DNA of 64,000 nt from positions 1 through 64,000 of the forward strand of contig CANFWV010000008.1 of assembly GCA_947450695.1 (NCBI GenBank). The letters run 5' to 3'. The translations under genes were made by a program, and so were the position numbers. Below, in pieces: positions 1 through 64,000 of the stretch. The notes beneath the pieces were generated by a model, which did not search any database, had not been told where the DNA came from, and saw nothing but the letters and a program-made list of their open reading frames with translations. Source of the stretch: Comamonadaceae bacterium. Its GTDB lineage: Bacteria; Pseudomonadota; Gammaproteobacteria; Burkholderiales; Burkholderiaceae_C. Positions within the stretch are counted from its first letter, which is position 1, and each line of letters opens with the position of its first letter.

Positions 1-439
1 CGACTTCATCGTCGGTTTTCCGGGCGAGACGGAAGAAGACTTCGGCAAGATGATGAAGCTGATTGACGACGTCGGCTACGACACCTCGTTCAGCTTTATC
101 TTCAGCCCACGCCCAGGCACACCCGCCGCCACGTTGCATGACGATACGCCGCACGAGGTCAAGCTGCGCCGCTTGCACGAGCTGCAAACCGCCATTGACA
201 ACAATGTGCGCGCCATCAGCGCCAGTCGCCACGGCACCGTCCAGCGCATTTTGGTCGAGGGCACGTCGCGCAAAGACGCCACCGAACTGATGGGCCGAAC
301 CGAGTGCAACAGGGTCGTCAATTTCAAAGGCCCAGCGCGTTTGGTCGGTCAGATGGTCGACATCAAAATCACTGAAGCCATGCAACGTTCATTGCGCGGT
401 GAAGTGTTGACTACAGAAGACGTCAGCATGGCCGTTTGA
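1..439 (+). CDS. miaB: MiaB, tRNA 2-methylthio-N6-isopentenyladenosine synthase (3' part)
   Basis: This is the C-terminal part of the radical-SAM methylthiotransferase that adds the ms2 group to i6A37 of tRNAs; the start lies upstream of the window. Reading frame 2 is open from the first bases and encodes the family motif [14 protein letters not shown], followed by [10 protein letters not shown], which belongs to the radical-SAM core. The last ~60 residues (from [11 protein letters not shown] to the end) form the TRAM RNA-binding domain. The CxxxCxxC cluster is not in the window. The stop (437-439) overlaps the ATG of the next gene, so the sensor kinase operon is probably co-transcribed or translationally coupled with miaB. 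Confidence 0.93.
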
Positions 440-1953
440 TGGGCGAAACGCCGCCCTCGGGTCCGTTATCGACGCCAGCGAATGCGACAGCCCTGTCGCG
501 TCTCACCCGAAGCCGCTTGCTGCAGCGCTTTTCTTTCAGGCAACTGCTGGTGATGGCCTTTTTGCTGGTCGCAGCGCTGTTGGGGGCTGCCTCGCTCAGG
601 GCGGTTTTCACGCTGGAAGAGTTGACTCGGCAAAGCCGTGACAGCGGTATCCGTGCGCTAGAGCTGAGTGCCGAGGCGCAATCTTTGGCCGAGCGCAGTA
701 TGTCCATGGAACGCAGTTCACGGCAATCGGTGGTGCTCGACGACAGAGGCTTGCGCGATCGATTCCGCGAGGAAGCAGAAGATGCGGGAAAAACCATCGA
801 CGTACTGGCTCGCGAAGGCGCATCCTTCGCCGCTGCGCAGCGTTGGCGTCAGCACATGCAGAGCATTGCGCGGCTGCTCAGCGGTCCGCCAGAAACAGCG
901 CTGGACCGCGACCGTCAACTGATGCAAGTATTTCGTGCGCTGGACGGGGTGAATGTGGCCATCGCGCAGCAGGTTCGGCAAACGCTGCAAAACCAAAATC
1001 AGGCCTTGGTGGGCCAACTCGAAGCCAGCCGACAACGCATGACGCAACAAGTCAGCTGGGCGATTGCACTGGCCGTCGCCATGGCGCTGACCTTCAGTAT
1101 CTGGTTCACCCGCCCGCTCAAACGCCTTGAGCAGGCCATCGTTGGCTTAGGTGAAAACCGGCTCGACGCCAGCATTGCGATTGACGGACCGGCCGACTTG
1201 GCCCTGATTGGCGAACGGCTGAATTGGTTGCGGCTGCGACTGGTCGAGCTGGAGGCAGACAAGGCGCGTTTTTTACGCCACATTTCGCACGAACTCAAGA
1301 CCCCGCTGGCGTCCCTGCGAGAAGGCGTTTCCTTGCTGCAAGACGGCGTCGGCGGCGTGCTGAGCGAAGACCAACGCGAAATTGTGCAAATCTTGGGCCA
1401 CAACGCCGGCGTGCTGCAAGGCCAGATCGAAGACTTGCTGCGCTTCAATGCCGCAGCGTTTGAAGCACGCCAATTGCATCGGCAACGTGTCGATCTGCTG
1501 CACCTGGTGGAAGCACAAGTCGAAGCGCAACAGCTGCAGTGGCGTGCGCGCGAACTGCACGTGACAGTTGAAAGCGACAAGCCCACTGGCGCACCTCTAT
1601 GGCTTGAAATTGACGCTGAAAAAATTGGGATGGCACTGGGCAATCTTCTCTCCAATGCGATCCGCTTTTCGCCAGCCGGCGGTTTGATCCGCATCACCTT
1701 GGGAGCGCGCCCAGGACTGACTCTGATTCAGATCGACGACGAAGGCAGCGGTGTTGCCGAGGCCGACCGTCTGCGTATTTTCGAGCCCTTTTTCCGCGGC
1801 GAACGTCAACCGGCTGGTGCCATGCGCGGCAGCGGTATTGGCCTGTCCATCGTGCATGAATACATTGCCGCGCACGGCGGCCGGATCGAGTTGTTACCCG
1901 AGCAGCCTGGTGCGCACTTCAGAATTGAAATTCCCTATGCCCATGTCTCTTGA
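439..1953 (+). CDS. qseE: QseE/GlrK-type sensor histidine kinase
   Basis: Membrane histidine kinase, 504 residues from ATG 439 (a TTG at 436 is possible but would sit inside the miaB stop). Domains in order: a transmembrane segment at about 36-58, a ~150-residue periplasmic helical sensor region, a second transmembrane segment at about 205-224, a HAMP-like linker, the H-box HISHELKTPL with the phospho-accepting His near residue 284, an N-box (NLLSNAIRFSP, ~400), and the ATP-lid motifs DDEGSG and GSGIGLSIV. Identification as QseE/GlrK rests on the following lipoprotein and sigma-54 response regulator, the same order as enterobacterial qseE-qseG-qseF. The overlap with miaB and with the lipoprotein gene implies one transcript. 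Confidence 0.85.
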   Translation: MGETPPSGPLSTPANATALSRLTRSRLLQRFSFRQLLVMAFLLVAALLGAASLRAVFTLEELTRQSRDSGIRALELSAEAQSLAERSMSMERSSRQSVVLDDRGLRDRFREEAEDAGKTIDVLAREGASFAAAQRWRQHMQSIARLLSGPPETALDRDRQLMQVFRALDGVNVAIAQQVRQTLQNQNQALVGQLEASRQRMTQQVSWAIALAVAMALTFSIWFTRPLKRLEQAIVGLGENRLDASIAIDGPADLALIGERLNWLRLRLVELEADKARFLRHISHELKTPLASLREGVSLLQDGVGGVLSEDQREIVQILGHNAGVLQGQIEDLLRFNAAAFEARQLHRQRVDLLHLVEAQVEAQQLQWRARELHVTVESDKPTGAPLWLEIDAEKIGMALGNLLSNAIRFSPAGGLIRITLGARPGLTLIQIDDEGSGVAEADRLRIFEPFFRGERQPAGAMRGSGIGLSIVHEYIAAHGGRIELLPEQPGAHFRIEIPYAHVS

Positions 1954-2587
1954 ATTCGTTCGCCTGCCGCTCAGCTCAACGACACGCATTTTCAGCCTTT
2001 CTGCTGTGCTGTGGTTCAGCGGCTGTGCGCTGACATCGCGCGACTTGGTGGCAACACCCGCCAGTGAAAACGTCACAATGGTCAGCGTTGCCGTGCCGAG
2101 CGTGACGGTGCCAGTCAACCGACTCACGCAGCCCGACAGCACCAGTCAGCCCAAACAGGTCATCGCCGTGCTCGACTACGCAGACCGCGTGCGGATCATG
2201 CCAAGCACTGAACTGTCTCATGAAGTTACGCGCCTGACCCCCATGACAGAGCCGAAGGAACAGTTGAAGCTCTCGCTGGCACTGGTGCAGTTGCGACAAT
2301 TGCCGGCCTTGATCCGGGCGCAAGACACGGTAGCGATCGTGCTCGGCAACAACACTGAAGCTGCGCAAGCGCTGCACCCGCTGGCGCGCCTGCTGGCGGC
2401 GCGCTACACCGAGCAACGTCGGGCTGAAGACCAGATCGAGTTACAACAGCAGCAAGTTCGCGAGCTGCAGCGCCGGCTGGACCAAACCACCGAGCGACTT
2501 GAAGCGCTGGTCGCCATTGAACGCAGCTTGGGCAACCGGCCGGCGCCGGTGCAAAACAAGCCGCGCAGCACCAGCCTGCAGCCATGA
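1937..2587 (+). CDS. qseG: QseG-like outer-membrane lipoprotein
   Basis: 216 residues from ATG 1937 (ATG 1943 is also possible); the gene starts inside the kinase reading frame. The N-terminus has a short hydrophobic stretch ending in a lipobox-like LWFSGC, so the mature protein should begin with a lipidated Cys. The rest is mostly helical, with a Gln/Arg/Glu-rich coiled coil near the C-terminus (the RAEDQIELQQQQVRELQRR area, broken here only by position). In enterobacteria QseG is the lipoprotein that interacts with the QseE sensor; sequence similarity to it is weak and the call depends on the position between kinase and regulator genes. Its stop overlaps the regulator ATG at 2584. Confidence 0.65.
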   Translation: MPMSLEFVRLPLSSTTRIFSLSAVLWFSGCALTSRDLVATPASENVTMVSVAVPSVTVPVNRLTQPDSTSQPKQVIAVLDYADRVRIMPSTELSHEVTRLTPMTEPKEQLKLSLALVQLRQLPALIRAQDTVAIVLGNNTEAAQALHPLARLLAARYTEQRRAEDQIELQQQQVRELQRRLDQTTERLEALVAIERSLGNRPAPVQNKPRSTSLQP

Positions 2588-4005
2588 ACAAAAATTCTGA
2601 TGCATCAGCCAACGTCGATGCCCTGAAAACAGCAGCTCATGTGCTGGTGGTTGACGACGACCCCGACATGCTGCGCTTGCTCACGCTGCGCCTGAACGCA
2701 GCCGGTTACCGCGTCAGCACCGCCACCTCGGCGGAAGCCGCGCTGACGCAGCTGCAGATTGAAAGACCACATCTGCTGCTGAGCGATGTGCAACTGCCCG
2801 GCCGTGACGGGCTGGCGTTGTTTGACGAAGTGCGGCTGCTGCACCCTTCGCTGCCGGTGATTTTGCTGACCGCACACGGCACTATTCCTGACGCGGTGCA
2901 AGCCACTGAGCGCGGCGTTTTCACCTACCTCACAAAACCGTTTGATGGCAGGGCCTTGCTCGACAAGATCGCCCAAGCGCTAGAACTCAGCGCGCCCGGC
3001 GACACCCCGGCCAGCGCAGGCAGCAGCGTCTGGCAAAGCGGCATCATCAGCCGCTCGAACCGCATGGCAGAAGCCTTAGCGGAAGCGCGCATGGTGGCGC
3101 AGACCGATGCCAGCGTGCTGATTCGCGGCGAAAGTGGCACTGGCAAAGAACTGCTGGCGCAATCGATTCACCAAGCCAGCGCCCGCGCCAACAAGCCCTT
3201 TGTGGCGGTCAATTGCGGCGCGATTCCAGAAGCCTTGCTGGAGTCCGAACTGTTCGGCCACATGAAGGGGGCCTTCACCGATGCCGTGGCCAACCACAAA
3301 GGTTTATTCCAAGCGGCTGACGGGGGCACGCTGCTGCTCGACGAAATCGGCGATATGCCGCCAGCCCTGCAAGTCAAGCTGCTGCGCGTGCTGCAAGAGC
3401 GCGTGGTTCGCCCTCTCGGATCTAGCCAATCGATCCCGGTAGACGTGCGGATCATCTCGGCCACGCACCACGACCTGGACACAGCCATGGCCGAAGGCCT
3501 GTTCCGCGCTGATCTGTATTACCGCCTGAATGTCGTGACCTTGACGCTGCCACCGCTGGCTGACCGGCGTGAAGACATTCCCTTGCTGGCGAATCACTTT
3601 CTCTTGAAGCTGGCGCAAAAGTACAGCAAGCGCCTCAGCGGTTTCGCGCCTGAAGCCCTGAAGGCCTTGAGCACGGCCGCCTGGCCGGGCAATGTGCGGC
3701 AGTTGCACAACGTCGTTGAGCAGGTCTGCGCGCTGTCGACCACGCCGCTGATTTCTCTCGCGCTGATGCAACGCGCCCTGCGCTCACCGAGCATGCAAGT
3801 GCTGAGCCTGGCCGACGCACGCCAGCGTTTTGAACGCGACTACTTGGTGGGCCTGCTGAAGCTGACCGACGGGAATGTGGCCGATGCCGCCCGCTTGGCC
3901 GACCGGAATCGCACCGAGTTTTACCGCCTGATGCAAAAACACGGACTGACCTCTGGACACTTCAAGACCGACTCGGGGCAATCACCGTCAGAACCTGTCG
4001 CTTGA
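2584..4005 (+). CDS. qseF: QseF/GlrR-type sigma-54-dependent response regulator
   Basis: 473-residue NtrC-family activator. REC domain about 18-130 with the phospho-acceptor Asp68 (LLLSDVQLPG), AAA+ domain about 150-385 with Walker A GESGTGKE (182-189), Walker B LLLDEIGD (250-257) and the arginine-finger region LFRADLYYRLN, then a Fis-type HTH (GNVADAARLADRNRTEFYRL). The central and C-terminal parts resemble enterobacterial QseF/GlrR closely. The sigma-54 contact loop reads GAFTDA (229-234) where most family members have GAFTGA; the Gly to Asp codon is GAT at 3280-3282. One of its predicted binding palindromes overlaps the stop codon. Likely phosphorylated by the upstream kinase. Confidence 0.9.
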   Translation: MNKNSDASANVDALKTAAHVLVVDDDPDMLRLLTLRLNAAGYRVSTATSAEAALTQLQIERPHLLLSDVQLPGRDGLALFDEVRLLHPSLPVILLTAHGTIPDAVQATERGVFTYLTKPFDGRALLDKIAQALELSAPGDTPASAGSSVWQSGIISRSNRMAEALAEARMVAQTDASVLIRGESGTGKELLAQSIHQASARANKPFVAVNCGAIPEALLESELFGHMKGAFTDAVANHKGLFQAADGGTLLLDEIGDMPPALQVKLLRVLQERVVRPLGSSQSIPVDVRIISATHHDLDTAMAEGLFRADLYYRLNVVTLTLPPLADRREDIPLLANHFLLKLAQKYSKRLSGFAPEALKALSTAAWPGNVRQLHNVVEQVCALSTTPLISLALMQRALRSPSMQVLSLADARQRFERDYLVGLLKLTDGNVADAARLADRNRTEFYRLMQKHGLTSGHFKTDSGQSPSEPVA

Positions 4006-4013
4006 TAGCGACA
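3996..4013. promoter_or_regulatory. Predicted QseF/GlrR binding site 1 (TGTC-N10-GACA)
   Basis: TGTC at 3996-3999 and GACA at 4010-4013 are separated by exactly 10 bases, and the arms extend to TGTCGCT/AGCGACA, a perfect 7-bp inverted repeat. TGTC-N10-GACA is the consensus described for GlrR upstream of the enterobacterial sRNA gene glmY. The site overlaps the qseF stop codon and is centred about 206 bp upstream of the predicted opgH start of transcription. No T-tract follows, so a terminator is unlikely. Confidence 0.7.
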
Positions 4014-4072
4014 CAGCCAAGTGCTTGATTTAAAAGACGAATTCATCGAACGCCAGACTTGCCGTTGTAGCT

Positions 4073-4090
4073 TGTCGCTGACTGGCGACA
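4073..4090. promoter_or_regulatory. Predicted QseF/GlrR binding site 2 (TGTC-N10-GACA)
   Basis: TGTC at 4073-4076 and GACA at 4087-4090 with a 10-base spacer; the symmetry extends to TTGTCGC/GCGACAA, perfect 7-bp arms. It is centred about 129 bp upstream of the predicted opgH transcription start. A degenerate third copy, AGTC-N11-GACA, lies at 4125-4143, about 77 bp upstream. This spacing is typical of enhancer sites for sigma-54 activators. Confidence 0.72.
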
Positions 4091-4184
4091 AAAATAAGGG
4101 TAAACCAGCGGTTTTTTGTATCCCAGTCGCCAAATTTCGGACAAATTCCTCTCAAGTCCTTGATTAAAAAGGAAGTTTTCTGAC

Positions 4185-4200
4185 TGGCACGGGCTTTGCC
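4185..4200 (+). promoter_or_regulatory. Sigma-54 promoter of opgH
   Basis: TGGCACGGGCTTTGCC matches the sigma-54 consensus TGGCAC-N5-TTGC in full. The invariant GG is at 4186-4187 and GC at 4198-4199, exactly 10 bases apart. The predicted transcription start is near 4211, one base before the opgH ATG at 4212. It is the only promoter I can see in the 206-bp qseF-opgH interval. Confidence 0.85.
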
Positions 4201-4211
4201 CTAGTCATGCC

Positions 4212-6200
4212 ATGCAAACACTTTTAAACCGCTTGAACGCTCATGGGCAAGGCAGCCAGCTGCGCGAGGAACGCCATCCCAATTCCGTGACAGCCCCGCC
4301 AGTGCACCGCGGCAGCATGACGCCACGGCCATGGCGCGGTTTTTGGAACAGCGTGCGCACCACGGCACTGCACCCTCTAAAGGGCATGCGTCCCGCATCA
4401 GCGACAACGCCGGTAGGCGCTGAACTCGCACCTTGGCAGCAAGCAGCGCTGCGCCGGCGCACGGTGTTTGTCTTGCTCACGGTGATCAGCACCGCGCTGG
4501 CGGCACACTTGTTTTCCAACATGCAGCCGGCCTACGAAAGCGCTTGGATGCAATACAGCCAACTCGCGCTGTTCACCTTGCTGTCGGCTTGGGTGGTGAC
4601 CGGCTTCATGACTGCGATGATGGGCTTTTACGTCACGTTGCGCGGTGATGCGCATTCACTATCGGCCAAAAAAGTCCAGCACCAGACGCTAGACCCGACG
4701 ACCCGAACGGCCATCATCATGCCGATCTGCAACGAAGATGTGCACAGCGTGTTTGCGGGTCTGCGCGCCACCTGCGAGTCTGTCTCCAGCACCGGCCATG
4801 TCGGGGCCTTCGACGTGTTTGTGCTGTCCGACACCAACCACCCAGAGACACAAAAAGCCGAACGTGCGGCTTGGGAAGATCTGCGCGCTCAGCTGGCTGC
4901 ACGTCCCGATCAGCCACAAATTGAGGTGTATTACCGACTGCGCAAGCGCCGCACCGACCGCAAGGCCGGCAATGTCGCGGACTTTTGCCGCCGCTGGGGC
5001 AAAGACTACCGCTACATGGTGGTGCTCGACGCCGACAGCGTCATGAGCGGTGATTGCTTGGTGTCCATGGTCAAGCTGATGGAAGCCAACCCGACCGCCG
5101 GCATCATCCAGACCGCCACGCAAGCCATTGGCCATGTGACGCTGCATGCCCGCACGCAGCAGTTCGCCTCCCGCGTGACGGGCCGGTTGTTCACGCTCGG
5201 CATGCAGTTCTGGCAAATGGGCGATTCGCACTATTGGGGGCACAACGCCATCATCCGCATTGAACCGTTTATGCAGCACTGTGCACTGGCACGCATCAAG
5301 GGTACGGGCGGCTTGTCGGGCAGCATCATGTCACACGACTTCGTTGAAGCCGCGCTGATGCGCCGCGCCGGTTTTCACGTCTGGTTGGTAGCGGACCTGG
5401 TCGGCAGTTACGAACAGCAACCGCCTGATCTGCTGGCTGAGTTGCAGCGTGACCGCCGCTGGTGCCAAGGCAATTTGCAAAATTCCCGCTTGATCGCTGA
5501 ACCCGGTATCCACCCGGTGCACCGCTCGATGTTCGGCACCGGCGCGATGGCTTATCTGTCGGCCCCGCTGTGGTTGTGCTTTTTGTCGCTAGGCACGGCC
5601 TTGTGGATGATGGACTCACCACTGGTCGCAGACTGGGCGACACTACCGCCAGAACTGATTGCCTTGTGGGTCTGGACGCTGTGCATGTTGTTCATGCCGC
5701 GTGTGTTGGGTCTGCTGTCGATACTGCTGCGCCGAGAACAACATCTTTATGGCGGCAGTCTGGCTTTGCTGCGCAGCGGCTTCCTAGAAACCGTCGTGGC
5801 CTTACTGCAGGCACCCATTCGGATGGTGGCGCATTCGATCTTTGTGGTGGCAGCCATCACCGGCATCCAACTCGACTGGAAATCACCTCCGCGTGAAGCC
5901 AACGCCGTCCCGTGGCGACATGCCGCTGAGCACTTTGCACCGCAAACCGCGTTGGTGAGTCTCTTGGCAGTGCTCTTGGCCATCGTCGATCCGAGCGCCT
6001 TGGTCTGGTTGCTGCCGGTCGGTCTGCCGCTGCTGCTGGCGATACCGATGACGGTGTTGAGCAGCCAAGTCGGCATGGGCGCCACTTTGCAAGCCCATGG
6101 CTACTTGTTGATCCCAGAAGAGTCGCGTGCACCGGCCGTGTTGCGTCGGGCTTGGTTGCATGCCCGTCAGCCACTGGCGCTGGGTCTTCGAGCCGCTTGA
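4212..6200 (+). CDS. opgH: OpgH, glucan biosynthesis glucosyltransferase
   Basis: Inner-membrane GT2 glucosyltransferase that polymerises UDP-glucose into the beta-1,2-glucan backbone of osmoregulated periplasmic glucans. 662 residues, shorter than the ~850 of E. coli because the cytoplasmic N-terminus is reduced. Two membrane segments (about 77-135), the GT2 domain with VLDADSVMSGD and QRDRRWCQGN, then several C-terminal membrane segments (about 435-640). No opgG is adjacent. The start is uncertain: ATG 4212 has no Shine-Dalgarno sequence and lies at the predicted sigma-54 transcription start; ATG 4317 and ATG 4386 are in-frame alternatives, also with poor ribosome sites. Two predicted QseF sites lie upstream. 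Confidence 0.9.
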   Translation: MQTLLNRLNAHGQGSQLREERHPNSVTAPPVHRGSMTPRPWRGFWNSVRTTALHPLKGMRPASATTPVGAELAPWQQAALRRRTVFVLLTVISTALAAHLFSNMQPAYESAWMQYSQLALFTLLSAWVVTGFMTAMMGFYVTLRGDAHSLSAKKVQHQTLDPTTRTAIIMPICNEDVHSVFAGLRATCESVSSTGHVGAFDVFVLSDTNHPETQKAERAAWEDLRAQLAARPDQPQIEVYYRLRKRRTDRKAGNVADFCRRWGKDYRYMVVLDADSVMSGDCLVSMVKLMEANPTAGIIQTATQAIGHVTLHARTQQFASRVTGRLFTLGMQFWQMGDSHYWGHNAIIRIEPFMQHCALARIKGTGGLSGSIMSHDFVEAALMRRAGFHVWLVADLVGSYEQQPPDLLAELQRDRRWCQGNLQNSRLIAEPGIHPVHRSMFGTGAMAYLSAPLWLCFLSLGTALWMMDSPLVADWATLPPELIALWVWTLCMLFMPRVLGLLSILLRREQHLYGGSLALLRSGFLETVVALLQAPIRMVAHSIFVVAAITGIQLDWKSPPREANAVPWRHAAEHFAPQTALVSLLAVLLAIVDPSALVWLLPVGLPLLLAIPMTVLSSQVGMGATLQAHGYLLIPEESRAPAVLRRAWLHARQPLALGLRAA

Positions 6201-6216
6201 AGTCGAATGTGAAAGG

Positions 6217-7584
6217 CTAGAACTTGGGCATGCCGCCCAAGCCTTTCATTCCGCCCATCCGCTTCATCATTTTCATCATGCCGCTGCCCTTCATCTTCTT
6301 CATCATGCCCTGCATTTGCTCGAATTCATTGAGCAAGCGGTTGACTTCTTGAACATGTACGCCTGAGCCCGCAGCGATGCGGCGCTTGCGGGTGGCCTTG
6401 ATGAGTTCCGGCTTACGACGCTCCAGGGGCGTCATGCTTTGAATGATGCCTTCCTTGCGGCGAATGTCTTTTTCAGCCTTGTCCATGTCCATCTGACCCG
6501 CCTTCGCAGCCATCTGCGCCGGCAGTTTGTCCATCAAGCTAGACAGACCGCCCATGTTTTTCATCTGCTGCAGCTGACTTAAAAAATCGTCTAGGTCAAA
6601 ACCGCTGCCGCTTTTCAGCTTGGCGGCGAGCTTTTGCGCCGCCGCCACGTCGACCCCGGCGGTGACTTGCTCCACCAGCGCCAAGATGTCGCCCATGCCC
6701 AGAATGCGGCCAGCATGACGCTCGGCGTCAAAGACCTCTAAGCCGTCCAGCTTTTCGCTGGTACCCGAAAACTTGATCGGTGCGCCGGTGATTTGACGCA
6801 CGCTCAAAGCGGCACCACCGCGCGAGTCGCCGTCGGTCTTGGTCAGGATGATGCCTGTCAAAGGCAGCGCATCCTTGAAGGCCTTGGCGGTGTTGATCGC
6901 ATCTTGACCCTGCATGGCGTCGACCACGAACAAGGTCTCGACCGGTTGCAACACCGCATGCAATTCCTTGATCTCGCTCATCAGCGCTTCATCAATGGCC
7001 AAGCGGCCTGCGGTGTCGACCAGCAGCACATCGAAGAAATGCCGGCGCGCGTAATCCAGCGCAGCACGGGCGATGTCCACCGGCTTTTGATCTGGCGAGC
7101 TGGGGAACCATTCGGCGCCCGCCTGCTGGGTGACGGTTTTAAGCTGCTCGATCGCAGCCGGACGATACACGTCGCCCGACACCGTCAGCACTTTTTTCTT
7201 GCGCTTTTCAATCAGGTGTTTGGCCAGCTTGGCGGTGGTGGTGGTTTTACCCGCGCCTTGCAGACCGGCCATCAAAATCACGGCCGGTGGTTGTGCTGCC
7301 AGATTGATGTCGCTGACGCCTTCGCCCATGGTCGCGGCGAGTTCGCGGTTGACGATGCCGACCAAGGCTTGGCCCGGTGACAGCGAACCCATGACTTCTT
7401 GGCCCAAGGCTTTGTCCTTGACGCGGGCGACAAAGTCGCGCACCACGGGCAAGGCCACGTCGGCCTCGAGCAAAGCCATACGCACTTCGCGCAGCATGTC
7501 CTGCACGTTCGACTCGGTGATACGGGCCTGGCCACGCATTTCCTTGACGAGGCGGGAGAGTTTGTCGGTGAGGGCTGAGGCCAT
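6217..7584 (-). CDS. ffh: Ffh, signal recognition particle protein
   Basis: SRP54 homologue that binds 4.5S RNA and signal sequences and docks with FtsY for co-translational membrane insertion. 455 residues from ATG 7584 (MASALTDKLSRL), which fits the family start better than the in-frame upstream codon at 7608. N domain about 1-90, G domain with the P-loop GLQGAGKTTTTAKLAK, DTAGR and TKTDGDSRGG, then a methionine-rich M domain ending in a Met/Lys/Gly tail (MMKKMKGSGMMKMMKRMGG). It converges on opgH with 16 bp between the stops and is divergent from the ccsA-like gene. Confidence 0.97.
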   Translation of the reverse strand: MASALTDKLSRLVKEMRGQARITESNVQDMLREVRMALLEADVALPVVRDFVARVKDKALGQEVMGSLSPGQALVGIVNRELAATMGEGVSDINLAAQPPAVILMAGLQGAGKTTTTAKLAKHLIEKRKKKVLTVSGDVYRPAAIEQLKTVTQQAGAEWFPSSPDQKPVDIARAALDYARRHFFDVLLVDTAGRLAIDEALMSEIKELHAVLQPVETLFVVDAMQGQDAINTAKAFKDALPLTGIILTKTDGDSRGGAALSVRQITGAPIKFSGTSEKLDGLEVFDAERHAGRILGMGDILALVEQVTAGVDVAAAQKLAAKLKSGSGFDLDDFLSQLQQMKNMGGLSSLMDKLPAQMAAKAGQMDMDKAEKDIRRKEGIIQSMTPLERRKPELIKATRKRRIAAGSGVHVQEVNRLLNEFEQMQGMMKKMKGSGMMKMMKRMGGMKGLGGMPKF

Positions 7585-7648
7585 GTGACGACTCCACGCA
7601 TGGAGCAAGGGTTAATTAAAACAAGCGGGGAAGGGATAAACTGTCGCC

Positions 7649-8449
7649 ATGATTTTAGCTTTCAGCGCGTGGTTTGGCTTGGTGAGTGCCATTGGTGCCG
7701 CGCTTTTATATGCTGTTCTGGCGTTGCTCAGCCAGCGACTGAGTACGACCGTCGCACGCGGATGGTTGTTGTGCGCGTGGCTACTGCACGCGATGGCGCT
7801 GGCAGAAGGTCTCTTTGGGCACCCCCCGCGTTTTGGTTTTGCACCGGCTTTGTCAACAACGGTCTGGCTGGTCGTGACCATCTATTCGATTGAAAGCGGT
7901 CTCATTCCTCAGCTCAAAGCACGCTGGGCGCTGGCCGCCGTGGGTGCTGCGGCGGTCATGTTGGCGTTGGTGTTTCCGGGCACCAGTTACCACCGTATCG
8001 CATCGCCTTGGTTGCCTTTGCACTGGGCATTGGGCATTGCCTCTTACGGTCTCTTCGCATCTGCGTTGGTCCACGGCTGGCTGATGAGCCGGTCAGAGCG
8101 CTCCATGCGCTCAGCTCACCCGAACGACTCAGGTGTGCCCTTGCTGACACTGGAGCGACTGACCTTCCGCTTTGTAGAAGCGGGATTTATCTTGCTGACC
8201 GCCTCGTTGCTGGCAGGCTGGTTTTTTGCTGAGACGCTGTATGGACCGCACTTAGGCCCATTGTGGAATCACAAAACTATTTTTTCAGTCTTGGCTTGGC
8301 TGACCTTTGCCGGTTTGCTCATGGGTCGGGCACGGCTGGGCTGGCGAGGCCGCAAGGCGCGCAACGTTCTTTATCTAGGGTCGGGCTTGCTACTACTCGG
8401 TTATGCCGGCTCGCGTTTTGTTCTTGAAGTGGTGCTGCACCGACTATGA
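7649..8449 (+). CDS. CcsA/YpjD-like inner-membrane cytochrome-assembly family protein
   Basis: 266-residue polytopic membrane protein with about eight hydrophobic segments throughout, matching the CcsA/CcmC/HemX superfamily (cytochrome c assembly, haem handling). The later part has HWALGIASYGLF and the characteristic WNHKTIFSVLAWLTF stretch. In E. coli the homologue ypjD also lies divergently beside ffh, where its exact role is not settled, so assignment to haem lyase function would be over-reading. The stop overlaps the next ATG (8446-8449), indicating translational coupling to the small downstream gene. Confidence 0.8.
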   Translation: MILAFSAWFGLVSAIGAALLYAVLALLSQRLSTTVARGWLLCAWLLHAMALAEGLFGHPPRFGFAPALSTTVWLVVTIYSIESGLIPQLKARWALAAVGAAAVMLALVFPGTSYHRIASPWLPLHWALGIASYGLFASALVHGWLMSRSERSMRSAHPNDSGVPLLTLERLTFRFVEAGFILLTASLLAGWFFAETLYGPHLGPLWNHKTIFSVLAWLTFAGLLMGRARLGWRGRKARNVLYLGSGLLLLGYAGSRFVLEVVLHRL

Positions 8450-8697
8450 AATACCTGTTGATTTTTGGCCTCACGATCGCTGTGATCTGGCTATGGCAGG
8501 GCAAACGACGATCAGCCCTCACAGAAAAAGCGCGCCAGCAAAAACCAAAAACCCAAGGGCGCCCACGTCAATTGCCTACCACCACCGAGATCGTTGCCTG
8601 CGACGTCTGCTCAGTCCATTTGCCAAGAACCGAGGCGCTGACCAATGGCCGCGGCGTCTACTGCAGTGAAGCACACCGTCGTCAGGCTGAAGGCTGA
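8446..8697 (+). CDS. PP0621-family small membrane-anchored protein
   Basis: 83 residues: one N-terminal membrane anchor (about 2-17), a basic linker, and a C-terminal mini zinc-finger-like motif with CDVC (53-56) and YCSEAHR, giving a C-x2-C...C-x3-H pattern that could bind a metal. Function unknown; small proteins of this layout are common in Beta- and Gammaproteobacteria, often beside ampD. It overlaps the gene before it by four bases, and its stop (8695-8697) shares a base with the ampD ATG, so the three genes appear to be one operon. Confidence 0.75.
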   Translation: MKYLLIFGLTIAVIWLWQGKRRSALTEKARQQKPKTQGRPRQLPTTTEIVACDVCSVHLPRTEALTNGRGVYCSEAHRRQAEG

Positions 8698-9311
8698 TGC
8701 CGAAGTTAGCCGTGTCGACAAAAGCGTTGCCATTGTGGAAAGACGGCTGGTACCGCTTCGCAAGGCGCTTGGATTCTCCGAATTTCGGTCCTCGGCCGAC
8801 GGACGTAGTTCCAGACCTGATCGTCATCCACTCCATCAGTCTGCCACCGGGCAACTACGGCACAGGTCAGGTACAGCGTCTGTTCACAAATCAGCTGGAT
8901 TGGAACGCGCACGACTACTTCAGCAGCATCCGTGACCTGAAAGTCTCTGCACATTTTTTCATCACCCGAGATGGCCAGCTCTGGCAGTTTGTCAGCTGCA
9001 ACGACCGCGCCTGGCACGCCGGTGAATCAACTTATCGCGGCAAAGCCAACTGCAATGACTACTCGGTCGGCATTGAACTCGAAGGTCTGGAAGGACTGAT
9101 TTTTGAGAACGCCCAGTACGAAACGCTGAATAGCCTGTCGGCCGCCTTGCTAGAGACCTACCCCATTCGTCAGGTGGCTGGTCATGAGCACATTGCCCCC
9201 GGACGCAAGCAAGACCCAGGCGCCAGCTTCGACTGGCTAAACTTGCGCCGCTCACTCGGCTTAGGAGCTGCCAGCTTTCCAGCACATGTCGCCGATAGCG
9301 TGCCAAATTAA
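8697..9311 (+). CDS. ampD: AmpD, 1,6-anhydro-N-acetylmuramyl-L-alanine amidase
   Basis: Cytoplasmic zinc amidase of peptidoglycan recycling: removes the stem peptide from anhydroMurNAc-peptides, which also keeps the AmpR-activating ligand low. 204 residues without a signal peptide, as expected for AmpD. Zinc ligands are visible as His in LIVIHSIS, His in VAGHEHIAPGRKQDPG and the Asp of that motif (KQDPG). The free stem peptide would feed Mpl, whose gene is at 21574 in this window. No ampR or ampE is adjacent. Confidence 0.95.
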   Translation: MPKLAVSTKALPLWKDGWYRFARRLDSPNFGPRPTDVVPDLIVIHSISLPPGNYGTGQVQRLFTNQLDWNAHDYFSSIRDLKVSAHFFITRDGQLWQFVSCNDRAWHAGESTYRGKANCNDYSVGIELEGLEGLIFENAQYETLNSLSAALLETYPIRQVAGHEHIAPGRKQDPGASFDWLNLRRSLGLGAASFPAHVADSVPN

Positions 9312-9390
9312 GCCACTGCCAAAGCGCGGGTTTTTCCTTATCCAAGCGTCTCGATCGCTACAATCAGACCCTTCATCAAAAAATCTAAAA

Positions 9391-9406
9391 ACACTACATG
9401 TAGTGC
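9391..9406. promoter_or_regulatory. NrdR box 1
   Basis: ACACTACATGTAGTGC is a near-perfect 16-bp palindrome matching the NrdR box consensus. It ends just upstream of the -35 element of the nrdA promoter and lies 31 bp (three helical turns) from box 2, the paired arrangement NrdR uses to repress ribonucleotide reductase genes. Confidence 0.9.
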
Positions 9407-9435
9407 TTGAATTAAGTTTAGACACTAGATATAGT
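9407..9435 (+). promoter_or_regulatory. Sigma-70 promoter of nrdAB
   Basis: TTGAAT (9407-9412), a 17-base spacer, and TATAGT (9430-9435). The -10 lies inside NrdR box 2 and the -35 abuts box 1, so NrdR binding would occlude RNA polymerase. Predicted start near 9442, giving a leader of about 145 bases. Confidence 0.75.
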
Positions 9436-9437
9436 GT
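9422..9437. promoter_or_regulatory. NrdR box 2
   Basis: ACACTAGATATAGTGT, a strong match to the NrdR palindrome, covering the -10 of the nrdA promoter. Start-to-start distance from box 1 is 31 bp. Confidence 0.92.
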
Positions 9438-9587
9438 GTGGACTTAAATTGATTAATGCGATTCGACTTGTTGATCGACCCCATAAATTTTCAGGAAAAC
9501 GACCTTCCGCGGTGACGCAACTTCCGCAACAGTCTTAGCCTGCCAGTCTTCTACGAACACCTGTAAATAATTCACCCGAGGAAATCT

Positions 9588-12509
9588 ATGCAAACCAGCA
9601 TCCACACCACTAACTCGCCGGCCAGTTTGGCCGCGGCGCATCTGAGCTCAGACACGCAAGCGCAACCCACCCCTTACAGCCAGTACCAAATCATTCGCCG
9701 CAATGGCGCTGTAGTGCCTTTTGAGCCGAACAAAATCGCTGTCGCCATGATGAAGGCCTTTTTGGCCGTGCATGGTACCCAAGGTGCAGCGTCAGCCAGC
9801 GTTCGTGAAACCGTCGACGGCTTAACCCAAGCTGTGATACGCGCTTTGATGCGCTCGCGTCCAGGGGGCGGCACCTTTCATATTGAAGACGTGCAAGACA
9901 ACGTCGAACTGGGTCTGATGCGCGGTGGCCACCATGAAATCGCCAGAGCGTACGTGCTTTACCGCGAAAAACGCACACAAGAACGTGCCCAGCAAAGCGC
10001 TCATCAAATGCCGGCAGTGCATTCGCTGCATGTCATTGATGGCGGCAAAAAAGTCGCACTCGACATCGCTCAGCTGCAAGCCCTGATTGAAGCTTCTTGC
10101 GCCGGTCTGGGCGCTGAAGTCAAGCCAGACCCGATCGTCTCGGAGACTATGCGCAACCTGTACGACGGCGTACCCATAGACGAGGTCTACAAAGCCTCCA
10201 TCTTGGCAGCTCGTACGCTGATCGAAAAAGACCCGGATTACACCTACGCGACAGCCCGCCTATTGCTACACACGATTCGCCGTGAAGTGCTGGGTGAAGA
10301 GGTCGCACACGAAGCCATGAGCACGCGCTACGCCGAGTACTTCCCAAAATTCATCCAAAAGGGCGTCGACAACGAACTGCTCGACGAAAAACTGCTGCAA
10401 TTTGACTTGGCCCGCCTCGGCGCTGCGCTCAAGCCAGAGCGCGACATGCAGTTTGACTACCTTGGCCTACAAACACTGTTTGACCGTTACTTCCTGCACG
10501 TTCGCAAGCAGCGCATCGAACTGCCACAAGCCTTTTTCATGCGCGTTGCGATGGGCTTGTCACTCGATGAAATCGACCGCGAAGGCCGAGCCATCGAGTT
10601 CTACGAAATCATGTCCTCGTTCGACTTTATGTCCAGCACGCCGACGCTCTTCAATGCTGGCACATTGCGCTCGCAGTTGTCGTCTTGCTACCTGACCACG
10701 GTCGCCGACGACCTTGGCGGCATTTACGACGCGATCAAAGAAAACGCTTTGCTGTCGAAGTTTGCTGGCGGTCTGGGCAATGACTGGACACCCGTGCGCG
10801 CACTGGGTGCCCACATCAAGGGCACCAACGGCGAGTCACAAGGAGTTGTGCCTTTCCTCAAAGTCGTCAACGACACCGCTGTAGCTGTCAACCAAGGCGG
10901 CAAACGCAAGGGTGCCGTCTGCGCATATCTGGAAACTTGGCACTTGGATATTGAAGAGTTTCTCGAATTGCGCAAAAACACGGGCGACGACCGCCGCCGC
11001 ACGCACGACATGAACACAGCCAACTGGATTCCAGATCTGTTCATGCGCCGCGTCATGGAAAAAGGCAGCTGGACACTTTTCTCGCCCAACGACACACCGG
11101 ACCTGCACGACAAGTACGGTATCGAGTTCGAAAAGGCCTACACCGCCTACGAAGCACGAGCAGAGCGTGGTGAGATCAAGCCGGCACGCAAGCTCCAAGC
11201 CATCGACATGTGGCGCAAGATGCTCTCAATGCTGTTCGAAACCGGTCATCCATGGATCACCTTCAAGGACGCCTGCAATGTGCGCTCGCCACAACAGCAC
11301 TGTGGCGTGGTTCACTCCTCGAACCTCTGCACTGAGATCACGCTGAATACCAGCGACACCGAAACCGCTGTGTGCAACCTCGGCTCGGTCAATCTGGTAC
11401 AACACCTTAAAATCGCTGCCGACGGTACCAAAGAGCTCGACCATGACAAGCTCAAGAAAACCATCACGACCGCCATGCGCATGCTAGACAACGTGATTGA
11501 CATCAATTACTACGCTGTCAAAAAAGCCCGCGACTCCAATATGCGCCACCGTCCAGTCGGTCTGGGCATTATGGGATTCCAAGATTGCCTGTACGAATTG
11601 CGCACACCCTACGCCAGTGACGCGGCCGTTGATTTCGCTGACAAATCAATGGAAGCCGTCTGCTACCACGCCTACTGGGCCTCGACCGAGCTGGCCAAAG
11701 AGCGTGGTAAATACGCCAGCTACAAAGGCTCACTCTGGGACCAAGGCATCTTGCCACTCGACACCCTTGACATGCTCGCCAAAGAGCGTGGTGGCTACAT
11801 TGAAGTCGACCGCTCAGTCACTCTCGACTGGGATGCGCTGCGGAGAAAAATCGCCGTCGACGGCATGCGCAATTCGAACTGCGTTGCCATTGCGCCGACC
11901 GCCACGATCTCCAACATCATTGGCGTTGACGCTTGCATCGAGCCTTGCTTTGGCAACCTCTCGGTCAAGTCCAACTTGTCCGGCGAGTTCACGGTCATCA
12001 ATGGCTACCTAGTGCGTGATCTGAAGCGCCTAGGCCTGTGGGACGACGTGATGGTGGTTGACCTGAAACACTTTGACGGCTCACTGCGCCCGATCGACCG
12101 TGTGCCACAAGAAATCAAAGCGCTTTACGCCACGGCTTTCGAGGTTGATGCCACTTGGCTGGTTGAAGCTGCTTCGCGTCGCCAGAAATGGATTGACCAA
12201 GCGCAGTCGCTGAACATTTACATGGCTGGCGCCTCAGGCAAGAAGCTCGACGACACCTACAAACTGGCTTGGTTGCGCGGCTTGAAAACGACTTACTACT
12301 TGCGCACCATGGGCGCCACGCACGCAGAAAAATCGACAGTCAAAGCCGGCAAGCTCAACGCTGTAGCATCAGGCAACACAGATGACAGCGGCAGCATGAA
12401 CGCCATGGACGCAGCGGCGGCCACAGCGCATGCACAGTTGAGCGCAACACCAGCAACCGACATCAAGTTCTGCGCAATCGACGATCCAGGCTGCGAAGCT
12501 TGTCAATAA
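9588..12509 (+). CDS. nrdA: Class Ia ribonucleoside-diphosphate reductase, alpha subunit
   Basis: Catalytic subunit that reduces NDPs to dNDPs. 973 residues, longer than E. coli NrdA (~760) but usual for the alphaproteobacterial/betaproteobacterial form. N-terminal ATP-cone (about 30-130, starting QIIRRNGAVVPFEP) for dATP allosteric control; catalytic core with SSCYLTT, NLCTEI and NSNCVAIAPTATIS; C-terminal mobile cysteine pair GCEACQ. AGGAAA lies just before the ATG. Followed by nrdB after 133 bp that contain a strong hairpin. Expected to be repressed by NrdR through the two upstream boxes. Confidence 0.97.
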   Translation: MQTSIHTTNSPASLAAAHLSSDTQAQPTPYSQYQIIRRNGAVVPFEPNKIAVAMMKAFLAVHGTQGAASASVRETVDGLTQAVIRALMRSRPGGGTFHIEDVQDNVELGLMRGGHHEIARAYVLYREKRTQERAQQSAHQMPAVHSLHVIDGGKKVALDIAQLQALIEASCAGLGAEVKPDPIVSETMRNLYDGVPIDEVYKASILAARTLIEKDPDYTYATARLLLHTIRREVLGEEVAHEAMSTRYAEYFPKFIQKGVDNELLDEKLLQFDLARLGAALKPERDMQFDYLGLQTLFDRYFLHVRKQRIELPQAFFMRVAMGLSLDEIDREGRAIEFYEIMSSFDFMSSTPTLFNAGTLRSQLSSCYLTTVADDLGGIYDAIKENALLSKFAGGLGNDWTPVRALGAHIKGTNGESQGVVPFLKVVNDTAVAVNQGGKRKGAVCAYLETWHLDIEEFLELRKNTGDDRRRTHDMNTANWIPDLFMRRVMEKGSWTLFSPNDTPDLHDKYGIEFEKAYTAYEARAERGEIKPARKLQAIDMWRKMLSMLFETGHPWITFKDACNVRSPQQHCGVVHSSNLCTEITLNTSDTETAVCNLGSVNLVQHLKIAADGTKELDHDKLKKTITTAMRMLDNVIDINYYAVKKARDSNMRHRPVGLGIMGFQDCLYELRTPYASDAAVDFADKSMEAVCYHAYWASTELAKERGKYASYKGSLWDQGILPLDTLDMLAKERGGYIEVDRSVTLDWDALRRKIAVDGMRNSNCVAIAPTATISNIIGVDACIEPCFGNLSVKSNLSGEFTVINGYLVRDLKRLGLWDDVMVVDLKHFDGSLRPIDRVPQEIKALYATAFEVDATWLVEAASRRQKWIDQAQSLNIYMAGASGKKLDDTYKLAWLRGLKTTYYLRTMGATHAEKSTVKAGKLNAVASGNTDDSGSMNAMDAAAATAHAQLSATPATDIKFCAIDDPGCEACQ

Positions 12510-12514
12510 AAAAC

Positions 12515-12545
12515 ATGTGCGCTGCAGAACTTCTGCCGCGCACAT
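12515..12545 (+). other. Intercistronic stem-loop between nrdA and nrdB
   Basis: ATGTGCGC (12515-12522) pairs perfectly with GCGCACAT (12538-12545), and the inner GCAGA/TCTGC adds five pairs with a three-base loop and one T/C mismatch between the two helices. No T-run follows, so it is not a classic terminator; it could protect the nrdA 3' end or tune the alpha:beta ratio. Confidence 0.6.
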
Positions 12546-12642
12546 TTCGATGTAATTGAACAACACTCACTTCAGCGATTTCAATGAATAACTTTTCATT
12601 TTTTATCGCTGCTTTCATAATCCAAAGCTATTGGAAACATCT

Positions 12643-13872
12643 ATGTTGACCTGGGACGAAGAAGTCAAACCATCACTGCAAAATACGCTAGCAAGCGGCT
12701 CTCCTAAAAGCCGCTCGATGGAGCTTCCGCCATTTTCTTTGCAGACGGAAGCCAATGCGGCTCAACGCATGCTCAACGATGGCGCGATTGCACCTGCCGC
12801 AACTGTTGCCGCGCCGACTGCGTTTGATTCGTCAGCACCGATACCGGCCGTTCACCGCCGTGTCAAGGCCTCTGACAAACGCATCATCAACGGTCAGACT
12901 GACGTCAACCAACTGGTGCCATTCAAGTACAAATGGGCTTGGGAAAAATACCTCGCCACCTGTGCCAATCATTGGATGCCGCAAGAAGTCAACATGACGC
13001 GTGACATTGCGCTATGGAAAGATCCAAATGGCCTGACCGATGACGAGCGTCGCTTGGTCATGCGCAATCTCGGCTTTTTCGTGACAGCTGACTCACTGGC
13101 TGCCAACAACATCGTGTTAGGTACGTACCGTCACATCACCGCGCCGGAGTGCCGTCAGTTCCTCTTGCGCCAAGCGTTCGAAGAAGCCATCCACACCCAT
13201 GCCTATCAGTACATCACTGAATCCTTGGGTTTGGATGAAGGTGAGATCTTCAACGCTTATAACGAAGTCCAGTCGATTCGCGACAAAGACCAATTTCTGA
13301 TTCCATTCATTGACGCTATCTCTGACCCACTCTTCAAAACGGGTACCCCAGAAAACGATCAAACGCTGCTCAAATCGCTCATCGTATTTGCATGTCTGAT
13401 GGAGGGCCTGTTCTTCTATGTAGGTTTCACACAAATTTTGGCGCTGGGTCGCCAAAATAAAATGACCGGCGCTGCGGAACAATATCAGTACATCCTGCGT
13501 GACGAATCGATGCATTGCAACTTCGGTATTGATCTGATCAACCAGCTCAAGCTGGAAAATCCGCACCTCTGGACATCTGAGTTCAAAGCCGAGATCAAGG
13601 CTCTGTTCATGCAAGCTGTCGAACTCGAATATCGTTATGCAGAAGACACCATGCCGCGCGGCGTACTGGGTCTGAATGCATCCATGTTCAAGGGCTACCT
13701 GCGGTACATCGCCAACCGCCGCGCAACCCAGATTGGCTTAGAAACGCTGTTCCCGAACGAAGAAAATCCATTCCCTTGGATGAGTGAGATGATCGACTTG
13801 AAAAAAGAGCGTAACTTCTTCGAAACCCGTGTGATTGAATATCAATCGGGCGGCGCCCTTTCTTGGGATTGA
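12643..13872 (+). CDS. nrdB: Class Ia ribonucleoside-diphosphate reductase, beta subunit
   Basis: Radical-generating di-iron subunit partnering NrdA. 409 residues from ATG 12643 (MLTWDEEV), preferred over the TTG at 12631 because GGAAA precedes it at a suitable distance. Iron ligands and the tyrosyl radical are visible: E-A-I-H-T-H-A-Y has the E-x2-H pair and the Tyr four residues after the His (E. coli Tyr122 position), and RDESMHCNF supplies the later E-x2-H. The first ~70 residues are a low-conservation extension. No ferredoxin (yfaE-type) gene follows. Confidence 0.96.
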
Positions 13873-14054
13873 GTTTCTACCAATATGATTTTTGAATTAA
13901 GCAAGAGCCACCCAGCACGCCCAAGAGCGGGTCGTGGTTTTTGTTCCCGTGTTCTCGGCGCTGGGCCCCGGTCATCTGGCTGGCCCAACGCCGTGAATCG
14001 CTTCTCGTACTCCAGACGTGAAGTGCTCTTTGCAACGTGATCAAGGAGAAAACT

Positions 14055-14543
14055 ATGGCAACTGCGAAAAAAGTAGCAACTAAAAAAGCTGCACCAAAAA
14101 AAGCACCGGTCGCTAAAAAAGCACCGGCCAAGAAAGCCCCAGCGAAAAAAGTAGCAGCGAAAAAGGCCCCGGCCAAAAAAGCGCCAGCGAAAAAAGCGCC
14201 AGCTAAAAAAGTAGCAGCGAAAAAAGCGCCAGCGAAAAAAGCGCCAGCTAAAAAAGCGCCAGCTAAAAAAGTAGCAGCGAAAAAAGTAGCAGCGAAAAAA
14301 GTAGCAGCGAAAAAGGCCCCGGCTAAAAAAGCTGCTGCAAAAAAAGCTCCAGCGAAGAAAGCTGCTGCAAAAAAAGTAGCTGCGAAGAAACCCGCTGCGA
14401 AGAAAGCCGCGAAAAAGCCCGCTGCGAAGAAAGCCGCGAAAAAGCCCGCTGCAAAAGCACCTGCTGTAGCGGCCAGCCCAGCGGCTCAGACAACTCTGAA
14501 CCCGCAAGCTGCCTGGCCGTTTCCAACAGCCAGCAAGCCCTAA
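14055..14543 (+). CDS. Histone H1-like lysine/alanine-rich DNA-binding protein
   Basis: 162 residues from ATG 14055, preceded by AAGGAG at 14043-14048. Almost the whole protein is a low-complexity array of KKAPAKKA / KKVAAKKA units (about residues 3-140) rich in Lys, Ala, Pro and Val, followed by a short less basic tail. This matches bacterial histone H1-like (PAKKA-repeat, AlgP-type) proteins, which bind DNA non-specifically through the basic tail. There is no folded domain, so exact function cannot be assigned. It is monocistronic, with a strong terminator after it. Repeat number is expected to vary between strains. Confidence 0.82.
14107..14460 (+). repeat. Tandem A-tract coding repeats of the H1-like gene
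   Basis: Units of the form GC(G/C/T)-AAA-AAA-G recur roughly every 12-15 bases, so the DNA is a ladder of A5-A6 tracts. Units are near identical at the nucleotide level and not just in protein, suggesting expansion by slippage or unequal recombination. Confidence 0.75.
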
Positions 14544-14566
14544 GCAGTAAGGTAACTCTGCTTGAA

Positions 14567-14600
14567 GCCTGGTATCGAAAGATGCCAGGCTTTTTTATTT
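14567..14600 (+). terminator. Rho-independent terminator after the H1-like gene
   Basis: GCCTGGTATC (14567-14576), a GAAA tetraloop, then GATGCCAGGC (14581-14590), a 10-bp stem with one G-T pair, followed by TTTTTTATTT. Confidence 0.92.
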
Positions 14601-14652
14601 CACTGACTTACCCTAAAGTGATTCCAGTTGTCTTCACAACTTTGCAAAAGCT

Positions 14653-14991
14653 ATGCCACAGCACTCCTTCCCAATCGCTTTATTTCTCCAGCACGACGTC
14701 AAAACCGGTGACTGTTTGGTGAATATTCACGTGATGCCAAATGCAACGCAAACGAAGTTGGACGGGCTTTATGGTGAGGAAGGGCAGCAAGCACTGCGAG
14801 TGCGATTGCATGCGCTACCAATTGATGGCAAAGCCAATGAAGCTCTGATCAAATGGGTATCGAAAGAATTAGGCATCGCACAACGGAACATCACGATCGC
14901 GCGGGGTCAGACCTCGAGGCGTAAACAACTGCGGATAGCTAGCAGTGCTGTCGCGACAGCACGCTGGGAACGTATCACTCCATCCCTCTAA
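14653..14991 (+). CDS. DUF167 (YggU-family) protein
   Basis: 112 residues, one compact alpha/beta domain of the DUF167/YggU family: VNIHVMPNATQTKLDGL at the start, the conserved RLHALPIDGKANEALIKWVSKEL core, and GQTSRRKQLRI near the end. Biochemical role unknown. It stands alone between the H1-like gene and the convergent PfkB-kinase operon. Confidence 0.88.
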   Translation: MPQHSFPIALFLQHDVKTGDCLVNIHVMPNATQTKLDGLYGEEGQQALRVRLHALPIDGKANEALIKWVSKELGIAQRNITIARGQTSRRKQLRIASSAVATARWERITPSL

Positions 14992-15028
14992 AAGCTGAGC
15001 CCTCAGCCTCCCGACAGAAACACGTGGC

Positions 15029-15928
15029 TCAAGCCGGACGCACCGTCTCGAGCGAATAGTTCTGGCAGCCCGGTGTTGCAATCTTGTGGGCCCCAACGCG
15101 ATTACCCAATTGACAGCACTTAACCAGTGACCAACCCTTTTCAAGACCAAATAGTAAAGCCCCGCGGAAAGCGTCACCGCAGCCCGTCGGGTCCACTAGC
15201 TGGGTTGCTTTAACTGGAGCAACCAAAGTTATTTCGCCATTAACCCAAACCTCACAACCGTCTGCACCCAGTGTGACGACAAGGCCCTCAACGCGATGCG
15301 ATAAGGCTTTTTTGTCCAGACCCGTGCGTTCGCTAAGCATACGGCCCTCGTAGTCATTGACTGTCACCCAACTGGCGAGATCGACAAACTGCGTCAGTTC
15401 ATCGCCGTTGAACATCGGCAATCCCTGACCGGGATCGAACACAAAGGGGATATTAGCAGCCTTGAATTGTGCGGCATGTTGCAGCATTGCATCACGGCCA
15501 TCGGGCGAGATGATGCCAATCTTGATGTCATTTCGAGCCGCCACTTCAGACAAGTGCGCCTGACTCATCGCACCAGGATGAAAGGCCGTGATCTGGTTGT
15601 TATCACGGTCCGTCATGATCATGGCTTGCGCCGTGTAAGTGTCGCTCAGCTCGCGAATGAACTCGGTGCTGATGCCCTTGCTTCGCAAGTGTGCAAGATA
15701 GTCCGCACCGTCATTACCAACCGTCGCCATGGGCAAGGCTGTCCCACCAAGTTGTGACAAGCTGTAGGCGATGTTGCCGGCGCAACCGCCGAACTCTCGC
15801 CGCAACGCGGGGACAAGGAAAGACACATTCAATATGTGCAATTGATCCGGCATGATCTGCTCGGCAAAACGACCCTCGAAAGTCATGATGGTGTCAAAGG
15901 CCAAAGAGCCACAAATCAAGGCGGGCAT
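15029..15928 (-). CDS. PfkB-family sugar/nucleoside kinase, adenosine-kinase-like
   Basis: 299 residues of the ribokinase/PfkB fold. The N-terminus (GSLAFDTIM...FGGCAGNIAYSL) carries the substrate-binding Asp and GG-N motif, and the C-terminal signature DPTGCGDAF holds the catalytic Asp and anion hole. The N-terminal layout, with GRFAEQIMPDQLH and SFLV before the FGGCAGN motif, resembles mycobacterial adenosine kinase more than fructokinases, so adenosine is a plausible substrate, but this is an inference. It is last in the minus-strand run prmA, DUF3426 gene, kinase; the gap to the DUF3426 gene is 18 bases. Confidence 0.82.
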   Translation of the reverse strand: MPALICGSLAFDTIMTFEGRFAEQIMPDQLHILNVSFLVPALRREFGGCAGNIAYSLSQLGGTALPMATVGNDGADYLAHLRSKGISTEFIRELSDTYTAQAMIMTDRDNNQITAFHPGAMSQAHLSEVAARNDIKIGIISPDGRDAMLQHAAQFKAANIPFVFDPGQGLPMFNGDELTQFVDLASWVTVNDYEGRMLSERTGLDKKALSHRVEGLVVTLGADGCEVWVNGEITLVAPVKATQLVDPTGCGDAFRGALLFGLEKGWSLVKCCQLGNRVGAHKIATPGCQNYSLETVRPA

Positions 15929-15946
15929 GCGTTTACTTCTCGAAGT

Positions 15947-17107
15947 TCAGGGATAAAAAGCAATCAGACGGTAACCGGTGATCGGTACAGATGCTACAGG
16001 CGCCTCAGGCGCAGGCGTTACTTCGGCGAGTAAGGTTTCGACAGGCGATGCTGCCTGCGATGGTTGGATAGACACCGCCGCCGAGCTGACCAGCAGCGTC
16101 AAACCGCCTGCGAAAGGGAAAGCTTGTTCTAACCTGTTGTTGGAAGCACCAAACTCGGACGGCAGCAAGACCTTGCGCATCAAGACTTCGTTCTGCGAGC
16201 CCGTCAATGTCACTTCCAGCGCAGGCATAGCCACCGTCGTAGAGCGCGTATTCTTAAGAACAACATTCAGCCGATACGCGTCAGTGCCTGTCTGCGTGAA
16301 CGAAGAACTGTCAATCGTGACAGCTTCAATCACGCGCGGTGGCCTGACCTGACAATCCATTTGCTCGCACAAAGCCTCAAGGGTTGGCAACGACACCGGG
16401 TAACGAGCTGCCAATGCATCGCGTTCGTGCATGAGCACCTGCAGCGCTAGCGCACCCAACAAAACTAGGACGATCAAGACGGCTAGCACCCGGTAAAGCG
16501 GTCCCTTGTATTTTTCTCTGCGCTTAGCCGATTGAACAAATGTGATTTCAGGCAGCTCCGGACGCCGGGAGTCTTCCGTTTTCACGGCATTAATCGGCTT
16601 GTATGACGTTGTCGACCTGTACAGTGCACGGCGATCATCTGCGACTTGGCTGCGACTGAGATCTTCCTGAATGGGTAGATCGGCGGCCTCTGGCGCAGAC
16701 AGATAACTCGAAAGCGGGGCGGATACCGACGCATCCTCAAGATAAGACTTGGCTGTGAATCGAGTGACAACAGCTGCATCTGGCGACGTAGACGGACTGG
16801 CCTGATCAATCTGCCGGTCGAAGTCGTTGGTCAATTCATGTGAGACATTAAGGGCCTCATCAACCACGGCAGGGGTAGAAGTTGCCGATATAGACGCAGT
16901 GAGCTCTGGCAAATCCTGATCAGGTTCATCAACTGCCGTATCAGGCACTTCAAGCAACTCTGTTACAGCCATTGCTTGAAAGTGTGCAGAGGCATCAAAA
17001 ACGCCATCGCAATGTCCGCAACGAACCCAGCCGTCCGACACTTTCAGTTGGTCGGGCACGACCTTGAACATCGTTCTGCATGTGGGGCAACAGGTTATCA
17101 AGCTCAT
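15947..17107 (-). CDS. DUF3426 protein with N-terminal zinc ribbon
   Basis: 386 residues. The N-terminus is an MJ0042-type zinc finger: CCPTCRTMF, then WVRCGHCDGVFDA, giving two C-x2-C pairs. A long acidic, poorly conserved linker (about 45-215) is followed by one transmembrane segment (VLAVLIVLVLLGALALQVLM, ~218-237) and an extracytoplasmic beta-rich DUF3426 domain. Function unknown; the architecture suggests a cytoplasmic metal site joined to a periplasmic domain. It follows prmA by 35 bases on the same strand. Confidence 0.82.
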   Translation of the reverse strand: MSLITCCPTCRTMFKVVPDQLKVSDGWVRCGHCDGVFDASAHFQAMAVTELLEVPDTAVDEPDQDLPELTASISATSTPAVVDEALNVSHELTNDFDRQIDQASPSTSPDAAVVTRFTAKSYLEDASVSAPLSSYLSAPEAADLPIQEDLSRSQVADDRRALYRSTTSYKPINAVKTEDSRRPELPEITFVQSAKRREKYKGPLYRVLAVLIVLVLLGALALQVLMHERDALAARYPVSLPTLEALCEQMDCQVRPPRVIEAVTIDSSSFTQTGTDAYRLNVVLKNTRSTTVAMPALEVTLTGSQNEVLMRKVLLPSEFGASNNRLEQAFPFAGGLTLLVSSAAVSIQPSQAASPVETLLAEVTPAPEAPVASVPITGYRLIAFYP

Positions 17108-17142
17108 CGCGTCGAATTGTAGGGCTTGCCGTATTGAGAGTT

Positions 17143-18027
17143 TCAGATTTTCGCCGTCATCAAAATCCAGCCGTCTTCACTGTCGGAAACGCTCAAGACG
17201 GCATACGGGGCATAAGCGGCTTTCAGTTCGTCAGCTTGACGCTCCAAAATACCCGCCAGCACCAAGTGACCGCCCGGCGCGACGTGCGCACACAGCAACG
17301 GTGCCAACACCTTCAACGGCGTGGCCAGAATATTCGCAAGCACAGATTGATAAGTTCCTGACGATTTATCTGGCAAACCAGCATTCAGTTGCACATGATT
17401 GGCCTCGGCGTTGGCCAAAGTCGACTGTACAGCAGCTTCGTCGATATCGATGGCATCAATATCAGTAGCGCCGAATTTGGCTGCGCCAATAGCCAGAATG
17501 CCAGAGCCGCAACCGTAGTCGAGGACGCGGTCGCCAGCGCGACCGGCGGCGATCCAGCGCAGACACATACGGGTGGTCGGATGGGTGCCGGTGCCAAAAG
17601 CCAGCCCTGGGTCCAGCCGGATCACTTGGCGCGCTTGGGCGGGTGGCTCATGCCAAGTGGGGACGATCCAGAACTCAGGCGTGATCTCGACTGGGGTGAA
17701 CTGAGATTGCGTCAAGCGCACCCAATCCTGTTCAGGCACCGAGCTGACGGCCACCACTTGGCAGCCATTGAAAAAATCTTGCGCAGCGAGCAGCAAAGCC
17801 GCGTCACGGGCAGCAGCTTCATTCGGAAACAGCGCGACGATGCGCGAGCGCTCCCAACCGGCCTTTGGCGGCGGCATGCCGGGTTCGCCAAAAAGCGCCT
17901 GTTCAGCCGGCGTCTGCGCATCAGCATCCTCGACCGACACGCTCAAAGCGTCTAGAGCGTCGAGCGCATCGCTAACGCTCTCGACTGCATCCACAGGGGC
18001 CAGCATGACCAGTTCAAAAAGACTCAT
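17143..18027 (-). CDS. prmA: PrmA, ribosomal protein L11 methyltransferase
   Basis: SAM-dependent enzyme that trimethylates ribosomal protein L11. 294 residues from ATG 18027 (MSLFELVMLAP); an in-frame TTG 15 bases upstream is less likely. An N-terminal substrate-recognition domain (about 1-115; it holds an acidic Asp/Ala-rich insertion) and a Rossmann methyltransferase domain with GLAFGTGTHPTT, VLDYGCGSGILAIGA and the NILATPL catalytic motif. A possible terminator separates it from accC upstream. Confidence 0.95.
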   Translation of the reverse strand: MSLFELVMLAPVDAVESVSDALDALDALSVSVEDADAQTPAEQALFGEPGMPPPKAGWERSRIVALFPNEAAARDAALLLAAQDFFNGCQVVAVSSVPEQDWVRLTQSQFTPVEITPEFWIVPTWHEPPAQARQVIRLDPGLAFGTGTHPTTRMCLRWIAAGRAGDRVLDYGCGSGILAIGAAKFGATDIDAIDIDEAAVQSTLANAEANHVQLNAGLPDKSSGTYQSVLANILATPLKVLAPLLCAHVAPGGHLVLAGILERQADELKAAYAPYAVLSVSDSEDGWILMTAKI

Positions 18028-18063
18028 GGAAAGACCCGCCAAATTAAGTGATAGGAGATGGGA

Positions 18064-18113
18064 GACAAAACGAAAACAACCCGCAGCGCATCACCACGGA
18101 GCGCGTGCGGGTT
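18064..18113 (-). terminator. Possible terminator between accC and prmA
   Basis: On the minus strand, AACCCGCA-CGCGC pairs with GCGC-TGCGGGTT around an 11-base loop, followed by a T-rich tail (TTGTTTTCGTTTTG). Imperfect stem, so read-through into prmA is plausible. Confidence 0.45.
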
Positions 18114-18132
18114 TGTAACTGACGGCTAAAGC

Positions 18133-19482
18133 TTAGCGTTGTCGCTGCGATAACCACTCTTCTAGATAGTGAATGTTGGTACCGCCGTCCATGAACTTAG
18201 CGTCCACCATCAGCTCACGATGGAGTGCAATGTTGGTGTTGATACCTTCGACCACCGTTTCGGCCAGCGCCGTGCGCATGCGGGCCAAGGCCTGCTCACG
18301 CGTGTCGCCGTGAACAATGATCTTTCCGATCATCGAGTCGTAATTCGGCGGCACAAAATAGTTGGCGTAAATATGCGAGTCAACCCGCACACCGGGGCCG
18401 CCGGGTGCGTGCCATGTCGTGATGCGACCTGGCGACGGCGTGAACTTGTAAGGGTCTTCGGCATTGATGCGGCACTCAATCGAGTGGCCCTTGATCTCAA
18501 TCTGACGCTGCGTGAACGGCAGACGCTCTCCGGCCGCCACCATGATTTGCGTCTTCACGATGTCAACGCCGGTGACCCATTCCGTGACCGGGTGCTCGAC
18601 CTGAACGCGGGTGTTCATCTCGATGAAATAAAACTCACCGTTTTCATACAAGAACTCGAAAGTGCCAGCGCCACGATAGCCAATTTTCTTCACGGCAGCG
18701 ACGCAGCGTTCACCGATTTTTTCGATCAGCTTGCGGGGAACGCCAGGTGCCGGCGCTTCCTCAATGACTTTTTGATGGCGACGCTGCATTGAGCAGTCAC
18801 GTTCGCCCAGCCAGACCGCATTTTTGTGCTGGTCAGCCATGATCTGAATTTCGATATGGCGCGGATTTTGAAGAAATTTCTCCATGTACACCGCCGGATT
18901 ACCGAAAGCAGCCCCGGCTTCAGCCTTGGTCGTTTGCACGGCATGAATCAGCGCAGCCTCGGTGTGCACTACACGCATGCCCCGCCCGCCTCCGCCGCCA
19001 GCGGCCTTGATGATGACCGGGTAACCAACGGCTTTAGCCGTGCGCTTGATGATAGCCGCGTCGTCAGGCAAGGCGCCTTCAGAGCCCGGCACGCAAGGCA
19101 CGCCAGCCTTGATCATGGCCTGCTTGGCAGAGACCTTGTCACCCATGATGCGGATGGATTCGGGCGTCGGGCCGATGAACTTGAAGCCGCTTTTTTCCAC
19201 GCGCTCGGCAAAATCAGCGTTTTCACTGAGGAAGCCATAGCCGGGGTGGATAGCCTCAGCGTCTGTAACCTCAGCGGCGGCAATGATGGCCGGCATGCTG
19301 AGGTAACTTTGCGCTGAAGGCGCGGGGCCAATGCAAACAGACTCATCGGCAAGCTTGATGTATTTGGCTTCGCGGTCAGCTTCGGAGTAAACCATCACGG
19401 CCTTGACACCTAGCTCCCGGCATGCCCGCTGGATACGCAGGGCAATTTCACCGCGGTTAGCGATCAGAATTTTTTTAAACAT
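18133..19482 (-). CDS. accC: AccC, biotin carboxylase subunit of acetyl-CoA carboxylase
   Basis: ATP-grasp enzyme that carboxylates biotin on AccB, the first half-reaction of acetyl-CoA carboxylase in fatty acid synthesis. 449 residues from ATG 19482 ([16 protein letters not shown]), the family start. Glycine-rich ATP loop GGGGGRGM, the catalytic [14 protein letters not shown] segment and the C-terminal RINAEDP motif are intact. It begins 10 bases after the accB stop, so the two are co-translated. Confidence 0.97.
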
Positions 19483-19492
19483 GGCGCCCGCT

Positions 19493-19942
19493 TCACTCGA
19501 TGATGAAGAGTGGTTGTCCGTACTCCACAGCCTGACCGTTCTCACACAACATCGCGGTGATGGTGCCAGACTTGTCGGCTTCGATTTCGTTGAGGATCTT
19601 CATGGCCTCGATGATGCAGATGGTGTCACCTTCTTTGACTTGGCTGCCGATGTCGACAAAAGCCTTGGCACCGGGGCTGGCCGAGCGGTAGAAAGTGCCC
19701 ACCATGGGCGACTTGACTGAGTGGCCGACAACTTCAGCAACTGCAGCCGGAGCCGCAACCGCCGCCGCAACGGGTGCAGGTGCAGGTGTAGCGGCCACCA
19801 TAGCCGGCGCTTGCATCACCACGGGAACAGCGCCCATGAATTTAACGATTCTGACCTTGCCCTCGGCTTCGGTGATTTCCAGCTCCGACACGTTCGACTC
19901 TGAAACCAAGTCAATCAGTGTCTTAAGTTTGCGTAAATCCAT
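19493..19942 (-). CDS. accB: AccB, biotin carboxyl carrier protein
   Basis: 149 residues: N-terminal dimerisation helices ([17 protein letters not shown]), an Ala/Pro-rich flexible linker (about 48-72), and a biotinyl domain whose acceptor Lys lies in [13 protein letters not shown]. The motif is AMKI rather than the commonest AMKM, which is tolerated in this family. GGAG lies 8 bases before the ATG. First gene of accBC; the promoter must lie in the 334-bp upstream interval. Confidence 0.96.
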
Positions 19943-20276
19943 GTTTTATTCTCCGGCGACGTTGGCGGGCTGAAAGCGCCGCCTTTGCTTTGATGGGAAG
20001 AACTCGCTGCGAGCTCTTGTCGTCAGGTGTCAACACCTGGTATCAAACGATGCATTCGCCATTATTTGGCGGTCTTCGTTCACTAAACAACCTGAATTGT
20101 ACCTATCTACAAAATTCAAAATCACCAACTACCGGTTTCCCTCAAGTCTTGGGCGGCTAATAATGCAATTGCCATGCAAAGGGACGCATATCCACACAAC
20201 GACCACCTCCAAACTTTAACGTAAATTAAGCCTCAATTTACCGCCGTTGACTGCTAAAAAGAAATAACAGCGGCAA
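19943..20276 (-). other. Intergenic region upstream of accB
   Basis: 334 bp without a gene between tlpA and accB (both minus strand). It should contain the accB promoter, but no convincing -35/-10 pair stands out. The one clear structure is CAGGTGT-CA-ACACCTG (20024-20039), a 7-bp inverted repeat with a 2-base centre about 82-97 bp before the accB ATG, a possible operator. No terminator with a T-run is visible after tlpA. Confidence 0.5.
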
Positions 20277-20810
20277 TCAAACCAACGCAGCCCAGTTGAC
20301 TAAATCTGCCGGTAAAAGCTGTCCACTTTTCCGCTGTAACACGTCACCTGATGCACTGAAGGCGACAGAAAAAGGCAGTCCACCGGTCAAATTACCCATC
20401 CGTTTACTCAGATCAGTCCCCCCTAGCCCGGCCATCGCGATCGGAAAATTCAACGGTGACTTTTTTAACCATGCGCGCACAGCACTCGGCTGATCAACAG
20501 CCAAACCCAACACGCGCCAGCCCCGCGCCTGCTGCTCTTGGTGAAAACGATTCAGTAAGGGCAACTCTTCCACACAAGGTGGACACCAAGTCGCCCAAAA
20601 ATTCACCAGCAAGGGTTGGCCCGCCAAACTGCTGATTTTCAGCGGCGCACCATCGGGCGCTTCCATCTCCAACGCCCAAAAAGGATCAGCAGACGAATGA
20701 GCCGCCGATGCGGTCTGGTGGCGGTCTCGCCACCACCAAGCAGCACCAACGCCTGCCAGACCCGCCGCCGCGGCGGTGCTGGCAAACAATATATTCCTAC
20801 GTTTGATCAT
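20277..20810 (-). CDS. TlpA-like thiol:disulfide oxidoreductase
   Basis: 177 residues with an N-terminal anchor (RRNILFASTAAAAGLAGVG, after which WWW marks the membrane boundary) and a periplasmic thioredoxin fold with the redox motif FWATWCPPCVEELP. The CPPC pair places it with TlpA/ResA-type reductases that keep periplasmic cysteines reduced, often for cytochrome c maturation; the partner is not known. It follows the unrecognised gene by 83 bases on the same strand. Confidence 0.88.
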   Translation of the reverse strand: MIKRRNILFASTAAAAGLAGVGAAWWWRDRHQTASAAHSSADPFWALEMEAPDGAPLKISSLAGQPLLVNFWATWCPPCVEELPLLNRFHQEQQARGWRVLGLAVDQPSAVRAWLKKSPLNFPIAMAGLGGTDLSKRMGNLTGGLPFSVAFSASGDVLQRKSGQLLPADLVNWAALV

Positions 20811-20893
20811 CTAGGTTCGTCCACTTCAAATTTAACTTTAAGCGAGTTTCGCAGGTTTTAAAGCCCTGATCACTGAAGATCCCGGCTAATTTG

Positions 20894-21493
20894 TCACTGA
20901 GCCAGCAAGCGCTCAACAGCCGCTAAATCTCCACGAGGCGTGCGCCCTTTGGCATCCGGCCTCAGAGCCCCGCGTAAATCGTCGTGGTCATAGACCATCA
21001 GATGCACACCAACGATTTCCTGCAAAGGCTTGCAAACGCTGCGAATGCTCAGCGCCTCCACGCTGTCACCCCAAAACCCAGTCACGGTACGGGGTTCGTA
21101 ATCCACCTGGTGATCAATCAAGGCAATTTCAGCCGACTTCGAGTCATCACAAAACAGCTGGATATAGATGTCGGACAGCCGCGTTGCGGTGCCGTGCCAG
21201 ACCGCCCCCCCCAAAAACGGCCGGAACTCAGCCATACGCAGCATCCAGACCCGTGCCAGCTCACGCAAAGCTTGTAGCTCGGCTGGCTGCGTTTCGGCAC
21301 AAAACAGGGCAATGTACTCGTGCACCGCGTCTTCAATCTCATCATTGCCCGGCAACTCAGTGCGGGAAGGCAGCGCCATCTGCTTGATCGCGCGGCGCTT
21401 GGCAGGACCGTATTCAAGCCCTTCTTCGACCACCATAGCGGCCGCTGCTGCGGCAATTTCAGCCTTCAGGCTGTGCGGTTCAAATGAGTTCAT
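20894..21493 (-). CDS. Conserved-looking protein of unknown function beside mpl
   Basis: 199 residues from ATG 21493 (ATG 21502 also possible). I do not recognise a family. It is soluble, has no signal peptide, starts with an alanine-rich helix, contains VHEYIALFCAETQ and a region around GTATRLSDIYIQLFCDDSKS that is weakly nucleotidyltransferase-like, and ends in DAKGRTPRGDLAAVERLL. It is divergent from mpl with 80 bp between the two starts, so they may share regulation. Codon use is normal for the window, supporting a real gene. Confidence 0.75.
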   Translation of the reverse strand: MNSFEPHSLKAEIAAAAAAMVVEEGLEYGPAKRRAIKQMALPSRTELPGNDEIEDAVHEYIALFCAETQPAELQALRELARVWMLRMAEFRPFLGGAVWHGTATRLSDIYIQLFCDDSKSAEIALIDHQVDYEPRTVTGFWGDSVEALSIRSVCKPLQEIVGVHLMVYDHDDLRGALRPDAKGRTPRGDLAAVERLLAQ

Positions 21494-21573
21494 GGAAGGC
21501 ATTTTTGCACTTGCCGAGCTACCCGGCAGATGAAGGCTTGAAGCCCCGCCACCGCCGCTGCCTAAAATGCCAT

Positions 21574-22986
21574 ATGCACATACATATATTGGGAATCTGC
21601 GGCACCTTCATGGGTGGCTTGGCCGCCCTCGCCCGCGAAGCCGGTCATCAAGTCACGGGTTGCGACACCGGCGTTTACCCACCCATGAGCGACCAGCTGC
21701 GCAACTTGGGGATTGAGTTGACCGAAGGTTATGACGCCAGTGTGCTGCAGCAAGCCGGCTTCAAGCCCGACATGTTTGTCATCGGCAACGTTGTGTCGCG
21801 CACCCAGTTGCCGGATGGCAGCCCCAAGTTCCCGCTGATGGAGGCCATCCTCAACCATGGCCTGCCTTACACCAGCGGTCCGCAGTGGTTGGCCGAGCAC
21901 GTGTTGCAAGGCCGGCATGTGCTGGCCGTGGCGGGTACGCATGGCAAAACCACCACCACCGCCATGCTCAGCTGGATTTTGGAGCAAGCGGGCCTGCAAC
22001 CGGGCTTTTTGATCGGCGGCGTGCCCTTGAACTTTGGCGTCTCCGCCCGCCTCGGCCAAGGCCAGTGCTTTGTGATTGAGGCCGACGAGTACGACACGGC
22101 CTTTTTCGACAAGCGCAGCAAGTTTGTGCATTACCGGCCACGCACGGCCATCTTGAACAACCTGGAATTCGACCACGCGGATATTTTTGAGAACTTGGCA
22201 GCTATCGAACGGCAATTCCATCACTTGGTGCGCACCGTGCCGTCACAAGGCCGCGTGGTCGTGAACGCCGCCGAGGCCAGCTTGACGCGCGTGCTCGCGC
22301 AGGGCTGCTGGAGTGAGCAAGTACTCTTTGGCAACAGCCCGTCGAATCAAGCCGTCTTCACGGCCTTGGGTGAACCGCAAGCCTTTCAAGTGCTGAAAGC
22401 TGGCCAGCCTGTGGCCGACGTGCGCTGGGCGATCAGCGGAGTGCACAACCAGTTGAATGCAATGGCGGCCATCGCGGCGGCCGAACATGTCGGCGTCAGC
22501 CCGACCATGGCAGCCAAAGCGCTCAGCAGTTTCGAGAACGTCAAACGGCGGATGGAAGTGCGCGGCGTGGTGCAGCGCACGGACGGCAACATCACGGTGT
22601 ATGACGACTTTGCGCACCACCCGACGGCGATCCACACCACCGTCGACGGCTTGCGCCGGCAGCTGAATGCGCAAGGCCACACGGCAGAGCGCATCTTGGC
22701 GATCTTCGAGCCGCGCAGCAACACCATGAAGCTTGGCACCATGACGGCTCAACTGCCGTGGAGCCTAGAGCAAGCCGATCTGGCGTTTTGTCACGCCGAT
22801 GGTCTCGACTGGGATGCCAGAGCCGCCCTCGCCCCGATGGGTCCGCGGGCCCAAGTCGCCGACTCACTCGATGTATTGCTGGCCCAAGTCAAAGCCGCAG
22901 CCATGCCCGGCGACCATTTGCTGTGCATGAGCAACGGCGGCTTTGGCGGCATTCACGCGAAACTGCTGGACGCGCTGGCGGCCTGA
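21574..22986 (+). CDS. mpl: Mpl, UDP-MurNAc:tripeptide ligase (murein recycling)
   Basis: Ligates recovered L-Ala-D-Glu-meso-DAP tripeptide directly to UDP-MurNAc. 470 residues from ATG 21574 (MHIHILGICGTFMGG); the longer frame to 21484 is discarded because MHIHILGI is the family N-terminus. Mur-ligase domains: N-terminal UDP-binding with GICGTFMGGLA, central ATPase with [14 protein letters not shown], and C-terminal domain with DDFAHHPTAI. Works with AmpD (8697-9311), which supplies the free peptide. Convergent with the aroG gene, 35 bases between stops. Confidence 0.95.
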   Translation: MHIHILGICGTFMGGLAALAREAGHQVTGCDTGVYPPMSDQLRNLGIELTEGYDASVLQQAGFKPDMFVIGNVVSRTQLPDGSPKFPLMEAILNHGLPYTSGPQWLAEHVLQGRHVLAVAGTHGKTTTTAMLSWILEQAGLQPGFLIGGVPLNFGVSARLGQGQCFVIEADEYDTAFFDKRSKFVHYRPRTAILNNLEFDHADIFENLAAIERQFHHLVRTVPSQGRVVVNAAEASLTRVLAQGCWSEQVLFGNSPSNQAVFTALGEPQAFQVLKAGQPVADVRWAISGVHNQLNAMAAIAAAEHVGVSPTMAAKALSSFENVKRRMEVRGVVQRTDGNITVYDDFAHHPTAIHTTVDGLRRQLNAQGHTAERILAIFEPRSNTMKLGTMTAQLPWSLEQADLAFCHADGLDWDARAALAPMGPRAQVADSLDVLLAQVKAAAMPGDHLLCMSNGGFGGIHAKLLDALAA

Positions 22987-23021
22987 TAAAAGGACCACCA
23001 GCGGCGTTACGCTGAAAAAGC

Positions 23022-24146
23022 TCAGCGGGCGCGTCTGGCCTTCACGGACTGCGACAAGCCTTCCAGCAACTCCAGCGAATCGCCCCAGCTCAGGCAGGCG
23101 TCGGTGATGCTCTTGCCGTATTCCAGCGCCTTGGGGTCATCCTTGCCGGGCGTGAACTTCTGCGCACCCGGATTCAAATGACTTTCCACCATCAGGCCAA
23201 AAACCTGACGTGAGCCACCGGCGACTTGGCCGGCGATGTCCCGCGCCACTTCCAGCTGCTTTTCGTGCTGTTTGGAGCTGTTGGCGTGACTGCAGTCAAC
23301 CATCAGCGTGGCGGGCAATTTGGCGGCTTCGAGGTCCTTGCACGCGGCGTTGACACTGGCGGCGTCATAGTTCGGTGCTTTGCCACCGCGCAGAATGACG
23401 TGGCAGTCCGGGTTGCCGTTGGTTTGCACAATCGCCACTTGGCCGTTTTTGTGAACCGACAAAAAGTGGTGACCACGCGCCGCTGCCTGAATCGCGTCGG
23501 TGGCGATGCGGATGTTGCCATCCGTGCCGTTCTTGAAGCCAATCGGGGCCGAGATGCCTGACGCCAATTCGCGGTGCACCTGGCTTTCAGTGGTCCGCGC
23601 GCCAATCGCGCCCCAAGCGATCAAATCACCGATGTATTGCGGTGAAATCACGTCCAAAAACTCGCTGCCCGCGGGCAAGCCCATGCGGTTGATGTCGATC
23701 AGCAACTGGCGTGCAATGCGCAGGCCTTCGTCGATGCGGTAGCTCTCGTCCAAGTAAGGGTCATTGATGAGACCCTTCCAGCCGACCGTGGTACGCGGCT
23801 TTTCAAAGTACACACGCATCACGATTTCCAGCGTGTCGGCGTATTTGTGGCGCTGCTCAACCAGTTTGCGGGCGTACTCCAAGGCAGCCATCGGGTCGTG
23901 GATCGAGCAAGGGCCAATAACCACCAACAGTCGGTCGTCGGTGCCCGCCATGATGTTGTGAATGTTGTGCCGAGTCTCGGTGATCAAACTCTCGACAGGC
24001 GTGCCGTCAATTGGAAAGAAGCGAATTAAATGCTCGGGAGGTGGAAGCACGGTGATGTCCTTGATGCGTTCGTCGTCTGTCTGGCTTGTTTTGTAGACAG
24101 GACTCGCATAGCGGGCTTCGCTGGTGTTCTGGACTGACGCATTCAT
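23022..24146 (-). CDS. aroG: Class I DAHP synthase (3-deoxy-7-phosphoheptulonate synthase)
   Basis: First enzyme of the shikimate pathway: phosphoenolpyruvate plus erythrose-4-phosphate to DAHP. 374 residues of the E. coli AroF/AroG/AroH type, with VVIGPCSIHDP, FEKPRTTVGWKG, KNGTDG, DCSHANSSK and GLMVESHLNPG giving the metal and PEP sites. AAGGAA precedes the ATG. Which aromatic acid feedback-inhibits it cannot be read from the sequence. The 5' leader carries an aromatic-rich leader peptide and a terminator (see the separate entries), so expression is probably attenuated by charged aromatic tRNAs. Confidence 0.95.
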   Translation of the reverse strand: MNASVQNTSEARYASPVYKTSQTDDERIKDITVLPPPEHLIRFFPIDGTPVESLITETRHNIHNIMAGTDDRLLVVIGPCSIHDPMAALEYARKLVEQRHKYADTLEIVMRVYFEKPRTTVGWKGLINDPYLDESYRIDEGLRIARQLLIDINRMGLPAGSEFLDVISPQYIGDLIAWGAIGARTTESQVHRELASGISAPIGFKNGTDGNIRIATDAIQAAARGHHFLSVHKNGQVAIVQTNGNPDCHVILRGGKAPNYDAASVNAACKDLEAAKLPATLMVDCSHANSSKQHEKQLEVARDIAGQVAGGSRQVFGLMVESHLNPGAQKFTPGKDDPKALEYGKSITDACLSWGDSLELLEGLSQSVKARRAR

Positions 24147-24185
24147 GACGGGCTTCCTTGTGGGTTAACTGGGGAATTCGGGTGC

Positions 24186-24218
24186 AAAAAAAAACCGCCG
24201 GAGGATCCGGCGGTTTTT
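24186..24218 (-). terminator. Attenuator terminator in the aroG leader
   Basis: On the minus strand, ACCGCCGGA and TCCGGCGGT form a perfect 9-bp stem with a 3-base loop (plus 24194-24214), extended by A/T pairs, followed by nine T residues (24194-24186). It ends 39 bases before the aroG ATG, in the leader and not after a gene, so its action would be to stop aroG transcription. The A-run on the other side makes it potentially bidirectional, but aroG and tldD both run on the minus strand. Confidence 0.9.
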
Positions 24219-24269
24219 GAGATTCAGCTGCGTTTTCTAGGCTTACGCAAGGATCTCTCTACCGCCGAA
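24206..24269 (-). promoter_or_regulatory. Predicted antiterminator pairing of the aroG leader
   Basis: The leader-peptide segment TTCGGCGGT (plus 24261-24269, Phe17-Gly19 codons) can pair over all nine bases, one a G-U wobble, with the 5' arm ACCGCCGGA of the terminator (24206-24214). The same segment can instead pair locally as CGCC-TTC-GGCG. These mutually exclusive structures are what a ribosome-position attenuator needs. Confidence 0.7.
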
Positions 24270-24317
24270 GGCGCTTGAGAACCAAAAGTAAGAAAAATAA
24301 AATGCGGCTGAATGCAT
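24243..24317 (-). CDS. Aromatic-rich leader peptide of the aroG attenuator
   Basis: A 24-codon open frame (ATG 24317-24315, TAA 24245-24243) in the leader of the DAHP synthase gene. Residues 6-13 read FYFSYFWF; in all it holds five Phe, two Tyr and one Trp, eight aromatic residues of 24. Its stop lies 25 bases before the terminator stem. By analogy with trpL and pheL, stalling at Phe/Tyr/Trp codons would allow the antiterminator to form. No Shine-Dalgarno sequence is visible; a TACATT (24330-24325) would place the transcription start next to the ATG, so translation could be leaderless. That promoter guess is weak because no -35 is spaced correctly. Confidence 0.82.
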   Translation of the reverse strand: MHSAAFYFSYFWFSSAFGGREILA

Positions 24318-24354
24318 AGGGGTCAATGTAGCACAGGTGCGTTAGGCTCAGTCA

Positions 24355-25890
24355 TCAAGCGGTCCCGCCGACCGTCAGGCCGTCGATCCGCAGGGTCGGC
24401 TGACCGACGCCCACGGGCACGCTCTGGCCTTCCTTACCGCAGGTGCCTACGCCGCTGTCGAGCGCCATGTCATTGCCCATCATGGTCACGCGTGTCAGCG
24501 CATCAGGGCCGTTACCGACAATCGTTGCGCCCTTGACGGGGTAGAGAATTTTGCCGTTTTCAACCCAGAACGCTTCGCTGGCCGAGAACACAAATTTACC
24601 GGAGGTGATGTCGACCTGACCGCCGCCGAAGTTAGTGGCGTAGAGCCCCTTCTTGATGCTCGCCACAATCTCTTCGGGCGCCTTGTCGCCGCCTAACATA
24701 TAGGTGTTGGTCATCCGCGGCATGGGCGTGTGCGCGTAGCTTTCGCGGCGACCGTTGCCTGTCGGCTTGACCTTCATCAGGCGCGCATTCAGCGAGTCCT
24801 GGATGTAGCCCTTCAAGATGCCGTCTTCAATCAACACATTGCGCTGGCTGGCATTGCCTTCGTCGTCCACATTGAGGGAACCGCGACGATCGGCCAAGGT
24901 GCCATCGTCCAGCACCGTCACGCCTTTGGCTGCAACGCGCTCACCAATGCGTCCGGCAAAAGCGCTCGAACCCTTGCGGTTGAAGTCGCCCTCCAAGCCG
25001 TGACCAATCGCTTCGTGCAACAAAATACCGGGCCAGCCGGAGCCCAGAACCACGGTCATTTGACCGGCTGGCGCGGGGCGAGCTTCGAGGTTGGTGAGGG
25101 CCGCTTTGACCGCGGCATCGACATATTCATTGATCTGATCTTCGTCGAAATAAGCCAAGCCAAAGCGACCGCCACCGCCGCCCGAACCCATTTCGCGCCG
25201 GCTCACGCCAGCAATTTTTTGCTCGGCAATTACCGTCACGCTCAAGCGCACCAGTGGTCGCACGTCAGCCGCCAACGTACCGTCGGCGCGGGCCACCATG
25301 ACCACGTCATATTCGCTGGCCACGCCGGCCATGACTTGCACCACGCGCGGGTCTTTGGCTTTAGCGAGTTTTTCGATTTGCTCCAGCAATTTGACTTTGG
25401 CGGTGCTGTCGAGCGAGGCAATCGGGTCGATATCGCTGTACAGCGAACGGCTGCCAGCCACCTTACGGGTGTTGGTCTTGACCCGGCCAGCTTGGGTGGC
25501 GGCTGAAATCGTGCGCACGGTGCGAGCAGCGTCGAGCAGTGAGGCTTCAGAAATATCGTCCGAGTACGCAAAAGCAGTTTTTTCGCCGCTGACTGCGCGC
25601 ACGCCAACGCCTTGGTCAATGCTGAAAGAGCCAGTTTTGACAATGCCTTCCTCTAGGCTCCAGCCTTCGCTACGGGTGTACTGAAAATACAGGTCAGCGT
25701 CGTCAACGCCGTAAGACGTGATCTCGCCCAAGGCGCGGCGCAAATGCGCTTCGGTCAGACCAAAGGGTGCCAGTAACAACTTTTCAGCAATGGCCAAGCG
25801 CTCAGACGTCGCGTCGGCTTGGGGCCGGGCGCTGGGCGCAAAAAAGTCTGTTTTACGAGCTGAACCGGGGGAGGATTTGAGTGACACCAT
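24355..25890 (-). CDS. tldD: TldD, metalloprotease
   Basis: 511 residues; large subunit of the TldD/TldE (PmbA) zinc protease that degrades unstructured peptides and matures microcin B17 in E. coli. The motif LLHEAIGHGLEGD gives the HExxxH zinc site. The N-terminal ~25 residues are extra relative to the core. No tldE/pmbA gene is adjacent. On the same strand as aroG, but the interval of ~208 bp with its own leader suggests aroG is transcribed separately. Confidence 0.95.
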   Translation of the reverse strand: MVSLKSSPGSARKTDFFAPSARPQADATSERLAIAEKLLLAPFGLTEAHLRRALGEITSYGVDDADLYFQYTRSEGWSLEEGIVKTGSFSIDQGVGVRAVSGEKTAFAYSDDISEASLLDAARTVRTISAATQAGRVKTNTRKVAGSRSLYSDIDPIASLDSTAKVKLLEQIEKLAKAKDPRVVQVMAGVASEYDVVMVARADGTLAADVRPLVRLSVTVIAEQKIAGVSRREMGSGGGGGRFGLAYFDEDQINEYVDAAVKAALTNLEARPAPAGQMTVVLGSGWPGILLHEAIGHGLEGDFNRKGSSAFAGRIGERVAAKGVTVLDDGTLADRRGSLNVDDEGNASQRNVLIEDGILKGYIQDSLNARLMKVKPTGNGRRESYAHTPMPRMTNTYMLGGDKAPEEIVASIKKGLYATNFGGGQVDITSGKFVFSASEAFWVENGKILYPVKGATIVGNGPDALTRVTMMGNDMALDSGVGTCGKEGQSVPVGVGQPTLRIDGLTVGGTA

Positions 25891-25944
25891 AAAGTCATTG
25901 TAGGCAGTCTGCCCCGGCCGCGCGGCAGGCAGGGGCTCTGTCTA

Positions 25945-27099
25945 TCAGGACTGGATCAGCCGTTTCGACTTGGCGATCGACATCAAAATACCAACCGCCA
26001 GCCCCAGCGTGACCATCGCTGTCCCACCGTAGCTGATGAAGGGCAACGGGACGCCGACCACCGGCAAAATGCCGCTGACCATGCCCATGTTGACGAACGC
26101 ATAGGTGAAGAAAATCATCGTCACCGCACCTGCCAGCAGACGGGCAAACAGCGTCGGCGCATCCAGCGCAATAGACAGCCCGCGCAAGATCAAGAAAATG
26201 AAGCCACCGATCAGCAGCAGGTTGCCCAACAGCCCGAACTCTTCTGAAAAGGCTGCAAAAATGAAGTCGGTGGTGCGCTCGGGGATGAACTCCAGATGAG
26301 TTTGCGTCCCAGCCATGAAGCCCTTACCGAAAATACCGCCAGAGCCAATCGCGATCATCCCCTGAATGATGTGAAAGCCACGACCCAGCGGGTCACGCGT
26401 TGGGTCTAGCAAGGTGCAGATGCGCTGCTGTTGGTAGTCATGCAGTATCGGCCAACGCATACCGTCAGCGCAAAGCTGCGGCTCAAACCACACCACCAAG
26501 GCAACGGCAATCAAACCGAGCAAGACCGGCGGAACGATGAGCCGCCAACTCAAGCCGGCAAAAAAAATCACCGCCAACCCAGCAGCCAGCACCAGCAGCG
26601 AGGTGCCCAGATCAGGCTGTTTCATGATGAGACCAACGGGCACCAACAACAACAGACCCGCGGCCAAGAAATCTAGTGGTCGCAACTGCCCTTCACGCTT
26701 CTGGAACCACCAAGCGAGCATCAGCGGCATAGCAATTTTCAGAATTTCACTGGGCTGGATCACCACGCCGAGATTGATCCAGCGTTTGGCGCCTTTTTTG
26801 GTCACACCGAAAACCGCAACGGCGACCAACAGCGCCACGCCCAAAATATAGAGCGGCACCGCAAACGCCATCAACCGCTGCGGCGGCACCTGCGCGACCA
26901 CAAACATGATGGCCCCGGCAATCAGCATGTTGCGGCCATGGTCGACAAAACGGGTGCCATGGTCATACCCCGAGGAATACATGATCAGCAGCCCGGCACA
27001 CGCCAACAAAAAAACCGCGAACGCCAACGGCCCATCAAAACCCTCAAACAGGGGCGCGACTCGACGCAACAAAGAGGGTTTTTCAAAAATGACGGCCAT
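25945..27099 (-). CDS. rodA: RodA, SEDS peptidoglycan glycosyltransferase (elongation)
   Basis: Polytopic SEDS-family polymerase that works with PBP2 in lateral wall growth. 384 residues from ATG 27099 (MAVIFEKPSLL); the frame continues upstream without evidence. About ten membrane segments, with the SEDS signature GFHIIQGMIAIGSGGIFGKG and C-terminal PFISYGGTAM. Compared with ftsW at 45535-46779, this copy has the RodA-like C-terminus. No mrdA/PBP2 or mreBCD is next to it. Divergent from the esterase gene with 32 bp between starts. Confidence 0.94.
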   Translation of the reverse strand: MAVIFEKPSLLRRVAPLFEGFDGPLAFAVFLLACAGLLIMYSSGYDHGTRFVDHGRNMLIAGAIMFVVAQVPPQRLMAFAVPLYILGVALLVAVAVFGVTKKGAKRWINLGVVIQPSEILKIAMPLMLAWWFQKREGQLRPLDFLAAGLLLLVPVGLIMKQPDLGTSLLVLAAGLAVIFFAGLSWRLIVPPVLLGLIAVALVVWFEPQLCADGMRWPILHDYQQQRICTLLDPTRDPLGRGFHIIQGMIAIGSGGIFGKGFMAGTQTHLEFIPERTTDFIFAAFSEEFGLLGNLLLIGGFIFLILRGLSIALDAPTLFARLLAGAVTMIFFTYAFVNMGMVSGILPVVGVPLPFISYGGTAMVTLGLAVGILMSIAKSKRLIQS

Positions 27100-27131
27100 G
27101 TCTAAATTATCCGTCAAGCTACCATGGCCCC

Positions 27132-27716
27132 ATGACCACGACACACTTGCTTTACCTGCACGGTTTTCGCTCTTCGCCGCGCTCCATGAAGGCCAAGAAA
27201 ATGGCCGATGCCGTTCAGTCCCGCCACCCGCAGGTGCATTGGTGCTGCCCTCAGTTGCCCCCCTCACCCAAAGAAGCCACGGCCTTGCTGATGGAATGCA
27301 TAGCAGACTGGCCAGCCCAAAACATGGCTGTCGTCGGCTCGTCGTTGGGCGGGTTTTATGCGACCTGGATCGCCGCGCAAACCGGCTGCAGAGCCGTCTT
27401 ACTGAATCCGGCGGTCGACCCGGCGCGAGACTTGAGCCGTTACATCGGTGAACAAACCAGCTGGCATAACCCGCTGGAGATTTTTTTCTTCAAACCCGAA
27501 TTTGTACAGGAGCTGCGCGACCTCCAGGCTGGTCCCTTGCCGCACCCCGAACGTTTGCTGGCAATCATCGCCAAGGGCGACGAAGTGCTGGACTGGCGCG
27601 AAATGAGCACTCACTACGCTGCCGCCCACTTGAAACTGCTTGAAGGCAGCGACCACGCCCTCAGCGATTTCGACGCCCACTTGGACGAAGTTATGGGCTT
27701 TTTAGACTTGGCCTGA
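27132..27716 (+). CDS. YqiA/YcfP-family alpha/beta-hydrolase (esterase)
   Basis: 194 residues, small alpha/beta hydrolase without a signal peptide. HGFRSSPRSMKAKKM near the start, nucleophile elbow GSSLGGFYA (catalytic Ser), and the C-terminal GDEVLDW and GSDHALSDF supply the acid and His of a plausible triad. YqiA-type proteins are esterases of short acyl substrates in vitro; the natural substrate is unknown. 41 bases before the ribonuclease gene, so probably co-transcribed. Confidence 0.85.
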   Translation: MTTTHLLYLHGFRSSPRSMKAKKMADAVQSRHPQVHWCCPQLPPSPKEATALLMECIADWPAQNMAVVGSSLGGFYATWIAAQTGCRAVLLNPAVDPARDLSRYIGEQTSWHNPLEIFFFKPEFVQELRDLQAGPLPHPERLLAIIAKGDEVLDWREMSTHYAAAHLKLLEGSDHALSDFDAHLDEVMGFLDLA

Positions 27717-27757
27717 AGCCGCCTTGCAGGGCCAAGGCCCATGGGACAATTCGGCGC

Positions 27758-29842
27758 ATGCACACATTGTTTGAAGAAGCCGGCAAATTTCTGGCCGGCC
27801 GTATCCTGTCGGAATCCGACGCCTCGCTCCAGGTCGAACTCGACTCGGGCAAACGGGTCAAGGTCAAAGCTGCCCACGCCCTGCTGAAGTTTGAAAAACC
27901 CGCGCCAGCCGAATTGGTCGCTAAAGGCCAGTTGCTGAGTCTGGAGATTGACCTCGACTTGGCTTGGGAATTCGCCAGCGACGAAGAATTCGGTTTTGCC
28001 GATCTGGCACGTGACTATTTCAGCGCCGACCCCAGCCAAGCCCCCAGCATTGAGCAACAGGCCGCTGCTTTATTTAGGTTGTTTGAGTCGCCGCACTACT
28101 TTCGCCGCGCCGGCAAAGGTCGCTTCAAAAAAGCCCCAGCCGACATCCTGCAACTGGCGCTGGCCGGTATCGAGAAGAAAAAACAACTTGCCGCGCAAAT
28201 CACCGCTTGGGCCGAAGCACTGGCGCAAGGCCAATGCCCGGACCCTGTGCGCGAGCAGCTTTACAAGATTCTCTTCAAGCCCGACAAAAACAGCCCGGAA
28301 TACAAAGCCGTGGTCGAAGCGGCCCGTGCCACGCATTTGCAAGCGCTGGACTTGCTGCAGCGCGCCGGCGCGATCGCCTCGGCGTACCAGTTTCACTGGA
28401 AGCGGTTCTTGTTCGAGAATTTTCCCAAAGGCACCGGCTTCCCAGCCTTGCAAGCGCCGGCTGCGCCGGACGAATTGCCCTTGGCCGATGTGCAGGCTTT
28501 TTCCATCGACGACTCAAGCACCACGGAGATTGACGACGCGCTGTCAGTGCAAGGCCTCGGCAGCGGCACCATCACCTTGGGCATTCACATTGCAGCGCCC
28601 GGACTCGCAGTGCACCCCGGCAGCGCCATCGACGCGCTCGGTCGGGCGCGCTTGTCGACGGTCTACATGCCCGGCTACAAACTGACCATGCTGCCCGACG
28701 AAGTGGTGCAAAACTACACGCTGCTAGAAGGCCGCAACTGCCCGGCCTTGTCGCTTTACGTCACGCTGGACGAAGCCACGCTGGAGATTCGCGAGACCGT
28801 CACGCGGCTCGACCTAGTGCCGATCATCAGCAACCTGCGCCACGACAAACTCGATACCACCTTCACCGAAGCCTTTTTTGAAACCGCACTGGCCAGCGCC
28901 CCCCCGGCCGACGTCGCCTGGGGCGTGGAGCTGTGCTTTTTGCACCGACTGGCGCGGCACCTCAAGGCGCAGCGCGAAGTGGTCCGCGGCAAGCCGGAAA
29001 ACTTCAACCGGCCCGACTACAACTTCAAACTCGACAACCCGGGCGGCGGCGAACCGCAGGGCGACGAGGCCGTCAGCATCAGCATTCGCCAACGCGGAGC
29101 GCCGCTTGATTTAATCGTTGCTGAGGCCATGATTTTGGCCAACAGCACTTGGGGCGAATGGCTGGCCGAGCATGGCGTGCCGGGCATTTACCGCAGCCAG
29201 GCCAGCATGGCACCGGGCGTTAAAGTGCGCATGGGCACCAAGGCCTTGCCGCACGCCGGCATTGGCGTCAAAAGCTACGCCTGGAGCACCTCACCGCTAC
29301 GCCGTTATGTCGATTTGGTGAACCAGTGGCAGATCATTTCTTGCGTGCGACACGGCCGCACCGCTGCACTGGCCGCACCGTTCAAGCAACGCGACACCGA
29401 ACTCTTCGCCATCATCTCGGGCTTCGATGCGGCCTACAGCGCGTACAACGGTTTTCAGTCAGGCATCGAGCGTTACTGGACACTCAAGTACCTGCAGCAA
29501 AACGGCATCACCGAACTCACCGCGACCTTCTTCAAAGACAACCTGGTGCGCGCCGATGACTTGCCGCTGGTGCTGCCGGCAGCGGGCGCGCAAGGCTTGC
29601 CGCGCGGCGCACGGGTGCGGGTCAAGTTGGGCGAGATTGACGAAATTACGCTGGATATTCACAGCACGGTGATTGAGCGTCTGGACACCGAGCCGGAAGC
29701 CGCCGCGGCCGAAGCCGATGACTTGGACTCTGAGGAATCTGAATTTGCCGCAGGACCCATCTCCATCTCCATCTCCATCGCCGTTGACCTGAACGAGCAC
29801 GATAGCGATGCGGCCAATGCCGTCAGCACACCCGCCGCCTAA
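27758..29842 (+). CDS. RNB-domain exoribonuclease (RNase II/R family)
   Basis: 694 residues. N-terminal OB-like region (about 1-240), then the RNB catalytic domain with DDSSTTEIDDALSV (the acidic metal ligands of RNase II/R) and YAWSTSPLRRYVDLVNQWQ, followed by a short S1-like C-terminal region and an acidic/Ser-Ile tail. It is shorter than E. coli RNase R and lacks its lysine-rich tail, so RNase II-like 3'-5' degradation is likely but the exact type is uncertain. Confidence 0.9.
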   Translation: MHTLFEEAGKFLAGRILSESDASLQVELDSGKRVKVKAAHALLKFEKPAPAELVAKGQLLSLEIDLDLAWEFASDEEFGFADLARDYFSADPSQAPSIEQQAAALFRLFESPHYFRRAGKGRFKKAPADILQLALAGIEKKKQLAAQITAWAEALAQGQCPDPVREQLYKILFKPDKNSPEYKAVVEAARATHLQALDLLQRAGAIASAYQFHWKRFLFENFPKGTGFPALQAPAAPDELPLADVQAFSIDDSSTTEIDDALSVQGLGSGTITLGIHIAAPGLAVHPGSAIDALGRARLSTVYMPGYKLTMLPDEVVQNYTLLEGRNCPALSLYVTLDEATLEIRETVTRLDLVPIISNLRHDKLDTTFTEAFFETALASAPPADVAWGVELCFLHRLARHLKAQREVVRGKPENFNRPDYNFKLDNPGGGEPQGDEAVSISIRQRGAPLDLIVAEAMILANSTWGEWLAEHGVPGIYRSQASMAPGVKVRMGTKALPHAGIGVKSYAWSTSPLRRYVDLVNQWQIISCVRHGRTAALAAPFKQRDTELFAIISGFDAAYSAYNGFQSGIERYWTLKYLQQNGITELTATFFKDNLVRADDLPLVLPAAGAQGLPRGARVRVKLGEIDEITLDIHSTVIERLDTEPEAAAAEADDLDSEESEFAAGPISISISIAVDLNEHDSDAANAVSTPAA

Positions 29843-29872
29843 ACTGCAGCGCCTCACTGCAGCAGCTCATCC

Positions 29873-30739
29873 ATGAAATCGCCCGGCACCTTGCAACTGG
29901 CCTTGGGCGTTTCAGTGCTGCTGCACGCCCTGCTGCTGGCCGTGCGATGGGTCGACCCGGCGCAATTTGACCGGATTTTTCAGGACACGCCTCTGGAAGT
30001 GATTTTGGTCAACAGCAAGGCGAACGAACGGCCCGACAAAGCCAAAGCCATTGCGCAGTTTTCACTGGCCGGCGGCGGCGACTTGGACAAGGGCCGCGCC
30101 TCATCGCCGTTGCCCCCTTCAACGCCTTTATCCCCTTCGGCCTTGACTGATTTGGGCGACCACACGGAGGCAGTCAAGCGCAAGATCGAGTCAATGCAGG
30201 CGCAGCAAATGCAGTTGCTGACGCAAATTAAACAACAGCTTGCCGCGATGCCGCCGCCGATTGTCACGCGCATGGCGCAAGTCCCGGCACAGGCCGAGCG
30301 TGAAGAAAAACGTCGGCAACTGATCAACCTCCTGGCCGAGATCGAAAAACGCATTAACGCCGAAAACGAACGCCCCAAAAAACGTTACATCAGCCCGGCC
30401 ACCCGCGAAGCAGCTTACGCGCTGTATTACGACCGCTTGCGACGCAAGATTGAAAGCCAGGGCACGACCGCCTTTCCAGCGCTCGAAGGTCAAAAACTCT
30501 ACGGTGAACTCACGATGGCTCTGACGGTTAATGTCGACGGCCAACTGCTGGCCACTGAAATCATGCAAAGCTCGGGTAACCTCACGCTCGACCGACAAGC
30601 GCAAAGCATCGCCCTGCGGTCTGGTCCTTTTGGAAGGTTCACACCAGAGATGCGTCGCCAAGCCGACCAAATTGTGGTGGTTTCGCGGTTTACCTTCACG
30701 CGCGACGACACACTGCAAACCCGACTCAGCCAACGCTGA
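29873..30739 (+). CDS. TonB-like energy-transducer protein
   Basis: 288 residues: N-terminal membrane anchor (LALGVSVLLHALLLAV, ~8-23), a middle Gln/Pro-containing and coiled-coil-prone periplasmic spacer (about 75-170), and a C-terminal TonB-type domain with YYDRLRRKIE, TMALTVNVDGQLL and SIALRSGPFGRF. No exbB/exbD is adjacent, so the energising partner and receptor are unknown; it could equally be a periplasm-spanning structural protein of this fold. It begins 30 bases after the RNB gene. Confidence 0.8.
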   Translation: MKSPGTLQLALGVSVLLHALLLAVRWVDPAQFDRIFQDTPLEVILVNSKANERPDKAKAIAQFSLAGGGDLDKGRASSPLPPSTPLSPSALTDLGDHTEAVKRKIESMQAQQMQLLTQIKQQLAAMPPPIVTRMAQVPAQAEREEKRRQLINLLAEIEKRINAENERPKKRYISPATREAAYALYYDRLRRKIESQGTTAFPALEGQKLYGELTMALTVNVDGQLLATEIMQSSGNLTLDRQAQSIALRSGPFGRFTPEMRRQADQIVVVSRFTFTRDDTLQTRLSQR

Positions 30740-30759
30740 TCCAAAACGAGCAAGAAAAA

Positions 30760-30846
30760 ATGAACCGAGACGTCGACATGTGTAAATACACCGCCCGCAA
30801 AACATCTGCGCTGGTGCTGCACGACATGCGGACGGCACACTCATGA
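30760..30846 (+). CDS. Possible 28-codon ORF overlapping the mtgA start
   Basis: An ATG frame of 28 residues fills most of the 103-base tonB-mtgA gap and its TGA (30844-30846) overlaps the mtgA ATG at 30843, as in translational coupling. The sequence (MNRDVDMCKYTARK...) matches nothing I know and has no clear ribosome site. It may be chance; listed because the overlap is the same style as the other gene junctions here. Confidence 0.25.
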   Translation: MNRDVDMCKYTARKTSALVLHDMRTAHS

Positions 30847-31667
30847 GCCTCGCTTTAAAAGCACTGCTGCGGCCGCTGTTCAAACTGCTCATGTTGCTGC
30901 TCGTGGCGTTGCTCATGCTGCAACTTTATTTTGTAGGCCGTATTGCGCTGATGGCCATCAGCGCAACGGAGTCCACAGCGTTTCAACGCTCAGAAATTTA
31001 CCGCGTTGTGAGCACCAGCGGGGCGCTCAAATGGAGCCAGCGCTGGGTCCCTTATGCGCAAATTTCCGTGAATCTGAAGCGCGCCGTGATCGCATCGGAA
31101 GACGCCAGCTTCACCGAGCATGACGGGCTCGATCTGGAAGCACTTGAAAAAGCATGGGGGAAAAATGCTGTGGCCGAGCAACGCGCGCAAAAGCAAGCGG
31201 ACCGAATCGCAGCAGACATCGCCAAGCGTCAGCAAGGTAAAAAATCCAGTATTTTTAGCGCCGCCCCAACACCTCCCAAACTTCTCACAAATGGGCCAAA
31301 GATCATCGGCGGCTCAACCATCACCCAGCAACTTGCCAAAAATCTTTTTCTCTCTGGCGAACGCACCCTGCTGCGTAAAAGTGAAGAACTTGTGCTCACG
31401 CTACTGCTCGAAGCGATACTCAATAAGCAACGGATTTTGGAAATTTATCTCAACAACGTCGAGTGGGGTGAAGGCATTTTTGGCGCCGAAGCTGCGGCCC
31501 AGCACTACTTCCGTAAACCCGCCTCCAGACTCACCCCCTACGAAGCTGCGCGACTGGCGGTGATGCTGCCGCGCCCGCGTTATTTCGAGACCCGACCCAA
31601 CTCAGACTACCTGGCCTCACGCGCCAACACCATCGTCGCGCGCATGGGCGGGGTGGACGTACCCTGA
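30843..31667 (+). CDS. mtgA: MtgA, monofunctional peptidoglycan glycosyltransferase
   Basis: GT51 transglycosylase that polymerises lipid II without a transpeptidase domain. 274 residues: N-terminal membrane anchor ([15 protein letters not shown] region, ~14-30), the catalytic Glu in [30 protein letters not shown], and the later [10 protein letters not shown] motif. Between the EDASF and GGSTITQQ motifs there is a lysine/alanine/glutamine-rich insertion of about 40 residues ([19 protein letters not shown]...) absent from E. coli MtgA. The TGA at 31665-31667 overlaps the ruvC ATG. Confidence 0.94.
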
Positions 31668-32215
31668 TGCGTATCTTAGGCATTGACCCCGGGCTGCAAA
31701 TCGCCGGTTTTGGCGTCATCGATGTCGATGGCCAAACTCTGACTTATGTTGCCAGCGGCACCATCAAAACCACACACATGGTGGGCGGCCCATTGCCGGC
31801 AAGACTCAAGGTGTTGTTTGACGGCGTGCGTGAAGTGGTCGCCCGCTACCAGCCCGATCAAGCTTCCATCGAAATCGTTTTTGTCAACGTCAACCCGCAA
31901 GCCACCTTGCTGCTGGGTCAAGCCCGCGGTGCTTGCATCACCGCGCTGGTAGCCAGTGATTTACCAGTGAGTGAATACACCGCCTTGCAAATGAAAAAAG
32001 CCGTAGCGGGCTACGGCAAAGCGGGCAAAGCAGAAGTGCAAGAAATGGTGATGCGCTTACTCAAGCTGCCGTCATTGCCTGGCAAAGACGCTGCCGACGC
32101 CTTGGGTCTGGCCATCACTCACGCGCACGTGGGGCCAGCTATGGCCAGGCTGGCGAAAGCCAGCGGTCTGGGCGGAAAAATGGACGGGGCTTATCGGGAT
32201 GGGCGCAGCCGGTAG
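31667..32215 (+). CDS. ruvC: RuvC, Holliday-junction resolvase
   Basis: 182 residues, DEDD endonuclease that cuts Holliday junctions with RuvAB. The acidic site is complete: Asp of ILGIDPGL, Glu of [10 protein letters not shown], and the two Asp in [11 protein letters not shown]. Unlike many bacteria ruvA and ruvB are not adjacent. It overlaps mtgA by one base and is followed by a 236-bp gap and an unrelated GntR gene, which marks the start of the accessory stretch. Confidence 0.95.
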
Positions 32216-32409
32216 CTTTCTTCCATGAAGCGAAACTTGCGACTGGGCTGCGTTCACATGATTTTTATGCACCGGATGCGATCACAAGTGTTGGCGTCCA
32301 TGCTTCCGTCTGATCCGAAAGCTCAAATTTAACGCCTGCTGAAAATCCATTGACGCGCCTTCAGTTTTTGACGCTTCATTGAAAATTTCACTGATTTTGT
32401 CCATCAATC

Positions 32410-32430
32410 TTGTATATCAGATTTGTACAA
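32410..32430. promoter_or_regulatory. Candidate GntR-type operator
   Basis: TTGTA (32410-32414) and TACAA (32426-32430) are symmetrical around an 11-base spacer, and the right half is itself the 8-bp palindrome TTGTACAA. It lies 22-42 bases before the GntR-family ATG, where an autoregulatory site would be. FadR-subfamily operators are short TTGTAYACAA-like palindromes, so the match is suggestive only. Confidence 0.45.
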
Positions 32431-32451
32431 CAGGTGTAAAATTTGCCTCAA

Positions 32452-33126
32452 ATGACAACAGCCGCAGAAATCAGTGAGCGCATTACCGAATCGGTGATGG
32501 CGCAGAAACTCGCCCCGGGTGCCCGCCTAGGGGAGCAGCAACTGGCTCTTTTGTTCAATTGCAGTCGCACGACAGTGCGTGAGGCGCTGATCCGGTTGGC
32601 CGCACGCGGGATTGTCACTGTTAGCAGTCGGCGCGGCTGGTATGTAGTCGAACTCTCAGTAAACGACGCTAGAGAAGCGTTTGAAGCACGCGAAGTCATC
32701 GAGATGGGACTGATTCGCCGAACGCAGGTGGTCAGTAAAGCTGCGTTAAAGAGGCTCAAGAACCACATAGCCCGTCAAAAGGCCGCAGCCAGCGGGAGTG
32801 ATGTCGGCCTGCGAAGCTTTTTACTGGCAGATTTTCACGTTTGCTTAGCGGAATGTCTCGGCAACAACTTACTGGCTGAAGCCGTGCGGGACATGACGGC
32901 TCGAACGATCCTTATTGCCATGCTGAGTCAGTCCTCGGTGGAAGCTGAGCAGTCTTGCCAAGAACACTTTTTGATCGTGCAGGCGCTTGAAAACCAAGAT
33001 TTTATTTTGGCTGAAAAACTGATGCAAGCGCACATTGGCGACTCTCAGTCCAGGCTCAATCCGGGTTCAGCTGCCTATGACCCCTTGTCCGAATTGCGCA
33101 ACGCACTAAGCCCCATGAAAACCTAA
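32452..33126 (+). CDS. GntR-family (FadR/FCD subfamily) transcriptional regulator
   Basis: 224 residues from ATG 32452 (a TTG at 32443 is possible). Winged-helix domain about 4-70 with LGEQQLALLFNCSRTTVREALIRLAARGIV, then an all-helical FCD effector domain (about 75-210) with the metal/ligand His pattern in DFHVCLAECLGN, EHFLIVQALENQ and AHIGDSQSR. By position it probably controls the following amino-acid importer and asparaginase genes and itself. The ligand may be an amino acid or dicarboxylate (inference). Confidence 0.88.
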   Translation: MTTAAEISERITESVMAQKLAPGARLGEQQLALLFNCSRTTVREALIRLAARGIVTVSSRRGWYVVELSVNDAREAFEAREVIEMGLIRRTQVVSKAALKRLKNHIARQKAAASGSDVGLRSFLLADFHVCLAECLGNNLLAEAVRDMTARTILIAMLSQSSVEAEQSCQEHFLIVQALENQDFILAEKLMQAHIGDSQSRLNPGSAAYDPLSELRNALSPMKT

Positions 33127-33220
33127 TTTAATCGACCTAACACAAGCACTGCACATAAGACTTGTAAGCGAGATTGGATAGCCCTGCAAAAACCCACTGG
33201 TCCACTAACAGAGATACATC

Positions 33221-34012
33221 ATGACTATCAAGAAACGTGCTTTTTGGTTATTTTTGGCCACTTCCGCCTTGCTCCTCTCATCTGTCGTCCATGCGCAAGA
33301 TGCGCTGGATAATATTTTAAAACGCAAGGTTATCAAGGTCGCTGTTCAAACAGACTCTGCACCTTACGGTTACGTTGGCACCGACCTCAAGCCGATCGGC
33401 TTGGACGTTGACATGGCCAATTACATTGGTAAAAAACTGGGCGTAACCGTCGAGTTGGTTGTGGTGGTAAGTTCCAGTCGCATTCCTGCATTGCAAACCA
33501 AAAAAGCAGACCTCGTCATTGCAACCCTTGGCAAGAACCCTGAGCGCGAAAAAGTGATCGACTTCACTTCGGCTTACTCGCCATTTTTCCAGGCCGTGTT
33601 TGGCCCCAAAAATATCCCCGTGAAAAGCTTTGCTGATCTGGCGGGCAAAACTGTCGGCGTCACCCGTGGCGCCATGGAAGATCAGGAATTGGGCAAGGTA
33701 GCGCCCTCAAGCACAGAGACGAAACGCTTTGAAGACTTCAACGCAACCATTGCGGCCTTTGTGGCAGGCCAAGTGCAATTCATTGCGTTGGGCGCTTCCG
33801 TGGCGGCGAACATGATGACTAAAAATCCGGCGCTCTCGAGTGAATTCAAACTCTTGCTCAAGGACAGCCCTAACTTCATCGGCGTTGCCAAAGGTGAGGA
33901 GAAATTGAGGATCAAGGTCAATGAGATTATTGCGGGCGCCAAAGCCTCTGGTGATCTCGATGCGATGTGCCGCAAGTGGCTGGGCCGTCCGCTGGGTGAC
34001 CTGCCTTTGTAA
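33221..34012 (+). CDS. Periplasmic amino-acid-binding protein (SBP family 3) of an ABC importer
   Basis: 263 residues with a Sec signal peptide (MTIKKRAFWLFLATSALLLSSVVHA, cleavage after AHA-like VHA). The mature part is an SBP_bac_3 fold: VAVQTDSAPYGYVG and IGLDVDMANYIGKKLGV at the start, then KADLVIATLGKNPEREKVIDFTSAY, and GKTVGVTRGAMEDQ. This pattern fits polar amino-acid binders. Given the neighbouring asparaginase gene, Asn/Asp is a reasonable guess but unproven. Confidence 0.9.
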   Translation: MTIKKRAFWLFLATSALLLSSVVHAQDALDNILKRKVIKVAVQTDSAPYGYVGTDLKPIGLDVDMANYIGKKLGVTVELVVVVSSSRIPALQTKKADLVIATLGKNPEREKVIDFTSAYSPFFQAVFGPKNIPVKSFADLAGKTVGVTRGAMEDQELGKVAPSSTETKRFEDFNATIAAFVAGQVQFIALGASVAANMMTKNPALSSEFKLLLKDSPNFIGVAKGEEKLRIKVNEIIAGAKASGDLDAMCRKWLGRPLGDLPL

Positions 34013-34054
34013 CAAGCGGGCCTTTATATCGCACCGAATCATTCAGCTCAATTC

Positions 34055-34744
34055 ATGAAAATACAACTGGACTTTTGGGCGGTGTTGGCTGAATGGCCGA
34101 TTTTGCTTTTGGGCGTTGGCTGGACTTTGGCCCTCACCATCGCTGCCGTGCTGGTGGGAACGTCGCTGGGCATCGCCTGCGCTTGGGTGAGGGCACGTGG
34201 GTTCGGTGACGCCTTGGCGCCGGCTTGGCTCAAAGCCGTTGTGGGCGGATATGTGGAGGCCATCCGCAACACGCCTTTCATCATTCAGCTGTTTTTCATT
34301 TTCTTTGGCTTGCCAGCAATGGGGTTGAAGTTGTCAGCTGAATCCGCGTCCTTTCTTGCCATGACCATCAATCTAGGGGCGTACGCCACGGAAATCATTC
34401 GTGCTGGGCTGGAGTCGACGCCTAAGGGGCAAATCGAAGCATCAGAGAGTTTGGCGCTGAACCGGTGGCAAATTTTCACGCGGGTTGTGCTGCCACCGGC
34501 ATTGAAAAAAATCTGGCCCAGTATGGTCAGCCAAAGCATCATTGTGATGCTGGGGTCCTCTGTATGCGGGCAAATTTCGATACAAGAACTGAGCTATGCG
34601 GCCGACCTGATTCAAAGTCGTAACTTCAGGTCCTTTGAAGCTTTCATCATCATCGGTGGGATTTACCTGATGCTATCGATTTTTTTGCGCGCAGCTCTTA
34701 ATTGGGCAGGAGAAAAACTGATTTTTGGAGGGCGGCCGTCATGA
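34055..34744 (+). CDS. Amino-acid ABC transporter permease 1 (HisM/GlnP type)
   Basis: 229 residues, inner-membrane permease with about five segments. The EAA-like cytoplasmic loop IEASESLALNRWQIFTRVVLPPALKKIWPS couples to the ATPase, and the N-terminal half contains the HisMQ motif EAIRNTPFIIQLFFIFFGLP. Its stop overlaps the next permease ATG at 34741. Confidence 0.9.
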   Translation: MKIQLDFWAVLAEWPILLLGVGWTLALTIAAVLVGTSLGIACAWVRARGFGDALAPAWLKAVVGGYVEAIRNTPFIIQLFFIFFGLPAMGLKLSAESASFLAMTINLGAYATEIIRAGLESTPKGQIEASESLALNRWQIFTRVVLPPALKKIWPSMVSQSIIVMLGSSVCGQISIQELSYAADLIQSRNFRSFEAFIIIGGIYLMLSIFLRAALNWAGEKLIFGGRPS

Positions 34745-35391
34745 CCGAATTCACCTATTGGGACATCCTGCGCAACCTACTTCTCGCAGGGCGTTGGACT
34801 GTTGCCTTGTCTGTCATCGCCTTTGTTGGCGGCGGTGCAATGGGTCTATTTTTGCTGATACTGCGAATGAGCAAGAAGCCAGGTACTGAAGCCTTTGTGG
34901 TGGGCTACGTTCAGTTGTTTCAGGGGATTCCATTATTGGTGCAGTTGTTTTTGGCCTATTACGGGATTGGTCTATTCGGAATCGATACATCACCTTGGGT
35001 CGCTGCCGGGGTTGGGTTAACGCTGTACACCAGTGCATTTTTGACAGAAATCTGGCGCGGATGCATTCTGTCGATACCGCGTGGGCAATGGGAGGCTTCG
35101 CAAAGCTTGGCACTGAACTTTGGTGAGCAACTGCGTCACATCATCTTGCCCCAGGCGCTCAAGATCGCAATCCCTCCAACAGTCGGTTTTTTGGTTCAGG
35201 TGATCAAGGGGACGGCTCTGGCGTCGGTCATCGGTTTCATGGAGTTGACCAAAGTAGGCAAGACCATTGCCAATGCCACGTTCAACCCGTTTCTGGTGTT
35301 TAGTTGTGTGGCTGTCTTCTATTTTTTACTCTGCTACCCAGTCAGCTTGTACGCCAAATACCTTGAAAGGAAGATGAATGTTGACCGTTGA
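34741..35391 (+). CDS. Amino-acid ABC transporter permease 2 (HisQ/GlnP type)
   Basis: 216 residues from ATG 34741 (MTEFTYWDILRNLL), which overlaps the previous stop by four bases; an earlier start at 34702 would lie inside the first permease. Conserved features are VQLFQGIPLLVQLFLAYYG and the EAA loop WEASQSLALNFGEQLRHIILPQALKIAIPP. Pairs with permease 1 as a heterodimer. The ATPase ATG at 35378 overlaps its end. Confidence 0.9.
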   Translation: MTEFTYWDILRNLLLAGRWTVALSVIAFVGGGAMGLFLLILRMSKKPGTEAFVVGYVQLFQGIPLLVQLFLAYYGIGLFGIDTSPWVAAGVGLTLYTSAFLTEIWRGCILSIPRGQWEASQSLALNFGEQLRHIILPQALKIAIPPTVGFLVQVIKGTALASVIGFMELTKVGKTIANATFNPFLVFSCVAVFYFLLCYPVSLYAKYLERKMNVDR

Positions 35392-36142
35392 AACAGCCCA
35401 GGCAACCCAGCCTGTGATTGAGATTGTCGGGCTACGCAAGTCATTTGGAGTGAATGAAGTTCTCAAGGGCATTGACCTGACGGTGAAGCAGGGCGAAGTC
35501 ATCGCGATCATTGGTAAAAGCGGTTCCGGGAAGAGTACGCTGCTTCGTTGCATCAACGGGCTTGAGAATTTTCAGAGCGGCAAAATCGAGGTTGATGGCA
35601 AGCCACTGGATCATGCCAGCCCGGGTGCGATGCGCGAACTACGTCAGCGCGTAGGCATGATTTTTCAGAGCTTCAATTTGTTCCCGCATTTGACGGTTGG
35701 AAAAAACATCATGTTGGCCCCCTTTCTGGTCAAAAAGAAAGATTCAGCATCGGCCCAAGCCAATGCCATCAAGCTGCTTAAGCGTGTCGGGCTGAGTGAA
35801 AAATTCGATGCCTTCGCCGATCAATTGTCAGGCGGGCAGCAACAACGCGTGGCCATTGCACGGGCCTTGGCCATGGAACCGGCAGTGTTGTTGTGCGACG
35901 AAATCACGAGCGCGCTGGACCCGGAATTAGTCGGTGAAGTCTTGCGTGTGGTTGAAAGCTTGGCCAACGAAGGCATGACTTTGCTGATGGTGACGCACGA
36001 AATGAGTTTTGCCCGCAAAGTCAGTCACCGCGTGATTTTCATGCACCAGGGTCTGGTCCATGAGATCGGCACACCAGCTGATATTTTTGGCAACCCGAAA
36101 ACCGCCGAACTCAAACAGTTCCTGTCTTCTATTGCCAATTGA
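35378..36142 (+). CDS. Amino-acid ABC transporter ATP-binding protein
   Basis: 254 residues, GlnQ/HisP-type ATPase with all signatures: Walker A GKSGSGKST, Q-loop MIFQSFNLFPHLT, LSGGQQQRVAIARAL, Walker B LLCDEITSALDPE and the switch His in VTHEMSF. Note DEITSALD where DEPTSALD is most usual; Pro to Ile is tolerated in this family. It drives the two preceding permeases. Confidence 0.94.
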   Translation: MLTVETAQATQPVIEIVGLRKSFGVNEVLKGIDLTVKQGEVIAIIGKSGSGKSTLLRCINGLENFQSGKIEVDGKPLDHASPGAMRELRQRVGMIFQSFNLFPHLTVGKNIMLAPFLVKKKDSASAQANAIKLLKRVGLSEKFDAFADQLSGGQQQRVAIARALAMEPAVLLCDEITSALDPELVGEVLRVVESLANEGMTLLMVTHEMSFARKVSHRVIFMHQGLVHEIGTPADIFGNPKTAELKQFLSSIAN

Positions 36143-36245
36143 AAACATCAACGCAACTGCATCACGGTATGGTTTGATGTTCAGCTGATATCGATGGTGC
36201 CGCTGTTTTCCCTAGAACTTTTCAATTTGATGGTGGTCTTGATTT

Positions 36246-37334
36246 ATGCCGGAAAATGGCCCTGAAAATCGTAACAACAGTCCTTACATCCTTGTGCTGG
36301 GAATGGGGGGGACGATTTCTGGAATTTCGGAGAATGTAGACAACCCGCGTCAATATCAGGCCGGAAAGGTCAGTGTCAAGAACCTTGTCAAATCCGCAGG
36401 CCTCGCCACCTTGGGCGGGCTCAAGGTGGCCTCCAAACAAGTGGCCAACATAGACAGCCAAAACTTGACGGAAGCACAATTGACCGAGCTGGGCCAGCTG
36501 GTGACTCGGGGACTTGACGATCCTTTGCTGAAAGGACTGGTGATCACGCAGGGCACCGACACCATTGAGGAGGTCGGCGTTTTTTTGCACCTCACCTGTG
36601 GCAGCAAAGCCAAGCTTGCTGCAAAACGGATTGTATTAACCGGTGCCATGCTTCCTTCAAACGCATTGCACACTGACGGACCAAGTAACTTGAGCAACGC
36701 ATTGAGGTGGGCGTCATCTGCGTTCGATGAATGCCCGGGAGGCGTCTACGGCGTATTTGCTGGCAAGGTGTGCTTAGGGATGGATTTAAGCAAGCGACAT
36801 TCCACCGATTTGGACGCGCCCTTGCAAGCTGCTTTTTGCAGCGCCGTCGAGACCATAGACCCGGCATGGCTGTCCATGGTCAAAGCCAGGCTGTCTCCAC
36901 CCAATATTGATTTGCCCATTCCGGAAAACGATGCATGGCCCTGGGTTGAAATACTGACCAGCCATGCCGGGGCTCGACCGGAATCCGTGGCTATTTGGAT
37001 CGGAAGTGGCGTCCAGGGTCTGGTGGTGGCGGGCACCGGGCTGGGTGGATTCCACGCATCTTGGTCTCCCAGCCTCAAAATTGCTGTCGCACAAGGAATC
37101 GCTATCGTCCGCAGTAGTCGGACGGGCGCTGGATTTGTCAGCTCAGATATTCCGGAGAAAGAAATAGACGGAATGGTTGCGGCCGGAAATCTGTCCGCGC
37201 CCAAGGCCCGCATAGGATTGCAGCTAGCCTTGAATGCGGCGAAACGGTTAAACGACACATCCACGTTAACGACTTGGTCAGATCTATTTTTAAAAACGAC
37301 ACACTTTCAGCCAAACGCCAGAAACCCTGAATGA
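36246..37334 (+). CDS. L-asparaginase-family amidohydrolase (cytoplasmic)
   Basis: 362 residues without a signal peptide. The two nucleophile-bearing asparaginase signatures are present: GMGGTISG near the N-terminus and VITQGTDTIEE (~110), followed by RIVLTGAMLPSNALHTDG. Asparaginase (Asn to Asp plus ammonia) is the best call; activity on Gln or related amides is possible. It lies 103 bases after the ATPase and is last in the importer module, so import followed by deamidation of Asn is a coherent role for the operon. The promoter is not evident. Confidence 0.88.
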   Translation: MPENGPENRNNSPYILVLGMGGTISGISENVDNPRQYQAGKVSVKNLVKSAGLATLGGLKVASKQVANIDSQNLTEAQLTELGQLVTRGLDDPLLKGLVITQGTDTIEEVGVFLHLTCGSKAKLAAKRIVLTGAMLPSNALHTDGPSNLSNALRWASSAFDECPGGVYGVFAGKVCLGMDLSKRHSTDLDAPLQAAFCSAVETIDPAWLSMVKARLSPPNIDLPIPENDAWPWVEILTSHAGARPESVAIWIGSGVQGLVVAGTGLGGFHASWSPSLKIAVAQGIAIVRSSRTGAGFVSSDIPEKEIDGMVAAGNLSAPKARIGLQLALNAAKRLNDTSTLTTWSDLFLKTTHFQPNARNPE

Positions 37335-37388
37335 CGCCACGCGAAAGCGGTCGTTCACGCATGTCGGGTCCGTCGCCCAAGCCAACAT

Positions 37389-37565
37389 TTAGCGCAAGCG
37401 CTCAAGCGTCAAGACTGCAAAAAAGCCAAACGCGGAGACCAGCGTCCACTTCAAAATCAACAGGCCGTAGCGCTTGAACCGTGCCTGCCCACTGATCGCA
37501 AACAAGGCAAAGCAAGCGCCAGCGGCGAGCATAAGCAAGATGAGAAGCCAACGAAAAAGCAGCAT
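37389..37565 (-). CDS. 58-residue membrane protein at the end of the dcw cluster
   Basis: Small frame from ATG 37565 to TAA 37389. Two hydrophobic segments (LLFRWLLILLMLAAGACFALF at about 2-22, written here as key stretch WLLILLMLAAG, and LLILKWTLVSAFGFFAVLTL at about 35-53) are split by a basic loop (GQARFKRYG), ending LERLR. GAGG lies 7 bases before the ATG. It follows lpxC by 26 bases on the same strand, so it is likely co-transcribed. No family known to me; a real gene is supported by clean membrane topology and ribosome site. Confidence 0.75.
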   Translation of the reverse strand: MLLFRWLLILLMLAAGACFALFAISGQARFKRYGLLILKWTLVSAFGFFAVLTLERLR

Positions 37566-37591
37566 GTTGAAACCTCAGCGTGGAGCGCCGG

Positions 37592-38515
37592 TTACCAAGC
37601 CGGCGCGAGTTGCGCAAGGCCTTTGGGCGCGGTTATGTCATCGGTGAAACTGACGACTTCATAGGCCTCTGGGTGCGCCAGCAACTCACGCAGCAGAAGG
37701 TTGTTCATCGCGTGGCCGGAGCGGAAAGCGCTGTAGGCGGCCAGCAAAGGTTTACCCAACAGATACAGGTCACCCATGGCGTCCAATATCTTGTGTTTGA
37801 CGAACTCGTCGTTGTAGCGCAAGCCTTCGGTGTTCAGCACCTTGTAGTCGTCCATGACGATGGCATTGTCCAAACCACCGCCGAGTGCCAAGCCGTTGGC
37901 GCGCATCATCTCGACGTCTTTGGTGAAGCCGAAGGTGCGGGCTCGCGCGATGTCTCGGATATACGAATCACTGCCCATGTCGAATTCAACCCGTTGACCT
38001 GTGGAGTCCACTGCCGGGTGGTCAAAATCAATTTCAAAACTGAGCTTATAGCCTTCGTACGGACTCAGACGCGCCCACTTGGTACTGACGCCCTCGCCTT
38101 CCCGAACTTCAACTGGCTTGATCACGCGTACAAATTTTTTGGCTGTCTGTTGCAAGGCGATGCCGGCTGACTGCAGCAAAAAAACAAACGAAGCCGCAGA
38201 GCCATCCAAGATGGGTACTTCTTCAGCGGTGATGTCGATGAACAGATTGTCAATGCCGAGGCCGGCGCAAGCAGACATCAGATGCTCAACGGTGAAGACT
38301 TTCGCGTTGCCGCAGGAAATGGTCGAAGCCATGCGCGTGTCGGTCACCGCCACAGCGGACACCACAATGTCCACCGGTTGCGGCAAATCGACGCGCCTGA
38401 AAACGATGCCGGTGTCCGCCGGCGCTGGCCGCAGCGTCAACTCAACGCGCTGACCGCTGTGCAGACCAACGCCCACCGCTTTGGTCAGGGATTTGAGAGT
38501 TCTTTGAGCCAGCAT
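37592..38515 (-). CDS. lpxC: LpxC, UDP-3-O-acyl-GlcNAc deacetylase
   Basis: 307 residues; zinc deacetylase catalysing the first committed step of lipid A synthesis. Starts [24 protein letters not shown]. Zinc ligands are His of TVEHLMSA and the His/Asp of [15 protein letters not shown]; the catalytic His lies in RSGHAMNN. As in most Proteobacteria it closes the dcw cluster after ftsZ, here 144 bases downstream. Confidence 0.97.
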
Positions 38516-38659
38516 GGGCTTATTTTAATTTGCGCTGAAGCACTATGGGGAAATAAGGGCTCATAGCCGCGATAGCATTTTTATTTCCACGTCGACTGCG
38601 CAGCCGCCCCGCGTCCGCCCCAGAAAGAGGGAACGCCAGGGCCGGGCAAAGCGTCAAGC

Positions 38660-39895
38660 TCAATCGGCTTGCTTACGCAAAAAGGCTGGGATCTCGAAGT
38701 CGTCCATGCCGCCAGAAGCCAAGGCATCAACCTTTGCCGCGGCTTGCGTGCGGTTGGTGCGCCAGACGCTCGGCACGGCCATGTTGCCGTAGTCATGCTG
38801 TGTCGGGCTGGCAGGTTGCGCGTTGGCACTGGCGTTGTAGGTTTGACCGGCATTGCCGACCGCCATGTTCAGCACAGGCAGGTTGTCGGTGCCGGTGCGC
38901 AAAACTTGCAACGGCGGCGCTGTACGGCGAATCGTCTGGCGACTCAGTCCCGTGGCGACCACTGTGACGCGAATCTCATCACCCAGGTTGTCGTCATATG
39001 CGGTGCCGTAAATCACATGTGCATCGGGAGATGCGTAGGCGCGGATGGTGTTCATGGCCAGTTTGGATTCGCTCAATTTGAGCGAGCCTTTGGCGGCCGT
39101 GATCAGCACCAAAACACCTTTTGCACCCGACAAGTCAATGCCTTCCAGCAGCGGGCAAGCGACCGCCTGCTCTGCGGCGATGCGCGCGCGATCTGGGCCA
39201 CTGGCCACGGCTGTGCCCATCATGGCTTTGCCGGGTTCGCCCATCACGGTGCGGACGTCTTCAAAGTCGACATTGACGTGGCCTGGCACATTGATGATCT
39301 CGGCAATACCGCCAACCGCATTTTTCAACACGTCGTTGGCATGCGCAAAGGCCTCGTCTTGGGTGATGTCGTCGCCCAGCACGTCGAGCAGTTTTTCATT
39401 CAGCACAACGATCAGCGAGTCAACATTCGCTTCGAGTTCGGCCAGGCCGCTGTCGGCGTTCGTCATGCGACGGCCGCCTTCCCAGTCGAATGGTTTGGTG
39501 ACCACGCCGACGGTGAGAATGCCCATTTCCTTGGCCACACGAGCGATCACTGGCGCTGCGCCAGTACCGGTGCCACCGCCCATGCCGGCGGTGATGAACA
39601 GCATGTGCGCACCAGCGATGGCTTCACGGATGTCGTCCACCGCGAGCTCAGCCGCATCGCGGCCTTTTTCGGGTTTGCTACCTGCACCCAGCCCGCTGCC
39701 ACCCAGTTGAATCGTCTTGTGCGCAGTGCCGCGGCCGAGCGCTTGTGCATCGGTGTTGGCGCAGATGAATTCGACGCCTTGCACGCCACTTTCAATCATG
39801 TGTTCAACAGCATTGCCGCCACCGCCGCCAACGCCGATCACTTTGATCAGAGTGCCTTGGTTGAACTCTTCAATCTCGATCATTTCGATGCTCAT
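38660..39895 (-). CDS. ftsZ: FtsZ, cell-division tubulin homologue
   Basis: GTPase that forms the Z-ring. 411 residues from ATG 39895 (MSIEMIEIEEF), with AGGAGG 7 bases before it; the frame to 39919 is not needed. GTP-binding tubulin signature GMGGGTGTGAAPV, the T7 region DFEDVRTVM, a poorly conserved linker, and a conserved C-terminal tail DDFEIPAFLRKQAD, which is the docking peptide for FtsA and ZipA. Follows ftsA by 138 bases. Confidence 0.98.
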   Translation of the reverse strand: MSIEMIEIEEFNQGTLIKVIGVGGGGGNAVEHMIESGVQGVEFICANTDAQALGRGTAHKTIQLGGSGLGAGSKPEKGRDAAELAVDDIREAIAGAHMLFITAGMGGGTGTGAAPVIARVAKEMGILTVGVVTKPFDWEGGRRMTNADSGLAELEANVDSLIVVLNEKLLDVLGDDITQDEAFAHANDVLKNAVGGIAEIINVPGHVNVDFEDVRTVMGEPGKAMMGTAVASGPDRARIAAEQAVACPLLEGIDLSGAKGVLVLITAAKGSLKLSESKLAMNTIRAYASPDAHVIYGTAYDDNLGDEIRVTVVATGLSRQTIRRTAPPLQVLRTGTDNLPVLNMAVGNAGQTYNASANAQPASPTQHDYGNMAVPSVWRTNRTQAAAKVDALASGGMDDFEIPAFLRKQAD

Positions 39896-40033
39896 GGGAG
39901 CCTCCTGTTTGTATTGCAATTGCTTGGATTTAAATAATTTTTTGATGTCTGCATGATTTTTATGACGGCGGGTCAGCCCCTCCCGAATGTGTTGGACATG
40001 ATGCGGTCAGGCGTTGCATTGAGAAATAATTCA

Positions 40034-41263
40034 TCAGAAGTTCCCCACTAGCCAGTCTTTGACCTTACCGAAAGCGTTGTGCATGCTGCCGGCTTTTTGC
40101 GAGACTTTGTAGCCGCGCATGCGTGCCAGCCGGGCTTCTTCCAGAAGACCCATCACGGTGGCGGCACGCGCCTGCGCGACCATGTCTGACAGTGCGCTGG
40201 AATAGCGTGGCATGCCGCGTCGGACCGGCTTTAAAAAGATGTCTTCGCCTAGTTCGACCATGCCCGGCATGACGGCGCTGCCGCCGGTGATGACGATGCC
40301 GGAAGACAGCACTTCCTCGTAGCCTGACTCGCGGATCACCTGCTGCACCAGCGAGTAGATTTCTTCGATGCGTGGCTCAATCACGCCGGCCAGCGCTTGG
40401 CGGCTGAGCATGCGCGGACCACGGTCACCCAGACCCGGGACTTCGACTTGCCGCTCCGGGTCAGCCAGCAACTGCTTGGCGCAGCCGTTTTCAACCTTGA
40501 TGTCTTCGGCGTCTTTGGTGGGGGTGCGCAGCGCCATGGCGATGTCGCTGGTGATCAAGTCGCCGGCGATCGGGATCACCGCGGTGTGACGAATCGCACC
40601 GCCTGTGAAGATCGCCACATCAGTAGTGCCCGCACCGATGTCAACCATCGCCACGCCCAATTCACGCTCGTCTTGCGTCAACACCGCGAGGCTGGACGCC
40701 AACGGATTCAGCATCAGCTGATCAACTTCAAGGCCGCAACGACGCACGCACTTGATGATGTTTTCAGCAGCGCTTTGTGCACCGGTGACGATGTGGATTT
40801 TGGCTTCCAAACGGATACCGCTCATGCCGATGGGCTCGCGCACGTCTTGCCCGTCAATCACAAACTCTTGTGGCTCGACCAGCAGCAATCGCTGGTCAGT
40901 CGAGATGTTGATGGCCTTGGCAGTTTCAATCACCCGGGCGACGTCGGCCTGGCTGACTTCCTTGTCTTTGACCGCGACCATGCCGCTCGAATTGATACCG
41001 CGAATATGGCTGCCCGTGATGCCGGTGTAGACGCGGCCAATCTTGCAATCTGCCATCAACTCGGCTTCTTTGAGCGCCTGTTGAATGCTTTGCACGGTGG
41101 CGTCAATGTTGACCACTACGCCACGCTTGAGACCGCTGCTGGCCGCGATGCCGAGGCCCGCCAGTTTGAGCTCTCCATTGAGCAATATTTCAGCAACCAC
41201 CACCATCACTTTGCTGGTACCGATGTCGAGCCCGACAACCAGATCTTTGTATTCTTTGGCCAT
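40034..41263 (-). CDS. ftsA: FtsA, actin-like cell-division protein
   Basis: 409 residues. Actin-like ATPase that tethers FtsZ to the membrane. KDLVVGLDIGTSKVMVVVAE is the phosphate-1 loop, VDIGAGTTDVAIF the phosphate-2 loop, and TGGSAVMPGM the adenosine motif. C-terminal amphipathic helix ends GKVKDWLVGNF. The gap to ftsQ is 13 bases. Confidence 0.97.
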   Translation of the reverse strand: MAKEYKDLVVGLDIGTSKVMVVVAEILLNGELKLAGLGIAASSGLKRGVVVNIDATVQSIQQALKEAELMADCKIGRVYTGITGSHIRGINSSGMVAVKDKEVSQADVARVIETAKAINISTDQRLLLVEPQEFVIDGQDVREPIGMSGIRLEAKIHIVTGAQSAAENIIKCVRRCGLEVDQLMLNPLASSLAVLTQDERELGVAMVDIGAGTTDVAIFTGGAIRHTAVIPIAGDLITSDIAMALRTPTKDAEDIKVENGCAKQLLADPERQVEVPGLGDRGPRMLSRQALAGVIEPRIEEIYSLVQQVIRESGYEEVLSSGIVITGGSAVMPGMVELGEDIFLKPVRRGMPRYSSALSDMVAQARAATVMGLLEEARLARMRGYKVSQKAGSMHNAFGKVKDWLVGNF

Positions 41264-41276
41264 AGTCCTTTAACCC

Positions 41277-42077
41277 TTATTTCTTGTTCTGTTTGTCACC
41301 GACGGCAACCGTCGTGACGCCGCGCAACTTGATCGCATAACCATTGCCGTAGCGCAAATCCGCGGACTGCAGATTGCGTCCAAATTTAGATGAGGTTTGC
41401 GCCACAGTGGCGACGAAACGCTCTACCCGGGCTTGAATGTCGGCCGGACTGCCCAAGCCCAGTTCAATCACGCCGCCGCCACCCAGCAAAACACGCCAGC
41501 TGCCGCGATTGGTCAACTCCAACTCGGTTAATTTGATGTCCAGCTTTTCGAGCAGCGGAACCACCGCCCGATACCCCTGCAGCACCAGAGCAGACTGACC
41601 TTTGGGGCCGTTCAGCAGAGGCAAATCATCGACCTCTACATCGCCTTGGTTGACTTCAAACACTTCGCCAAAACTATTCACCAATTGCGCATCGGCCTCG
41701 GTGCCCCAAAAAGCCACAGCCTGATGCTCTTGCAACTCAACGCGAAGGCCGTCCGGGAACTCGCGCCGCACCACTGCGTAACGAACCCACGGCACGTTTT
41801 CGAAGGCTCTGCGAGTGCGCGCCAGATCGAGCGTGAAAAAATTACCCGCTAATTTTGGTGCGACATTGGCCCGCAATGTCGCTGCGTTGTTGTGCGCTAA
41901 GTCGGTGTCTACATGAATAGCCTTCAGGCTGAAGACCGGCTGCTTTGCCAACCAGCCCGCCACGGCGGTCAGTGACAGTGCGGCAAACACCAGCAAAAAA
42001 GCCAGGGCGGCATTGTTCATAAGCCTGACGTCAAGCGGCAAGGCTTTGCTGAAAGGTGCGCGTTTGACTCGGCTCAT
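41277..42077 (-). CDS. ftsQ: FtsQ, divisome assembly protein
   Basis: 266 residues from ATG 42077 (MSRVKRAPF), which overlaps the ddl stop by four bases. Short cytoplasmic N-terminus, one transmembrane segment ([19 protein letters not shown]), a POTRA domain (VFSLKAIHV...) and a beta domain ([22 protein letters not shown]) that binds FtsB/FtsL. Typical length for the family. Confidence 0.93.
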
Positions 42078-43060
42078 GCACTGACTCCGGTGGTCAACGG
42101 TGCCGGTTGATGGTCCAAACTGGCGCTTTGCAACACGGCCAAACAAAGCGCTTCATAAGGCATGCCCGCTGCCCGTGCAGACATCGGCACCAGTGAATGA
42201 CTGGTCATGCCGGGAGAGGTATTCAGTTCCAGCAAATAAGGTTGACGTGTTACCGCGTCAATCATCACGTCGGCGCGCGCCCAGCCACGGCAATTCAAGG
42301 TCTGGTAGGCCGCCAGCACGAGTTGCTGAATGGCGGCCTCTTCACCTGCCGGCAAGCCGCAGGGCACGATGTACTGTGTGGTGTCAGTGAAGTATTTGTT
42401 TTGGTAGTCGTAGTTGCCTTCGGGGGCGACGATGCGAATCACCGGTAAGGCACGTGCATCAGCACCGGAACCCAGCACCGGGCAAGTGACTTCATCGCCG
42501 CTGATGTACTGCTCGCACAAAATGTCGGCGTCGAGCTGCGCGGCTTGAGCCACGGCCTCGGCCATCTGACTTGCGCTGGTCACTTTGGTCAAGCCGATCG
42601 ACGAACCCTCTCGCGCCGGCTTCACGATCAACGGCAAACCCAAGGTGGCGGGCACGGCCATCACATCAGCGGAACTGTAAACACCCCGGCGTAATAAAAC
42701 GTAACGCGGCGTGCTCAAGCCATCGGCCAGCCAGATCCGCTTGGTCATGACCTTGTCGATGCACACACTCGACGCCATCACGCCGGACCCGGTGTAAGGA
42801 ATACCCAGCAATTCGAGTGCACCCTGCACCGTTCCGTCTTCGCCGAAACGTCCGTGCAAGGCTATAAAGCAACGCGCGATGCCTTCTGTCTTGAGCTCAT
42901 TCAGAGGACGCTCAGCGGGATCAAAAGCGTGTGCATCAACGCCTTGTGAAAGTAAAGCGGCCAGTACGCCCCGACCCGACATGAGAGAAATTTCACGCTC
43001 GGCGGAGTGCCCCCCCATGAGCACAGCCACTTTCCCGAAACTGGTGGGATCAGTGTGCAT
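42074..43060 (-). CDS. ddl: Ddl, D-alanine--D-alanine ligase
   Basis: 328 residues from ATG 43060, with GGAGGTG 6 bases upstream; the frame to 43189 lies inside murC and is not used. ATP-grasp ligase: [49 protein letters not shown] and [17 protein letters not shown] are all intact. Its start overlaps murC by 11 bases. Confidence 0.97.
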
Positions 43061-44459
43061 GAACACCTCCCATGGCCATGACCTTGCCTGGCACCAGACC
43101 GATGGAGCCTGCGCCCATGCAGACAACCACATCACCGGCTTGCGCAAGATCCAGAATCGCTTGTGGCATAGCGTCGATCGCGTCGACAAATACCGGCTCT
43201 AATTTGCCGGCGATGCGCAAAGCGCGGGTCAGCGCACGGCCGTCAGCCGCGACGATGGGTGCTTCACCTGCGGCATACACCTCGGCTAACAGCACGGCAT
43301 CGGCTTGGCCAATGACCTTGACAAAGTCTTCAAAACAATCCCGTGTGCGGCTGAAACGATGGGGCTGAAAAGCCAACACCAAACGCCGGCCTGGAAAGGC
43401 GCCGCGTGCTGCTGCCAGCGTGGCGGCCATCTCGACCGGATGATGTCCGTAGTCATCAATCAGCGTGAAGTGACCGCCCGCCGCAGCAAGTGCTTCACCG
43501 TAGCGCTGGAAGCGCCGTCCCACGCCGTTGAATTCAGCCAACGCTTTCTGCACCGCGGCATCTGGAATGTCGAGTTCCACGGCCACCGCAATGGCCGACA
43601 GCGCATTCAACACGTTGTGCTCGCCAGGCAAGTTCAGGACTACCGGCATGTCGGGCATCGTGACACCGTTGCGGCGTTTCACGGTGAAATGCATTTGACC
43701 ATTGACGTGACGCACATCGACAGCTCGGACTTGAGCGTCTGCATTGAAGCCGTAGCTGGTGACCGGGCACGAGACCTGCGCAATGATCTCGCGCACAGCA
43801 GCATCGTCGGTGCACAAAATCGCGGTGCCGTAAAAAGGCATTCGGTGCAAAAAGTCGACGAAAGCAGCCTTCAGCTTGCCAAAGTCGTGCCCATAGGTTT
43901 CCATGTGGTCGGCGTCAATGTTGGTGACCACCGCCATCACCGGCAGCAGGTTCAAAAACGAGGCGTCGGATTCGTCAGCTTCGACCACGATGTAGTCGCC
44001 CGAGCCCAGCTTGGCATTGGTGCCTGCACTGTTGAGGCGACCCCCAATCACATACGTGGGGTCCAGCCCGGCTTCTGCCAACACGCTGGCGACCAAGCTG
44101 GTAGTGGTGGTTTTGCCATGTGTGCCCGCAATCGCGATGCCGCGTTTAAGGCGCATCAACTCGGCCAGCATAAGGGCGCGCGGTACCACTGGAATTTGTT
44201 TTTCGCGGGCTGCCACGACTTCCGGATTGTCAGCGCGCACTGCCGTCGAGGTGACCACGGCATCCACACTGGCCAAATTGCTGGCCGCATGACCGACATA
44301 GGTTTTGATACCCAGACCGGCTAGGCGGCGCAGCGTCGCGCTGTCAGCCAAGTCGGACCCGGTGATCACGTACCCGAGGTTGTGCAGCACTTCTGCAATG
44401 CCGGACATGCCGGAGCCACCGATGCCGATGAAGTGAATGTTGTTAACCGCGTGCTTCAT
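43050..44459 (-). CDS. murC: MurC, UDP-MurNAc--L-alanine ligase
   Basis: 469 residues. Adds L-Ala to UDP-MurNAc. [17 protein letters not shown] (UDP site), [13 protein letters not shown] (ATP), [10 protein letters not shown] and DDYGHHPVE. Its start overlaps the murG stop (44456-44459), and it converges no other gene. Paralogue of mpl at 21574. Confidence 0.97.
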
Positions 44460-45538
44460 CGAGCCAATTCCTCACAGGCCGCGACGACACTCGCCGTAGC
44501 ATTGATTTTTTTCATTTGATATGCGGCCTCGGCCCGCTCCAGCAGATTGGCCCGCGTCATGGTTTGCAGCAAGCCAGCCAAGCCTTCAGCTGTCAAGTCG
44601 GACTGCTGGATCAACCAGCCGCCGCCGGCTTCTACTAAAAAGCGGGCATTCAATGTCTGGTGGTCATCCACCGCGGCAGGGAAAGGCACAAACAATGCCG
44701 CCGCTCCCACCGCTGCAATTTCAGTCACGGTGCTCGCGCCAGCGCGGCCAATGATGAGGTCGGCATCGGCAAATGCTTGCGCCGTGTCCTCAATGAATGG
44801 TGTCAGCTCGGCCTGCACGCTGGCCTGTTTGTAGTGGCTGCGCAGCGCGTCAATTTGTTGCACACCGCTCTGATGAATGACCTGCGGCCGGCTGGCTTCA
44901 CTCATCAGCGCCAGCGCTTTCGGCACCAGTTCGTTCAGCGCCCGTGCACCCAGACTGCCACCCACCACCAACAGTTTGAGTGGCCCGCTCCGACCTGCAA
45001 AACGTTGAGCTGGAGCAGGCTGCTGCGTGAAAGCGGTACGCAAAGGGTTGCCGACCCACTCGGCTTTTTTGAAGACAGTCGGAAAGGCCGTGAAGATCCG
45101 GTCTGCCACACCTGCCAGCACGCGGTTGGCCATGCCGGCGACTGAATTTTGTTCATGCAAAATAAGCGGCTTGCCCAGCAGCACCGCCATCATGCCGCCC
45201 GGAAAACTGACGTATCCGCCCAAGCCGATGACCACATCGGGCTTCACCCGGCGCACCACCTGAATACTTTGCCAGAAGGCCTGCAGCAGACGCAGCGGCA
45301 GCCAAACCAGCGTGAGAAGACCCTTGCCGCGAACACCGGAAAAATCAATCGATTCAAAAACGAATCCCTGCGCCGGCACCAGTTGACTCTCCATGCTCGG
45401 CTGACCAACGCGGCCCTTGCCACCCAGCCAATGCACCTCCCAGCCGCGCTCGCGCAAAGCCTCAGCTACAGCCAAACCGGGGAAGATGTGCCCGCCAGTG
45501 CCGCCGGCCATGACAAGGGCGGTGAGAGGACGTGTCAT
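44456..45538 (-). CDS. murG: MurG, undecaprenyl-PP-MurNAc-pentapeptide GlcNAc transferase
   Basis: 360 residues, GT28 enzyme making lipid II at the inner face of the membrane. [17 protein letters not shown] at the N-terminus, [29 protein letters not shown] and [15 protein letters not shown] are the lipid I and UDP-GlcNAc motifs. Four-base overlaps with both neighbours. Confidence 0.97.
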
Positions 45539-46779
45539 AGCCGGCCTCCGCGCATCAACACGCGATTTTCATAGTCAATGCGCAGCACCACCGCCAGCGC
45601 TACCAAGTTCATCAGAATCGCTGAACCGCCATAACTCATCAGCGGCAAGGTCAAACCCTTGGTCGGTAAGGCGCCCAGGTTCACACCCATGTTGATGAAG
45701 GTCTGAAAACCCATCCAAATGCCGACCCCTTGGGCCACCAGACCCGCAAACAAACGGTCCAAGGCAATGGACTGTCGACCGATGTGAATGATCCGGCGCG
45801 TGAGCCACATGAACAGACCCAGCGCGGTCAGTACGCCCAGCAAGCCAAATTCTTCACCAATCACGGCCAATAAAAAGTCGGTGTGCGCTTCTGGCAGCCA
45901 ATGTAATTTTTCGACGCTACCCCCCAGCCCAACACCAAAAAATTCGCCCCGGCCAAAGGCAATCAATGAATGCGACAGCTGGTATCCCTTGCCCAGCGCA
46001 TGCTTGGCATCCCACGGATCGAGGTAGGCAAAAATCCGTTCACGCCGCCATTCACTCAACGCCACCATGAGGCCAAAGGCGATCACCACGACGGTAGAAA
46101 TCACAAAGAACATGCGGGCGTTCACGCCGCCCAAAAACAGGATGCCCATGGCGATGACCGAAATCACCATGAAGGCGCCCATATCTGGTTCGGCCAGCAG
46201 CAATACGCCGACCACCGCCACGGCAGCGGCCATTGGCAAGACAGCGCGGAAAAACCGTTCCTTCACATCCATCTTGCGCACCATGTAGTCGGCGGCATAG
46301 ATAAGCACGGCAAACTTGGCCAGCTCAGAGGGCTGAAAGTTCATGAACCCGAGCGAGATCCAGCGACGGGCGCCGTTCACCCCCTTGCCGACAAAAGGCA
46401 GCAACACCAAACCGAGCATGACCAGCGAGCCGATGAACAGCCAAGGTGCGAATTTTTCCCAAGCAGACAGGGGCACCTGAAAAGTGATCAGCGCCACGAT
46501 AAAGGCCAAGCACACCGACAAAATGTGTCGGATCAGAAAGTGGTTGTGCGCATAACGCGAAAATCTTGGGTTGTCGGGCATCGCGATAGAGGCCGAATAC
46601 ACCATGATCAAACCCCACAACACGAGCGCCAGCGTCACACCCACCAAGGCCTGGTCAAAGCCAAGCAAGCGCACCGGTGCAGAGTTGCTGATACGGTCCA
46701 GACTGGTGCGAACGGGCAACTGTTCATGGCCGTCCTGCTGCGCACCGAACCAACCCACCAGACGGGCACTGAGGCTCAT
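45535..46779 (-). CDS. ftsW: FtsW, SEDS division glycosyltransferase
   Basis: 414 residues, SEDS glycan polymerase of the divisome that acts with FtsI. About ten membrane segments, [40 protein letters not shown] and [11 protein letters not shown]-terminal ~40 residues are cytoplasmic. The start overlaps the murD stop at 46776. Confidence 0.96.
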
Positions 46780-48347
46780 ATGGAAACTCCTGAGTCCAGC
46801 GCCAGCGCCTGCACCGCATCACAGAAAACCTGAGCCCGGTGGCCATAGTGGTCGAACATGTCGAAGCTGGCGCAAGCCGGCGACATCAGCACGGCGTCGC
46901 CAACCTGCGCCACGCTGGCGGCGAGATCAACGGCGGCAGCCATTGAATCGGCCGCCAACATGTCAACACCGGTGCATTCAAGTGCAGCTTGAATCAAAGG
47001 CGCGTCGCGCCCGATCAGCACCACGGTCCGCACATAGCGCGCCACCGGCTCGGCCAGCGGCGTAAAGTCTTGCCCCTTGCCTTCACCACCCAAAATCAAC
47101 ACCAAGCGGCGGTCTGGGCCCAGTCCGTTGAGAGCGGCAACAGTAGCGCCGACGTTGGTGCCTTTGCTGTCGTCAAAGTATTCGACATCGTTGACTACTG
47201 CGACGGACTCGAGCCGGTGCGGCTCACCGCGGTAGTCGCGCAGGCCGTGTAACAACGGTGCCATCGTGCAGCCGATGGCGTTCGCCAAGCCCAAAGCGGC
47301 CAGCGCATTGGTGGCGTTGTGACGACCGCGAATGTGCAAGGCATCGACCGGCATCAAGCGCTGGACGTAGACAGGGATTTCTTCGTCGCGCCGGCGCTTG
47401 ATGGTTTCGTCGGCTTCTGACGCACGCACCAACCAAGCCATGCCGTTGACGGTTTCAATGCCGTAGTCGCCAGGACTTTGCGGCACATCACCGCCAAAAG
47501 TTTGAATGTGGCGCAGCTGTTTTCCCTTGACCAACGCCGGTAGAACGGCCATGACCTGAGGGTCATCGCGGTTCAGCAGCATGGCGCCGGTGTGGCCGTA
47601 AACAGCTGACTTGGCACGCACGTAGGCAGCCATCGATCCATGCCAATCGAGATGGTCTTGGCTGATGTTCAGCACCGTCGCGACGCTCGGTTCAAAGTTG
47701 CTGACTTCGTCCAATTGAAAGCTCGACAGCTCCAGCACCCACACATCGGGCAGCGCGTCTGTGTCTATGCAGGTCTGCAAGGTGTCGAGCAGTGTGGGGC
47801 CAATATTGCCCGCCACCGCGACGCTTTTGCCGGCACGTTGCACCAGCTGACCGGTCAGCGAGGTGACGGTGGTTTTACCGTTGGTGCCGGTGATGGCGAT
47901 GACTTTGGGGCGGTAAGCAAGTTTCGGGGCCGCCTCATCAGGCAACTCGACTGGCGCTTCCGAATCGACTTGTGGTACTACCGCTGGTGCTTCAATTAGC
48001 GTTTCACCAAGCTCTTGCAGTGCCTCTGCGAATAAAGTCAGTTCGTTGCCGCATGGCACGCCCATCTCTTTGGCTGCTTGCAGCACCGGAGCAATCTCAG
48101 CGGGCGACAAACCGGGGCTGCGCAACATCAAATCAAAGTGCTCTGCGCTGTTCATGAGTTCTACAAAATCACCGGCGACAAATGTCACGGCAGGCCACTC
48201 TTGCTGCAAGGCGGCCAACTGCGGCGGTGCAGCACGGGTGTCGGCCACTGTGACGCGGCAGCCATGACGCGCGCACCAACGTGCCAACGCCAGGCCGGAC
48301 AAGCCGAGCCCCAGCACCAGTACATGTTGATTCGCTAAATTTTTCAT
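46776..48347 (-). CDS. murD: MurD, UDP-MurNAc-L-Ala--D-glutamate ligase (with insertions)
   Basis: 523 residues from ATG 48347 ([18 protein letters not shown]), about 80 more than E. coli Mur[16 protein letters not shown] (UDP site), [14 protein letters not shown] (ATP) and [11 protein letters not shown] are intact. Extra material is an acidic, Pro/Val-rich insertion after [12 protein letters not shown], before the ATP domain (~120-155), and a basic/Glu-rich insertion near [18 protein letters not shown]. Both look like surface loops. Confidence 0.96.
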
Positions 48348-49522
48348 CGAAGTTTCAAGGTCGACAAACCGACCAGACAGAGCAGCATGGTGATGATCCA
48401 AAAACGCACCACCACTTGCGTTTCTTTCCAACCACTTTTCTCAAAATGATGGTGCAGAGGTGCCATCTTCAGGATGCGCCGACCGGTGCCGTATTTGCGT
48501 TTGGTGTATTTGAAATATGTCACCTGCAGCATGACCGACAAGGCTTCGACCACGAAGATGCCGCCCATGATGGCCAGCACGATTTCTTGGCGCACGATGA
48601 CTGCGATGGTGCCGAGCGCAGCGCCCAGCGCCAGCGCACCCACGTCACCCATGAAGACCTGTGCCGGATGCGTGTTGAACCACAAGAAAGCCAAGCCAGC
48701 GCCCGCCATGGCAGCGCAAAAAATCAGAAGTTCACCGGCACCGGGGATATAGGGGAAGAACAGGTACTTGGAATAAACCGAGCTGCCCGTCACATAAGCA
48801 AATACGCCCAATGCAGACCCCACCATCACCACCGGCATGATGGCCAGACCATCAAGCCCGTCGGTCAGGTTCACGGCGTTGCTAGAACCCACAATCACCA
48901 GGTAGGTGAGGATGACAAAACCGACGACGCCCAGCGGATAGCTGACTAATTTGAAGAAAGGCAAAAACAGGCCAGCCTGCGGAGGCAGGTTGACGTCAAA
49001 ACCCGACTTGACCCAATTCACGAACAGCTCAAACACACGCAGGTTCGAGCTTTCTGAAATGCTGAACACCAGGTACAGCGCCGCGACCAGCCCGATCAGC
49101 GATTGCCAAAGATACTTGTCCCGGGAGCGCATGCCTTCAGGGTCTTTGTTGACCACTTTTTTCCAGTCATCGACCCAGCCGATGGCACCAAAACCCAGCG
49201 TCACCAGCAGAACGATCCAGACAAAGCGATTGCTCAGGTCAGACCACAACAAGGTCGAAATCGCAATCGCCAGCAGAATCAACACGCCGCCCATGGTCGG
49301 CGTGCCGCTTTTGCTCAAGTGCGTTTGCATGGCGTACTCGCGAATCGGCTGCCCGATCTTCAACGCTGTCAGGCGGCGAATGACAATCGGACCGGCGATC
49401 AAGCCAATCAGCAAGGCCGTGAGTGCGGCCATGACGGCGCGCAAGGTGAGGTATTGGAAAACCCGAAAAAACCCGAATTCGGGCGACAAGGTTTGCAACC
49501 ACTGAGCCAGACTCAAGAACAT
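48344..49522 (-). CDS. mraY: MraY, phospho-MurNAc-pentapeptide translocase
   Basis: 392 residues. Transfers phospho-MurNAc-pentapeptide to undecaprenyl phosphate to form lipid I. About ten membrane segments, with KSGTPTMGG, the DD pair of [18 protein letters not shown] and the HHHFEKSGW motif of the active-site loop. Overlaps murD by four bases and murF by ten. Confidence 0.97.
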
Positions 49523-50901
49523 GTGTTCTCCTTTGTATTGGCCGTGGCTTGTTTTGAAATGGACTCCACCACGCGCTCCATCTTCATGAAGCGAGAACCT
49601 TTGACCAGCACACTGACGCAGTCGGGCACAGCGCGTTGAACGTCCTCCAACAAGGCCTCAAAGGCGACGTGATGACGTGCGCCCGGAAAAGCTTCTGCCG
49701 TGTGACGCATCAGCTCACCCGTGCAGACCAACTGGTCAATGCCGCGTTGAAGCGCATGTAAGCCGATCTCTGTGTGAAATTCTGGTCCACGATCACCGAC
49801 CTCGCCCATGTCGCCCAAGACCAGCAAACGCGGTCCCGGCAACTCAGCCAACACATCGATGGCCGCGCAGACTGAATCAGGATTCGCGTTGTAACTGTCG
49901 TCAATCAAAACAAGGGAGCGGCCATTAAGCATCAGCGGCAGTGCGCGTGAACGGCCTTTGACCGGTGTGAAGACCGTCAGGCCTTCTGCAATCGCGTTCA
50001 GCGGTACGCCAGCAGCCAAGGCGCACGCAGTCGCGGCCAAGGCATTTTTCACGTTGTGGCGTCCGGCCACATTCAACTCAAAAGTCACAGGACCGAGTGG
50101 CGTCTGTGCCTGCACTTGCCAGCGCATGCCAGTCCATTCGGCACTCGCCGTCACGTCCGCTTGGCCCCTTAGCGCGAAGGTCATCACGCGACGGGTTCCT
50201 GCCAATGCACGCCACAGCGGCGCGTACTCGTCATCTGCAGGAAAGACGGCGACACCCTCCGCCGGCAGCACGCTCAGCACGGTACCATTTTCAAGCGCTA
50301 CCGCCTCGACACTCTCCATGAATTCGAGGTGCTCGCGTTGGGCGTTGTTGACGAGCGCCACTGTCGGCTGCGTCATGGCGGCCAAGCCGGCGATTTCACC
50401 CGGGTGGTTCATGCCCAGCTCGACCACACCCACAGCGTGATCGGCGCGCAAACGCAGCAAGGTCAAGGGCACGCCAATGTCGTTGTTGAAATTGCCTTCG
50501 GTGGCAAAGGCCTGCTCGCCTTTGAAGGCATGCAGGATGGACGCGATCATTTGCGTCACCGTCGTTTTGCCGTTGCTACCCGTGACAGCAATCAAAGGCA
50601 GCGAAAACTGCGAACGCCAGCCGGCCGCCAGTTGGCCCAATGCGGCTTTGCTGTCAGGCACTTGCAAACCCGACAAACCCGTCTCAGCCAAACCATGCTC
50701 AGCCAACGCAGCCACGGCACCGTGAGACGCCGCTTGGTTTAAAAAGTCATGCGCGTCAAATCGCTCTCCCTTGAGCGCCACAAACAAATCACCGGCTCGC
50801 AGACTGCGGGTGTCGGTGTGAACGCGCGAAAAACGCACAGACGCATCCCCCACCCACGTCGCCATGGGCAGATGCTGTTGAGCCTGGGCCAAGGTCATCA
50901 T
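49513..50901 (-). CDS. murF: MurF, UDP-MurNAc-tripeptide--D-Ala-D-Ala ligase
   Basis: 462 residues (MM start; either Met is possible). ATP loop [30 protein letters not shown] and [10 protein letters not shown] are present. Adds D-Ala-D-Ala made by Ddl. It overlaps murE by four bases (50898-50901). Confidence 0.97.
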
Positions 50902-52412
50902 GACGTGTGGGCTGTTCCGGTAGATGCTGCTGCGGTGTAAGCGGCCAAAGCGAGTTCGGATTGTTCGCGGTCTGAGAATGGCTTGCGCACACCCTGGATG
51001 TCCTGGTAGCTTTCGTGCCCTTTGCCGGCGATCAGCACGACGTCTTGCGGCTGTGCCTGCTGCAATGCTGCGGCAATGGCCAATGCACGGTCCGGCTGCT
51101 GAAGAACAGGTGCAGTCGCTGGCATGCCCGCCAGAATTTGAGCGATGATGTCGCCCGCCTTTTCGCTGCGAGGGTTGTCACTGGTCAGCACGGTGTAGTC
51201 CGCATAGCGGCCGGCAACAGCGCCCATCAGGGGGCGCTTGCTGGCGTCACGGTCACCACCGCAACCAAACAGACACCAGAGTTTTCCACCGCGACTTTGC
51301 GCTTGCGGCTTGAGCGCTTGCAGCGTTTTTTCAAGCGCATCTGGCGTGTGCGCGTAATCAATCACAACCAGGGGCGCGGCTTCGGCGGTCAGGGTTTCCA
51401 TACGACCTGGCACCGGGCTCAGCTTGGCGCAAACACCCGCGATAGCCTTCAATGGCAAACCGAGACTGCGCAAAGCGCCAATCACGCCCAACAAATTAGA
51501 CACGTTGAATTCACCAACGACAGGGGCCGTGACTGGGCAGACCGACTCACCCTCGACCACGTCAAAACTCAGGGAATCTACGCCGTACTGAATTGAACGT
51601 GCCGCCAGTCGTGCTGGGCCTGTACACGAGACGGTCCAGACATCGAGTTTCTCCATCGCCAACACGGTCGCTAATTCAGCACCGCGCACGTCGTCAATAT
51701 TCACCACCGCGGCTTGCAAACCTGGCCAGTAAAACAGCTGCTCTTTAGCGGCCCAGTAGGCGGCCATGGAGCCGTGGTAGTCGAGGTGGTCTTGCGTGAA
51801 GTTGGTGAAGATAGCGGTGTGAATCTGTGTCGCATCCAACCGACGCTCTTCGATGCCAATCGAAGAGGCCTCGACGGCGCAAGCCACAAAACCTTCATCC
51901 ACAAGACAGCGCAGTTGCGACTGGAACAAGACCGGATCGGGTGTGGTCAGACCATTGAAAACCAGCGAACCTGGCTCACCAATGCCCAAGGTGCCCACCA
52001 CCGCGCAGTGCTGACCGAGTTGACTCAGCGCTTCAGCCATCCACCAAGCAGTGGATGTTTTGCCATTGGTGCCGGTGACGGCCACGACCGACAACTCTAA
52101 GCTCGGCTCAGAAAAGAAAGCGGCAGCAATCGGTGCAGCCGCGCTTTTAAGGCCAGCGTAAGTGGCGACGCGTTCATCAACCAAACTCTCGATCGCAGCG
52201 CCTTCAGCTTCAACGAGACACGCCGCAGCGCCTGCCGCCAAGACTTCCGGCACAAAACGCCGCGCATCGTTAGCAGCACCGGGCCAGGCTAGAAAGCCGT
52301 CGCCAGGCTTGACGCGCCGACTGTCCGCGACCAAGGTCCCGCTGACGTTCTGCCGCAACCAGCGTGCAGCCTCTTTGGGCGTTGTGAGTGCTTTGTGCAG
52401 ATGAGTGTTCAA
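50898..52412 (-). CDS. murE: MurE, UDP-MurNAc-tripeptide synthetase (meso-DAP)
   Basis: 504 residues. ATP loop AVTGTNGKTSTAWWM, YHGSMAAYWAAK and YAHTPDALEK, and the amino-acid selector TSDNPRSEKAGDI, which is the DNPR motif of meso-DAP-specific enzymes. Consistent with dapF and mpl in the same window. Four-base overlap with ftsI. Confidence 0.97.
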   Translation of the reverse strand: MNTHLHKALTTPKEAARWLRQNVSGTLVADSRRVKPGDGFLAWPGAANDARRFVPEVLAAGAAACLVEAEGAAIESLVDERVATYAGLKSAAAPIAAAFFSEPSLELSVVAVTGTNGKTSTAWWMAEALSQLGQHCAVVGTLGIGEPGSLVFNGLTTPDPVLFQSQLRCLVDEGFVACAVEASSIGIEERRLDATQIHTAIFTNFTQDHLDYHGSMAAYWAAKEQLFYWPGLQAAVVNIDDVRGAELATVLAMEKLDVWTVSCTGPARLAARSIQYGVDSLSFDVVEGESVCPVTAPVVGEFNVSNLLGVIGALRSLGLPLKAIAGVCAKLSPVPGRMETLTAEAAPLVVIDYAHTPDALEKTLQALKPQAQSRGGKLWCLFGCGGDRDASKRPLMGAVAGRYADYTVLTSDNPRSEKAGDIIAQILAGMPATAPVLQQPDRALAIAAALQQAQPQDVVLIAGKGHESYQDIQGVRKPFSDREQSELALAAYTAAASTGTAHTS

Positions 52413-54142
52413 AATGACTCCTCGACGGGACTGGTAACGATCTGGGGCTTGACCGCCACATCAGGGGGCAAGCCCATCATGCGCAAGGTCTGCTGAACTG
52501 TTTCGCTGAAAACGGGTGCGGCCACCACACCACCGAAATACTGGCCATTGCTGGGCTCATCGATCATCACGGCGACGATGATGCGTGGCGTTTCGATAGG
52601 TGCCATGCCGGTGAACCAGGAGCGATATTTGTTGCTGGCGTAGCCCTTACCGACCTGCTTGTGCGCAGTACCCGACTTTCCGCCCACCGAGTAACCGACG
52701 GTCTGCGCTAATTGCCCGGTGCCCCCAGGCGCCGCCGCCATTTGCAACATGCGGCGAACGGCATACGCGTTTTCAGGGGAGAACACCCGGACACCGACAG
52801 CAGGCTCCGTGCTTTTAAGCATGGTCAACGGAATGATCCGACCCTCGTGCGCGAAGGCCGTGTAGGAATGTGCCATCTGAAACAGCGAAGCCGACAGCCC
52901 GTAGCCATAGGCCATGGTGGCCTGCTCGACCGGTCGCCAAGTCTTCCAGGGCCGCACTCGGCCAGACACCGCGCCAGGAAACTGAATTTGTGGTTTCTGC
53001 CCATAACCCAAGGCCGTGTAGGTGTCCCACATCTCATGCGGACTCATCTTTTGCGCAATCTTCAACGCACCGACGTTGCTCGATTTTTGAATCACGCCCT
53101 CGACCGTCAATGTGCCGTAGTTGTGCGTGTCACTGATCGTGAAGCCGCCAATGTTGAACCGACCGGGTGACGTTTCGATGATCGTTTGCGGCGTCACACG
53201 TCCAGCCTCCAACGCCATCCCCACCGTGATCGGCTTCATCGTCGAACCAGGCTCGAAGGTGTCTGTTAACGCTCGATTTCGCAACTGCTCGCCGCTCAGG
53301 TTTTTACGATTATCAGGATCGAAACTAGGGTAATTAGCCAGCGCCAGTACTTCGCCCGTGACAGCATCAAGCACCACCACACTTCCGGCTTTGGCCTTGA
53401 ATGAAATCACCGTGTCGCGCAATTTCTGATAGGCAAAAAACTGCACCTTGCTATCGATCGACAACTGCAAGTCTTTTCCTTCCACCGGCGGTACTTGCTC
53501 GCGCACGTCTTCGACCACACGACCCAGCCGGTCTTTGATCACACGGCGCGAACCGGCACGTCCGTTGAGCTCCTTGTTGAATGTCAACTCCATGCCTTCC
53601 TGGCCCTGGTTTTCAACGTTCGCGAAACCCACCACGTGTGCGGTCGCTTCACCATCGGGGTACTGGCGCTTGTACTCTTTGCGCTGATAGATGCCCTTGA
53701 TATTCAGCTCAGCAATCTTCTTGGCCTCCGACTCGTCAACTTGCCTCTTGAGCCAGACAAAAGTTTTGTCTTCATCCGCGAGACGTTTTTCCAAGGTCTC
53801 CACGGGCATGTCAAGCAACCGCCCCAATTCGGCCAGCTGCGCCTTGCTCACCTCGACGTCCTCAGGAATAGCCCAAATGCTCTCCGCCGGGATGCTAGAG
53901 GCCAGAATCAGACCATTACGATCCAAAATTCGACCCCGGCTGGCAGGCAACTCCAGCGTCCGCACAAACCGCACCTCACCTTGACGTTGAAAAAATTCAT
54001 TGCCGAAAATTTGAATATGTGCGGCACGCGCCGCCAGACCGGCAAAACCCAAGGCGATGGCAGCCACAATGAATTTACTGCGCCAGACCGGCGTCTTGCT
54101 GGCCAGCAGCGGGCTTGAGCTGTAACGAACGCTGCGACTCAT
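52409..54142 (-). CDS. ftsI: FtsI (PBP3), division-specific transpeptidase
   Basis: 577 residues. One N-terminal membrane helix (FIVAAIALGFAGLAARAA, ~24-41), a PBP dimer-like domain, then the transpeptidase domain with FEPGSTMKPI (active Ser), KSSNVG and KSGTAHK. Class B penicillin-binding protein acting with FtsW. Starts overlapping ftsL by four bases. Confidence 0.97.
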   Translation of the reverse strand: MSRSVRYSSSPLLASKTPVWRSKFIVAAIALGFAGLAARAAHIQIFGNEFFQRQGEVRFVRTLELPASRGRILDRNGLILASSIPAESIWAIPEDVEVSKAQLAELGRLLDMPVETLEKRLADEDKTFVWLKRQVDESEAKKIAELNIKGIYQRKEYKRQYPDGEATAHVVGFANVENQGQEGMELTFNKELNGRAGSRRVIKDRLGRVVEDVREQVPPVEGKDLQLSIDSKVQFFAYQKLRDTVISFKAKAGSVVVLDAVTGEVLALANYPSFDPDNRKNLSGEQLRNRALTDTFEPGSTMKPITVGMALEAGRVTPQTIIETSPGRFNIGGFTISDTHNYGTLTVEGVIQKSSNVGALKIAQKMSPHEMWDTYTALGYGQKPQIQFPGAVSGRVRPWKTWRPVEQATMAYGYGLSASLFQMAHSYTAFAHEGRIIPLTMLKSTEPAVGVRVFSPENAYAVRRMLQMAAAPGGTGQLAQTVGYSVGGKSGTAHKQVGKGYASNKYRSWFTGMAPIETPRIIVAVMIDEPSNGQYFGGVVAAPVFSETVQQTLRMMGLPPDVAVKPQIVTSPVEESF

Positions 54143-54453
54143 GGCTTGCTTGAGGCCGGAACGGCCTTGACGGTTGTCGCAGCGGCAGCGGCTTGATCAG
54201 TCACATATTGCGTGATGGCGGCAGTCGCAGGCACCATCTGGAGCTTGTCCTTGGCCAGCTTGTCGACGCGCAACGGCGTCGCTTGTGAACGCCTTTCGGC
54301 CTGCAGGGTTTCGTTGTCGATGTCCAGCTTTCGACCTTGCGAGGTGGCTTTTTCAAGCTCAACGAAAATCCGCCGCGACTCGTATTGCGTGTGAACGACA
54401 AACAGCGCCGTCAGCAAGACCGCGATCAACAGCAACAAATTAAAGCGAGTCAT
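54139..54453 (-). CDS. ftsL: FtsL, divisome protein
   Basis: 104 residues from ATG 54453 (MTRFNLLLL); the ATG at 54462 would have its GGAG only one base away, while for 54453 the GGAG is 10 bases upstream. One membrane helix (FNLLLLIAVLLTALFVV) and a periplasmic coiled coil ending near residue 75, then an Ala/Thr-rich tail. It binds FtsB and FtsQ. Confidence 0.9.
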   Translation of the reverse strand: MTRFNLLLLIAVLLTALFVVHTQYESRRIFVELEKATSQGRKLDIDNETLQAERRSQATPLRVDKLAKDKLQMVPATAAITQYVTDQAAAAATTVKAVPASSKP

Positions 54454-54511
54454 GACCGACATGCTCCGGCGATGGCTCTGCAGGCGACCTGGGTCATGAC
54501 GGCAGTGACGT

Positions 54512-55429
54512 TCAAGCTGGCACCTCGGTGCGCTCGGCCACGCGCATCACGGCGCTGCGTGAGCGCGGGTTGCCGGAGACTTCAGCATCAGAGGGCTTGA
54601 CACGGCCCAGCGCGTTGAGCTTCATCGCCTTGGGTTCAGCAAACGGCGCACGGCGATCAAACACCTCGCGCGAATGCTCAGCGATGAACTGCTTGACGAT
54701 ACGGTCTTCGAGCGAGTGGAAACTGATCACCACCAGACGTCCTCCAGGTTGCAAGACTTTTAACGAAGCGACTAGCGCTTGTTGCAGCTCTTCAAGCTCG
54801 GCATTGATGAAAATCCGAAAAGCTTGAAATGTGCGCGTTGCAGGGTCCTTACCCGGCTCGCGGGTTTTGACCGCGCTAGCCACGACTTCGGCCAATTCAG
54901 CGGTGCTCCCAAGTGGGCCCCGTTCATTCCGCCGACGATCAATCGCCTTTGCAATCTGCCCAGCAAACCGTTCTTCGCCGTATTCACGTATGACCTCCGT
55001 CATGCTTTCTATGGATGCATCGGCCAGCCACTCGGCTACGCTCTGGCCACGGGTGGTGTCCATACGCATGTCGAGCGGTCCATTGCCGCGAAATGAAAAA
55101 CCGCGTGCCGCGTTGTCGATCTGCGGTGAACTCACGCCCAGATCCATCAAAATCCCGCTGGCACTGTTGGACGGCAACTCGGCCAAATGGCTGAAGCCTT
55201 CGTGGCGAATGCTGAAGCGCTGATCGTTGATCGTGGCCGCTTCTGCAATTGCATCCAAGTCTTTGTCGAACGCCGTCAGCCGCCCTTGCGGCGACAGCTT
55301 CGAGAGAATCAATCGTGAGTGACCGCCGCGCCCAAAGGTCGCGTCGATGTAATGTCCGTCCGGGTTGAGTTGCAGCGCATCGACTGCTTCGTTCAACAAG
55401 ACGGTGCGGTGTGTCCATGTGTCTTGCAC
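54512..55429 (-). CDS. rsmH: RsmH, 16S rRNA (cytosine-1402-N4)-methyltransferase
   Basis: 305 residues (old name MraW). SAM-binding [13 protein letters not shown], the [12 protein letters not shown] motif and [13 protein letters not shown] are conserved. It follows mraZ by 9 bases; start at 55429 ([12 protein letters not shown]) is the family start. Confidence 0.96.
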
Positions 55430-55438
55430 CGTGATCTT

Positions 55439-55867
55439 TCAGAACGAAAAGTCCTTGAAGACGTCGGGCATTTCGCCCTTCATCTGCTCAGCCTCTTGAG
55501 CCGCGTAAGTGGCTGAATCCCACAATTCAAAGTAGCTGCCCATGCCGAGCAGCACCGTGTCCTTGCTGATGCCGGCAGCCGCCCGCAACTCAGGCGACAC
55601 CAGTACGCGGCCGGTTGCATCGAGCTCCACATCCATCGCGTTACCCAGAAAAATGCGCTTCCACCATTGCGCCTGCATGGGCAAGGAGGCGATCCGCTCG
55701 CGGAATTTTTCCCACTCATTGCGCGGGAAAATCATCAGGCAACCGTGCGGGTGTTTGGTGATAGTGAGCTGGCTTGCGGCGGTGGCGCTCAGCACGTCAC
55801 GGTGCCGGGTCGGCACAGAAAGCCGACCCTTAGCATCGAGAACAATGGAAGACGCGCCTTGGAACAC
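55439..55867 (-). CDS. mraZ: MraZ, transcriptional regulator of the dcw cluster
   Basis: 142 residues from GTG 55867 ([19 protein letters not shown]). Two AbrB-like swapped-hairpin domains with the [13 protein letters not shown] and [13 protein letters not shown] motifs that line up in the MraZ ring and contact DNA. AAAGG (55877-55881) serves as Shine-Dalgarno and is part of the last upstream repeat. MraZ represses its own operon in E. coli. First gene of the cluster. Confidence 0.94.
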
Positions 55868-55874
55868 TTGCTCA

Positions 55875-55921
55875 GACCTTTAAAACACTTTTCACCACAA
55901 AACTGCACTTTTCACCACTTT
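55875..55921 (-). promoter_or_regulatory. MraZ-type direct-repeat operator
   Basis: On the minus strand five 7-base repeats start every 10 bases: AAAGTGG (55921-55915), AAAGTGC (55911-55905), TTTGTGG (55901-55895), AAAGTGT (55891-55885) and AAAGGTC (55881-55875). AAAGTG(G/T) repeats are the described MraZ site in Mollicutes, and E. coli MraZ binds 10-bp-spaced direct repeats. The last copy overlaps the mraZ Shine-Dalgarno sequence. Confidence 0.8.
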
Positions 55922-55944
55922 ATCAGGAATCTGATGCGAAGCAA
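55917..55944 (-). promoter_or_regulatory. Candidate dcw-operon promoter
   Basis: On the minus strand TTGCTT (55944-55939), a 16-base spacer, and TAAAGT (55922-55917) preceded by TGA as an extended -10. The -10 overlaps the first MraZ repeat, which would give repression. The -35 is a poor match. Confidence 0.45.
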
Positions 55945-56370
55945 GTGGCGCTTAAGAATAATTTTCAATGAAATCAATGACTTAGAGCAGTTTTCGCAGA
56001 CTCTCGACAGATAAAAGTTGTTCTAAATTAAGCACTTAGCGAAGGCTGTGAAAGTGCTTTCTCAGGGATTTTTAAGATGAGGAAAAAATCTCAACGCAGC
56101 ATCCCATTGGCACGCGCCTTCAAGATGGATAGCCGCGCTTGGCTCGCCATGACGGGAATTTTTTGCTCGCCATGACGGATCAGTTGGATGCGCCAAGTCG
56201 AAGCGATCACGGCGGCCGACCCATCGGGGGGGGGTGCGTGAATTCGCAAAATATGGGTGCGGCTGAGCCTGCTTGGCTGGCCGCGCGGCCGATGACCGCA
56301 ATCTTCCAATCATCCAGCTGCTCTGACGCAAATTTTGCGCCAGAGACAGCGGGTGATTCGCGTTCAGTGC
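55945..56370. other. Gene-free interval between dksA and mraZ
   Basis: About 430 bp with only short, mutually contradictory frames. It contains the interspersed-repeat-like segment at 56119-56178 and an 8-bp hairpin (56324-56342, TGACGCAAATTTTGCGCCA) just downstream of dksA that lacks a T-run. No other structure is evident. Confidence 0.55.
56119..56178. repeat. Interspersed-repeat-like element with a duplicated 14-mer
   Basis: GCTCGCCATGACGG occurs at 56142-56155 and again at 56165-56178, 23 bases apart. The first copy is embedded in AAGATGGATAGCCGCGCTT-GGCTCGCCATGACGG, close to the widespread bacterial repeat ATTGCCGCGCTTCGCTCGCAATGACG. It is probably a degenerate, non-coding interspersed element. 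No flanking duplication or transposase. Confidence 0.55.
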
Positions 56371-57564
56371 TTAGTCACCGAACAATTTTTGTTTCAGCTC
56401 TCGCCGCTGCTGCGCTTCCAGCGACAGGCTCGCAGTAGGACGTGCGATCAAGCGGCCAACGCCGATGGCTTCGCCGGTTTCGTCGCAGTAGCCGTAGTCT
56501 CCGGCGTCGATGCGGGAAATCGACTGTTCGATTTTCTTCAGTAACTTGCGTTCGCGGTCACGCGTGCGCAACTCAAGTGCATGCTCTTCTTCGATCGTCG
56601 CGCGGTCGGCTGGGTCGGGCACAACCACCGTGTCTTCCCGCAAGTTTTCAGTGGTCTGACCCGCACTGGCGTGGATTTCACTTTTCAGAATGGACAGCTT
56701 GTGGCGGAAAAAAGCCAATTGCTTGTCATTCATGTACTCGCTATCAGGCATGGCTTTGACTTCTTCGTCCGTCAACTCGCTGGCTTCTTTTGACTTCCAG
56801 TTGTTGGCGAGCTTCGGATCTTTGCGTGCGGCCACATGGGGTGGCGGCGAAATCACGCGTTCAGTGATGGTCGAGTAGCTGGCTTTAGCGGCGTCAGGCG
56901 CGTGCGTCGGCACCATCGGTGCGGGCGGTGGCGACATCGCTGCGGTGCGGGCGGAACTTCTGCGTCCGGGTTTGAGGGCGGGTGGAGGCGTGATCATGGG
57001 CTTTGGAACTGGAGGCGCGGCGGGCTGGGGAGCCGGCACCGGCTTGGTAGGGATAGAAGCTGCCTTGGCTACGCTTGGAAGTGCAACTTTGACAGAAGAG
57101 GGTGAAGGAGATTTCGGAGCTGGCTTGGCGGCTGGCTTGACTGTCGCCTTAACTGTCGGCTTGGCAACAGGCTTTATAACCGATTTAACTACATTTTTTT
57201 TGCCAGCGACTTCTTTGGTAGCCGATTTTTTAGAAGTTAGCGCTTTTTTAACCGCCACAGGCTTGGCCTTCAACGGGGGTACGGCGTGCTTCGCCGCGGG
57301 TTTTGCAGCTGACTTGGTGGCCACTTTTACAGGCGGCTTGCTCTTTTTGGCAGGGGTTTTCACGTCTGGTCTCCTTTGGGCACTGGCCTGGGGATGGGCC
57401 TCGGTTTTTAAAACAGAGGCCCGGGTGATTCGACCGGCTTTATTCGAATGCTCTCCACTGTCGGCAACTGACGGCTTGGCATTTCGATCGGCGCGCGATT
57501 TTAGCGGTGCATCAGCACCACTGGATGCCAAAAAACCAAATCGTTGTAGAAATGAAACAAACAT
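56371..57564 (-). CDS. dksA: DksA-type RNA polymerase-binding regulator with a long basic extension
   Basis: 397 residues from ATG 57564 (GGAGGG 5 bases upstream); an alternative GTG at 57363 has a near-perfect AAAGGAG 7 bases upstream and would give 330 residues. The C-terminal ~140 residues are DksA: EYMNDKQLAFFRHKLSILK, the coiled-coil tip motif DPADRA, and GYCDETGEAIGVGRLIARPTASLSLEAQ. Only one of the four zinc cysteines of E. coli DksA remains. The N-terminal ~250 residues are Lys/Ala/Pro/Val-rich low complexity, like histone H1 tails. DksA with ppGpp tunes rRNA and stress promoters. Confidence 0.88.
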   Translation of the reverse strand: MFVSFLQRFGFLASSGADAPLKSRADRNAKPSVADSGEHSNKAGRITRASVLKTEAHPQASAQRRPDVKTPAKKSKPPVKVATKSAAKPAAKHAVPPLKAKPVAVKKALTSKKSATKEVAGKKNVVKSVIKPVAKPTVKATVKPAAKPAPKSPSPSSVKVALPSVAKAASIPTKPVPAPQPAAPPVPKPMITPPPALKPGRRSSARTAAMSPPPAPMVPTHAPDAAKASYSTITERVISPPPHVAARKDPKLANNWKSKEASELTDEEVKAMPDSEYMNDKQLAFFRHKLSILKSEIHASAGQTTENLREDTVVVPDPADRATIEEEHALELRTRDRERKLLKKIEQSISRIDAGDYGYCDETGEAIGVGRLIARPTASLSLEAQQRRELKQKLFGD

Positions 57565-57626
57565 CAAGCCCTCCAGCCTCAAGTCAGCATGCACCGCAAG
57601 CTATTGCGGATTGCGGAGAGCCTAAC

Positions 57627-58685
57627 TCAAACTAGGCACTGCTCAAGGCCTTGCAGAAAAATATCTTTAGGCAGGTCAATGCCGATAAAAACCATCTTGC
57701 TGGTTTTCATTTCGCCCTCCGCCCAAGCCGGGCCAAGGTCACTGCCCATCAACTGGTGCACGCCTTGAAAGATCACTTTGCGATCGGTGCCTTCCATGTT
57801 TAGCACGCCTTTGTAACGCAGCATGCGGGGGCCGTAAATGTTCACCACAGCGCCCAGAAAGTCTTCCAGCTTGGCCGGGCTGAAGGCGCGATCTGAACGG
57901 AACACAAAGCTTTTCACATCATCGTCGTGATGATGGTGATGGCCGTGTCCAGCGGCGTCATGGGCGTGCGACGGGTGGTCGCAATGCTCACCTGGTGCAT
58001 GGTCATGGCCGGCGTGCTCATCCGCATCCTCTTTCAGAAAGTCTGGGTCAATGTCCAACTTGGCATTGAGATTGAAGCCGCGCAGGTCGAACACATCTGC
58101 GATGGCGACTTCACCAAAATGCACTGCGCGTTGCGGGGCGCGTGGGTTCATGTGGGTCAAGCGATGCATCAGGGCTTTGACTTCACTCTCGTCCACCAAA
58201 TCAGTCTTGCTGATGAAAATTTGATCGGCAAAACCAACTTGGCGACGGGCTTCCTGGCGATCGTTCAGCTGCGTCGCGGCGTGCTTGGCATCGACCAAGG
58301 TGAGGATCGAGTCCAGCAGGTACTGTTCGGCGATTTCTTCGTCCATGAAGAAAGTCTGTGCCACCGGACCTGGGTCGGCCAGTCCCGTGGTTTCGATCAC
58401 GACCCGGTCAAACGTCAGTAGACCCTTGCGCTTTTTGGCGGCCAGCAGTTGCAGCGTTTCGCGCAGGTCTTCACGGATCGAGCAGCAGATGCAACCGTTG
58501 TTCATCTGAATGATGTTCTCGTTGGTGTCATTCACCAAAATCTCGTTGTCGATGTTTTCTTCACCGAACTCGTTTTCAATGACGGCAATTTTTTGACCGT
58601 GGGCTTCGGTCAACACGCGCTTCAGCAAAGTGGTTTTTCCTGAACCCAGAAAGCCGGTCAGGATGGTGACGGGAATCAAACTCAT
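57627..58685 (-). CDS. CobW/COG0523-family metal-handling GTPase
   Basis: 352 residues from ATG 58685 (MSLIPVTILTGFLGSGKTT); the longer frame to 58733 is not needed. P-loop GFLGSGKTTLLKR, the metal motif NNGCICCSIR (CxCC), ETTGLADPGP and SKTDLVDE. A His/Asp-rich loop near residues 215-250 (HDHAPGEHCDHPSHAHD..HGHHHHHDDD) would bind Zn or Co/Ni. C-terminal CobW_C domain (RFRSDRAFSPAKLEDFL). Located 32 bases upstream of dksA in the direction of transcription, so perhaps co-transcribed. Confidence 0.9.
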   Translation of the reverse strand: MSLIPVTILTGFLGSGKTTLLKRVLTEAHGQKIAVIENEFGEENIDNEILVNDTNENIIQMNNGCICCSIREDLRETLQLLAAKKRKGLLTFDRVVIETTGLADPGPVAQTFFMDEEIAEQYLLDSILTLVDAKHAATQLNDRQEARRQVGFADQIFISKTDLVDESEVKALMHRLTHMNPRAPQRAVHFGEVAIADVFDLRGFNLNAKLDIDPDFLKEDADEHAGHDHAPGEHCDHPSHAHDAAGHGHHHHHDDDVKSFVFRSDRAFSPAKLEDFLGAVVNIYGPRMLRYKGVLNMEGTDRKVIFQGVHQLMGSDLGPAWAEGEMKTSKMVFIGIDLPKDIFLQGLEQCLV

Positions 58686-58830
58686 GGTGTGCCTAACTAG
58701 AAAAACTGAAAAGAAAATGCTGGGGTGGCTCATTCAAGAGCAAGCCGAAAACAACCAACTATTTTAGCGAGCGAGGCGGACCGCCGCAGCAACGCGGCCG
58801 GACCAACCTGCAAACGTCAAGGCCTTCTAG

Positions 58831-60033
58831 TCAAGGCTTTCTGACCAGCACCAGCCCCTTGAGGTATTCGCCCTCGGGAAAGGTCACCGTCATAGGGTGG
58901 TCAGGTGCACCGCCCATGCGTTCACTGATGAAAGCGTCGACACCGGCGTCGGTGCCAGCAGACGCCACAATTTTGTGAAATAGATCAGCGCTGATGCCGC
59001 CCGAGCAGGAGTAAGTGAACAGCACGCCACCCGGCTCCAGAATCATCAGCGCCAAGCGGTTGATGTCTTTGTAGGCACGTGCGGCACGCTCGGCATGCGC
59101 GGCAGTCGGTGCAAACTTCGGTGGGTCCAGCACGATCGCATCAAAAGTGCGGCCTTCTTTGATGTACTGCCGCAGCGAGGCGTTGACGTCCGCATCACGC
59201 ATGTCGCAACGCGCGGCGTCAAAGCCGTTCAACGCCACGTTGGCCCAAGCCTTTTCGATAGCCGGGCCGGACGAGTCGATTGAGGTCACGTGCGCCGCAC
59301 CGCCGGCCAAAGCCGCCACCGTGAAACCGCCGGTGTAGCAATAGCAGTTCAACACCCGCTGAAACTGCCGACGCCGGGTGTAAGCGGCAAACTTTTGGCG
59401 GCTGTCACGCTGGTCTAAATAAAAGCCAGTCTTGTGGCCTTCAGCGATGTTCAGACCGAGCTGCCAGTCGTGTTCTTGGATGACGATGTCGGTGCCTGGC
59501 GGATGCCCTTCAGCGGGTGCGCCACTCAGCCAGCCAGTGGCTTCAGGCAGACCTTCCAGTGTGCGCACGCTGGCGTCTGAGCGTTCATACAGACGCGTCA
59601 AGCCGGTTTGGGCCAGCAGCGCGTCGACGATGACGCTCTTCCAACGCTCGACGCCGCAGCTTGAAAACTGCATGACCAGCGTGTCGGCATAACGGTCGAC
59701 CACCAACCCTGGCAAGCCATCGGACTCGCCATGCACCAAGCGCACGCCGTTGCTTTGAATATCAAACAAAGCACGGGCCTTGAGCGCGGCGGCTATGCGG
59801 GCGCTGAAAAAGGCGGCGTCAATGCGCTGGGTTTCGTCAAAACTCCAGACCCGTGCGCGTATTTTGGAAGTCGGGCTGACCGCTGCCCAGGCCAGAAAGC
59901 GGCCATCGTGGCTGTCCACACGCACCGTCTCGCCCGGATCACCACTGCCCTTGGCGATGGCGCCGTCAAAAATCCATGGGTGGCGCCGCTGCAGCGAGCG
60001 TTCTTTGCCTTCTCGGAGTCGAATTGATTTCAT
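58831..60033 (-). CDS. RlmI-type 23S rRNA (cytosine-C5) methyltransferase
   Basis: 400 residues. N-terminal PUA domain (RLREGKERSLQRRHPWIFDGAIA), then a Rossmann methyltransferase domain with NCYCYTGGFTVAALAGG, and the catalytic DPPKFAP motif with the conserved Cys region FTYSCSGG. Best match is RlmI (m5C1962 of 23S rRNA); site specificity is inferred from the family. Confidence 0.9.
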   Translation of the reverse strand: MKSIRLREGKERSLQRRHPWIFDGAIAKGSGDPGETVRVDSHDGRFLAWAAVSPTSKIRARVWSFDETQRIDAAFFSARIAAALKARALFDIQSNGVRLVHGESDGLPGLVVDRYADTLVMQFSSCGVERWKSVIVDALLAQTGLTRLYERSDASVRTLEGLPEATGWLSGAPAEGHPPGTDIVIQEHDWQLGLNIAEGHKTGFYLDQRDSRQKFAAYTRRRQFQRVLNCYCYTGGFTVAALAGGAAHVTSIDSSGPAIEKAWANVALNGFDAARCDMRDADVNASLRQYIKEGRTFDAIVLDPPKFAPTAAHAERAARAYKDINRLALMILEPGGVLFTYSCSGGISADLFHKIVASAGTDAGVDAFISERMGGAPDHPMTVTFPEGEYLKGLVLVRKP

Positions 60034-60084
60034 GCGCCTATTGTCGGGGTTGGCGCAAGCTAAGATCGGCTAGGGACTGGCCTC

Positions 60085-61089
60085 CTACGGGGACGGCGGT
60101 TTTCGGTTTGGTTTGAGGCTGGCCTTGAGCCCGGCCACTGTCGCACGGGGATGCGCGGCATCATAAATCTTCGCCAGATGTTGAAAATCAAGTCGCGTGT
60201 AAACCTGCGTGGTGGTGATGTTGGCGTGCCCGAGCAACTCTTGCACAGCGCGTAAATCGCCACTCGACTGCAGCACATGGCTGGCGAAGGAATGGCGCAG
60301 CATGTGCGGATGCACCGGCGTCGCCAGCCCGGCCTGCAGCGACCGCAACTTCAGCCGGACCCGAATGTGCTGCGGCGTCAAGCGGCTGCCATGGTGGCTG
60401 ATGAAAAGCGCATCCGCAGCCACTTCCGCCGGCTCAGCCGCATCGCTCAGCCACTCACTGCGCACGGCCAGCCAAACCGTCAGCGCTTGCAAAGCCTTGG
60501 CCCCCACTGGGACACTGCGCCGCTTGCCGCCCTTGCCGAGCACATGGGCTTCGGCGGCTTGCAGATCGATCCAGCCCAGCGCTCGAGCGCTGGCGCAAGC
60601 GTCCAGCCCGACCAGCTCGCCAATGCGCAGGCCACAACCGTAAAGCAATTCGGTCAGGCATTCGTCACGCGCTTGCAAGCCCGGATGCGCCTCGGTATCT
60701 GCCGTCTGAAAGTCAGCCAATTGCACCGCCTCATCGACACTGAGCGCTTTGGGCAGCGGCTTGGCAACTTTCGGCGCGCGCAGGTCTTGTACAGGGTTGA
60801 TAGTGACCAAACCTTCACGCCCGAGCCAGCCGTAAAAGCCGCGCCAACCCGACAAAATGAGCGCAATGCCGCGACCGCTTCGACCGCCGCCATGCATTTG
60901 CGCGACCCAGCGGCGCATATGCACCGGCGTCACGGCGGTCAGCGACACACCCGCCTGCTCAGCCGAAGCTTGCAGCTTTTCCAAGTCCAGCGTGTACAGC
61001 GCCAGCGTGCGTGCGGCCAGCCGCTTTTCAACCCGCACATGCTCAAGGTAGCGCAGTACCAAGGGATCAGGCGTGGTCAGCGTTAACAC
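60085..61089 (-). CDS. xerC: XerC, chromosome-dimer-resolving tyrosine recombinase
   Basis: 334 residues. N-terminal SAM-like core-binding domain (about 10-105) and catalytic domain with LLYGCGLRIGELVGLD (first Arg), HPHMLRHSFASH (His-x2-Arg), ELLGHANITTTQVYTRLDF (His and the nucleophilic Tyr). Linked to dapF and a DUF484 gene as in E. coli, which supports XerC over XerD. About 20 bases separate it from the DUF484 gene; no dif site is in the window. Confidence 0.94.
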   Translation of the reverse strand: MLTLTTPDPLVLRYLEHVRVEKRLAARTLALYTLDLEKLQASAEQAGVSLTAVTPVHMRRWVAQMHGGGRSGRGIALILSGWRGFYGWLGREGLVTINPVQDLRAPKVAKPLPKALSVDEAVQLADFQTADTEAHPGLQARDECLTELLYGCGLRIGELVGLDACASARALGWIDLQAAEAHVLGKGGKRRSVPVGAKALQALTVWLAVRSEWLSDAAEPAEVAADALFISHHGSRLTPQHIRVRLKLRSLQAGLATPVHPHMLRHSFASHVLQSSGDLRAVQELLGHANITTTQVYTRLDFQHLAKIYDAAHPRATVAGLKASLKPNRKPPSP

Positions 61090-61109
61090 CGGCAGCCGCT
61101 ACAACAAAA

Positions 61110-61820
61110 TCAGTCCAGCGTTGCGTCAGCCGGACTGCGCAGACGCGACAAGGCAGCGCTGGCCAGCTCGCCAATGCGTTGCAGAAAGTCGGTACCCATG
61201 CCGCTGGTAAAACGTTCAGCATCGGACGACGCCAGTACCAGCAAACCAAACGCTTGAGTGGCGTCGCCAGAGCGCAAGGCGATCAGCGCCACCGATTTGG
61301 CTGCCGCCGGCTCAGGCAGCCAATTGACCGCTTCAAGTCCAGCATTGAGGCCGCAAAAAGGGGTCGACAGCGATGCCGCAAAACTGCGTGCGTCGTCGCT
61401 CACGTCAGCGGCAAAATCGCACTCCGCAAATGGCGCAGCCACATCCCAGACCTTGATCACGGCTTGCGGAATAGAAAATTGCGTTTGTAGTTCTTCGGCA
61501 ATGGTGTCCGGCAAATCACGAGCGGCCGACGTCATCAGCAGACTCAGCACCCACGCCTGCATTTTGTCAGCGATGACGCCATTGTCTTGACCATGGCGAA
61601 TCATCTCAACGACGCGCGACTCGAGGCCGCGAATTTTGTCGCGCAGCATACCGGCTTGACGCTCTTGCAGGCTGACAGCACGGGTGCCGTGACCACTGGA
61701 CAGCTGGACGGTGGCCAGCATTTCGGCGTGACGCTCAAAAAAGTCGGGGGTGTTGGCCAAAAAATTGGCGATGTCGTCTTCGGTGATGGGATGTTGCATA
61801 GAGGGGGGGGTCGGGTTCAT
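61110..61820 (-). CDS. DUF484 protein (YigA-like)
   Basis: 236 residues from ATG 61820 (MNPTPPSMQHPITEDD); in-frame ATGs at 61799 and 61844 are alternatives. Sequence ITEDDIANFLANTPDFFERHAEML then VSLQERQAGMLRDKIRGLESRV (coiled coil), followed by a GAF-like region. Family role unknown, but it sits between dapF and xerC in many Proteobacteria, as here. A run of C residues precedes the ATG at 61799. Confidence 0.87.
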   Translation of the reverse strand: MNPTPPSMQHPITEDDIANFLANTPDFFERHAEMLATVQLSSGHGTRAVSLQERQAGMLRDKIRGLESRVVEMIRHGQDNGVIADKMQAWVLSLLMTSAARDLPDTIAEELQTQFSIPQAVIKVWDVAAPFAECDFAADVSDDARSFAASLSTPFCGLNAGLEAVNWLPEPAAAKSVALIALRSGDATQAFGLLVLASSDAERFTSGMGTDFLQRIGELASAALSRLRSPADATLD

Positions 61821-61868
61821 GGTGCGCATTGTCCTCAGTTTCAAGACAGGTTTATAGGCCGCCGCTTT

Positions 61869-62759
61869 TCAAACATCAGGCAGATCGATCTCGCCTTCAA
61901 ACACCTGTGTCGCGGGGCCAGTCAGGAAGACCGGTGCATCGAGCTGTTCTTCCGTGCCTTGCCACTCAATATGAAGCAGACCGCCGTGCGTATGGACGTT
62001 GACGTGCGCATCCAGCAATCCCAGTCGAATGCCCGCTACCACGGCAGCACAAGCGCCGGTGCCGCAAGCCAGGGTTTCACCCGCGCCGCGTTCGTAGACA
62101 CGCAAGCGCACTTCGCTGCGGGACACAATTTGCATGAAGCCCGCATTGACGCGGCGCACAAACCTCGGATGGTTTTCAATTTGTGGACCCCAGACCAACA
62201 CCGGCGCTGTGTCGACTGACTCCACGATCTGCACTGCATGCGGGTTGCCCATCGACACCACCGCTGCGAAGACGATGCTCTTCTGACCATCGGCCGTCAC
62301 TTCCAACGGCCAAGTGGCCCAGCCATTCACGACTTTTGGCGTCAAACCAACAGCATCAAAAGGCACCATGGGCAAGTCGAACACGGGCGCACCCATGTCA
62401 ACGCTGACACGGCCATCAGCCTGCAGCGTGAGCTCCAACACGCGGTTCATGGTTTGCACGCGCACAGTGTCGCGGTCTGTCAATTGGTGGTCGCGCACGT
62501 AGCGCACAAAGCAGCGTGCGCCGTTGCCGCAGTGCTCCACTTCTTGTCCGTCGGCGTTGTGAATCGCATAGGAAAAGTCGATGCCAACAGCACCGACGGG
62601 CGCTGGCCGTACGCTCAATAGTTGGTCTGCACCGACACCAAAATGGCGGTCAGCGAGAAAGCGGTATTGCGCGGTGCTCAGGCCGAGCAGCTGTCGGGTC
62701 TCGTCAAGCACCACGAAATCATTGCCCGCGCCCTGCATTTTGGTGAATCGAATTCGCAT
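61869..62759 (-). CDS. dapF: DapF, diaminopimelate epimerase
   Basis: 296 residues from ATG 62759 ([20 protein letters not shown]). Converts LL-DAP to meso-DAP, the substrate of MurE and a lysine precursor. The two catalytic Cys are in HCGNGARCF and LACGTGACA. Ends 48 bases before the DUF484 gene. Confidence 0.97.
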
Positions 62760-62834
62760 GCAAGCATTATCCGTCGAGCCATCCAAACCCATTACCATGC
62801 TGAACTTGGCCCCTCATAAAGAAGAAAGACCGAC

Positions 62835-63380
62835 ATGCTGCGCATTCCTGAATGGACTCCCGCCCTCAAACCGCAACCCCAAGACCTCGTTGACGCTATC
62901 TTGAAGCGTCGCGGCGGCACGATGATCAATCTGGACAAAGCCTTGCTGTGGAGCGAGCCCCTCGCCCGCGCCTGGAATGTCTACCTCGGCGCGGTTCGCT
63001 CCGGCCTGCCCACCAGCCGAAAGCTGCGCGAACTTGGCATCTGCACGGTGGCGCTGCTGACCGGTGCGGTCTATGAGTACAAGCACCACGCGCCTGACTT
63101 TTTGACCGCGGGCGGCAACCAAGCTGAACTCGACGCACTGAATGAATTGGTGAAGTCAGACGCACGCCGTCCCGTGGCGCATCCGGCGCTGGGCACGGTC
63201 GAGCAGTTGGTGATTCAGTACGCTGCGCAAATGACGCTCGACGTCAAAGTCAGCGACGCGCTGTTTGCCAGCTTGCGCGAGCACTTTGACACCACCGAGC
63301 TGGTCGAGTTGACCAGCGCGATTGCGACCTACAACATGGTCGCGAGGTTCCTGGTGGCCTTGGGTGTGACGCCGGAATAA
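62835..63380 (+). CDS. Carboxymuconolactone decarboxylase-like (AhpD-fold) protein
   Basis: 181 residues. The segment RKLRELGICTVALLTGAVYEYKHHAPDF has the helix-turn-helix pattern of the AhpD/CMD fold, including the YEYKHH ligand-like residues, but without a C-x2-C pair, so peroxidase activity is not supported. A dehydrogenase/decarboxylase-type role in aromatic or catabolic pathways is possible but unproven. It is divergent from dapF (75 bases between starts) and convergent with the TctC gene. Confidence 0.75.
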   Translation: MLRIPEWTPALKPQPQDLVDAILKRRGGTMINLDKALLWSEPLARAWNVYLGAVRSGLPTSRKLRELGICTVALLTGAVYEYKHHAPDFLTAGGNQAELDALNELVKSDARRPVAHPALGTVEQLVIQYAAQMTLDVKVSDALFASLREHFDTTELVELTSAIATYNMVARFLVALGVTPE

Positions 63381-63409
63381 GTACGGCGAGCAACCCAGCG
63401 GACGGGCGG

Positions 63410-64000
63410 TCAGTCCGTCTTGATGTCGTTGTCTTTCACCACTTTGGCCCAAACATCGATCTGTTTGTTGATGAAGGTGGCTGCAGCCTCAGGTGTGCTG
63501 CCGACGATGTTGATGCCTTGAGCGCCGAGCTTTTTGGCGATGTCCGGATTTTTCAGGGCTTTGGCGACTTCTTCGTTCATGCGCTTGATGATCGCTGGCG
63601 GCGTCTTGGCGGGAGCCAGAATGGCCCACCAAGCCGGTGCATCAAAGCCGGCAAAACCGCTCTCGGCTACCGTCGGCACGTTAGGCAATTCGGGTGAACG
63701 TTTGCTGGTGGTGACCACCAGCGGGCGCATACGGCCGCTGTCGACGTGTGGCTTGACCACAAACACCGAACCAATGGCCAGCGGCACGTGGCCAGCCACG
63801 GCATCGGTCATCAGCGGGCCACCGCCTTTGTAAGGCACGTGCTGCCAGTCAATGTTGCCGCTCTTGCCAAGTAAGGACATGGCCAAGTGACCCAAACTGC
63901 CCGAGCCAATGCTGCCGTAGCTGACGTTTTTCTTAGCCTTGGCCGCGGCCACGACGTCAGCGAATGTCTTGTACTCCGAGCCGACGTTGGTCGCCAGCAC
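63410..64000 (-). CDS. Bug/TctC-family solute-binding protein (3' part)
   Basis: C-terminal 196 codons of a periplasmic tricarboxylate-type solute-binding protein; the 5' end is outside the window, and the first codon inside (GTG) is internal. KTFADVVAAAKA, VSYGSIGSGSLGHLAMSLL, VPYKGGGPLMTDAVAGHV and FDAPAWWAILAPAKTPPAIIKRM are family hallmarks. These proteins are greatly expanded in Bordetella and Comamonadaceae and often act without a matching permease. Confidence 0.92.
   Translation of the reverse strand: MLATNVGSEYKTFADVVAAAKAKKNVSYGSIGSGSLGHLAMSLLGKSGNIDWQHVPYKGGGPLMTDAVAGHVPLAIGSVFVVKPHVDSGRMRPLVVTTSKRSPELPNVPTVAESGFAGFDAPAWWAILAPAKTPPAIIKRMNEEVAKALKNPDIAKKLGAQGINIVGSTPEAAATFINKQIDVWAKVVKDNDIKTD

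Follow-up and report, generated by a model that had tools for sequence, protein, structure and literature searches.

A candidate ribosome-mediated transcription attenuator before the DAHP synthase gene aroG of Burkholderiales

The interval between tldD and aroG in a Comamonadaceae bacterium probably holds a ribosome-mediated transcription attenuator of aroG, the gene of a class I DAHP synthase. We put the probability of this reading at about 0.9, inferring both the mechanism and the response to aromatic amino acids from sequence. The original prediction of such an attenuator before DAHP synthase now draws support from conservation, co-variation and calculated stall geometry. Ribosome-mediated attenuation is classical; the case of aroG in the Burkholderiales appears to be new and, by comparison of its leaders, is well supported. 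If it operates as proposed, it provides a concrete, testable point at which a large group of environmental bacteria could control the entry of carbon into aromatic biosynthesis.

The tldD-aroG interval

The window, the whole 64,000-nucleotide stretch of DNA that was analysed, has tldD (25890-24355) and aroG (24146-23022) on its minus strand, separated by a gap of 208 bases. Read from tldD toward aroG, this gap contains an extended -10 box, a 24-codon open reading frame (ORF) and a terminator with nine T. The features, as read or predicted, are:

24325..24333, minus strand: extended -10 promoter element made up of TG (24333-24332), one base n and TACATT (24330-24325), with its end 7 nt upstream of the leader ATG
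24243..24317, minus strand: leader peptide ORF, MHSAAFYFSYFWFSSAFGGREILA, 24 codons, its aromatic residues conserved with synonymous codon changes
24279..24302, minus strand: putative control codons F6 Y7 F8 S9 Y10 F11 W12 F13; the masking calculation switches right after F13
24270..24273, minus strand: segment 1 (CGCC), a possible partner of GGCG in segment 2, with weak support
24261..24268, minus strand: segment 2 (UCGGCGGU), left strand of antiterminator helix A
24256..24259, minus strand: left strand of antiterminator helix B (GAGA)
24219..24222, minus strand: right strand of antiterminator helix B (UCUC)
24207..24214, minus strand: segment 3 (ACCGCCGG), which forms either the terminator's 5' arm or, with segment 2, the antiterminator
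24186..24218, minus strand: intrinsic terminator, 13-bp stem, 3-nt loop and nine T, the first T pairing with A of the 5' arm
24153..24159, minus strand: Shine-Dalgarno-like AAGGAAG before aroG, read from the sequence
23022..24146, minus strand: aroG, class I (AroFGH type) DAHP synthase, the regulated gene (TIGR00034 match over cut-off)

The leader ORF (24317-24243) lies where it had first been placed, 171 to 97 bases before the aroG ATG, and eight of its 24 residues are aromatic, seven of them within FYFSYFWF. Among the 704 ATG-started ORFs of 12-40 codons on the two strands of the window, it has seven aromatics in nine residues and the next best has five; this density, together with conservation, rejects a chance ORF. 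No Shine-Dalgarno site is seen before it. The terminator had been described as a 9-bp stem followed by nine T; the nine T (24194-24186) and the nine pairs are there, and the stem (24218-24190) is longer, with four further A-U pairs bringing it to 13 bp and, with its 3-nt loop, to a folding energy of -19.9 kcal/mol. The pairing originally proposed between 24261-24269 and the terminator 5' arm (24214-24206) extends over 9 of 9 positions, one of them a U-G. The leader RNA of the window folds at z = -4.8 relative to dinucleotide shuffles, a value for part of which the terminator itself accounts. A terminator scan tool listed no terminator at the window's leader, probably because its stem and tail rules are unfit for a stem that runs into the T tract. 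A small GCGU...ACGC hairpin lies across the leader stop codon (24230-24248) and recurs in the genus.

AroG is the only DAHP synthase found in the host genome, which is 92.7% complete, so that a further copy could be missing from the assembly; a class II enzyme has no match there. A second PF00793 match in the same genome, a 292-residue frame on another contig, would be KdsA, judged by its size. Other genomes of the genus do contain further DAHP synthases, about 50-55% identical; none of five such copies (L180-L184) has an aromatic ORF upstream, in stretches that include just 120 bases for L180 and start inside the gene for L183. These extra copies may consequently escape control by the aroG leader.

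Distribution

A search of 61 genomes for AroG matched 55, and the 30 best loci, one of them the window's and the other 29 from its genus, all carry leader and terminator, the leader being 24 codons long in 29 of them and 22 in one. R1, a covariance model built from these 30 loci, found matches in 94 of 100 sampled genomes of the family and in 52 of 300 genomes of the order, the own genome being included in both sets, with one match per matched genome. The matches examined covered 88 of the 94 family genomes (G351, G207, G350, G374, G416 and G344 were left out) and 51 of the 52 order genomes; all 134 of these matches have an AroG homologue downstream, no more than 420 nt from their end, and each overlaps the picked leader ORF. 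Strands were compared at 100 loci. The best evidence that the element regulates aroG is that a search of whole genomes lands only upstream of AroG.

A wider model, R2, was applied to the 300 order genomes, to class-wide genomes and to named loci. It matches 82 of the 300, and 76 stand after a check of context, G207 being counted among them without inspection of its locus. AroG is present at 24 of the 30 genomes that R2 added (L165 and L174 included) and absent at 6. Inspection of the 30 extra order matches showed AroG, on the expected strand, at the loci of 22; the loci of the other eight (E 9e-4 to 0.009) have no AroG, and these eight were put down to chance. Three of the 22 weak R2 loci upstream of AroG lack an ATG-started ORF with at least four aromatics in nine residues. 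Across the class, R2 matches 14 of 321 genomes: three matches are in the family, four others (L185-L188) lie upstream of AroG, and seven (E 5e-4 to 0.006), weak and with no AroG in the locus, were set aside as chance. R2 matches 74 of the 80 named loci at E of 1e-4 or better; the remaining six comprise one that is cut off (L238), one that has diverged (L267) and four from Polynucleobacter without an aromatic ORF.

As a control, the regions upstream of AroG in R1-negative genomes of the order were searched by the same ORF criterion (ATG start, at least four aromatics in nine residues). No aromatic ORF is present in 13 of 15 such regions; the other two contain leader and terminator and are misses of the model. 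Five of the controls (L175-L179) are, as the tree suggests, of a different AroG type and not true counterparts. Where the element is found, its ORF, aromatic residues, segment-2 RNA and promoter box recur over 12 families. The environmental bacteria concerned include Polaromonas, Acidovorax, Variovorax, Comamonas, Hydrogenophaga, Rhodoferax and others. The element is widespread in the Burkholderiales, not universal.

Several loci call for remarks on the counts that follow. L031 is the window over again (the same as L001). L072, for which the wrong frame was picked, is left out of counts over 162 and 158 leaders and is inside those over 163. Helix counts, over 158 leaders, also leave out L080, L115, L120 and L153 (motif or terminator pattern not found), and in them L092 and L096 have the anchor out of register.

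Codon constraint and RNA constraint

A family-wide alignment had been proposed as the check on the element, and it finds the aromatic codons, the stem and the antiterminator conserved, with compensatory changes. F8, Y10 and F11 are invariant in 30/30 genus loci as their codons vary (TTT/TTC, TAC/TAT). Aromatic residues make up 30.8% of all residues in 162 leaders, and the order and length of the aromatic run vary (FYFSYFWF, FYFYFWF, FFFAYFWF, FYFYFFW). On this comparison, the run is kept as amino acids. Joint control by Phe, Tyr and Trp, as originally suggested, fits the presence of Phe in all 162 leaders and of Tyr in 160, and fits less well for Trp, which occurs in 130 and whose codons are absent from 32; sensing of all three would therefore be usual, not universal, codons being no proof of response. 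The amino acids sensed in practice would most likely be Phe above all, then Tyr, then Trp.

The segments that follow the run are conserved in a different way. GGC-GGT-AGA-GAG is nearly fixed as RNA among the 30 genus leaders. GGCGG is present in 141 of 163 leaders, in reading frames 0, 1 and 2 in 93, 6 and 42 of them, and the core GGCGG...GAGAG is translated, according to frame, as GGREI, ADGEA or RRRK. By this evidence the antiterminator core is kept as RNA. That it is read in three frames makes a peptide-level constraint on the C-terminal half of the leader unlikely, and a constraint on peptide sequence there is rejected by the frame changes across families. An RNA core that is independent of frame, placed next to a run conserved as amino acids, constitutes a natural experiment separating the two kinds of constraint.

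Terminator and antiterminator helices

A strong hairpin stands beside a T run in 163/163 leaders (median -20 kcal/mol over the stretch folded). The competing structure consists of two helices: helix A, formed by segments 2 and 3, and helix B, formed by the GAGA just downstream of segment 2 and the UCUC upstream of the terminator. Each of the five core pairs of helix A is present in 153-158 of the 158 motif-anchored leaders. (On the alignment made by the model itself, whose rows were out of register, 588 of 752 cells were paired; motif-anchored blocks were used instead.) At L094, L095, L102 and L127, helix A has double changes from G-C to A-U and segment 4 is still GGCGG, which indicates that segment 2 keeps pace with segment 3 irrespective of the terminator.

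Swap tests bear on the same point. In helix A, 1024 of 1106 cells are paired; the 5000 shuffles, which redealt segment 3 among leaders, never exceeded 1017. Helix B, which has no role in the terminator, has a native mean of -6.2 against -5.1 when permuted (sd 0.14; lowest of 2000 permutations -5.6). Because relatedness inflates such tests, they were repeated on 12 family averages, which yielded p values of 0.0013 for helix A and 0.003 for helix B. Seven of the 12 families beat their own swaps for helix A (f4, f8, f20, f23 and f44 do not) and eight for helix B (f12, f20, f32 and f40 do not). Within the genus the pairs hardly vary and there is little gain in co-variation; more generally, core positions vary little, so that the co-variation rests on few positions. 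The antiterminator excludes the terminator in these models and appears to co-vary, with an effect that is modest at the family level. Segments 1 and 2 pair in 98.3% of the cells of the genus alignment; in the wide set, the corresponding protector hairpin (median -5.1 kcal/mol, median z -0.5) is no better than shuffled sequence.

Stall geometry

The position of the stalled ribosome was related to RNA folding by keeping about 31 nt from pairing and computing the antiterminator probability for each A-site codon. In the window this probability is 0.03 without a ribosome. It is near 1 for an A site anywhere in codons 1-13, drops to 0.79 for codon 14 and is about 0 for codon 15 and beyond; the aromatic codons of the leader end with codon 13. 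Averaged over 158 leaders, the probability is 0.87 on the aromatic run and 0.03 from two codons past the run onward. The last permissive codon lies near the run in 101 of the 158, and in 98 it is at most two codons from the last aromatic. In 51 others of the 158, segment 2 becomes free again once the ribosome is 10-16 codons beyond the run, on the stop codon or close to it, and in six the probability never exceeds 0.5 at any codon. By calculation only, then, a ribosome at the control codons would free the antiterminator and one past them would block it. Folding of four leaders in full has the complete terminator winning at equilibrium in three, the window's among these, which requires the switch to be kinetic, decided before segment 4 is copied.

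A leaderless start

The extended -10 element keeps its position in the set of 163 leaders. In 130 of the 163 a hexamer carrying A2 and T6 lies upstream of the ATG with its end 6-8 nt away, most often 7 nt (mean 23, maximum 35 in 200 shuffles), and in 147 a pyrimidine immediately precedes the ATG. Shine-Dalgarno-like sites precede only 3 of the 163 leaders, against about 14 by shuffling, and are therefore rarer than chance; for aroG, a lenient count has them ahead of one or more candidate starts in 133 of 160. The combination of a -10 box about 7 nt before the ATG with the rarity of Shine-Dalgarno sites predicts that transcription begins on the leader ATG or immediately beside it. The mRNA of the leader is therefore probably leaderless and its ORF translated as such, a feature that the original prediction did not include. 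A leaderless start raises the question of how the message loads ribosomes fast enough to match the polymerase.

Proposed mechanism and alternatives

The following sequence of events would account for these features. Transcription would start at or next to the leader ATG, and ribosomes would load on the leaderless mRNA. When tRNA-Phe, tRNA-Tyr or tRNA-Trp is poorly charged, a ribosome would stall in FYFxYFWF, leaving segment 2 free to pair with segment 3 as the latter emerges, helix B aiding; this pairing would precede synthesis of the 3' arm of the terminator, and RNA polymerase would read into aroG. When charging is good, the ribosome would cover segment 2, segment 3 would pair with segment 4, and transcription would stop after about 130 nt. 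The net effect would be that the cell makes AroG mainly when aromatic amino acids run short.

The conservation of the peptide admits a different reading. It is highly conserved in the genus, its 24-codon length being kept in 29 of 30 leaders, and it might arrest the ribosome by binding to the exit tunnel or to an aromatic amino acid in free form; TnaC exemplifies such nascent-peptide arrest. The aromatic run varies in order and length, however, and across families the C-terminal half is read in three frames while the RNA stays, making arrest by the peptide an improbable explanation, to which we give about one chance in twenty's weight. The near-invariance of the RNA core, which is more than pairing alone seems to need, might instead point to a leader that binds a metabolite or a protein (a riboswitch, a T-box or the target of an RNA-binding regulator) and overlaps a short ORF by chance. 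This is less probable again: at gathering score, an Rfam search of the window returned no matching family and no T-box, rejecting a T-box or known riboswitch; none of the 38 Rfam matches that the 208-base intergenic region gives with E as high as 10 is a T-box; and such a leader would leave the aromatic codons unexplained.

Least probable of all is that the hairpin is a plain terminator of tldD adjoining an accidental aromatic ORF, with the aroG promoter downstream of both. A terminator between the two genes would be useful by itself, and tldD does end just upstream, at 24355; yet the ORF, the aromatics, the segment-2 RNA and the promoter box recur, wherever the element is found, over 12 families, and segment 2 co-varies with segment 3. 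Attenuation by a translating ribosome remains the preferred reading.

Relation to known systems

NCBIfam and Pfam have no match to the leader peptide. The Rfam Phe_leader family (RF01859) aligns over the same stretch at 22.0 bits (E 0.11), short of its gathering score of 55 bits. The E. coli pheA and pheST leaders likewise consist of a Phe-rich ORF and then a terminator. The aroG leader resembles them in this plan and in the weak alignment; it differs in the genes regulated and in falling far below the Rfam cut-off.

A search of paper texts found no report of a DAHP synthase attenuator in the Burkholderiales. The original note knew of none for a betaproteobacterial DAHP synthase; outside the order the design has precedents, the Corynebacterium aroR-aroF attenuator and a candidate before Acholeplasma aroF. 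The gene aroG goes unnamed in the text consulted of PMC2965389, PMC10175445 and PMC7798474, in the main text of a paper on B. cenocepacia start sites (PMC4603805) and in that of a B. cenocepacia study (PMC5688073) that describes 82 short 5'UTR transcripts arising from processing or attenuation.

The closest parallel in design is the aroR-aroF attenuator of C. glutamicum, reportedly described by Neshat et al. in 2014. Excerpts of three papers (PMC4046766, PMC7356990, PMC11802643) give Corynebacterium a Phe-Tyr-Phe leader peptide before DAHP synthase; in C. glutamicum, Phe limitation raises transcription and Tyr availability is, per one review as excerpted, without effect. The likeness lies in an aromatic leader peptide upstream of a DAHP synthase; Corynebacterium belongs to a different phylum, and its aromatic run is shorter. 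In Acholeplasma, the uORFC-13-1 motif upstream of aroF is a computational attenuator candidate based on 24 sequences (PMC8632094, in part). It shares with the aroG leader an upstream ORF with Phe codon(s) and a terminator before a DAHP synthase gene; it differs in having a ribosome binding site, in that only Phe codons are named in that text, and in its unrelated host. Attenuation of E. coli aroF was once hypothesised, according to the same text (PMC8632094).

For the predicted leaderless start there are also precedents, each taken from excerpted text. The ilvB leader of C. diphtheriae can be leaderless (PMC5784534), and trpL (rnTrpL) of Sinorhizobium meliloti, a proteobacterial attenuator, is a small leaderless mRNA that starts with the AUG of its leader ORF (PMC10117765). 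In contrast to the aroG leader, trpL senses Trp only and lies upstream of trpE; the RNA and peptide of rnTrpL have further functions (PMC10117765).

Evolution

When presence of the leader is mapped on a tree of 73 AroG pieces, 7 changes suffice, where shuffled labels require 19. The four class-wide loci L185-L188, which represent two families outside the Burkholderiales, have aroG with the same kind of leader, and their AroG sequences form one group (99/90) among those of the Burkholderiales, beside L068 (96/76). This nesting suggests that aroG moved out of the order together with its leader, a placement that is not beyond doubt.

Loss seems to have occurred within Polynucleobacter. Two of its loci (L248, L256) keep leader and terminator; four (L268, L269, L271, L272) have no aromatic leader ORF before aroG, and in L268 (1460-1500) only about 30 bases separate tldD from aroG. 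Two AroG sequences from the group lacking the ORF fall together with two leader carriers (98/95), which suggests that the leader was probably lost in some Polynucleobacter.

A broader picture can be offered tentatively, as one that we think rather less than an even bet. The leaderless peptide would be a combined gauge of three aromatic tRNAs for the entry enzyme, having arisen early in the Burkholderiales, been lost in some lineages and moved out with aroG; the RNA of about 130 nt, released when aromatics are plentiful, may act in trans like rnTrpL. The terminated leader may show up in RNA-seq sets as an unexplained small RNA.

The diverged locus L267 retains a recognisable leader and terminator (1315-1445) that R2 misses at E 1e-4; its segment 2 is GGGGCGG and its terminator arm GCCGCCCC, a further paired change.
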